Positions 1 to 35,441 of a stretch of 35,441 bases of DNA are shown here, in pieces; positions within the stretch are counted from its first letter, which is position 1, and every line of letters starts with the position of its first letter. Under the pieces are notes generated by a model. The model had not been told where the DNA came from and searched no databases. It saw only the letters and a program-made list of their open reading frames with translations. The translations under genes and the position numbers were made by a program. The DNA comes from Clostridium sp. (GTDB lineage Bacteria > Bacillota > Clostridia > Clostridiales > Clostridiaceae), in NCBI RefSeq assembly GCF_021372645.1, contig NZ_JAJFUC010000097.1, forward strand, positions 1-35,441, in the 5' to 3' direction.

Positions 1-316
1 TATTTTTTACGATTATTCTCGGATTTTCTTGGCTTAAGTGACCAAAATTCGTATTCGGTAATCAATCTTATGACAAGTTAACTTACAGTACTCAAAATAT
101 TAAGTACTAAAAAAAGCCTAACATAAGTGTAGTCATCTACATTCATATTAAACTTCTATCTATAACTAATTTAAACACCATGTTAGAAAAGTAAACTTTA
201 AATATCTCATTCTTAGCATTATAAATAGATGCTAAAGTTTTCTTCTCACTGGCTAGGAATTTATTCAGAATATTATGCCTTTATCTTATACTTCATATAA
301 TAAATATTTTCCAAAC
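1..316. other. AT-rich stretch without recognisable gene
   Basis: I see no open frame with a ribosome binding site, no RNA gene and no strong repeat here. It lies downstream of the tRNA terminator and is probably spacer; an undetected small RNA or the end of a gene outside the window cannot be excluded. Confidence 0.5.
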
Positions 317-347
317 AAAAAAAGACCTGAGCTACTGCTTAAGTCTT
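317..347 (-). terminator. Rho-independent terminator of the tRNA unit
   Basis: On the minus strand, arms AAGACTTAAGC and GCTCAGGTCTT pair around a 4-base loop with one mismatch and one G-U pair, and are followed by seven T. It begins two bases after the tRNA-Met CCA end, so it closes the Leu-Met tRNA transcript. Confidence 0.8.
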
Positions 348-348
348 A

Positions 349-424
<76 letters not shown>

Positions 425-443
425 ATATTATTTTTTTCATATA

Positions 444-532
444 TGGTGCCGAAGACCGGAATCGAACCGGTACGGTGTTTAACTACCGCAGGATTTTAAG
501 TCCTGTGCGTCTGCCAGTTCCGCCACTTCGGC
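444..532 (-). tRNA. tRNA-Leu (anticodon TAA)
   Basis: 89-base class II tRNA with a long variable arm and encoded CCA. The acceptor stem pairs GCCGAAG with CTTCGGC, and the anticodon stem-loop reads CAGGA-CTTAAAA-TCCTG, giving anticodon TAA, which reads the UUA codons dominant in this AT-rich genome. It is the first gene of the two-tRNA unit. Confidence 0.95.
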
Positions 533-566
533 ATGTTATTACAAATTATGTTCAACAACAAGTCTA

Positions 567-595
567 ATTATAATATATAATCTTTATACTGTCAA
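567..595 (-). promoter_or_regulatory. Consensus sigma-A promoter of the tRNA pair
   Basis: TTGACA (590-595) and TATAAT (567-572) on the minus strand are both perfect consensus boxes separated by exactly 17 bases. The predicted start lies about 28 bases upstream of tRNA-Leu, as expected for a stable-RNA promoter. Confidence 0.85.
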
Positions 596-715
596 TAGAA
601 ATCTTCTTATAATTTTTATTTCCTAAAATTCACAACAATATATAGAAAAACTTATGTATTTATATTAAATTACTTTAAGCTCTATTATGTAAATTTTCAT
701 ATGTTAATACATAAT

Positions 716-767
716 GTAGAATAAAATATAAAGGAATCTAAAAGGATCCTCTACTAATTTATTCTAC
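716..767. repeat. Inverted repeat after yabR
   Basis: Perfect 10-base arms GTAGAATAAA (716-725) and TTTATTCTAC (758-767) enclose 32 bases that hold a further GGATCC-centred partial palindrome. No T-run follows on either side, so it is not a classical terminator, but it may protect the 3' end of the yabR transcript. Confidence 0.5.
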
Positions 768-824
768 ACTTCTAATTTTGTTAAATAGTTTTTATATTGA
801 TATGTCTATATATGCTAAAAAATA

Positions 825-1235
825 TTATTGACCTTTTTTTCCACCTTTTCCCTTAAATTCTTGGTGTTTCTTTACATCTTGCATTCTTTCTTCACTATCT
901 TTTAAGAACTTAGACATAATATCTTCAAAATTTCCTATATTGTTAGGCTTTCTTTTTTCAGTTGCCTTCCAGTCAATCTCTGCTGGTTTAACTGATTTTT
1001 TTTGAATATTTGCTTGTTTTATTGAAAGACTAATTTTCCCGTTATCATCAATTGAGATAACTTTTACCTTCACTTTATCTTGCTCACTAAGATGTTCTCT
1101 AATATCTTTTACATAAGAATCTGCAACTTCTGAAATATGAACTAATCCAGTTTTGCCTTCAACTTCAATAAAAGCTCCAAAATTTGTGATGTTTATCACT
1201 GTGCCCTCTACTATGTTTCCTGCCATTAAGGTCAT
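825..1235 (-). CDS. yabR: S1-domain RNA-binding protein (YabR/general stress protein 13 family)
   Basis: 136-residue cytoplasmic protein. The N-terminal ~75 residues form one S1 OB-fold: NITNFGAFIE, then GLVHISEVAD and a KVKVISID strand, the classic S1 signature. The C-terminal half is charged, Lys/Gly-rich and probably disordered. Family members (B. subtilis YabR) associate with RNA or ribosomes, but no precise role is settled. A longer open frame begins at 1301, but the ribosome site TAAGGAGGAG lies just upstream of the ATG at 1235 and sets the start. It is the last protein gene of the hup-rqcP-yabPQ-divIC-yabR cluster, matching the order in Bacillus and other clostridia. Confidence 0.88.
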   Translation of the reverse strand: MTLMAGNIVEGTVINITNFGAFIEVEGKTGLVHISEVADSYVKDIREHLSEQDKVKVKVISIDDNGKISLSIKQANIQKKSVKPAEIDWKATEKRKPNNIGNFEDIMSKFLKDSEERMQDVKKHQEFKGKGGKKGQ

Positions 1236-1390
1236 GTTTAAAAGACTCCTCCTTAAATTTAAAAAATATATAAATTTATAAAAACAAATGCTGATATGCA
1301 TGAGTTCTTTAATTTAAAATACAAATTTAATTATTATTTAATTATTATTATTTTATTCAGAGTTTTATAAGCTTTTCTATACAACGAAAG

Positions 1391-1684
1391 TTAATTAGGA
1401 CTTTTATCTATTATCCCACTATTAACAACTTTCTCCCCGGGTTTAATCATTCCGAGTCTCTCCCTTGCTAGTTTCTCAAGATAATCTGATGAATCTGAAT
1501 TGATTTTCTCAACTTCATCTTGAAGCCTCTCATTTTTTTGCTTAACTTCATCTAACTGCAATTGCTTACTATTAATTTCTTTTTGAATTCTATTCATGGT
1601 TACACTTTGCCTAATATAGCTAAAAACAAAGAAAATAATACACCCAGCAATTATTATCTTTTTTAACATTAACTTTTTTTCCAT
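1391..1684 (-). CDS. divIC: Septum formation initiator DivIC/FtsB family
   Basis: 97-residue bitopic membrane protein: a short basic N-terminus (MEKKLMLKK), one membrane segment at about 8-24, then an extracellular coiled coil at about 30-70 rich in K, E, Q and N, and a LARERLGMIKPGE motif typical of the family. DivIC/FtsB pairs with FtsL and DivIB/FtsQ in the divisome and helps activate septal wall synthesis. Size and motif match family members. A GAGG site precedes the ATG by about 8 bases. It lies downstream of yabQ, the usual arrangement in spore formers. Confidence 0.88.
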   Translation of the reverse strand: MEKKLMLKKIIIAGCIIFFVFSYIRQSVTMNRIQKEINSKQLQLDEVKQKNERLQDEVEKINSDSSDYLEKLARERLGMIKPGEKVVNSGIIDKSPN

Positions 1685-1760
1685 CTATAGAACCTCTATT
1701 TTACAAATTCTCTTAAGTCTATTGTAAACACTATATTACTATTATTCAAGTAATTTTTTC

Positions 1761-2153
1761 TTATTTGCTTCTATCTGTAATTTTATATGCAATTATTTTT
1801 AATGGATACCATATGTTTTTTAATAATATTCGAATTAATTTATAAAATAATTTTGCTACTACCATTTCACTAGCATAAAAATATTTACTAATAAATTTAA
1901 AATATAATAAAATAGCAATAATTATAAAAGCATATACATAGGGAGTTAAGAATGCATAGTTAGTATATAATAAAAAAGTAAATACAACTAAAGCAATAAG
2001 TATACAAAATAATATATCTTCTATTATTGTTAATATTTTTATAGAGTTTATTCCTCTTATTCCTCTATATATATCGAACAATATTCCTGCTATAAACCCT
2101 CCAATTAGACTATATATAATAAGACTAATTTGCATATTTAATTCTAAAGGCAT
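1761..2153 (-). CDS. yabQ: Spore cortex biosynthesis protein YabQ
   Basis: 130 residues with about four hydrophobic segments (roughly 8-28, 40-65, 68-85 and 100-125) and the family-typical start MPLELNMQISLIIYSLIGGF followed by G-FDIYRGIRG. YabQ is a mother-cell membrane protein needed for spore cortex formation in B. subtilis. Its ATG lies only 7 bases after the yabP stop and has a weak ribosome site, which suggests translational coupling. Identification rests on sequence pattern and on the yabP-yabQ-divIC order. Confidence 0.85.
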   Translation of the reverse strand: MPLELNMQISLIIYSLIGGFIAGILFDIYRGIRGINSIKILTIIEDILFCILIALVVFTFLLYTNYAFLTPYVYAFIIIAILLYFKFISKYFYASEMVVAKLFYKLIRILLKNIWYPLKIIAYKITDRSK

Positions 2154-2160
2154 ACTATTG

Positions 2161-2454
2161 CTACTTAAATAATTTATTTATTATACTTTCATTGCTCTTT
2201 TTTGATACTTTCCCATTATACACTATAGATGCAATACTTCCAGCAATTATAACATCGCCATTTTGTACATCTAATTTATTCATTTTTAACTCTTCTCCCT
2301 TAATAGTTAAGTTACCTAGATTAGTTGTTAAATCTATTTTCTGTTCATCAAAACTTATAACTTCAATAACACCGCTTAAAGTCAACCTTTTTCTATCTTC
2401 TAAAGCTAAATTAGATTTATTATCTTCTATTTTATTTTCCACTCTTTTCTCCAT
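2161..2454 (-). CDS. yabP: Sporulation protein YabP
   Basis: 97-residue soluble protein of the YabP/YqfC family. Visible features are an N-terminal polar stretch, RKRLTLSGVIEVISFDEQ, and the L-GNLTIKGEEL-M-KLD strand-rich core. YabP is needed for efficient sporulation and is expressed in the mother cell in Bacillus. The frame stays open to an ATG at 2469, but that ATG is part of the ribosome site itself (ATGGAGGAA); GGAGG sits 8 bases before the ATG at 2454, which is therefore the likely start. It is the first gene of the yabP-yabQ pair and lies 164 bases downstream of rqcP. Confidence 0.87.
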   Translation of the reverse strand: MEKRVENKIEDNKSNLALEDRKRLTLSGVIEVISFDEQKIDLTTNLGNLTIKGEELKMNKLDVQNGDVIIAGSIASIVYNGKVSKKSNESIINKLFK

Positions 2455-2618
2455 TAAAAATTCCTCCATTCATTCTTCTTAGTCACATGATTGAATGTGC
2501 CTTATACAATATATGTTTATATATTGTAATTTAGAATGTATAATCTTTAATGAGCCCAGTTTATTACTACTCATTTTCTTCTATATATTAAAGAAAGAGT
2601 AGATATACTCAATTGTTC

Positions 2619-2879
2619 CTACTCTCTATCTTCTTCACCTTCAATAATTACATACATTTCTTTTGCATCTTCTTTTCTTACATGCTCTGCTATATTAATT
2701 ATCTCTGCTTTTAATATTCTATTAGCAAATGTTATTTGTATTATGTCTCCTTCTTTTATTTTAGTAGAAGGTTTTGCTAATTTATCATTTATTAATATAC
2801 GACCACTTTCGCATATCTCTTTTGCTACAGTTCTTCTCTTTATAATACGAGACACCTTTAAGTATTTATCTAATCTCAT
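2619..2879 (-). CDS. rqcP: S4-domain RNA-binding protein RqcP (HslR/YabO)
   Basis: 86 residues. The N-terminal ~60 residues are an S4 RNA-binding fold beginning MRLDKYLKVSRIIKRRTVAKE and containing GRILINDKLAKPSTKIKEGD, which is diagnostic of the HslR/YabO/RqcP group. In Firmicutes RqcP binds the obstructed 50S subunit with RqcH and drives poly-alanine tailing of stalled chains. The site AAAGGAG lies 7 bases before the ATG. It follows hup across a hairpin and precedes yabP, the conserved order. Confidence 0.88.
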   Translation of the reverse strand: MRLDKYLKVSRIIKRRTVAKEICESGRILINDKLAKPSTKIKEGDIIQITFANRILKAEIINIAEHVRKEDAKEMYVIIEGEEDRE

Positions 2880-2897
2880 ACTTTTCTCCTTTATTAA

Positions 2898-2924
2898 AAG
2901 AACCCGAGAAAACCCGGGTTCTTA
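2898..2924 (-). terminator. Hairpin between hup and rqcP
   Basis: Arms AGAACCCG and CGGGTTCT pair perfectly around an 8-base loop; on the minus strand they are followed by only a short T-run (TTTTAATAA). This fits a partial terminator that keeps most of the abundant hup message separate while letting some transcription into rqcP. Confidence 0.65.
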
Positions 2925-2949
2925 TTTACTCTTTTTAACTGACACTTTA

Positions 2950-3225
2950 TTACTTGTTAACTTTATCTTTGAATTCTTTACCAGCTTTAAACACTGGAAC
3001 TGTTGTTGCAGGAATGTTTATAACTTCTTTAGTTCTAGGATTTCTTCCTTCTCTAGCTGCTCTTTCTCTTGTTTCGAAAGTTCCAAAGCCAACTAATTGA
3101 ACCTTTTCACCTTTTTCTAGTGATTCCTCAACACTTTCAATTAAAGCTTTTAATGCTAATTCTGCATCCTTTTTTGTTAACTTACTCTTTTCTGCCATAC
3201 TAGTTATTAATTCTGCTTTATTCAC
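2950..3225 (-). CDS. hup: HU family DNA-binding protein
   Basis: 91-residue HU monomer, normal length for the family. It begins MNKAELI and contains the beta-arm signature GFGTFETRERAAREGRNP, then a C-terminal PVFKAGKEFKDKV helix. It bends and compacts DNA as a dimer. The start codon is GTG at 3225, with AAGGAGG 8 bases upstream; the ATG within the spacer is out of frame and stops after three codons. It has its own promoter and a downstream hairpin, consistent with high expression. Confidence 0.95.
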   Translation of the reverse strand: MNKAELITSMAEKSKLTKKDAELALKALIESVEESLEKGEKVQLVGFGTFETRERAAREGRNPRTKEVINIPATTVPVFKAGKEFKDKVNK

Positions 3226-3297
3226 AATAACATCCTCCTTAAAATCCAGTTATATATTTTCTAACTGTCTACTTTATGTACTAAATTGCACTTCTTT

Positions 3298-3326
3298 ATT
3301 ATATAACCTCTTCAGCTACCCGTCTA
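3298..3326 (-). promoter_or_regulatory. Probable sigma-A promoter of hup
   Basis: TATAAT (3298-3303) is perfect and lies 17 bases from TAGACG (3321-3326), a 4/6 match to TTGACA. The predicted leader to the hup GTG is about 65 bases. Confidence 0.5.
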
Positions 3327-3447
3327 TAGAAAAACGCTTTCTTCCCCCTATATATAACTAAATAATCCAAATAAATCATTACAACATAGTTCTTATATAA
3401 ATAATTATTCTGCACAAACTAAAGAATTCCTTTATTTAAATTAGACA

Positions 3448-4899
3448 TTAATCTAATTTTTTTGAAATTTTCCAATATTCATCCATTTCTTCCATATTCA
3501 TATTCATTAATTCAATACCTTTGTCTTTAGCAGCTCTCTCAATATAATCAAATCTTCTTATAAACTTATCTATGGTACAATTTAGTGCTATTTCTTCATC
3601 TACTTTTAAAAATCTTGCAACATTAACACATGAAAATAGTAAATCTCCAATTTCTTCTTCTATTTTCTCCATGTTTTCTATATTATATACATCTATTACC
3701 TCTTTAAGTTCTTCTTTTACCTTATTTATAGCAAAACTTACGTCATCAAAATCAAATCCAACCTTTTTTGCCTTCTCTTGAACCTTATGTGCCCTTAAAA
3801 TTGCTGGTAATCCTTTCGTTATGCCCCTCATTTCTTCAGTAAGACTACTATAACCCTTTTCCTTTTTCTTTAATTCATCCCATTTTACAAGTACTTCTTC
3901 AGAAGAATTTAATTCACTAGAATTTTTAAAAACATGTGGGTGTCTGCTTATCATTTTATTACAGATTCCTTCAATTACATCACTTATATCAAAATATCCA
4001 TCTTCCTTCCCAATAGAAGCATGAAAAACAACTTGGAGGAGCACATCTCCCAATTCCTCAATTAAAGAGTTATCATTTTCTTGATCTATTGCATCTATAA
4101 CTTCATAGCTTTCTTCTATTAAAGCTTTTTTAAGAGACTTGTGAGTTTGTTCCCTATCCCATGGACAACCATCTTCACTTCTTAATATTTCTATTATTTC
4201 TAAAAAGTCATTGAAGTCCTTTTTATTTTTCAAATCTTTTGGAATGTATATGGATGTTAAATAATCTATATCTTCTTGCATATCTAATTCAAATAAAGGT
4301 ATCTTTCTTATACTTTCTTGTTTTTCTATTCCTGCTGCTCTTACATAATAAATTTCTGTTTCATCATTATATTGTTCCAATAACTTTAATTTAACTTCTG
4401 ATGCTATTAGTTGATTATACACTTGAGTAATTATAGTTCCTATTCTCTTGTCTAAAATTTGGTTTCCTATATCAAATGAATCTATAATCTTTAATCCTTG
4501 TATGGGGTCAATCCTAAGACTTTCAATCATGGCATCAATAAAACTTACTGCTGGTATTATCTTATATTCTATATTGTTTTCTTTGCATAGGTCTATTAAA
4601 TTAAATACTGACTTTTCTGCAACTAATGGATGACCAGGCACTGCATAAATTAAATCACCTAAATCATCATGCTTTTTAATCAAGTCTTTAGCTATATTTA
4701 AATATACCTCATCAAAACTATTTATACTTTCATAAACATTATCATACGTATAAAATATAATTTTCTTTTCTTTTAAGTAATCTACTGTAGGATGCTTTTC
4801 TGTCCTTAAAAATATATTTTTATTACTTTCAAGTTCACATATTGTTCCTATAGTCAATGCTTCCTTAGCTCCTGGTCCTAATCCTACTATTTTAATCAT
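3448..4899 (-). CDS. mazG: Nucleoside triphosphate pyrophosphohydrolase MazG with N-terminal methylase-like domain
   Basis: 483 residues, the two-domain clostridial/Bacillus form (YabN type). Residues 1-~215 resemble tetrapyrrole (SAM-dependent) methylases: VGLGPGAKEALTIGT at the start and YAVPGHPLVAE near 100. Residues ~235-480 carry two MazG repeats: LRSEDGCPWDREQTH, the metal-binding EESYEVIDAI with EELGDVLLQ, and a second EELKEVIDV with EEEIGDLLFS. MazG hydrolyses non-canonical or excess NTPs to NMP and pyrophosphate; the role of the methylase-like part is unclear. The ATG has AAGGAGAGG upstream and lies 17 bases after spoVB, so the two are probably cotranscribed. Confidence 0.92.
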   Translation of the reverse strand: MIKIVGLGPGAKEALTIGTICELESNKNIFLRTEKHPTVDYLKEKKIIFYTYDNVYESINSFDEVYLNIAKDLIKKHDDLGDLIYAVPGHPLVAEKSVFNLIDLCKENNIEYKIIPAVSFIDAMIESLRIDPIQGLKIIDSFDIGNQILDKRIGTIITQVYNQLIASEVKLKLLEQYNDETEIYYVRAAGIEKQESIRKIPLFELDMQEDIDYLTSIYIPKDLKNKKDFNDFLEIIEILRSEDGCPWDREQTHKSLKKALIEESYEVIDAIDQENDNSLIEELGDVLLQVVFHASIGKEDGYFDISDVIEGICNKMISRHPHVFKNSSELNSSEEVLVKWDELKKKEKGYSSLTEEMRGITKGLPAILRAHKVQEKAKKVGFDFDDVSFAINKVKEELKEVIDVYNIENMEKIEEEIGDLLFSCVNVARFLKVDEEIALNCTIDKFIRRFDYIERAAKDKGIELMNMNMEEMDEYWKISKKLD

Positions 4900-4916
4900 T
4901 AGGTTTCCTCTCCTTT

Positions 4917-6452
4917 TTACCTTTTTCTAATTCTACTCTTTATCTCCTCAACATTAAACACTTTAAATACAATTATTAATAACACATATATTATCATACC
5001 TAAAGATATAGATGTTAAGCAAGACATTACATTGCTTGTTGTATTTTTATATATAATATTATAACTAATTAATACAAATAACATCATAATAGTTGATGCA
5101 TATGATGGTTTTATTAATATTTCGTATAAATTAAGTTTTACCCTTAATGTAAATTTCATGGTTATTATATTTAAAATACTTACTGCTGTATAAGCACTAA
5201 AACTTGCTATAACAGCACCATATATATTAAATTGTTCCATAGGAACCAACAACCAAGTTAATACAATCTTAATTATACATCCAATTAATAAGTTAATGAC
5301 AGGTTTTATATAATTCCCTGTTCCCTGCAATATGGCTGTTGTTGTTTGAGTAATTATTATAAAAGGAATAGTTAAAGATAAATATTTTAATATTTCTATA
5401 CCCTCAAATCTGCCTGGAAATATAAATTTCATTACCGGTTCAGCTAAAAAGAAGAGTCCAAAGGCACAAGGAATGGCAATTACTGTTGCCATTTTCATAG
5501 AATCATCTATTTTCTTTTTAAGTTCTTTTTGTTTTTTAAGCACAAAGATTTCAGCTATAATAGGTATTAAAGATGTGCAAATTGCCATGGAAAGAGTTAA
5601 TGGAATATTTATAATTACAGCAGCTTTACCTGTTAATTGTGCATATAGTATAGTAGCTTGTGTGTTTGTAAATCCTGCTTCTAATAGCTTTTGTGGAACT
5701 AAAATTGAATCTATTAAATTCATAATGCTGCCAACTGTCGTACCTAATGATATTGGTATTGCAATTTTTAATATTGTATTCAATATTTCAGGATTATTTT
5801 TTATCTTTTTTATATGATAATGTTTCTTAATCTTCTTATAATTATAATATAAATATGACCCTGCAATAACAGCCCCTGCAGTAGCACCAAATGCTGCTCC
5901 TCCTGCTGAATACTCAATTCCCCTTGGTAATAGGAATATAGCAAGTCCTACCCCAAATACCACTCGCCCAATCTGTTCTATTATTTGCGATATAGCTGAT
6001 GGGGTCATATTCTGCAGTCCTTGAAAAAAACCCCTAAATATAGTTACAAAAGATATTACAATTGGTGCAAATGATATTCCTATTAATGAATAATATGCTT
6101 TAGGATCCCATTTTAAAAATACTATTATTGACTTTGCAAAAAAGAATAACACCAACGTAGTGCCTGTCCCTATTATAGTCATTAAAATAGTAGATTCCTT
6201 CATTACTTCAAAACTTCCATACATATCATTCGTTGCATTTTTTTCTGATATCATCTTTGAGATTGCGACAGGTACTCCTGAAGCCATTGCTATAAAAAAC
6301 ATATACAGTGGATATGACATTTGATAATACCCTATTCCTTCATCTCCTATTAACATTATTAATGGCCATCTAAAAAATAGTCCCAAAAATCTAGTTAATA
6401 TTCCTGCGACTCCAAGAATTATACTCCCTTTTATTAATGATTGCTTATTCAT
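4917..6452 (-). CDS. spoVB: SpoVB-like polysaccharide/lipid flippase (MOP family)
   Basis: 511-residue integral membrane protein with about 13-14 hydrophobic segments, beginning MNKQSLIKGSIILGVAGILTR, the standard start of SpoVB/MurJ-like MOP transporters. SpoVB is needed for cortex peptidoglycan in B. subtilis, probably by moving lipid-linked precursor across the outer forespore membrane; several paralogues exist in clostridia, so substrate is inferred. Basic residues in cytoplasmic loops (YNYKKIKKHYHIKKIKNN) fit positive-inside topology. GGAGG lies 9 bases before the ATG. It sits between spoVT and mazG, as in other clostridia. Confidence 0.85.
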   Translation of the reverse strand: MNKQSLIKGSIILGVAGILTRFLGLFFRWPLIMLIGDEGIGYYQMSYPLYMFFIAMASGVPVAISKMISEKNATNDMYGSFEVMKESTILMTIIGTGTTLVLFFFAKSIIVFLKWDPKAYYSLIGISFAPIVISFVTIFRGFFQGLQNMTPSAISQIIEQIGRVVFGVGLAIFLLPRGIEYSAGGAAFGATAGAVIAGSYLYYNYKKIKKHYHIKKIKNNPEILNTILKIAIPISLGTTVGSIMNLIDSILVPQKLLEAGFTNTQATILYAQLTGKAAVIINIPLTLSMAICTSLIPIIAEIFVLKKQKELKKKIDDSMKMATVIAIPCAFGLFFLAEPVMKFIFPGRFEGIEILKYLSLTIPFIIITQTTTAILQGTGNYIKPVINLLIGCIIKIVLTWLLVPMEQFNIYGAVIASFSAYTAVSILNIITMKFTLRVKLNLYEILIKPSYASTIMMLFVLISYNIIYKNTTSNVMSCLTSISLGMIIYVLLIIVFKVFNVEEIKSRIRKR

Positions 6453-6548
6453 AAAGCACCTCCAAACTTACATGTTACTAATTAATTATTATTGTAAGTC
6501 TAGAGGTATTATGCCTTTTATTTTCATACAGTGATTAAATAATAAATA

Positions 6549-7097
6549 TTATTGCTCCATTTGTTTTCCTAAAAATGCTGCTGCTGTTTCAACTAATTTT
6601 GTTTCAACTTCACCGAGTTCTACATCTTCTTTTGATATAATGATTACAGCGCCAATTTGATCACCTTCTGCTATGATTGGTGATATAACTTGACTATTAT
6701 AAGTTGATTCGTCATCATCATTATGTAATGGTATTACTGTATTGGTAGATTTATTTAATAATACAGTTTTTCTTTCATCCATTATTTTTTCTAATTCACT
6801 ACTTACTTTTCTTTCTACATATTCCTTTTTAGTTGCTCCACTCACCGAAATAAATGCATCTTTGTCAGCTATTAAGACAACGTGCCCTATAACTTGTTGT
6901 AAACTATCACAATACTCTTTTGAAAAATTAGTAAGTTCTTCAATTGGTGAATACTTTTTTAGAATCACGCCACCGTCTCTATCCGTAAAGATCTCTAGTG
7001 GATCTCCTTCTCTTATTCTTAAAGTTCGCCTTATTTCTTTTGGTATTACCACTCTTCCTAGATCATCAATTCTTCTAACAATTCCTGTTGCTTTCAT
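6549..7097 (-). CDS. spoVT: Stage V sporulation transcription regulator SpoVT
   Basis: 182 residues. Residues 1-~50 are an AbrB-type swapped-hairpin DNA-binding domain (MKATGIVRRIDDLGRVVIPK, then IREGDPLEIF), almost identical in wording to Bacillus SpoVT. Residues ~55-180 form a GAF-like sensor domain. SpoVT is a late forespore regulator that tunes sigma-G genes. The ATG has AAAGGAGG 11 bases upstream. It stands apart from prsA behind a strong terminator and probably has its own forespore promoter. Confidence 0.95.
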   Translation of the reverse strand: MKATGIVRRIDDLGRVVIPKEIRRTLRIREGDPLEIFTDRDGGVILKKYSPIEELTNFSKEYCDSLQQVIGHVVLIADKDAFISVSGATKKEYVERKVSSELEKIMDERKTVLLNKSTNTVIPLHNDDDESTYNSQVISPIIAEGDQIGAVIIISKEDVELGEVETKLVETAAAFLGKQMEQ

Positions 7098-7142
7098 TGG
7101 TTATATAACCTCCTTTGAAACTCTATTAATGGGTTGCACTAT

Positions 7143-7171
7143 TATTATTTGAATTTCTAGAAATTTTATAC
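7143..7171 (-). promoter_or_regulatory. Possible sigma-G-type promoter of spoVT
   Basis: On the minus strand GTATA (7167-7171) and CAAATAATA (7143-7151) stand 15 bases apart, about 50 bases before the spoVT ATG. They resemble forespore sigma-F/G elements. spoVT is known to be sigma-G dependent in Bacillus; the match here is judged by eye and weak. Confidence 0.3.
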
Positions 7172-7233
7172 ACTTATAGACAAATTTTATATAAAATTTA
7201 TTTTTCATAAGTCAAAGTGGCTAACTGTGATAT

Positions 7234-7275
7234 TTGAAGTCTTAATTTCTTATAAATGAAAAATTAAGACTTCAA
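7234..7275. repeat. Perfect 15-base inverted repeat upstream of spoVT
   Basis: TTGAAGTCTTAATTT (7234-7248) and its exact complement AAATTAAGACTTCAA (7261-7275) are separated by 12 bases. No T-run follows on either strand. It sits between the prsA terminator and the spoVT promoter region. Confidence 0.75.
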
Positions 7276-7299
7276 GATTAAATTAATATTATGTGATTT

Positions 7300-7350
7300 A
7301 AATAAAGAAGGCTGTCTTAAAATAATTATTTAAAACAGCCTTCTTTATTT
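7300..7350 (-). terminator. Strong bidirectional-looking terminator after prsA
   Basis: Arms of about 20 bases (AAATAAAGAAGGCTGT and its complement, with one mismatch deeper in) surround an AT loop. It lies 69 bases after the prsA stop and closes the leftward transcript from prsA. Confidence 0.85.
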
Positions 7351-7418
7351 ATTCAAAATTGTTCATAATTTGACCACTTAATATTAAAGATTATTAATTA
7401 CCTATTTGTCATTGATAA

Positions 7419-8453
7419 TTATAATTGATCCGCGTTAGTTTTAACTTTTAACGCTGTTTTCCATTCCGCTATTTTAGAATTAAAAGCATCTCCTTGTTTT
7501 TGTTGTAACAATGTTGATTTAATTTCATCTTTAGCTTTATCTAGTGGAGTTACTTCTGCCTGTTTTAATCCAGTAGCTTTAATTATATGATATCCATATT
7601 GACTCTTTACTGGTTGTGAAACTTCTCCCTCTTTTAAATTCTTAAATCCATCCATAAATTCAGGAACTAATTGTGTTGAATTATATGCTACAAATCCTAA
7701 GCTACCACCTTTATCCTTAGTTCCTGTATCTGTTGAATTTGCCTTCGCTATTGTTGCAAAATCAGCGCCAGCATCTATTTGTGCTTTCAATGAATTAGCC
7801 TTTTGCAATGATGCATCATAATCTATCGACCCATCACTAGCTTTTTCAGCAATTAAAATATGTGCTACTGTTGCTCCCGCACCTACTGAATATTTAGTAT
7901 CCTTATTTTCATCATAATATGTTTGAACATCATCATCTGTAACTGTTACATCTTTCAACATATCTTGTTGAACTGCATTTGTTATAATTTGATTCTTTAA
8001 AGATTCTTTAAGTTCATCCTCTGTAATACGATTTTGTTGTAAAACACTTTCCCATTGTCCTTCTTCAGAATATTGAGCCTTGTACTGATTTATCTGATTA
8101 TCAATTTGTTTATCTATATCATCATCAGATGGTTTAAGATTTAACTCAGTAGCTTTTTGTAAAAGTATCTTTTCTGTTACCATACTATCTAATTGTTGTT
8201 GCTTAATTTTTGTTATTTGATCTTTGACTTTATCATTAGTTGCATAATCATCTCCATACTGTTGTTTTAACTGAGCATCATATTTACTCATTTCTTTATC
8301 AAAATCGCCTTTTGTTATTTTTTCATTTCCAACTGTTGCAAGAACTGTTTTTTGTATTGCTTCTGGTGTCTTCTCAATCATCTTGCATCCCATAGCTGAT
8401 ACTGCAATTGTCAAAATAGCTATTGTTGCAATAATTTTTTTTATTTTTTTCAA
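7419..8453 (-). CDS. prsA: PrsA-type peptidyl-prolyl isomerase lipoprotein
   Basis: 344 residues. An N-terminal lipoprotein signal (basic MKKIKK, hydrophobic core, lipobox AMGC with the anchoring Cys near residue 23) places it outside the membrane. A SurA-like N-domain at ~30-190 is followed by a parvulin domain at ~195-300 (VAHILIAEKAS, GGSLGFV, SQYGYHIIKATG). It helps exported proteins fold. The start is TTG at 8453, with GAGGGG 7 bases upstream; no ATG could supply the complete signal peptide. It follows mfd with about 200 bases of spacer. Confidence 0.9.
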   Translation of the reverse strand: MKKIKKIIATIAILTIAVSAMGCKMIEKTPEAIQKTVLATVGNEKITKGDFDKEMSKYDAQLKQQYGDDYATNDKVKDQITKIKQQQLDSMVTEKILLQKATELNLKPSDDDIDKQIDNQINQYKAQYSEEGQWESVLQQNRITEDELKESLKNQIITNAVQQDMLKDVTVTDDDVQTYYDENKDTKYSVGAGATVAHILIAEKASDGSIDYDASLQKANSLKAQIDAGADFATIAKANSTDTGTKDKGGSLGFVAYNSTQLVPEFMDGFKNLKEGEVSQPVKSQYGYHIIKATGLKQAEVTPLDKAKDEIKSTLLQQKQGDAFNSKIAEWKTALKVKTNADQL

Positions 8454-8656
8454 AATTTTCCCCTCGCTTATTCCTAAATTTAAACATTAAAAAAAATAAC
8501 TGTTAAAATATGCTATATATGTTTTGTCACATATGGTTACTTTTTTGAAAATGTCTTATTGTAAAAAGTCATAATATTAGTATATCAATATTGTTTTTAT
8601 AATTCAATTTTTACACTATTTTATTTCTATTACTTTTCTTTTATATCATATCTTTG

Positions 8657-11600
8657 TTACAATACTATGTCATTGAAAACTTCCTTTAAAAATTCTAATT
8701 TATTTTCTTTCTTTATATCTTTCAATTTGAATGAAAAATAAGGATTCTCTCCAAATTTCAATACCACGCTCTTCTTATACTTATCCATTAAAGTCTTAAA
8801 TATTTTCTTATATTCACTTTCGTTTTGTGCAAATTTAAATATTATTTCCTTAGGAGTTTCTTTTATTTCTTCTATAAAGATTGATTTAGCTTGACTCTTT
8901 ATGTATGCAATATCCATCAAGTTATACACTGGTTCTGGTATCTTAGAATATCTATCTTCTAATTCTTCCTTTATATCATTGTAATCATCTAATCCTTCAA
9001 TTGCAGCTATCTTTTTATAAACCTCAATCTTTTGAATTTCATCATCTATATAACTTTCTGATATAAATGCATCAACTTTTATATCTAACGTTGTTTCTAT
9101 AGGTTCCTTTTTAACTTCTCCCTTAAGTAGCTTAACTGTATCTTCAAGCATTCTGCAATATAAGTCATATCCTATTGATGCCATATGACCATGTTGAGAC
9201 GAACCCATCATATTACCTGCCCCTCTGATTTCTAAGTCCCTCATAGCTATCTTAAAGCCAGAACCTAGTTCAGTAAAGTCTTTTAGTGCCTTAAGCCTTT
9301 TTTCTGCAACCTCTGTCAAAACTTTATCTTTAGTGTATAAAAGATATGCATATGCAATCCTATTAGATCTACCTACTCTACCTCTTAATTGATAAAGTTG
9401 AGATAGTCCCATCTTATCTGAATTGTAAATTATTATTGTGTTTACATTTTGAATATCCATTCCTGTCTCTATTATGGTTGTACAAACTAATACGTTATAT
9501 TCTTGTGACATAAAATCAAACATTTCTCTTTCAAGCTGTCTTTCTGCCATTTGACCGTGAGCAATTCCAACCTTACTTTCTGGAACTAAAGCTTGCACAA
9601 ACTTAGCCATTCTTTCAATGTCTTCAACTCTATTATATACAAAATAAACCTGGCCACCCCTACCTATTTCTCTAAGAATGGCATCTCTTATGAGTTGATC
9701 ATTTTGTTCTACAACATATGTTTGAATAGGGTATCTCTCTTCTGGTGGAGTTTCTATAACGGAAATATCTCTAACTCCACTTAGTGACATATGAAGAGTT
9801 CTAGGAATTGGAGTTGCACTTAAAGTTAAAACATCAACATTTCTCTTAATGTTTTTAATTTTTTCTTTTTGTTTTACTCCAAATCTTTGTTCTTCATCTA
9901 CTACTAGCAATCCTAAATCTTTAAAAAGTATATCTTTCGATACTAGTCTATGGGTACCTATTAAAATATCTAAGTTACCTTCTTTTGCCTTCTGTAAAAT
10001 TTCTTTTTGTTGTTTAGCTGTTCTAAATCTACTAACCATATCTATCTTTATAGGAAAATCGGAAAATCTATTTTTTATATTTTTATAATGTTGCTCTGCT
10101 AAAATAGTAGTTGGAACCAATATTGCAACTTGTTTTCCATCCATGACAGCCTTAAATGAAGCTCTTAAAGCAACTTCAGTCTTCCCATATCCAACGTCCC
10201 CACATAAGAGTCTATCCATAGGCTTATCTGATTCCATATCTTGCTTTATCTCTTCTATTGATGTCAATTGGTCTGGAGTTTCTTCAAATGGGAACTCATC
10301 TTCAAATTGCTTTTGCCATTCAGTATCTTTAGGAAACTTATGTCCCTTTACAGTACTTCTCATAGCATAAAGTTTAACTAAATCTTCAGCTATTTCATTA
10401 ATTGATTTTCTTGCTTTTGCTTTTGCCTTTTGCCATTCAATGCTTCCAAGCTTATTAACCTTTGGAAATTTGCCTTCACTTCCAATGTATTTTTGAATTA
10501 AATCAAGTTGATCTACTGGAACATATAATTTATCACCTTTATCATATACGATATCTAGATAATCTCTTTTATGTCCTCCAACATCAATTTGCTTAATTCC
10601 TTTATAAACACCAATTCCGTGGTTAGCATGAACTACATAATCTCCCGGTTTTAGTTCTGCAAAGCTCTTTATCTTAGAAATTCCTTTTTTCTTTGATTTG
10701 CTATTTTTTAATTTCCTCTTTGCTTCACCAAACACTTCTCTATCTGATATTACACAAGTTTTGTAATCTGGATATTCAAAACCTTTTAATTGATTACCAA
10801 AAGTTATTACAACTTCACCATATTCAATTCTATCAACATTGTCTCTATAAATACTTTCTATTCCTCTATCTCTTAAAGTCCCTACTAATCGTTCTCCTCT
10901 AGCTCTTGTTCCTGATAATATTAATGTTTTATATCCAGCAGTTTTTTTGCTTAATATATCATCAATTAATAAATCCAATTGTCCTTGATAGTTATTTAAT
11001 GTTATTTGAACTATATCCACCATAGAAGATGGTGCAAGCCAATCAGTAGCCTTAGCTAGAACCTCAAAAAAAACAACATTTTTATCTTCGAATGATTCTA
11101 ATACCTCTTCTTTATTAACTAATAAGTTTCCCTGCCCTGGGAATATATCTCCCCTTTGAGAAAAGGCAGTAAAATTTTCTTCAAATTCTAAATACGTAGA
11201 TTCTAGTTTACCCTTACATCTTTGAACATTATCTACTATAAAAAAGTAATCTTTAAAGTAATCAAAAAAACTTTCTGTTTCCTTGGTGAAATACGGTAAA
11301 TAACTATCTATTGTTTCAAAAGATGATGTTTCTTCTAATAATTCTAAGTTTTTGTTTAATATTTTTCTTAATTTTTCTACTCTTTCATTATCTTTATCAC
11401 TTAATGCAATTCTATCAAACTCTTCTTTAAGCTTATCACGTCCAAATTTTATGGTTTCTTCAGATATTATTATTTCTTTTGCAGGGAAAATATCTAATTT
11501 TTTCACTTTTTCAATACTTCGTTGAGATTCTGTATTAAAGATTCTAATAGATTCTATTTCATCACCAAAAAGTTCAACTCTACATGGATAAGTTGAACAC

Positions 11601-12157
11601 GTTGGGAACACATCTAATATTCCACCTCTTACTGAAAATTGACCTTTACCTTCTACCATTTCTACTCTTTCATAGCCAGATTGAACTAATGTTTTTGATA
11701 TTTCATTAAGATTAACTTCATCGCCTTCTTTTAACTTCATACTATACTCTAAAAATAATTTATGTGGAGTGTATTTAGCTGCAAAGGCATCTATTGCAGT
11801 TACTATTATTTTCTTTTTCTTATTTAATATTTCATTTATTACCTTTAATCTTTCCCATCTTAAATCTCCAGAAATGGCATCAATACTATAAAAAACCATT
11901 TCTTTTACTGGAAAATAACATACTTCATTAGTGTACAATATCAAATCTTCATAAAGGTTTTTTGCTTCCATATCACTCTGAGTGACAATTATCATAGATT
12001 TATCAATATTCTCAAAAATTCCTTCTATAATATATCCTCTACCTGACTCAGATGCACCATATATCCCAATAGGATATTTTTTATTTTCAATACCTTGTAT
12101 GATATTTTGAAATTCTATGCTACTCTCTAAGGGCTCTAATAACCCTTTTAATCTCAT
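8657..12157 (-). CDS. mfd: Transcription-repair coupling factor Mfd
   Basis: 1166 residues, close to B. subtilis Mfd. In order: a UvrB-like N-terminal module (1-~400, with VEGKGQFSVRGGILDVFP), the RNA-polymerase-interacting domain (~480-560, FAELKPGDYVVHANHGIGVY), a RecG-like SF2 motor with Walker A GDVGYGKTEVAL, DEEQRFG box and SATPIPRT, motif VI QLRGRVGRS, and a C-terminal TRCF domain. It pushes stalled RNA polymerase off lesions and recruits UvrA. An upstream GTG at 12166 overlaps the ribosome site; AAGGAAGG is well placed for the ATG at 12157. It lies 14 bases after pth. Confidence 0.96.
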   Translation of the reverse strand: MRLKGLLEPLESSIEFQNIIQGIENKKYPIGIYGASESGRGYIIEGIFENIDKSMIIVTQSDMEAKNLYEDLILYTNEVCYFPVKEMVFYSIDAISGDLRWERLKVINEILNKKKKIIVTAIDAFAAKYTPHKLFLEYSMKLKEGDEVNLNEISKTLVQSGYERVEMVEGKGQFSVRGGILDVFPTCSTYPCRVELFGDEIESIRIFNTESQRSIEKVKKLDIFPAKEIIISEETIKFGRDKLKEEFDRIALSDKDNERVEKLRKILNKNLELLEETSSFETIDSYLPYFTKETESFFDYFKDYFFIVDNVQRCKGKLESTYLEFEENFTAFSQRGDIFPGQGNLLVNKEEVLESFEDKNVVFFEVLAKATDWLAPSSMVDIVQITLNNYQGQLDLLIDDILSKKTAGYKTLILSGTRARGERLVGTLRDRGIESIYRDNVDRIEYGEVVITFGNQLKGFEYPDYKTCVISDREVFGEAKRKLKNSKSKKKGISKIKSFAELKPGDYVVHANHGIGVYKGIKQIDVGGHKRDYLDIVYDKGDKLYVPVDQLDLIQKYIGSEGKFPKVNKLGSIEWQKAKAKARKSINEIAEDLVKLYAMRSTVKGHKFPKDTEWQKQFEDEFPFEETPDQLTSIEEIKQDMESDKPMDRLLCGDVGYGKTEVALRASFKAVMDGKQVAILVPTTILAEQHYKNIKNRFSDFPIKIDMVSRFRTAKQQKEILQKAKEGNLDILIGTHRLVSKDILFKDLGLLVVDEEQRFGVKQKEKIKNIKRNVDVLTLSATPIPRTLHMSLSGVRDISVIETPPEERYPIQTYVVEQNDQLIRDAILREIGRGGQVYFVYNRVEDIERMAKFVQALVPESKVGIAHGQMAERQLEREMFDFMSQEYNVLVCTTIIETGMDIQNVNTIIIYNSDKMGLSQLYQLRGRVGRSNRIAYAYLLYTKDKVLTEVAEKRLKALKDFTELGSGFKIAMRDLEIRGAGNMMGSSQHGHMASIGYDLYCRMLEDTVKLLKGEVKKEPIETTLDIKVDAFISESYIDDEIQKIEVYKKIAAIEGLDDYNDIKEELEDRYSKIPEPVYNLMDIAYIKSQAKSIFIEEIKETPKEIIFKFAQNESEYKKIFKTLMDKYKKSVVLKFGENPYFSFKLKDIKKENKLEFLKEVFNDIVL

Positions 12158-12171
12158 ATTATGCACCTTCC

Positions 12172-12747
12172 TTAAAACTTATTATTTGCTTTAAATCCAT
12201 TAAATTGATTCATAGCTGTTTTGATGTCACTTTCTATTATTTTTCTAGCAGCCTTTGTTGATGCTTGTATACTTTCACTTAAAACAGTCACTTCTTCTTT
12301 TGTAAATTTGCCCAAAACATGTTTAATCAAATTTATATTAGGTTGTCCTATACCAACTTTTATTCTTGGAAAAATATCACTGCCAAGATGCGCTATAATA
12401 CTTTTCATTCCATTATGCCCACCTGCACTTCCCTTTTCTCTTATTCTTAAAGTTCCTACTTCTAAGCTAATATCATCATATATAACTAAAATCTTATCAT
12501 TATCGATATTATAGAAGTCCACTACCTCTCTTACACTTTCTCCACTTAAATTCATAAAAGTGGTTGGCTTTAAAAGCATAACCTTTTCACCCTCAATAAA
12601 GCCCTCCCCATATATACCTTTAAATTTTTGCCTATTTACTTCAATATTATACTCTTTTGCAATATTATCAACAACTTTAAATCCAATATTATGTCTTGTA
12701 TCCTCATATTCCTTTCCCGGATTTCCAAGACCTACTATTAAAAACAT
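12172..12747 (-). CDS. pth: Peptidyl-tRNA hydrolase
   Basis: 191 residues, normal for bacterial Pth. MFLIVGLGNPGKEYEDTRHN carries the Asn and catalytic His; VIYDDISLEVG holds the conserved Asp and GSAGGHNGMKSI the substrate-binding His/Asn. It releases peptides from dropped-off peptidyl-tRNA. The frame is open further upstream, to 12819, but AAGGAGG 8 bases before the ATG at 12747 fixes the start; the upstream codons belong to the tail of the decayed kinase gene, whose TAA overlaps this ribosome site. It is cotranscribed with mfd. Confidence 0.96.
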   Translation of the reverse strand: MFLIVGLGNPGKEYEDTRHNIGFKVVDNIAKEYNIEVNRQKFKGIYGEGFIEGEKVMLLKPTTFMNLSGESVREVVDFYNIDNDKILVIYDDISLEVGTLRIREKGSAGGHNGMKSIIAHLGSDIFPRIKVGIGQPNINLIKHVLGKFTKEEVTVLSESIQASTKAARKIIESDIKTAMNQFNGFKANNKF

Positions 12748-12760
12748 ATAACTTTCCTCC

Positions 12761-13027
12761 TTAAGCTTTTTGTTTTTTTTCGTTTTTGCACTTTTCAATC
12801 GAAAATGTAAATGTAACACCTATATTAGGATCATTTTTAGCTCATACGTTTTCCCCTTGTTGCATAAATATCATCCTTACTATAGACAATCCAAGTCCAA
12901 TACTTACTTTATTTGTTCTTGCTTTATCTGATTTAATTAATAATATCCATGCCAATAAAACTAAAACAATAGTTAAAATTATTATAAATGTCATTATTAA
13001 TTTTTGAAGTAGGCTTTCACATTTCAT
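12761..13027 (-). pseudogene. Histidine kinase relic with large internal deletion and stop codon
   Basis: The reading frame begins with ATG directly after the response-regulator TAA and encodes a short cytoplasmic start plus one membrane segment (about residues 8-31, LIMTFIIILTIVLVLLAWIL). It then jumps straight to SDKARTNKVSIGLGLSIVR, the F/G2-box region near the end of a HATPase_c domain. After residue 61 (QQGENV) there is an in-frame TGA, and the same frame continues for 26 codons (NDPNIGVTFTFSIEK) as the normal C-terminus of a sensor kinase, ending in TAA at 12761. The sensor domain, the dimerisation/His domain and most of the ATP site are missing, so it cannot be a kinase. The GLGLSIV motif and position identify its ancestor as the partner of the upstream regulator. 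A 61-residue membrane peptide could still be made. Confidence 0.85.
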
Positions 13028-13714
13028 TTAGTTTACCTCAAATTTATATCCAACACCCCAAACTGTTTCAATTGCCCATTGCTCTCCATTACATAACTTC
13101 TCTCGGAGTCTCTTTATATGTACATCCACAGTTCTAGAATCTCCCGGATATTCATATCCCCAAACTTCACAAAGTAATTGTTCCCTTGTAAAAACTTTAT
13201 TTTTATTATTTGCTAGATAATATAATAATTCAAATTCTTTTGGTGGCATTTTTATTTCTTCACCATTATACATTACTTTATAAGACGTTGAATCTACTAC
13301 TAAATCACTTAATTTTATTATTTCATTTTTAACACTTTCTGATGAATATCTTCTTAATACAGCTTTAACTCTAGCTAGTAATTCTTTAGGCTCAAAGGGT
13401 TTTACTATATAATCATCTGCGCCAAGTTCTAATGCTAAAACCTTATCAAAAGTATCTCCCTTTGCTGTGATCATTATAACTGGTGTTTCTTTTTGTTTTC
13501 TTATCCATTTTAATGTATCAATTCCATCTATGTACGGTATCATTACATCAAGTAAAACTATATCTGGACCATATTCTAAATATAATTCTTGTGCCTCTTT
13601 ACCATTCAAAGCTATCCTGGTATTATATCCAGAACTTTTTAAATACATATCTATTACTTCACTAATATTTTCATCATCATCTACAATTAAAACTTTGGTT
13701 GTAACTCCATCCAC
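13028..13714 (-). CDS. OmpR/PhoB-family response regulator
   Basis: 228 residues. The receiver domain (1-~125) has the acidic pocket D12-D14, phospho-acceptor D56 (IVLLDVMIP), T83 and K105 (VKPFEPKELLARV). A winged-helix DNA-binding domain (~135-227) carries MPPKEFELLYYLANN and the recognition segment SRTVDVHIKRLREKL. All catalytic residues are present. The start is GTG at 13714, with AGGAGG 10 bases upstream; the nearby ATG is out of frame. Its cognate kinase immediately downstream is a relic, so it now works as an orphan, is phosphorylated by another kinase or acetyl-phosphate, or is itself decaying. The regulated genes are unknown. Confidence 0.9.
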   Translation of the reverse strand: MDGVTTKVLIVDDDENISEVIDMYLKSSGYNTRIALNGKEAQELYLEYGPDIVLLDVMIPYIDGIDTLKWIRKQKETPVIMITAKGDTFDKVLALELGADDYIVKPFEPKELLARVKAVLRRYSSESVKNEIIKLSDLVVDSTSYKVMYNGEEIKMPPKEFELLYYLANNKNKVFTREQLLCEVWGYEYPGDSRTVDVHIKRLREKLCNGEQWAIETVWGVGYKFEVN

Positions 13715-13940
13715 GGTTTTCTCGCCTCCTCAATTAGCTCCATATTATTCATAATGTAATATATCATACCTAAATTATTTTTTATGGCAAACAAAGAAAT
13801 ATGATTCGTACTTGTCATAGTAAGTATTCTGAGAATATTTTACTTAACAAGTGCTAATTATATTCTAGTTAAAATTTATAATATGATTCTATTATAACCT
13901 TAATATTAATTGTGTTAAAATAGAAATTATTTAAAGTAAT

Positions 13941-13999
13941 AAAAAATAGAATGTATATTTGTTCAATTTTTTCAGTTCTTTAAAACAAATATACATCCT
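13941..13999 (-). terminator. Terminator after prs
   Basis: Long arms AGGATGTATATTTGTT and AACAAATATACATTCT pair with one G-U pair around about 20 bases, followed by ATTTTTTATT on the minus strand. A T-run on the plus side also makes it potentially bidirectional. It ends the glmU-prs transcript. Confidence 0.8.
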
Positions 14000-14042
14000 G
14001 TTTTTGCTTTTTGAATTAGCACATGAAAGAAAATAACATTTC

Positions 14043-15008
14043 TTATTGTTGGTATTCAAATAATTTACTTATTGGTTGATCATCATAAATTCTTTTTATT
14101 GCTTCTGCAAACAAAGGTGCAACTGAAATTGATTTGATTTTAGTAGTCTCAATATCTTCACTTAATGAGATAGTATTTAACATCACTAGTTCTTCAATTG
14201 CTGAATTGTTTATTCTATCTATTGCTGGGCCTGATAATACTCCATGAGTACAGCAAGCATAAACATTTTTAGCACCTAAATCAATAAGTGCATTTGCTGC
14301 GTTTGCAATAGTTCCAGCAGTATCTATCATATCATCAATTAATATGCATCTTTTGCCTTCAATGTCGCCTATAATATTCATTATTTCTGAAACATTTGCT
14401 TTTGGTCTTCTCTTATCTATAATTGCTATTGGTGCATGTAAGTTATCTGCAAACTTTCTTGCTCTAGTCACACTGCCTAAGTCTGGTGAAACTACAACAA
14501 TATCTTCTTGATCTATTAATCCCTTTGATATAAAATGTTCTGCAAGTATTGGTGCACCAAGTAAATGGTCAACAGGAATATTAAAGTATCCTTGAACTTG
14601 GGCTGCATGTAAATCCATAGTCAAAATTCTATTTGCTCCTGCTGCAGTTAATAAGTCTGCAACTAATTTTGCAGTTATTGGATCTCTTGACTTAACCTTT
14701 CTGTCTTGTCTTGCATATCCATAATATGGAATAACCGCTGTAATTCTACCTGCTGATGCTCTCTTAAATGCATCAATCATAATTAATAACTCCATCAGAT
14801 TATTATTAACAGGTGAAGAAGTAGATTGCACTATGAACACATCATTCCCTCTAACAGTTTCGTTAATATCAACAGATATTTCTCCATCGCTAAAAGTTGA
14901 AACCTTAGATTCTCCTACCGGAACTCCTAATATATCTGATATATCTTGTGCTAATTGCGGATGTGAATTTCCAGTAAATATTTTTATATTTCTTCCATGA
15001 GTTATCAT
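14043..15008 (-). CDS. prs: Ribose-phosphate diphosphokinase (PRPP synthetase)
   Basis: 321 residues, class I size. Key motifs: [16 protein letters not shown] near the N-terminus, [12 protein letters not shown] (flexible loop), the metal site [12 protein letters not shown], and the PRPP-binding loop [14 protein letters not shown]. It makes PRPP from ribose-5-phosphate and ATP for purine, pyrimidine, His and Trp synthesis. AAGGAGG lies 11 bases before the ATG. It follows glmU by 48 bases, the conserved Firmicute pair, and is closed by a terminator. Confidence 0.97.
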
Positions 15009-15056
15009 AATTTAGAAGACCTCCTTAAAACTTTTAGTTGATTTATAATTAAAGTT

Positions 15057-16427
15057 TTATTTTTTCAATCCTTTTTTTTCAACCCAGCCGCTAATATTTC
15101 TTTGTTTAGCTCTCGCAACTGCAAGGTCACCTTCATTTACTTCTGATGTAATAGTAGATCCAGCAGCAATATACGTATTATCATGAACTGTAACAGGCGA
15201 TACTAAATTAGCATTGCAACCTATAAAGCTATGATCTCCAATAATAGTCTTATATTTGTTTTTACCATCATAATTTACAATTACTGTACCACATCCAAAA
15301 TTACATTCTGACCCAACCTCAGCATCTCCTATATACGTTAAATGAGATACCTTAGTTCCATCCCCAATAGTTGACTTCTTTATTTCTACAAAATCTCCTA
15401 TTCTTGCATGTTTACCTATTATAGTTTCAGGTCTTATATATGCAAAAGGTCCAACTGTTGTATTATCACCAATATTACTATTTAATATAACTGAAGATTG
15501 AATATCTACTTCATCTCCAATAATACTATCTGCAATTCTTGAATTTTGATAAAGCAAACAATTATTACCTATCTTTGTGTTGCCTTCTAAAATGTTATTA
15601 GGATATATTATTGTATCTTTTCCTATTTCAACATCAATTCCTATATATGTTGTTTTAGGATTAATTAATGTAACTCCATTTTCCATATGCTTAAGATTTA
15701 TTCTATTTCTAAGTATTTCTTCAGCTTCTGCTAATTGAATTCTTGAATTTACTCCAATAGTTTCTTCGTACTCAGTTACAACTGCTCCTATCATTTTACC
15801 TTCAGATTTTAATATTTCTATAACATCTGTAAGATAATATTCGCCTTGATTATTATTATTATTTATTTTGCTTAAAGCACTAACTAATAACTCAACATCA
15901 AAGCAATAAATTGCAGTATTCATTTCATTAATTTTAAGCTCTTCTTCATTACAATCTTTATGCTCAACTATTTTTAAAACTTGGTTATTTTCACCTCTTA
16001 CAATTCTACCATAACCAGTTGGATCCTCCACAATTGAAGTTAAAATAGTAGCTGAATTTTTATTTTCAATATGATTATTGAACAATCTTTCAATTGTTGA
16101 TTGCTTTATTAAAGGAGTATCCCCTGCAAAAATTGCAACTACTCCTTTCTTGTCCTTTAAAAATCCTTCGGCACATTTAACAGCATGCCCTGTACCTAAT
16201 TGTTCATCTTGTAGTGAATAAGATACTTTTTTATCTAATGTTCTTTCTTTTACAAGTTCAGCACCTTTACCTATAATTACATCTATATCATCAATTCCTG
16301 AATTTCTTATTGAGTCTATAACATGTTTTAACATTTCTTTACCACATACTTTATGTAATACTTTAGGTAAATCTGACTTTATTCTCTTACCTTGACCAGC
16401 TGCTAAAACTAGTGCACATTTATACAT
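15057..16427 (-). CDS. glmU: Bifunctional GlmU (glucosamine-1-P acetyltransferase / GlcNAc-1-P uridyltransferase)
   Basis: 456 residues. The N-terminal nucleotidyltransferase (1-~228) has [30 protein letters not shown] and IFAGDTPLI. The C-terminal left-handed beta-helix (~250-440) shows hexapeptide repeats ([27 protein letters not shown]) and the acetyl-CoA end [13 protein letters not shown]. It makes UDP-GlcNAc for wall polymers. A GAGGTG site precedes the ATG. Operon with prs. Confidence 0.97.
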
Positions 16428-16637
16428 TATATATCACACCTCATTTATAAATTTAAGCATATGAAAAAAATACTAGTCACATATACTATATTATTTCTTT
16501 AATATACCTTATATTAACACGATTAATTTCCTTAATAACACGTTAAATATTCATATTAATTAAATTATATTGGAAAGCTATTTTTATTTCAACTCATTTA
16601 ATCCCTTAATATTTGTTTTTAAAACTTAATTTCACGT

Positions 16638-16670
16638 AATAAGAGGAAGTTATAAAAACTTCCTCTTATT
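16638..16670 (-). terminator. Hairpin after spoVG
   Basis: Perfect 14-base arms AATAAGAGGAAGTT and AACTTCCTCTTATT around a 5-base loop, starting 11 bases after the spoVG stop. The following T-run is poor, so termination may be partial. Confidence 0.7.
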
Positions 16671-16680
16671 CATTAACCCA

Positions 16681-16956
16681 TTACACTTCTTCAACTTCTT
16701 CTGAGATAGCTTTTTCATAAGCTTCTAAAATTGCAGTTTGAATTTTTTCCCTTGCTTCTGTATTTATTGGGTGAGCTATATCCTTAAATTCTCCATCTAG
16801 TGTTTTTCTACTAGGCATAGCAATAAATAAACCCATTTGTCCCTCTATAACTTTGATATCATGAACTACAAATTCATTATCAAATGTAACAGAAACTATT
16901 CCTTTCATTTTACCTTCTGCTGTAATCTTTCTAATTCTAACATCTGTAATTTTCAT
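16681..16956 (-). CDS. spoVG: Septation/regulatory RNA-binding protein SpoVG
   Basis: 91 residues, beginning [20 protein letters not shown] and containing the conserved [21 protein letters not shown]; the C-terminus is acidic. SpoVG is a small site-specific nucleic-acid-binding regulator linked to asymmetric septation and, in several Firmicutes, virulence or development control. GGGAGGGG lies upstream of the ATG. It is monocistronic: a putative sigma-H promoter sits in front and a hairpin behind. Confidence 0.96.
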
Positions 16957-17004
16957 TTTTATTCCGCCCCTCCCAGATTCTTAAAAAATATTTAATATTT
17001 ATAT

Positions 17005-17031
17005 AATTTCTCCACAAATTTCTAAATTCCT
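17005..17031 (-). promoter_or_regulatory. Putative sigma-H promoter of spoVG
   Basis: On the minus strand AGGAATT (17025-17031), a 14-base spacer and GAAATT (17005-17010) follow the layout of the classic Bacillus spoVG promoter (AGGATTT, 14 bases, GAATT). The predicted leader is about 45 bases. Sigma-H control of spoVG is established in Bacillus; here it is inferred from the match. Confidence 0.5.
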
Positions 17032-17117
17032 TTTTTATATTTAATAAATTCTTATAAAATTTATTTTTTATGTAAGTTTATATAAAATACTACTGCTAAG
17101 AGCTTGTTGGATTTAAC

Positions 17118-17933
17118 TTAAGAAAATACTTTTGAAGGCTGTATACCTATAATTGCTGATTTATCTACTGCCTTTAGCTCTACAATAGAAACGTATTCAT
17201 CAAATAATTTCTTTTCAATTTGCTTATTATCTACTAATACTCCGATTCCTACCAACTCACTATCAAATTCCTTTAGTAGAGCTTTAATTCCAATAGCAGT
17301 TCCTCCACCCTTCATAAAGTCATCAATAAATATACATTTACTAGATAATTTCATTGATTGTTTTGACAATGCCATTTGTTGTAACCTTCCGTTACTGCCC
17401 GAAACATAATTTATAGTAACTGTTGGTCCTTCTGTTGCTTGGCTATCTCTTCTTGCAATAACTAATTGTACGCCTAAATTTCTAGCTACTTCATAAGCTA
17501 GGGGGATACCTTTAGTTTCCACAGTTATTACATAATCAACATCTTTTCCTTTAAAACATGATGAAAGCATAACTCCAGCTTTACTTATTATTTCAGGGTT
17601 GTACATTAAATCTGTCATATATATTATATTTCCAGGAATAACTCTTCCATCATCACTTAACTGCTTACATAGTTCTAATGCAAAAGCCTTCTTTTTTTCT
17701 TCACCACTTTGTGGAATATATTTTATTCCCCCTGCGACGCCCGAAATTGTTTCTATTTTACCCATTTCAAGTCTTTCTAAAACTTCACGAACAACAACAA
17801 TATCTTCACTTATAGTAGATTTTGCTGCATTTAGTAATTCCGAAAAACTATTCAATCCTAGTATTTTGTTAGGATTCTCTAATAATATTTTGGTTATGGC
17901 AACTACTCTTTTATTTCTCGTAAATTTCTCCAT
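17118..17933 (-). CDS. purR: Purine operon repressor PurR
   Basis: 271 residues. An N-terminal winged helix (~1-75, MEKFTRNKRVVAITKILLEN) is fused to a phosphoribosyltransferase-fold sensor domain (~80-270) with the PRPP loop IDDFMKGGGTAIG. It represses purine genes and is released by PRPP. An open frame reaches a GTG at 17942, but AGGTGA sits just before the ATG at 17933. Divergent from murC, with its own promoter. The product of nearby prs is its ligand, so the neighbourhood is functionally coherent. Confidence 0.93.
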   Translation of the reverse strand: MEKFTRNKRVVAITKILLENPNKILGLNSFSELLNAAKSTISEDIVVVREVLERLEMGKIETISGVAGGIKYIPQSGEEKKKAFALELCKQLSDDGRVIPGNIIYMTDLMYNPEIISKAGVMLSSCFKGKDVDYVITVETKGIPLAYEVARNLGVQLVIARRDSQATEGPTVTINYVSGSNGRLQQMALSKQSMKLSSKCIFIDDFMKGGGTAIGIKALLKEFDSELVGIGVLVDNKQIEKKLFDEYVSIVELKAVDKSAIIGIQPSKVFS

Positions 17934-17982
17934 TCTAATCACCTACACGAATTTTTTTATATTAAATCCCTTTAATATTCAT

Positions 17983-18011
17983 ATTTTATGCTAAATTTAA
18001 GTTAATATCAA
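17983..18011 (-). promoter_or_regulatory. Probable sigma-A promoter of purR
   Basis: TTGATA (18006-18011) and TAAAAT (17983-17988) are separated by 17 bases, with a predicted leader of about 40 bases. I saw no convincing PurR box (CGAAC core) in the purR-murC interval. Confidence 0.5.
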
Positions 18012-18222
18012 TATTTTTAATTTCAAATGTTAATGTATATACTTCTAACTTATTCACAAATATGATAAATTTTCATAAAATATTATGTATTTATTTTTTC
18101 CTATGGTTGATTTAAAAAAAAATGTATATAATTATAATTAGAGTATAAAACTAAAAAATTTAATTAAGTTTAAAAAAATATATTAAAGCCTTAGTTTTAT
18201 TAATTAAAAAGGAGTTGATCAT

Positions 18223-19602
18223 TTGTCTTTCGATTTTATAAATGATAAAGATAAGAAAATTCATTTTATTGGTATTGGCGGAATTAGTATGAGTGGGCTT
18301 GCTGCTGTTTTATTAAATAGTGGATTCAAGGTATCCGGTTCAGATTTTAAAAATTCTCCAATTGTTGAGAAATTAAAAGCTTCAGGTGCTGAAATTTACA
18401 TAGGACATAAACGAGAGAATATTAAAGATGTAGATTTAGTAGTTTATACTGCTGCAATACCATCTGATAATCCTGAACTTTTAGAAGCTCAAGAAAAAAA
18501 TATTACATTAATGGACAGAGCTGAATTCTTAGGTCAAATTATGAAAGGTCATAAATATAATGTAGCAATATCAGGTACTCATGGAAAAACTACATGTACA
18601 TCTATGCTTTCTCATGTTACACTTGCTGGTAATTTAGACCCAACCATTTTAGTAGGTGGAGAATTAGATGTAATTGATGGAAACTTTAGAATAGGTAATA
18701 GTGAGTACTTTTTAACTGAAGCTTGTGAATATAAGCGTTCATTTTTAAAATTTTTCCCCTATGTAGGAGTAATCTTAAATATTGATGCAGACCACTTAGA
18801 TTACTATAAAGATATCGATGAAATTGCTGATACTTTCTTAAAATTCTCTAGACTTATTCCTAAGGATGGATATCTTGTAGGATATTCTAATGATTTTAGA
18901 GTTAAAGAAATTCTATCAAAAGTAGATTGCAATACTTTAAGCTATGGTTTTGATGAAACTGCAGATGTGATTGCTAAAAATATTATCTTCAATAAAGATG
19001 GTTGTGCAACCTTTGATATATATAAAGACAATAAAAATTTATTTACTCTTACTTTAAACATTCCAGGTAAGCATAGTATATTAAATGCTCTTGCTTCAAT
19101 CTGTGTTTCTCTCATATTCAATATTTCTAATGACAATATAATTAATGGATTATCAAAATGTAAGGGTGCTCATAAGAGATTTGAGTATAAGGGTGAATTG
19201 AACGGAATTACTGTAATAGACGATTATGCTCATCATCCTACAGAAATTAGAGCTACCTTAAGTACTGCAAAACAAATTGATCACAATAAAATTTATTGTA
19301 TCTTCCAACCACATACCTATACTAGGACAAAAGCTTTATTTGATGAATTTACAGAATGTTTTAGTGATACTGATGAGCTAATATTAATGGATGTTTATGC
19401 TGCTCGTGAAAAAAATACTGGACTTGTATCTTCTAATGAACTTGGAGATGCCCTGAGAAGCAAAGGTATAAAATGTATTAATGTTCATTCCCATAGTGAA
19501 GCATTAAATTACGTGAAGTTAAAACTTACTTCTGGTGATTTACTATTAACAGTAGGTGCTGGTGATGTAGTTATTGTCGGAGAAAAATATTTAGAAGCTT
19601 AA
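18223..19602 (+). CDS. murC: UDP-N-acetylmuramate--L-alanine ligase
   Basis: 459 residues. The N-terminal Rossmann part has [14 protein letters not shown], the ATP loop is [13 protein letters not shown] (~residue 115), and the C-terminal domain shows [14 protein letters not shown] and FQPHTYTRT. It adds the first amino acid of the peptidoglycan stem peptide in the cytoplasm. The start is TTG at 18223, with AAAAAGGAG 8 bases upstream; no in-frame ATG precedes the nucleotide-binding motif. A TATAAT pair at 18127-18138 could be its -10, but I see no well-spaced -35. Confidence 0.96.
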
Positions 19603-19650
19603 TTATAAGCTACTCTAATAATTTGCCTAAACAACTTAGAAGGAATACTT

Positions 19651-20253
19651 ATGAAAATACCTATAATTTCAGATATTCATGCTAATGTCTATGCCCTTAT
19701 AAATGTTTTAGAGAATATTAATAAGCAAAAAGTTGATACAATTATTTGCTTAGGAGATTTAATTAGCTATGGACCTCATCCTAATGAATTTATTTCAATT
19801 ATTAGAAGAAGATATATTCTTTGCATAAAAGGCAATTATGATAACTCAGTTGTTGACAATGAATATTCCTATATAAGAGAAACTCATATTAATAGTTTCT
19901 CTCTTCCTTGGACAGTTAATGAATTGCAAGATGAAAATAGAATTTTTCTTGATAATTTACCTTCAACATTAACTTTAAATATTGCAGATAAAAATCTATT
20001 ATTTGTCCATGGAAGTCCTAATAAAATCAATGAATATCCTTTAAAAGATAGAAATAATACTCTTGAAGTTGTTAATTCTATTAATGAAGATGCCTTAATT
20101 TGTGCACATACTCATATACCTGGAATAAAAGAATTTGGCAATAAAATATATGTAAATTCCGGTATTGTATTTTGGTATCATAAAATTTTTTTTGATAAGC
20201 TTATAGCTTTTATTTTCCTTGCAAGATTAATTATAAAAATGGAGGTCATATAA
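19651..20253 (+). CDS. Calcineurin-like metallophosphoesterase with unusual C-terminus
   Basis: 200 residues. All metal-site blocks of the YfcE/MJ0936-like branch are present: SDIHAN (D8, H10), [10 protein letters not shown] (D36), KGNYDN (N62), FVHGSP and CAHTHIP. Substrate unknown; relatives cleave phosphodiesters. After the conserved VNSG the expected GSVG-type ending is replaced by a hydrophobic tail (about 172-196), which suggests an old frameshift or truncation of the last beta-strands. AGAAGGAAT precedes the ATG. The gene ends in the asnS ribosome site, with one base between its TAA and the asnS ATG. Confidence 0.78.
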
Positions 20254-20254
20254 T

Positions 20255-21649
20255 ATGGCAAAATCAATTTTAATTAGAAGCCTTTATAGAAATACTGATG
20301 ATTTTTTATCAAAGGAAATAACAATATCAGGTTGGATAAGAACTTTAAGAGCATCTAATGCTTTTGGCTTTATAGAAGTTAATGATGGTTCTTTCTTTAA
20401 AAATATACAAGTAGTTTTTGATGATAAATTAGGTAATTTTAAAAAAATATCAAAATTATCTATCAGTTCTTCAATTTCAGTTGTAGGTACATTAGTTGCT
20501 ACACCTGATGCAAAGCAACCTTTTGAAGTTCAAGCAAAAGAAGTTATTATTGAAGGAATGTCAAACTCTGATTATCCTCTTCAAAAGAAAAGACATACAT
20601 TTGAATATCTAAGAACAATAGCTCATTTAAGACCTAGAAGTAATGCTTTTGCAGCAACTTTTAGAGTTCGTTCTGTTGCAGCTTATGCTATACATAAGTT
20701 CTTCCAAGAACAAAACTTTGTATATACACACACTCCTATAATTACTGGTAGTGACTGTGAAGGTGCTGGTGAAATGTTTAGAGTAACAACTCTTGATCCT
20801 AAAGCTCCTGAGCTAAATAAAGATGGAAGCATAGATTATAGTAAGGATTTTTTTGGCAAGGAAACTAATCTTACTGTTTCTGGTCAATTAAATGGTGAAT
20901 GTTTTGCTTTAGCTTTTAGAAACATCTACACCTTTGGGCCAACTTTTAGAGCTGAGAACTCTAATACAACAAGACATGCAGCTGAGTTCTGGATGATTGA
21001 ACCTGAAATTGCTTTTGCAGATTTACAAGATGATATGGAACTTGCAGAAAGCATGCTTAAGCATGTTATTAAATATGTTATGGATGAATGCCCTGAAGAG
21101 TTAGAATTTTTTAACCAATTTGTTGATAAAGGCTTATTAGAAAGATTAAATCATGTAGTTTCATCAGACTTTGCTAAAGTTACTTACACAGAAGCTGTTG
21201 AAATCTTACAAAAGTGCGGTAAGCAATTTGATTATGATGTAGCTTGGGGTATTGATTTACAAACAGAACATGAAAGATATCTTACTGAAGAACACTTTAA
21301 AAAGCCTCTTTTTGTAACAGATTATCCTAAAGAAATAAAAGCATTCTACATGAGAATGAATGATGATAACAAAACAGTTGCGGCCACAGACCTTTTAGTA
21401 CCAGGAATCGGTGAAATAATAGGTGGTAGCCAAAGAGAAGAAAGATTAGATGCCTTGAAGAGCAGAATGGCTGAATTAGGCTTAAACGAAGACGACTACT
21501 GGTGGTACTTAGAATTAAGAAAATATGGAGAAACTAAACACGCAGGTTTTGGTTTAGGCTTCGAAAGATTAATCATGTACATAACTGGCATGACAAATAT
21601 TAGAGATGTAATACCATTCCCTAGAACTCCAGGAACAAGCGAGTTTTAA
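20255..21649 (+). CDS. asnS: Asparaginyl-tRNA synthetase
   Basis: 464 residues. The N-terminal OB-fold anticodon domain ([19 protein letters not shown]) is followed by a class II catalytic domain: motif 2 around [33 protein letters not shown] (distinctive of AsnRS), and motif 3 [16 protein letters not shown] ending in [12 protein letters not shown] lies about 9 bases before the ATG. It is coupled to the phosphoesterase gene and followed 95 bases later by a terminator. Confidence 0.97.
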
Positions 21650-21744
21650 TTAATTGATATTCAAAATACTTGAATCCGTATTATAGTGTCATTCTTGTTT
21701 TATTTTATTTTTAATAATATTGTTTTATATTATTTTATAAGGGG

Positions 21745-21786
21745 TAAAAAGAGGGGTAAAATCATGTTTACTTCTCTTTTTTATTT
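21745..21786 (+). terminator. Terminator after asnS
   Basis: Arms built from AAAAAGAG...GGTAAA and TTTAC...CTCTTTTTT pair imperfectly around an ATCATG loop and end in a T-rich run. The left part also contains a direct repeat of GGGGTAAAA. Confidence 0.55.
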
Positions 21787-21826
21787 TAAACATATTCTAT
21801 TGAAGTAAATAATAAATCAAATATAG

Positions 21827-21917
21827 TTGTCTACTTGTCTATTAATACTTAAACCTAGTTATGATAATAGTTTGCTGTAGACAAAAGCCATTTATAAATA
21901 CTGTCTATGTTTGTCTA
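21827..21917. repeat. Cluster of TGTCTA repeats
   Basis: Four direct copies of TGTCTA (21828, 21836, 21902, 21912) and one inverted copy (21878-21883) occur in 90 bases; the outermost inverted pair is an exact 8-base TTGTCTAC / GTAGACAA. Such short repeats are common as integrase arm sites or repressor operators beside phage elements. Function is inferred only. Confidence 0.45.
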
Positions 21918-22012
21918 ATAAAATTAAAAATATAAAAAGGTATTTAATTTTATAGATAAATATCTTCATTAAATACTCCCCTGCATTTCCTATGAAATCT
22001 TATAAAAAATTA

Positions 22013-22123
22013 CTACACCACAACGCCCTCAACTGCATACAAAAAATCTGTAAAATGAAATTTTAAAATCACTTTTATAATATTTTTACTCATAACGGCA
22101 ACGCTTTTGCTTGGTCTTGCCAA
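22013..22123 (-). pseudogene. Start-only remnant of a phage terminase small subunit (P27-like)
   Basis: From a TTG at 22123, preceded by GGGGGTGG, the frame reads MARPSKSVAVMSKN, which resembles the N-terminus of P27-family terminase small subunits of Gram-positive phages. After about 14 residues the match is lost, and the frame stops at codon 37 (TAG at 22013). This looks like the 5' end of a phage packaging gene joined to unrelated DNA. It supports a decayed prophage downstream of asnS. Recognition is from memory of the family, not from a search. Confidence 0.5.
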
Positions 22124-22167
22124 ATGATCCACCCCCATTTCTTAAATTTTCTAGTAATTTAGAGCAT

Positions 22168-22204
22168 AAAAAACACGTTACTCAGTTAGAATAATGTGTT
22201 CTTT
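22168..22204 (-). terminator. Terminator after the HNH gene
   Basis: On the minus strand AACACATTA and TAACGTGTT pair with one mismatch around 11 bases and are followed by six T. It lies 67 bases after the HNH stop, so the HNH transcript probably ends before the terminase remnant. Confidence 0.6.
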
Positions 22205-22270
22205 TGATTAATTACTAAAATTGTATTATGACTTCCATATTTCCGATTTTGATAACTCTTTTTCTATCAA

Positions 22271-22609
22271 TTATTCCCCTACAGTAATTATATTACTTGC
22301 ATAATGAAACATGCGATGATGATTTGCACAAAGAATAATTACATTATTAGGATTTTGCGTTCCATCTTTAGACAACATCTTTATATGATGTGCCTCACAA
22401 TAGCAGTTTCCATTGTCCATTTTAAAAGTATATCCGCATAATTGACATCTATATCCATACTTTTGCTTTAATATATTGACTATCTTTTGGTATCTTCTAA
22501 TTTTTTTAATTTTTTCTTCTATTGATTCATTCTCTACTACATCTATATCATCTAAAAAATCTTTTTCTATTTGTGAATCAATTTCTTCTTCATCAGTAAT
22601 AAATCCCAT
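22271..22609 (-). CDS. HNH endonuclease domain protein (possibly the separated C-terminal part of a larger gene)
   Basis: 112 residues. A charged N-terminal half leads into a zinc-supported McrA-like HNH nuclease: C55-x2-C58, CEAHHIKMLSKDG with H74-H75, N89, and C94-x2-HH with H97-H98. All nuclease residues are present. The ATG at 22609 has no ribosome site and lies inside the end of the preceding gene in another frame (43-base overlap); two TAA codons stand just upstream in its own frame. It is therefore either translationally coupled or the tail of one protein split by a frameshift. Target unknown. Confidence 0.75.
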   Translation of the reverse strand: MGFITDEEEIDSQIEKDFLDDIDVVENESIEEKIKKIRRYQKIVNILKQKYGYRCQLCGYTFKMDNGNCYCEAHHIKMLSKDGTQNPNNVIILCANHHRMFHYASNIITVGE

Positions 22610-23220
22610 AAGTGATTATTATTTATCATATTCAAATTATTTAACTTTAAATTAATAGTAGTTAAATTAGATAACGCATATTTCATTATTAGTTTTATTG
22701 CTATAGCTGATATAAAACGGTTGTAAATCTTAACTTTTTTCAGCTGCCCATTTTTAAGTCGATCAATTTCTATGTGAATATCGTCCATTACAAGTTTATT
22801 AAAAAATTTATCAATACCATTATTCAATACTTCATATTGTTCATCAGTAGCATAATCTTTACTTTCAGATACCTTTAATTTAGATATGATTTTTTTTGAT
22901 TTTAACAATAATTTATCGTATAATTTTTTATCAATAAAAGTGTCGTTTTGAATATTATATTTATCTAATAACATATTGAAAAAATCTGTTATTAGATAAA
23001 TATAATTCTGGGCTGTTCCCTGTGCAGTAATACTATTTTTTGCAATATAGTATTCAAGACTTCCAAGTAAATCATTGTCATTAAATAAAGAAAAATATTC
23101 ATTATCAAATTCTTCATTTTCATTATTAATTCCAAATTTCTCATATAAATATTCAATAAACACTTTTATCTTTGTATTCGAATTTTTTCTCTCAAATTCT
23201 TTTAAATTAAAATCAGACAA
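22567..23220 (-). CDS. Integrase-like protein lacking catalytic residues, or N-terminal part of a broken integrase/HNH gene
   Basis: 217 residues from a TTG at 23220; the upstream ATG (23235) is embedded in the ribosome site ATGGAGGTGGGGG. The composition is rich in Asn, Lys, Ile and Leu. Residues ~45-95 (LEYYIAKN...NYIYLITDFFNMLLD) resemble the SAM-like core-binding domain of tyrosine recombinases. Near the C-terminus KLIMKYALSNLTTINLKLNNL resembles the first catalytic helix, but without the conserved Arg; the remaining catalytic blocks are absent. It overlaps the HNH ORF, which continues one frame away (a -1 shift would fuse them into about 316 residues). Family assignment is tentative. Confidence 0.5.
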   Translation of the reverse strand: MSDFNLKEFERKNSNTKIKVFIEYLYEKFGINNENEEFDNEYFSLFNDNDLLGSLEYYIAKNSITAQGTAQNYIYLITDFFNMLLDKYNIQNDTFIDKKLYDKLLLKSKKIISKLKVSESKDYATDEQYEVLNNGIDKFFNKLVMDDIHIEIDRLKNGQLKKVKIYNRFISAIAIKLIMKYALSNLTTINLKLNNLNMINNNHLWDLLLMKKKLIHK

Positions 23221-23370
23221 TTCCCCCACCTCCATAAACTAACACTTCTTCATAATGCTCCACCTTAATGTATTTATTGTAACATACTTTATAAGTTATG
23301 CATTTTTTAAAATTTCATTTAGGGAAAATTGTGCGTCTAATTGGGGGCTATGTGGTGTCAGCTTATTCAA

Positions 23371-23398
23371 TAAAAAATCCCCCGAAATAGGGGGATTT
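23371..23398 (-). terminator. Strong leftward terminator with no annotated gene feeding it
   Basis: AAATCCCCC and GGGGGATTT pair perfectly around a 6-base loop; the T-run (ATTTTTTATT) is on the minus strand, so it stops leftward transcription. No minus-strand gene lies immediately to its right; the small-peptide cassette there is on the plus strand. It could end an antisense RNA. Confidence 0.75.
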
Positions 23399-23409
23399 AA
23401 ATTATTATA

Positions 23410-23438
23410 TTTACAATAGTATCTATAAAATATATAAT
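23410..23438 (+). promoter_or_regulatory. Sigma-A promoter of the small-peptide cassette
   Basis: TTTACA (23410-23415), a 17-base spacer and a perfect TATAAT (23433-23438). The predicted start is near 23445, leaving a leader of about 175 bases. Confidence 0.7.
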
Positions 23439-23445
23439 ATTCCTT

Positions 23446-23604
23446 GTACAAGTTTCCATTCGACTTGTATACCTATCTTTCTTTATCGTCAATCTCGTAA
23501 TTAAGAGATTAACGATAATTGGTCATGGTAACATATGCAATTACCAATAGTTGATGTTAATTAACTATTATGTGATTGCCTAAATGTAATCATCCAATTC
23601 AAAG
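23446..23604 (+). promoter_or_regulatory. Multi-hairpin leader of the small-peptide gene
   Basis: Five consecutive hairpins can be drawn: TACAAGT/ACTTGTA (23447-23469), TATCGTcAATCTC/GAGATTaACGATA (23484-23517, 12 pairs with one mismatch), TGGTAA/TTACCA (23526-23546, competing with ATTGGT/ACCAAT), AATAGTT/AACTATT (23546-23569) and TGATT/AATCA (23573-23592). They end just before the ribosome site. Such a leader fits translation control, or an antisense or ligand target; no known riboswitch class was recognised. Confidence 0.55.
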
Positions 23605-23619
23605 AAAGGAGGTACACTT

Positions 23620-23733
23620 ATGGTAGAATTTACTGTAGTCATAAATGTGTGGAGCCTAATTAGTTGGTTTGTAGGTGGTATGTTTATTAATATATTGTCT
23701 GCACTCATTTGTAAACGCTGGTTAGGTATTTAA
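23620..23733 (+). CDS. 37-residue hydrophobic peptide, type I toxin-like
   Basis: The ORF starts with ATG 7 bases after a strong AAAGGAGG and ends in TAA at 23731-23733. The peptide has a short start (MVEF), a hydrophobic stretch at about residues 4-30 able to span the membrane once (TVVINVWSLISWFVGG...), and a basic/aromatic tail CKRWLGI. It is bounded by its own promoter, a 175-base structured leader and a perfect 13-base-pair terminator that begins in its stop codon. Length, one membrane segment, basic C-terminal tail and long structured leader match type I toxins of Gram-positive bacteria; I do not recognise the exact family. Alternatives: small membrane regulator or bacteriocin-like peptide. 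Confidence 0.65.
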   Translation: MVEFTVVINVWSLISWFVGGMFINILSALICKRWLGI

Positions 23734-23761
23734 AAAGAAAGGCGTTTTCGCCTTTCTTTTT
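23732..23761 (+). terminator. Strong terminator of the small-peptide cassette
   Basis: AAAAAGAAAGGCG and CGCCTTTCTTTTT form a perfect 13-pair stem with a TTTT loop and T-rich end; the first arm overlaps the TAA of the peptide gene. Confidence 0.9.
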
Positions 23762-24117
23762 AAATTAAAATATCTTTGAAATTGTCATATATAAGAATAA
23801 TAAAAGAAATAAATATAATAAACATATTCCCATCTATCCAACCCATAAGATAAAGAAAAACATTAAGGACAACATCTCCAACTGAAAGTATTGCCCTTAA
23901 TAATTGATTTACTCCCTATATACTTTTAATTGCTCTTTATACTGTTGAGTCTTATGAAACCCACATGACTTATACTCATAACAATTTAGCCCAAACAAGA
24001 AAATCTGCTTCGCAGACTGTGTGTTTCTGCTTATTTTCTTTAACAATAATTTTTGTTAACAATTTATTCATATTTAAAATTGCTTTACTAACCATGTATT
24101 TATACTACTTTTAAAAG
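23762..24117. other. Non-coding or decayed stretch
   Basis: No supported gene. A minus-strand frame is open from about 23915 to 23760 (hydrophobic, VGDVVLNVFLYLMGWIDGN) but has no usable start or ribosome site and may be debris. Small hairpins TCTGC/GCAGA (24004-24016) and TTAACAA/TTGTTAA (24040-24059) are present. Confidence 0.4.
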
Positions 24118-24126
24118 TTATCCACA
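24118..24126 (+). promoter_or_regulatory. Perfect DnaA box upstream of gtrB
   Basis: TTATCCACA matches the DnaA-box consensus exactly and lies four bases before the -35 of the gtrB promoter. A single 9-mer can occur by chance. Confidence 0.45.
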
Positions 24127-24129
24127 GAT

Positions 24130-24157
24130 TTGACTTTATTATAATTTTCTATAAAAT
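24130..24157 (+). promoter_or_regulatory. Probable promoter of gtrB-gtrA
   Basis: TTGACT (24130-24135) and TAAAAT (24152-24157) are spaced by 16 bases, about 55 bases before the gtrB ribosome site. Confidence 0.5.
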
Positions 24158-24219
24158 AAAAAATTATAATTAGTAATTTTAGTAAAATTTTTATATAATA
24201 ATTAAATGGAGGCGATTTT

Positions 24220-25185
24220 ATGAGAGATATATTATATCTTGTGATTCCTTGCTATAATGAAGAAGAGGTTTTACACGAAACTGCTAAAAGATTATTGGAA
24301 AAAATGAATACTATGATTACAAATCGACTTATTTCTAATAATAGTAAAATATTTTTTGTTAATGATGGTTCAAAAGATAATACTTGGAGTATAATTGAAG
24401 AATATCATTGTAAAAATGATATATTTTCTGGAGTCAATCTGTCAAGAAATAGAGGACATCAAAATGCTTTACTTGCAGGACTTATGACTGCTAAAGACTA
24501 TTGCGACATGGCTATATCATTAGATGCAGATTTGCAAGATGATGTAGATGTTATAGATGAATTTGTAAAACAATATTATGATGGATGTGATATTGTTTAT
24601 GGAGTAAGGTCATCAAGACAGACCGATAAATTCTTTAAAAGAATAACGGCAATAGCTTTCTATAAATTTATGCACACCCTTGGTGTTGATATGATTTTTA
24701 ATCATGCTGATTACCGCCTTATGAGTAGCCGTGCTTTAGAAAGCTTAAATGAATATAAAGAGGTTAACCTATTCCTAAGAGGCATGGTTACTTTAATAGG
24801 ATATAAATATTCAATTGTTGAATATGAACGTCATGAAAGATTTGCTGGCGAATCTAAATATCCACTCAAGAAAATGATTGCTTTTGCTTTAGATGGCATT
24901 ACCTCTCTTAGCATAAAGCCTATAAGAATAATAACAGTTCTTGGTTTTACCATATTTTTTGTTAGTATTCTAGCGTTAATCTATTCTCTTGTGGTTAAAT
25001 TCATAGGAAGCACTGTTACCGGTTGGACTTCTTTGACGCTTTCCATTTGGATGCTTGGAGGAGTACAGCTCTTATCTCTTGGTATTATAGGAGAGTATGT
25101 TGGCAAAATATATAATGAAACTAAGAGAAGACCACGATTTATTATTTCTGATAAATTAATTAACACTGATAAAAAGGATAATTAG
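24220..25185 (+). CDS. Polyprenyl-phosphate glycosyltransferase, GtrB-like (GT2)
   Basis: 321 residues. The N-terminal GT-A domain (~1-225) has VIPCYNEEE, FVNDGSKDNTW, the nucleotide-sugar DxD region LDADLQDD, and ERFAGESKYPLKKM leading to the membrane. Two hydrophobic segments follow (~240-262 and ~272-295). The family transfers a sugar to undecaprenyl phosphate on the inner membrane face. TGGAGGCG precedes the ATG. The next gene is a GtrA-like flippase, the standard partner, so the pair likely decorates a wall polymer or glycan; the sugar is unknown. Confidence 0.9.
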   Translation: MRDILYLVIPCYNEEEVLHETAKRLLEKMNTMITNRLISNNSKIFFVNDGSKDNTWSIIEEYHCKNDIFSGVNLSRNRGHQNALLAGLMTAKDYCDMAISLDADLQDDVDVIDEFVKQYYDGCDIVYGVRSSRQTDKFFKRITAIAFYKFMHTLGVDMIFNHADYRLMSSRALESLNEYKEVNLFLRGMVTLIGYKYSIVEYERHERFAGESKYPLKKMIAFALDGITSLSIKPIRIITVLGFTIFFVSILALIYSLVVKFIGSTVTGWTSLTLSIWMLGGVQLLSLGIIGEYVGKIYNETKRRPRFIISDKLINTDKKDN

Positions 25186-25195
25186 GTATTAAAAT

Positions 25196-25600
25196 ATGGA
25201 TAATGTTATTCAAAAGTTTAAAGATACTTTTTATTCAAAGCAATTTATTATATTTGTACTAATTGGAATCATAAACACCTTTAATGGTACTGTTTTTTCA
25301 TATATATATTCTAGTTTTTTAAGTACAAATATAGCTTTTTTGCCAGGTTATATTTCAGGTCTACTTATATCTTATATACTAAATAGTTTAATAACTTTTA
25401 AAGAAAAACTTAGTTTTCAAAAACTTATTAAATTCACAGTATCATCTATACCAAATTTTATTATTCAATATATTGTTGTAATAACCTCCAATATGCTTGG
25501 ATTACATAAACTTTTTGCTTATATGCTAGCTGCTATTATTGGAGTACCTGTTACTTTTCTGTTGCTAAAATTCTTTGCTTTTAATAAAAGAAGTAATTAA
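25196..25600 (+). CDS. GtrA-like membrane protein (putative lipid-linked sugar flippase)
   Basis: 134 residues with four hydrophobic segments (~17-36, 43-62, 78-98 and 104-126), the GtrA/DPMS fold. IKFTVSSIPNFIIQY lies in the middle, and the short basic ends are FNKRSN and KDTFYSKQ. GtrA proteins move undecaprenyl-phosphate-linked sugar across the membrane. It starts 10 bases after gtrB, whose stop codon overlaps the weak TTAGG site, so translation is probably coupled. Confidence 0.88.
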   Translation: MDNVIQKFKDTFYSKQFIIFVLIGIINTFNGTVFSYIYSSFLSTNIAFLPGYISGLLISYILNSLITFKEKLSFQKLIKFTVSSIPNFIIQYIVVITSNMLGLHKLFAYMLAAIIGVPVTFLLLKFFAFNKRSN

Positions 25601-25689
25601 ATATCTTATAATGCATTGATTTTAATACAATCTCTGTCATTTAAATTAATACTTATAAATTAAGCAAATAATACTTAATCTTCACATAT

Positions 25690-25725
25690 AAAGAGAGTAC
25701 ATAATTAATAATATGTGCTCTCTTT
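25690..25725. terminator. Convergent terminator between gtrA and mpg
   Basis: AAAGAGAGTACATA and TATGTGCTCTCTTT pair fully with one G-T pair around 8 bases. Placed between convergent genes, it can serve both strands although both T-runs are short. Confidence 0.65.
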
Positions 25726-25793
25726 GCGGAGTTTCACATAAAGTCTTAATTGCACTAATCAAAAAGATAATTATCTTAAATAAATTGAAACAA

Positions 25794-26408
25794 TTATTTT
25801 TTTGAAATATATTTATTACCTTTTATATAAAATCTCCAAGGAAAATCTATAGCTTCTTCTGCATAGTCAATTCCAATTCTAGTAGTTTCAACTATATCAA
25901 ATTTTTCACCCTTGCTATCTTCTATGTAAAGATCTCCTTTTTCATAAAGCTCTATATAATTTTCTGATTTATCTATTGAAAATGCCATGCATAATTTTGA
26001 AGGACCATTTGTAATTGCTCTTTTCTTAGCTTCTGACAATTCTTCATAATTTTGATTAAACCTTTTTTGTGAAAGATAATCAAATTCATTTAATGGCTCT
26101 AACGCCCTTATTAAAACTCCTTCACCTTTATCTTCAAGTCCACTTATAACATTAAAACAATGATATTTTCCATAAATAAAATATACATATGAAATACCGC
26201 CTTCTCTAAATAAAGGTTCTGTTCTTTCAGTTCTTCTGCTATTATAAGCATGAGATGCTTTATCTATTTCACCTATATAAGCTTCTGTTTCAACAATTTT
26301 GCCTCTTAAAGTTACATTATTAATTTTTCTTACAAGAATCTTTCCTAAAAGTTCCTTAGCTAAAATCAATGCCCCTTGCTTATAAAATTCTTTCCCTAGA
26401 ATCAACAT
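25794..26408 (-). CDS. DNA-3-methyladenine glycosylase (AAG/MPG family)
   Basis: 204 residues. Typical blocks: [32 protein letters not shown] (catalytic Glu and the His/Tyr region), [19 protein letters not shown], and [13 protein letters not shown] near the C-terminus. It removes alkylated and deaminated purines from DNA for base-excision repair. AAGGGAG lies upstream of the ATG. Monocistronic, facing gtrA. Confidence 0.92.
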
Positions 26409-26463
26409 TTAATTTCTCCCTTCTTAAGCATATTCAAACTGTAATTCACCAAAGAATTTAATT

Positions 26464-26526
26464 TCATCCACATTGAATTATAAATAATCCACAGATATAT
26501 AAGATTAATTTATTTCCTGTGGATAA
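26464..26526. promoter_or_regulatory. DnaA-box cluster
   Basis: Three boxes occur in 63 bases: TCATCCACA (26464-26472, +), TAATCCACA (26485-26493, +) and perfect TTATCCACA (26518-26526, -). Starts are 21 and 33 bases apart, near whole helical turns. The rest of the 26409-26723 gap holds no gene that I can see. Confidence 0.5.
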
Positions 26527-26723
26527 ATCTATAAGTTTATTATTTCAAATATACTAAAAATTATAAGCATGATAATATCAACTTAGTTTAAAGCAAATTT
26601 TAATTCTTAAACAATAGTAACTTTATAAGCGCAACTAAATTCACTATTAAATATTTTTATAATATACTTTTTATACAAAACTAACAATTCATTGTTTCCG
26701 TTCTAAAATTAACTCTAATAAAC

Positions 26724-27233
26724 TTATAAATCAATTATAATAACTTTATTCAACCTTAAGCTTTCTTGAACATCTATTATCCTTTGATTTGTTGATCCTC
26801 TAAATTTAAGTCCATCTTGTTGCTTTTCTTCTTCAAATCTTCCATCTACAAGGACATCTATATTATTTAATAGATCATTCCAGCCCAATCTGGTCTCTTT
26901 ATTTTCGATGATATACTCATAAGCATACCCTGTATAACTCCAAACACTGAGATCATTCTCTTTAAAATCCTTTGCCATACATGCAAATTTATCAGCCTGC
27001 TCCCATGGATCTCCACCACTAAATGTAACACCTCTTAAAATCGGGTTATCTAGTGTATCTTTTATTAATTCATCTATATCTCTTTCTTCTCCACCACTAA
27101 AGCTATGGGTATGTTTATTAAAACAACCTTTACAATTGTGTTTACATCCTTGTGCAAAAAACACTCTTCTCATGCCAGGTCCATTAACTAAACTTTCATA
27201 TGCTATTCCAGATAATCTTATAGTCTTTTCCAT
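26724..27233 (-). CDS. nrdG: Anaerobic ribonucleotide reductase activating protein
   Basis: 169-residue radical-SAM enzyme. The cluster motif is C30-x3-C34-x2-C37 (GCKHNCKGCFN), followed by the SAM-binding GVTFSGGDPWEQ. It generates the glycyl radical on NrdD. AGAGG precedes the ATG. Unusually, it is not adjacent to nrdD: the aconitase and citrate synthase genes and two terminators lie between, so it must have its own promoter, which I could not define. Confidence 0.95.
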   Translation of the reverse strand: MEKTIRLSGIAYESLVNGPGMRRVFFAQGCKHNCKGCFNKHTHSFSGGEERDIDELIKDTLDNPILRGVTFSGGDPWEQADKFACMAKDFKENDLSVWSYTGYAYEYIIENKETRLGWNDLLNNIDVLVDGRFEEEKQQDGLKFRGSTNQRIIDVQESLRLNKVIIIDL

Positions 27234-27368
27234 AATAATGACCTCTTTCTAACTAATTTATATATTATCATTCTAAACAATTCTTCTATTTATTAATTAT
27301 AACTTAACTATAAATATATTTAAAAATTATAATATCTAATAATTCCTCTAATCATCTATTTGAATACT

Positions 27369-27405
27369 AAAAAACACAAGAGTTCAAAATCAATAAACTC
27401 CTGTG
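27369..27405 (-). terminator. Terminator after the aconitase gene
   Basis: CACAGGAGTT and AACTCTTGTG pair over 10 bases with one G-U pair, around an 11-base loop, then six T on the minus strand. It separates the citrate pair from nrdG. Confidence 0.85.
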
Positions 27406-27433
27406 CTTTTCAATATTCTACTGTCTTATTTAA

Positions 27434-29356
27434 TTAAGCATTTGCTTTTACGTAATTAAGTCTTCCACCAGCTCTAATAACTGCAATTTCTTTTTCTGTT
27501 AAATCAACTGCTGCTTCAAATTCAGTTCCCTTAGTTAAGTTTTTCACTTTTACTACTCCAGCTTCTAAAGCAGTTTGAATATTTCCCATTTTTAAATCAT
27601 CAATTAAATCAATGTTATCATAATCAGCTTCATTCTTAAATTCCATTGGAATTATTCCATTGTTTATTAAGTTAGCCTTATGAATTCTTGCAAATGACTT
27701 AGCTATAACTGCCTTAACACCTAAGTATAGTGGTGCTAGTGCAGCATGTTCTCTACTTGAACCTTGCCCGTAGTTTCCTCCAGCAATTATAAATCCACCA
27801 TTACATTCTTTAGCTCTATTAGGGAATTCTGTATCAACTGTATTAAAGCAGAACTCTGCAAGATAAGGTATATTTGATCTAAATGGTAATAACTTTGAAT
27901 TTGAAGGCATAATATGATCTGTTGTAATATTATCTTCAACCTTTATCAATACTTTACCATCTACTTCTTCGCCTAATGACTCACTTACTGGGAATGGCTT
28001 AATATTAGGTCCTCTAACAACATCAACTTCAGCATTAGTTGGTGCTGGTGCTAAAATCATAGAATCGTCTATTAAGAATTCCTTAGGCATATCTATCGTT
28101 AAATCTATATCTATTTCTGTTGGATTAGTTAAAACTCCATTAATTGCTGAAACTGCTGCAGTTTCAGGACTTACTATGTATATTTGTCCTGATAATGTTC
28201 CACTTCTACCATAGAAATTTCTATTTACAGTTCTAAGTGAAATCCCATTAGTTCCAGGCGATTGTCCCATACCAATACATGGTCCACAACCATTCTCAAG
28301 TATTCTTGCTCCTGCACTTATTATATCTGCTAATGCTCCATTTCTAGCTATCATTTCCATAACTTGTCTTGATCCTGGTCCAATTACTAAACTAATGTCT
28401 GGATGAACTTTGTTACCTTTTAATATCTTAGCAACCTTCATTAAATCTTCATAAGAAGAATTAGTACAACTTCCTATAAATACTTGATCAACTTTAATCT
28501 TACCAACTTCGCTAACCTTAGCTACATTGTCTGGGCTATGTGGTTTAGCTGTAAGTGGAGTTAACTCATCTAAGTTTATTGTTACTACTTCGTCATATAC
28601 AGCATCTACATCTGGCTTAAATTCTATCCAATCTTCTTCTCTTCCTTGAGCCTTAAAGAATTCTAAGGTTCTTTCATCACTTGGAAAAATTGAAGTTGTA
28701 GCTCCAAGTTCAGCTCCCATATTAGTTATAGTTGCTCTCTCTGGAACTGAAAGTGTTTTAACTCCTTCACCAGCATATTCAAAAACTTTACCTACTCCAC
28801 CTTTAACAGTTAATATTCTTAAAACTTCAAGAATAACATCTTTAGCTGCTACCATCTTGTTTAATTTTCCATTAAGTTCAATCTTTACTACCTTTGGAGT
28901 ATTAATGTTATAAGCTCCGCCTCCCATAGCAAGAGCAACATCTAATCCACCTGCTCCCATAGCTAACATACCAACACCACCTGCTGTTGGAGTATGGCTA
29001 TCAGAACCTATTAATGTATCTCCTGGAGTTGAAAATCTTTCTAAGAAGATTTGATGACATATTCCATTACCTGGCTTTGAGAAATATACTCCATACTTAG
29101 ATGCCACTGTTTGAATGAATTTATGATCATCTGCATTTTCAAATCCTTGTTGTAGCATATTATGGTCTATAAATGCTACTGATTTCTTAGTTCTTACTCT
29201 ATCTATTCCCATAGCTTCTAATTGAAGATATGCCATTGTTCCTGTTGAATCTTGAGTTAACGTTTGATCAATCTTTAATCCTATTGGTTCTCCTGCCTTT
29301 AATTCACCTTCAACAATGTGACTTTTTAAAATCTTATAAACTAAATTATCTCCCAC
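27434..29356 (-). CDS. Aconitate hydratase
   Basis: 640 residues with the [4Fe-4S] ligands in GSCTNSS and ENGCGPCIGMG (three Cys), GSDSHTPTAGGVGML early, and the swivel domain NYGQGSSREHAALAP near the C-terminus. It converts citrate to isocitrate through cis-aconitate. The short form with this domain order is usual in clostridia. It follows the citrate/homocitrate synthase gene by 14 bases and is closed by a terminator, so both enzymes form one operon for the oxidative branch towards 2-oxoglutarate. An isocitrate dehydrogenase gene is not present next to it. A homoaconitase role is less likely but not excluded. Confidence 0.92.
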   Translation of the reverse strand: MGDNLVYKILKSHIVEGELKAGEPIGLKIDQTLTQDSTGTMAYLQLEAMGIDRVRTKKSVAFIDHNMLQQGFENADDHKFIQTVASKYGVYFSKPGNGICHQIFLERFSTPGDTLIGSDSHTPTAGGVGMLAMGAGGLDVALAMGGGAYNINTPKVVKIELNGKLNKMVAAKDVILEVLRILTVKGGVGKVFEYAGEGVKTLSVPERATITNMGAELGATTSIFPSDERTLEFFKAQGREEDWIEFKPDVDAVYDEVVTINLDELTPLTAKPHSPDNVAKVSEVGKIKVDQVFIGSCTNSSYEDLMKVAKILKGNKVHPDISLVIGPGSRQVMEMIARNGALADIISAGARILENGCGPCIGMGQSPGTNGISLRTVNRNFYGRSGTLSGQIYIVSPETAAVSAINGVLTNPTEIDIDLTIDMPKEFLIDDSMILAPAPTNAEVDVVRGPNIKPFPVSESLGEEVDGKVLIKVEDNITTDHIMPSNSKLLPFRSNIPYLAEFCFNTVDTEFPNRAKECNGGFIIAGGNYGQGSSREHAALAPLYLGVKAVIAKSFARIHKANLINNGIIPMEFKNEADYDNIDLIDDLKMGNIQTALEAGVVKVKNLTKGTEFEAAVDLTEKEIAVIRAGGRLNYVKANA

Positions 29357-29370
29357 TTTTAATCCTCCTA

Positions 29371-30540
29371 TTATTGCTTATTTTTTTCATCTAATTTTCT
29401 ATGATATTCTTTGTATAATTGAACTACTTCTTTATCAAATAACGATCTCTTTAATCTAACTGATGTAGATCTTACAAGTTCTAATATTCCACTTGCTTCA
29501 TCATCTGTAAGTACTCTATTATATTCTTTAAATTTATTTATTATTGAAGCTCTTCCAGAATGCTTACCTATAACGATTTGCCTTTCAAGTCCAACTATTG
29601 ATGGATCAAAAGCTTCATAGGTTTTAGGATCTTTCATTGCTCCATCTGCATGAATTCCTGATTCATGCGCAAACATATTGCTTCCAACAATAGCTTTCCA
29701 TATTGGAAGTTCTCTTCCTGATGCTCTTGATACATATTGTGATACTTCTCTAAACATTTGAGTGTCTATTTCCTTACCATCATATCCATAGACAAGCATT
29801 AATGCCATTATAACTTCTTCTAATGCTGCATTGCCAGCTCTTTCTCCAAGACCATTTACAGTTACTCCAACATGCGATGCTCCACCTTTGATACCAGCAA
29901 CTGCGTTAGCCGTTGCCATTCCAAAGTCATCATGAGTATGCATTTCTATATCAAAGCCTGTCTTATCATATATATATTTAATATTATCTCTAATTTTAAA
30001 TGGTTCCATAATTCCTACAGTATCACAATATCTAAATCTATTTGCTCCTGCTTGCTTGGCTGCATTAATAAATTCCACTAGGAAGTCCTTGTCTGCTCTA
30101 GATGCATCTTCCCCATTAACAGACACATAAAGACCATTTTTTTTTGCAAATTCAACAGATTTAACCATGTTTTCTAATACCCATTCTCTAGAAGTTCTGA
30201 GTTTATGCTGAATATGTATATCAGATACTGATATTGATATAGCAACTGCATCAACCCCACAATCTATTGATTGTTCTATATCACCGATTACAGCTCTATT
30301 CCATGCCATTATGCTAGATCTTAAATTTCTCTTTACAATTTCTTTTATAGCCTTTTTTTCATCTCCACCCATTGTTGGAATACCTACTTCTAGTTGGTCG
30401 ACACCTAAGTCACTTAGCATTTGTGCTATTACTATTTTTTCTTCATTTGCAAAAACTACTCCTGCTGTTTGTTCCCCATCTCTAAGAGTAGTATCTACTA
30501 TAGTAACTTTTTTATTATTTTTCAAATTATTAACTGCCAT
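29371..30540 (-). CDS. Citrate (Re)-synthase / homocitrate synthase-like enzyme
   Basis: 389-residue DRE-TIM metallolyase: VDTTLRDGEQTAG at the N-terminus with the metal Asp, HTHDDFGMATANA (HxH metal ligands), NGLGERAGNAALEE, and HESGIHADGAMK in the C-terminal part. Sequence type is NifV/homocitrate synthase. In several clostridia the homologue next to aconitase is the anaerobic Re-face citrate synthase; the adjacency here and the absence of nif genes favour that role. AGGGGG lies 6 bases before the ATG. Substrate preference is inferred from context and cannot be read directly from sequence. Confidence 0.85.
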   Translation of the reverse strand: MAVNNLKNNKKVTIVDTTLRDGEQTAGVVFANEEKIVIAQMLSDLGVDQLEVGIPTMGGDEKKAIKEIVKRNLRSSIMAWNRAVIGDIEQSIDCGVDAVAISISVSDIHIQHKLRTSREWVLENMVKSVEFAKKNGLYVSVNGEDASRADKDFLVEFINAAKQAGANRFRYCDTVGIMEPFKIRDNIKYIYDKTGFDIEMHTHDDFGMATANAVAGIKGGASHVGVTVNGLGERAGNAALEEVIMALMLVYGYDGKEIDTQMFREVSQYVSRASGRELPIWKAIVGSNMFAHESGIHADGAMKDPKTYEAFDPSIVGLERQIVIGKHSGRASIINKFKEYNRVLTDDEASGILELVRSTSVRLKRSLFDKEVVQLYKEYHRKLDEKNKQ

Positions 30541-30599
30541 TGCAATCCCCCTATTTATATTATTACTTATAGCTTAAATTAACATTTTCTTGTATATTT

Positions 30600-30629
30600 A
30601 TAATATCATATATTAATAAGATTGCACAA
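30600..30629 (-). promoter_or_regulatory. Probable promoter of the citrate synthase-aconitase operon
   Basis: TTGTGC (30624-30629) and TATTAT (30600-30605) are 18 bases apart on the minus strand. The -35 lies inside a TTGTGCAA element that recurs in variant form upstream. Confidence 0.4.
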
Positions 30630-30748
30630 GGTTTATTTTTACGTTTTTGCAATAATTCTTTTCCCATAATTCAAGTAATTTTAAAACTTACCCAATTTTG
30701 AAGGAAATTCAATCTATTCTTGCAAGTTTTTTTTTTAATATTGCAATA
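30622..30748. repeat. Repeated TTGCA palindromes upstream of citrate synthase
   Basis: Plus-strand TTGCACAA (30622-30629), TTGCAA (30647-30652), perfect palindromes CTTGCAAG (30719-30726) and TATTGCAATA (30739-30748). They may be operator sites of an unidentified regulator. The remaining interval to 30878 shows no gene. Confidence 0.4.
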
Positions 30749-30878
30749 CCTTAATTATTTAAATTTAAAAATTTTATTTATTTTGCCTAAAATCTATTTA
30801 AATTGTTTTTCATTAACAATTTAAAATAAATATATAGTGTCGTTAACACCTTGAACCCTAACATTAATTTACAATAAA

Positions 30879-30941
30879 AGGTCATCTTAAAAATAACCTT
30901 TTGAATTGAATCCAATTCATTTTATTATTTTAAGATAACCT
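30879..30941 (-). terminator. Terminator after nrdD
   Basis: Outer arms built on AGGTTATCTTAAAAT and ATTTTTAAGATGACCT pair with few mismatches, and an inner GAATTG/CCAATTC hairpin fills the loop; TTTTATT follows on the minus strand. It lies about 90 bases after the nrdD stop. Confidence 0.7.
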
Positions 30942-31031
30942 CTTAATTATTAACTTTAAATTATAGATCTTCATTAATGACAATCGATAGGTTGTTATTT
31001 CACATTAATTTATGATTAATTCACATATATC

Positions 31032-33140
31032 CTAATAATGATGTTTATGATCTCCTACATGAGATATTCTATCCTCTCTTTCATGATACTTTCCAGCACC
31101 AAATCTTTCATCTAAGCTTAAATATCCTGTAACTCTTGATATTCCCTGTATATCTTGACTTCCACACTTTGGACAACTACTTTGATCTTCGTGTAAGTAA
31201 GTTCCACAGCCTCTACAATATCTTATATGGAAATTAATTCCTACATAACTAATATTAGTATGCTTATATGCATAATTTATTATATCCATTACTGTTTCTG
31301 CATTTGGTGCATCATCTACTTCAATATAAGTTATATGACCACCATTACAGAGTTTATGATATGGCGCTTCAATATCAATCTTATCTTTAATAGATATGGC
31401 ATAAGCAACTGGCATATGAAAACTATTTGTATAATATTCCTTATCAGTTACTCCTTCTATTAATCCAAATATCTTTTTGTCTTGTTTTATAAATTTACCT
31501 GAAAGACCTTCTGCTGGAGTAGCATAACAACTCCAATTTAGTTTATACTCTTCTGTAATTCTGTCTGTATACTGTTTTATGTGTTCAATAATTTTTATTC
31601 CTAATTTCCTAGCTTCATCATCTTCTCCATGATGTTTGCCTATTAAGGCTACTAATGTTTCTGCAAGTCCTATGAATCCAATTCCCCATGTACCTTGCTT
31701 TAATATTGGTTCTATTGAATCATCAGGTCCTAAGCCTTCTGATCCTTTCATAAGTCCTTGACCTGCAACAAATGGCAAATCTTTAACTCTTAAATTCTTC
31801 AACACATTATATCTATGCATTAAAGCGTCTTTTGATAGTTCTAATCTTGAATCTAATATTTCAAAAAACTTATTTATATCGCCTTTGGCTTGTAACCCTA
31901 CTCTTGGGAGATTAATAGTGGTAGGTGCTATATTTCCTCTACCTTTACAGCCTGGTTCACCATTTATATTTTTCATAAGGTAAGTTCTACATCCCATAGT
32001 TGCTGGAACATATCCCTTATCATAATATTCTTTATTAAAATCTGCATCAATATTCATAAATGTTGGATTCATTCTTTTTGCAGCTACTGTACATGCTAAT
32101 TTATATAAATAAAAATATGGGTCATTTTCTTCTCTATTAACTCCTGATTTAACTCTGAAAATTATATTTGGAAAAATTGGTTGCTCTCCCTTACCTAATC
32201 CTTTTTCATATTCTAAAAGAAAAACTTCACATACTAATGCAGCATCTGCACTTGTAGGTAATCCAATATTAATTGAGCTAAATGGAACTTGAGATCCTGC
32301 TCTTGAGTGCATTGTATTAAGATTGTAAACAACACCTTGCATAGCTTGTTGTACTTTCTTTCTCACCTTTTTTTCAAGTAAATCTTCTATCTTTTCTTTA
32401 GGTATTTCTAGTTCTTCTAATTCTTCTCTGATTTCTTCTCTAGTAGGATTTACAAACATAGCCATATCATTATCAAAGTCTGGGTGAGATTGCCCCCCAA
32501 ACATATCATTTTGAGTTGATTGCAATAATATACATGATAACTCAGCAGCTGTTTCTATTCTTTTAGGTGCATTGATTGTTCCATAGCCTGTATTAAATCC
32601 ATTTTCTAGCATTTCCTTTGTTGGTATATGCAAACAATTCACAGTTAAATTATAACTATCTAAGTCATGATAATATAAGTCTCCTATTTCATGAGCTCTT
32701 GCTAAATTTTTAGGCATTATAGCTAATGTATTCCACTTATTTGATTCAGAAGCTATTCTTAATAATTTAGAACTGAAATTATTTCCTACATTAGCATTGT
32801 CTCTATCAGTCTCAACTCCAATTTGTCTTATAGCTCTCATTAAGTCTGATTTTATTTCTCTAACCTTAGTTCTTTCTTGTCTGTATCCTGAATAAGCTAC
32901 TGCTATATCTTTGTGTCCTTCATCTTTTAATGCTTTCTCTACAAAATTCTGTATTTGTTCTACAGTTATTGTTTTTTTATACTCCGATTCAATATATATA
33001 ATTACTTTCTGTACAGTATCTAAAATTTCACTTTCTCTTAAAGTTAAACCGATCTCAGTGGCTGATCCTTTAATTGCTTGAGCTATCTTATCTGAATTAA
33101 ACTCAACCTCTCTCCCATCCCTTTTCACAACATATAGCAT
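31032..33140 (-). CDS. nrdD: Anaerobic ribonucleoside-triphosphate reductase (class III)
   Basis: 702 residues. An N-terminal ATP-cone (LYVVKRDGREVEFNSDKI, ~1-95) for allosteric control is followed by the barrel, a C-terminal zinc site (CRGCG and CPKCG) and the glycyl-radical motif RVTGYL near the end. It reduces NTPs to dNTPs without oxygen. An open frame runs to 33161, but GGAGGG 6 bases before the ATG at 33140 sets the start. The promoter carries an NrdR box. The activase nrdG lies about 3.8 kb further downstream in a separate unit. Confidence 0.96.
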   Translation of the reverse strand: MLYVVKRDGREVEFNSDKIAQAIKGSATEIGLTLRESEILDTVQKVIIYIESEYKKTITVEQIQNFVEKALKDEGHKDIAVAYSGYRQERTKVREIKSDLMRAIRQIGVETDRDNANVGNNFSSKLLRIASESNKWNTLAIMPKNLARAHEIGDLYYHDLDSYNLTVNCLHIPTKEMLENGFNTGYGTINAPKRIETAAELSCILLQSTQNDMFGGQSHPDFDNDMAMFVNPTREEIREELEELEIPKEKIEDLLEKKVRKKVQQAMQGVVYNLNTMHSRAGSQVPFSSINIGLPTSADAALVCEVFLLEYEKGLGKGEQPIFPNIIFRVKSGVNREENDPYFYLYKLACTVAAKRMNPTFMNIDADFNKEYYDKGYVPATMGCRTYLMKNINGEPGCKGRGNIAPTTINLPRVGLQAKGDINKFFEILDSRLELSKDALMHRYNVLKNLRVKDLPFVAGQGLMKGSEGLGPDDSIEPILKQGTWGIGFIGLAETLVALIGKHHGEDDEARKLGIKIIEHIKQYTDRITEEYKLNWSCYATPAEGLSGKFIKQDKKIFGLIEGVTDKEYYTNSFHMPVAYAISIKDKIDIEAPYHKLCNGGHITYIEVDDAPNAETVMDIINYAYKHTNISYVGINFHIRYCRGCGTYLHEDQSSCPKCGSQDIQGISRVTGYLSLDERFGAGKYHEREDRISHVGDHKHHY

Positions 33141-33155
33141 TATTTTCCCTCCACG

Positions 33156-33171
33156 ACACAATATATAGTAT
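33156..33171 (-). promoter_or_regulatory. NrdR box of nrdD
   Basis: ACACAATATATAGTAT agrees with the NrdR-box consensus (acaCwATATaTwGtgt) at nearly all positions and lies just after the predicted transcription start. A degenerate second copy (TATTATTATACTGTAT, 33183-33198) overlaps the -10. NrdR repression of ribonucleotide reductase genes is established; the second site is weak. Confidence 0.7.
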
Positions 33172-33186
33172 GATTACTACCGTATT

Positions 33187-33215
33187 ATTATACTGTATTA
33201 GATATTCATTAGCAA
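33187..33215 (-). promoter_or_regulatory. Sigma-A promoter of nrdD
   Basis: TTGCTA (33210-33215) and perfect TATAAT (33187-33192) are separated by 17 bases. The leader to the ATG is about 40 bases. The remaining stretch to 33498 between nrdD and degV shows no gene; a TATAAT at 33458-33463 may be the degV -10, but without a clear -35. Confidence 0.65.
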
Positions 33216-33498
33216 TGCTTCTAATTTTTTATTTTTAAGCCACTAGATTTTATTTATCATGGTTTATATCTAATTATCTTTCGATTTGATTCTTTTTTGA
33301 GACTTTTATATAGTTGACTTATTATAAATGACTCTTACTATTGTCCTTTACTATGTTCATAATACTTTTCTTATTATTTCATATTAAAACTTTAGTATTT
33401 ATCCATCTTTATGTTAATAATAGTTTATATAAAAAAATCTAATTTTACAAAAAGTGATATAATTGATTTAAACTTATTATATTTTAGGAGGAACTAAA

Positions 33499-34347
33499 AT
33501 GGATAAAATAGCATTAATAACTGATAGTGCTTCTGATTTAAGTACTGATTTTGTAAAAAATAATAATATTAAGATATTACCACTTAAAATTATATTTTCT
33601 GATAGAGAATATGATGATGGAATAGATATAACTCCAAAAATGCTTTATGAAGCTTTACCTAAAGAAATTCCTAAAACTTCACTACCAAGTGTAGAGAAAT
33701 TTACATCTGCCTTAGAAGAAGTAAAAAGTGAAGGTTATACCCATGTTATTATAATAACCATATCAAGTGGCATTTCAGGTACTTACAATTCTGCAAGGCT
33801 AGCGGCTGAAAATATTTCTGGAATTGAGACTTTTGTGTTTGACTCTATGACTTTAACTATGTCAGAAGGTGCAATGGTAATTGAAACTGCAAATTTAATT
33901 AAAGAAGGAAAGTCTTTTAATGAAATAGTCAAGATTCTACCTACATTCAGAAGCAAAATAGATGTATTCTTTACAATAGATACATTGGAATATCTGATAA
34001 AGGGTGGTAGAATAGGTAAGGTTGCTGGTACAATTGCAAATACACTTAACCTTAAACCTATTATTACCGTAGGCGATGACGGAATATATCATACAGTATG
34101 CAAGATTAGAGGGATAAAACAATCTATATCTTGTCTAGCAAACTTACTAAAACCTTACTTAGAAGCTAGTAGATGCAAAGTTTGGATTCTAGATGGAAAT
34201 GCTCCTGATAAAGCTACAATACTATATGATACAATAAAACAATTTCCTAATCTAATAGAATGTACTTTAGGTGGAGAAATAGGACCTGCACTTGGAGTTC
34301 ATACAGGTCCTGGGCTTGTTGGCTTTATAGTTCAAAAGGTAGATTAA
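33499..34347 (+). CDS. DegV family fatty-acid-binding protein
   Basis: 282 residues, the full DegV fold: IALITDSASDLS at the N-terminus, ITISSGISGTYNSA in the first domain, IDTLEYLIKGGRIGKVAG in the middle and GPALGVHTGPGLVGF at the C-terminus. Family members (FakB type) bind fatty acids and present them to the FakA kinase for phosphorylation. No fakA-like gene is next to it here. TAGGAGG lies 8 bases before the ATG. Monocistronic. Confidence 0.93.
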   Translation: MDKIALITDSASDLSTDFVKNNNIKILPLKIIFSDREYDDGIDITPKMLYEALPKEIPKTSLPSVEKFTSALEEVKSEGYTHVIIITISSGISGTYNSARLAAENISGIETFVFDSMTLTMSEGAMVIETANLIKEGKSFNEIVKILPTFRSKIDVFFTIDTLEYLIKGGRIGKVAGTIANTLNLKPIITVGDDGIYHTVCKIRGIKQSISCLANLLKPYLEASRCKVWILDGNAPDKATILYDTIKQFPNLIECTLGGEIGPALGVHTGPGLVGFIVQKVD

Positions 34348-34369
34348 TTTAAAAATATCAATTTAAATA

Positions 34370-34462
34370 TATATAGGTTGCGATAATGAAATTATATTGT
34401 AGAGAGCAACTTCAATCTTAAAAAGTTAATGATACTATAAACTCCTTACCGCAACTTATATA
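34370..34462 (+). ncRNA. Predicted multi-branched RNA structure downstream of degV
   Basis: A closing stem TATATAGGTTGCG / CGCAACTTATATA (34370-34382 with 34450-34462, 13 pairs with one G-U) encloses a hairpin ATAAT-gaa-ATTAT (34383-34395) stacked directly on it, and a second arm GTAGAGAG/CTCCTTAC (34399-34406 with 34442-34449, one mismatch) that ends in AACTT/AAGTT. A terminator follows after 16 bases. It could be a 3'-UTR element, a small RNA or a leader controlling the next ORF. No known class was recognised. Confidence 0.45.
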
Positions 34463-34478
34463 GTTTTATTTATATCAT

Positions 34479-34508
34479 AAAAAACGGGCTTAATAATGCT
34501 CGTTTTTT
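34479..34508 (+). terminator. Terminator after degV / the branched RNA
   Basis: AAAAAACGGGC and GCTCGTTTTTT pair over 11 positions with one G-U pair around 8 bases, ending in six T. Confidence 0.88.
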
Positions 34509-34600
34509 ATTTGATTATAATTATTTTGTAAGTATACTTAGTTCTTCATTTGTAAATAATATTAATAGAAGAAATTTTATTGAGAGGAATTATTTTAATT

Positions 34601-34807
34601 ATGAAAGATTTTGTATTAGATTCAACGTATAAAGATGCTACTATTGTTAATTGTAATGATGATATTTTCATTACTCCATCTAATAACGTGCCTTGCAACT
34701 CAACTGCTCACCATACAGTAAATTTAAATCAAACTAATTCTAATTGTAGTGCTAATCATAACAAAAATAATAAATTTAATATTTATAGAATAATTGACTA
34801 TTTATAA
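34601..34807 (+). CDS. Small Cys/Asn/His-rich protein of unknown function
   Basis: 68 residues from an ATG with GAGAGG about 12 bases upstream; a TTG at 34580 would add seven residues but overlaps the ribosome site. The N-terminal 30 residues look folded (MKDFVLDSTYKDATIVNCND), followed by a polar stretch with Cys, His and many Asn (NLNQTNSNCSANHNKN). There is no signal peptide or membrane segment. Three Cys and several His could bind metal, but this is speculative. Its stop codon lies inside the first stem of the TPP-like element. Moderate confidence that it is a real gene. Confidence 0.45.
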   Translation: MKDFVLDSTYKDATIVNCNDDIFITPSNNVPCNSTAHHTVNLNQTNSNCSANHNKNNKFNIYRIIDYL

Positions 34808-34894
34808 GAGGATCCAATAGGCTGAGATTTGTTATTCATAAACTCTTTAAACCTAATCTGGTTAATTCTTAAAAAATCCAGTAAAAATAGGATT
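34798..34894 (+). promoter_or_regulatory. Degenerate TPP-riboswitch-like element
   Basis: The two most conserved THI-box strings are present in order: GGCTGAGA (34820-34827) and ACCTAATCTGGTTAAT (34851-34866; usual ACCTGATCTGGGTAAT). Helices fit: P1 CTATTT/AAATAG (34798-34803, 34885-34890), P2 AAGAG/CTCTT (34806-34810, 34843-34847), P3 CC/GG, P5 CTGG/CCAG (CCAG at 34878-34881) with a longer-than-usual loop, then TAGGATT in place of TAGGGA. A terminator overlaps its end. No thiamine gene follows on this strand within the window. Confidence 0.5.
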
Positions 34895-34936
34895 AATATT
34901 TGCTTTTATGCAGCTATCAATCCTATTTTTATTGGA
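34877..34936. terminator. Terminator after the TPP-like element and opposite ferredoxin
   Basis: AAAAATAGGATT and AATCCTATTTTT are exact complements, extended by TCCA/TGGA outside, around a 24-base loop. T-runs occur on both strands, so it can end both the plus-strand leader and the leftward ferredoxin transcript. Confidence 0.8.
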
Positions 34937-34945
34937 TAATATATT

Positions 34946-35137
34946 TTATTCTTCTATCTCGATTGCATCTACAGGGCAGCTTTCTTCTGCTTCTTTTGCT
35001 GAATCTATAGACTCATCTGGAACTTCATCAACTATAGCGCCTGCTTTTCCATCATCCTCCATATCAAAACATTCTGGACATATTGATGGACATAATCCAC
35101 ATGCTATGCAAGTATCTTTATCTACTTTTGGTTTCAT
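34946..35137 (-). CDS. Single [4Fe-4S] ferredoxin
   Basis: 63 residues, acidic. Ligands C10, C13, C16 (CIACGLC) and C54 (SCPVDAI) form one [4Fe-4S] cluster; C20 and C23 remain in the position of the lost second cluster, as in Moorella-type ferredoxin. It carries electrons between low-potential oxidoreductases. AAAGGA precedes the ATG by about 10 bases. The gene stands alone between two terminators of the same stem sequence. Confidence 0.93.
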   Translation of the reverse strand: MKPKVDKDTCIACGLCPSICPECFDMEDDGKAGAIVDEVPDESIDSAKEAEESCPVDAIEIEE

Positions 35138-35308
35138 AATACTTCAATCCTTTCTAATATAAAATTACTAACTTATTATTTCCTAAAAAATATTAAGTTA
35201 TGTATATGTAACATCATAATTTAGAAATAATATCAAAAACAAACTATATAAAAATAATTATAAAGTAATGTACTACATATGAAAAAACAATAACTCGATT
35301 AGAGGCCA

Positions 35309-35331
35309 CTGAAAAAGCTATGCTTTTTCAG
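35309..35331. repeat. Perfect short hairpin
   Basis: CTGAAAAAGC and GCTTTTTCAG are exact complements with a TAT loop. The hairpin stands in an otherwise empty stretch (35138-35441) upstream of ferredoxin; neither strand gives a longer T-run outside the stem. It may be a dispersed REP-like element. Confidence 0.5.
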
Positions 35332-35345
35332 TACTTCAGATAAAT

Positions 35346-35400
35346 AAAAAATAGGATTTTATTTAACTGTTTAAATCAGTTGAATAGAATCCTATTTTTT
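35346..35400. terminator. Terminator-like hairpin with the same stem as the one after ferredoxin
   Basis: AAAAAATAGGATT and AATCCTATTTTTT pair exactly; the loop holds an inner AACTG/CAGTT hairpin. It probably ends a gene lying beyond the window edge. Confidence 0.7.
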
Positions 35401-35441
35401 GCATTTAAAAAGAAAATATTTAATTTATGAATGTTATTATT

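Follow-up and report, generated by a model that had tools for sequence, protein, structure and literature searches.

A putative type I toxin-like membrane peptide gene in Clostridium with a predicted translational lock in its own mRNA and phage-linked relatives

Our analysis of a 35,441-nucleotide stretch of DNA from Clostridium sp. (contig NZ_JAJFUC010000097.1, hereafter the window) suggests that a compact unit at 23410-23761 of the plus strand is transcribed on its own and encodes a type I toxin-like membrane peptide, which belongs to a phage-linked family and whose translation would be locked in cis. We place the probability of this reading at about 0.57. The peptide family carries no name and, since two related copies are predicted to keep the same lock, the sequences suggest a new family of genes resembling those of type I toxins. 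In one relative the family is carried by a prophage, and a phage probably brought it to the window as well.

The promoter, Shine-Dalgarno (SD) sequence AAAGGAGG, 37-codon ORF and 13-pair terminator proposed in the initial annotation are all present where it had placed them. The promoter, TTTACA-17-TATAAT (23410-23438), lies just ahead of a 5′ hairpin and scores 9.7 under hand-set sigma-A-like weights, higher than any other promoter-like site on the plus strand of the cassette. The promoters of the two homologues described below, also located just ahead of a 5′ hairpin, are likewise the top plus-strand sites, with 8.2 in genome G179 and 7.8 in Clostridium puniceum, where the lead over a site inside the ORF (7.6) is narrow. 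Transcription would start near 23445, a position derived from the promoter only, and the resulting plus-strand leader has the length of about 175 nt first proposed for it. In the best fold, this leader begins with a hairpin at the predicted 5′ end (TGTACAAGTT..GACTTGTATA, 23445-23471), followed by a pyrimidine tract complementary to the SD (the anti-SD tract, CCT-A-TCTTTCTTT, 23472-23484) and a variable middle with two branches (23485-23600). The SD region AAAGAAAGGAGG occupies 23601-23612, and its core (23605-23612) ends seven bases before the ATG at 23620. The ORF (23620-23733, MVEFTVVINVWSLISWFVGGMFINILSALICKRWLGI) encodes a hydrophobic, single-helix peptide of 37 residues, and its stop codon is overlapped by the intrinsic terminator (23732-23744/23749-23761), a perfect stem closed by a TTTT loop. 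The leader had been described as five consecutive hairpins; the best fold has instead the 5′ hairpin and then a closed multibranch structure with two inner branches. An open antisense frame over the ORF was dropped, as no SD could be seen by eye. No gathering-level Rfam match was obtained in the cassette, and sub-threshold matches in 23250-23800, the best of 31 bits against a cut-off of 55, were taken as chance. Far from the cassette, 34797-34904 resembles a TPP riboswitch (RF00059). The whole-model match scores 23.9 bits, where the cut-off is 54.3; a search of 221 bases gave it E 0.0075, and one of 501 bases did not report it at E ≤ 0.01. The stretch is followed by a strong hairpin at about 34876-34936, and may be a decayed riboswitch.

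When the window peptide alone was used to search 206 genomes of the same taxonomic family, one copy was found in C. puniceum (G022, contig NZ_LZZM01000222.1; 59% identity, E 6e-9) and another in G179 (45% identity over residues 1-34, E 0.03). The latter was accepted as a homologue because, like the window cassette, it starts with MVEFT, has an SD and a terminator, and is laid out in the same way; in this single-sequence search it is preceded in E-value by two chance-looking matches with internal stops (G065 and G162). Altogether 46 of the 206 genomes matched at E ≤ 1, and the 43 other than the window's own, C. puniceum and G179, none above 19 bits, were regarded as chance; besides the two with stops inside, some of these are open but lie in longer frames. 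In a scan of 57 loci, MVEFT peptides preceded by an SD were found only in the window's own genome, C. puniceum and G179. With a model built from the same three peptides, a full-length match was obtained in just three of the 206 genomes, own included (E < 1e-18), most of the family thus being without the cassette; 27 genomes matched at E ≤ 0.1, 24 of them partially and with at most 21.4 bits. No further full-length member was detected in 391 genomes of the class (12 at E ≤ 0.01 including the own one; the 11 others are partial, reach at most 23.3 bits, and had their two shortest frames inspected) or in 378 genomes of the phylum (the own genome being the single match at E ≤ 0.001), in samples that overlap between family, class and phylum.

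Pattern searches gave 265 stretches in genome contigs, one of which is a relative, and 57 in viral contigs, none of which was confirmed; one viral contig fitting the SD-start pattern was rejected, as it encodes an unrelated protein. In a phage collection, there was no credible tblastn match to the window peptide (one weak, E 4) and none to the G179 peptide, and plasmid records contained no match to the window peptide. The TTGTACA-containing hairpin was abandoned as a cassette marker: the pattern occurs in 89 of the 206 genomes, one other occurrence inspected by eye (L128) has no cassette, and the G179 cassette itself falls outside the pattern with its -10 box TACAAT. Searches of Pfam, NCBIfam, PHROGs and PADLOC returned nothing for the window peptide at E ≤ 1, in line with the initial annotation, which had not recognized the family; for the homologues, the only matches, to phrog_16195 (E 0.3) and to a PTS model (E 0.03), were taken as chance. 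In the collection of papers searched, there was no mention of an MVEFTV peptide, nor of a small protein in C. puniceum.

All three peptides begin with MVEFT, carry GG within the helix and end in a short CK..G tail; 15 alignment columns are invariant, including M-V-E-F, GG, CK and a near-terminal G. Pairwise pN/pS values of 0.56, 0.72 and 0.41, which derive from small numbers at few sites, suggest purifying selection on the peptide. AlphaFold, run on two sequences, predicts one helix spanning residues 2-35 (mean pLDDT 89, pTM 0.43), and the best 19-residue hydropathy of the window peptide is 2.03. Type I toxins are described, in the definition given by one source, as hydrophobic proteins of less than 60 residues with one predicted helix or transmembrane span (PMC8309996), and the 37-residue peptide has this length, hydrophobicity and single helix. 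The tails read CKRW, CKHF and CKYI, with net charges of +1, +2 and +1; cationic residues placed mostly at the C-terminus, a general trait of type I toxins with exceptions, are thus present, if weakly so beside lysine-rich tails. Homologues and structure prediction together support a self-contained gene for a conserved, short, one-helix hydrophobic peptide. Lack of conservation of the ORF in homologous regions had been named as one observation that would speak against such a gene, and the ORF is kept in both other cassette-bearing genomes.

The leader folds far better than expected from its composition. From the predicted start to the SD, the window leader reaches -57.1 kcal/mol against a shuffle mean of -26.1 (z -9.2, 100 shuffles), and for the whole mRNA z is -9.8, with none of 100 shuffles as good. 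Leaders fold better than their shuffles in all three copies (z -9.2, -6.5 and -5.1); the corresponding ORF values are -1.8, -0.2 and -4.4. As a yardstick, 420 stretches of 168 bases from the whole window and both strands, cassette-overlapping ones included and with 20 shuffles each, gave a mean z of -0.65 (sd 1.53). Values like that of the leader are rare in the window, but not unique, because an intergenic stretch at 7225 reaches -9.96, the lowest of all. Two very stable hairpins lie at this place (7235-7370), between the ORFs 6549-7097 and 7419-8453.

The predicted mRNAs have a common order of 5′ hairpin, anti-SD tract, variable stretch, SD and ATG. The 5′-end hairpin contains TTGTACA in all three, and 0, 2 or 15 nt separate it from the tract. 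The homologue leaders are only about 98 nt long in all, with a variable middle much shorter than that of the window. The initial annotation's claim of a structured leader was sound, and the structure is predicted to bury the ribosome-binding site: in the best fold, the tract at 23472-23484 pairs with the SD region at 23601-23612 (pair probabilities 0.46-0.94) and so closes the multibranch structure. The mean unpaired probability of the SD is 0.04 in the window, 0.02 in C. puniceum and 0.004 in G179. By comparison, 23 hand-picked starts in the window average about 0.5 (summed by hand) and one of them falls below 0.05, these being mechanical ORF starts of which several have poor SDs. Without the 5′ hairpin and the tract, the unpaired probability rises to 0.63, 0.70 and 0.59, respectively. 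A buried ribosome-binding site, common but not universal among type I toxin genes, is thus predicted for all three homologues.

Comparison of the copies argues in the same direction. Pairs of the SD helix have changed on both sides between homologues at positions -19, -16, -13 and -10 from the ATG. At -16, -13 and -10, G179 differs on both sides from the window and C. puniceum, and at -19 an A-T pair in the window corresponds to T-A in C. puniceum, positions -19 and -18 of G179 being unpaired. These counts are small because the family has only three members. Moreover, the register of the helix in G179 is uncertain, although its SD is buried, because the pair probabilities are only 0.29-0.51 there (0.35-1.00 in C. 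puniceum). In duplex energies, each tract prefers its own SD over the other two in six of six comparisons; viewed from the SD, five of six hold, the exception being the window SD, to which one foreign tract binds slightly better than its own (-11.5 vs -11.3 kcal/mol). The window duplex (-11.3 kcal/mol) was equalled by none of 500 dinucleotide shuffles of its leader, and those of C. puniceum and G179 by one and none, respectively, of the same number. A possible second lock involves the start codon, which can pair with codons 5-11 in a hairpin of its own. This pairing is near certain in the C. puniceum and G179 predictions; in the window it lies at 23614-23650, involves about codons 7-11 and has a probability of about 0.4-0.6. 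The start-codon arms fit their own partners best in six of six cases. Pairing of the SD with the 3′ arm of the terminator appears possible by eye in the window and is not evident by eye in the homologues. Taken as a prediction, the cis lock is well supported by folding and by comparison across the three copies.

The association with phages differs between the three loci. In G179, the cassette (about 10635-10925 of locus L100) lies on the strand opposite to prophage genes, with a 75-residue ORF without match on one side and a phrog_36 transcription regulator on the other, beyond which follow genes for an HNH protein, the small and large terminase subunits, the portal and the major head protein. 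To one side of the C. puniceum cassette lie a phrog_20794 gene, an ORF that resembles HNH genes by eye, and a fragment of an integrase (phrog_1). Its other side holds a gene of 274 residues that no PHROG matches, and an ORF of 103 residues whose likeness to a terminase was judged by eye only. The phrog_20794 gene, which adjoins the cassette (L101, 11921-12826), matches that family of unknown function with E 2e-58. In the window, the neighbouring remnant on the minus strand (22271-23235) consists of two ORFs, one for an HNH protein (22271-22609) and one of 222 residues that has no match (22567-23235); the two overlap in different frames and may be one interrupted gene, and a long inverted repeat of about 20 pairs in the fold lies inside the 222-residue ORF (22954-23000). 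The cassette had been said to stand beside phage debris. Matches of the HNH neighbour to phage HNH families favour this description to some extent; it also resembles restriction enzymes, and what adjoins the cassette could be left over from a restriction system instead of a phage. To judge from their ORFs, the genes farther out in the window are probably housekeeping genes. Judged by its neighbours, the G179 copy shows the phage link, the C. puniceum copy is likely to have it, and for the window it is no more than plausible. For the family, the link comes mainly from the homologues.

How such a gene might work can be outlined by analogy. The short mRNA would start with the 5′ hairpin, which may stabilize its 5′ end, and the pyrimidine tract close behind would pair with the SD, while the start codon can sit in the second hairpin. 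With the SD paired and the start codon in a hairpin, the full-length mRNA should therefore be translationally silent by default, a proposal based on prediction and on the compensatory changes between homologues. If RNase processing or refolding removed or displaced the 5′ part, the SD would become accessible and the peptide could be made. It may then insert into the membrane and cause depolarization or slower growth, and the prophage could benefit through its own maintenance or through exclusion of other phages. We consider it rather likely that the peptide functions as a toxin. By this analogy, the gene is one that works like a type I toxin gene, and we refrain from counting it among type I toxin-antitoxin systems.

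A partner antisense RNA would be expected from the type I analogy, and we give its existence a little less than an even chance. The cassette could be a complete type I toxin-antitoxin module, with a cis antisense RNA transcribed from the minus strand inside the cassette and ending at the terminator-like hairpin 23398-23375. This fuller form of our preferred explanation, with which it is compatible, seems to us possible, on odds somewhat short of even. The hairpin, whose T-run is on the minus strand, sits immediately ahead of the promoter in both the window and C. puniceum and could indeed serve such a transcript. However, it belongs to a dispersed element some 90 bases long (23309-23398, no strand assigned) that is present elsewhere without the cassette, and the G179 copy has neither the upstream element nor its hairpin. 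Window and C. puniceum are 77% identical over 161 bases of element and promoter. With four candidates scored per genome, the element was found over most of its length in seven other genomes of the genus besides C. puniceum, and partly in at least three more; ten such loci, inspected by eye, had no cassette alongside, and the hairpin was kept in six of the ten. We thus rejected the hairpin as evidence for an antitoxin RNA, although it could still end one. The element, with the motif AAAATTTCATTTAGGGAAAA...GGGGGCTAGTGGTGTCAGC...AAAAAATCCCCC...GGGGG, is perhaps MITE- or REP-like; it stands twice (L079 and L084) beside what look by eye like IS200/IS605-like hairpins, and none of the viral contigs contains a 21-base piece of it. 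Minus-strand promoter scores are also ordinary: none stands out in the three cassettes (best 6.9, 5.6 and 6.3 under the same type of hand-set weights, a score of 6.3 recurring in the window roughly every 300 bases of each strand). A search of the flanks for an antitoxin acting in trans (at most 3 kb on either side, and a shorter stretch in C. puniceum, where the locus ends) found no perfect complementarity longer than 12 nt in either orientation among the ten best matches per locus. A quite different form of control would dispense with a dedicated antitoxin RNA altogether: the double cis-lock would be the main control of a phage-carried toxic peptide and, in G179, phage transcription would act as an antisense silencer, the peptide being made in the lysogen only. 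Two phage genes flank the G179 cassette, which runs antisense to them, and by eye the other strand of its terminator has no T-run, so that phage transcription could run antisense through the cassette; we nevertheless regard this proposal as a long shot.

The absence of an antitoxin from the promoter and flank-complementarity scans would also suit a harmless peptide. Genes for lysogenic conversion ('morons') usually have their own promoter and terminator and are oriented opposite to their neighbours, and the G179 cassette has this layout with respect to the adjoining phage genes. The product would then be a non-toxic prophage membrane peptide, for instance one for superinfection exclusion or membrane modulation, with the lock keeping its dose low or conditional. 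We find this unlikely, though worth keeping in mind, as a harmless peptide would hardly seem to need a brake as strong as a start site kept buried by compensatory changes, and such burying has been described for type I toxins. The very strong folding of the leader might instead mean that the structured RNA is itself the functional product, a regulatory RNA with an incidental ORF. That is highly improbable: the peptide start, the SD spacing and a near-equal length are kept in three genomes, with pN/pS below 1, whereas the leader middle varies in length and sequence. Even less credit can be given to a leader peptide or attenuator for the glycosyltransferase gene at 24220. Such a role would fit a short ORF that precedes a terminator and reads in the same direction as the gene downstream, but in both homologues the next downstream ORF is on the opposite strand, and the cassette therefore occurs without such a gene.

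Read as a type I toxin-like gene locked in cis, the cassette adds an unnamed peptide family, so far present in three of 206 genomes of the window's family, of a kind that annotation tends to miss because of its small size. The three divergent copies allow the cis-locking of a small membrane peptide to be compared, and they provide a system for asking if mRNA structure can hold back a toxin-like peptide with phage links, whether or not an antisense RNA takes part. Two reports that deal with clostridia state that most clostridial species yielded no homologues of the known type I toxins, and that short candidates were predicted in several (PMC6563280, PMC7699646). The prophage-borne toxins of C. 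difficile (CD0904.1-RCd13, CD0956.3-RCd14 and CD0977.1-RCd11) are described there as having 34-47 residues and AGGAGG 7-8 nt from the ATG (PMC7699646, PMC6563280), and the family presented here resembles these modules in its short hydrophobic peptides, its occurrence in a prophage and an SD at that distance. In contrast, the C. difficile toxins have a lysine-rich tail (PMC7699646), antisense RNAs and shown toxicity, whereas the peptide here ends in a short CKRWLGI tail. It accordingly differs from the C. difficile type, defined by a hydrophobic N-terminal and a lysine-rich C-terminal region and by homology, and no credible tblastn match of the peptide was seen in our phage collection, which may not include the C. 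difficile phages concerned. Many type I toxin mRNAs are inactive until processed, with timP as an exception that refolds, as outlined in part of PMC11228461, and SD-sequestering hairpins are reported for the aapA3 toxin mRNA in the relevant section of PMC6733600. As in the timP, tisB and aapA3 mRNAs, so far as these are treated in the sources cited, the SD or ribosome-binding site would be buried by intramolecular pairing; unlike in these, the anti-SD tract lies close behind the 5′ hairpin, and the start codon can enter a hairpin of its own.
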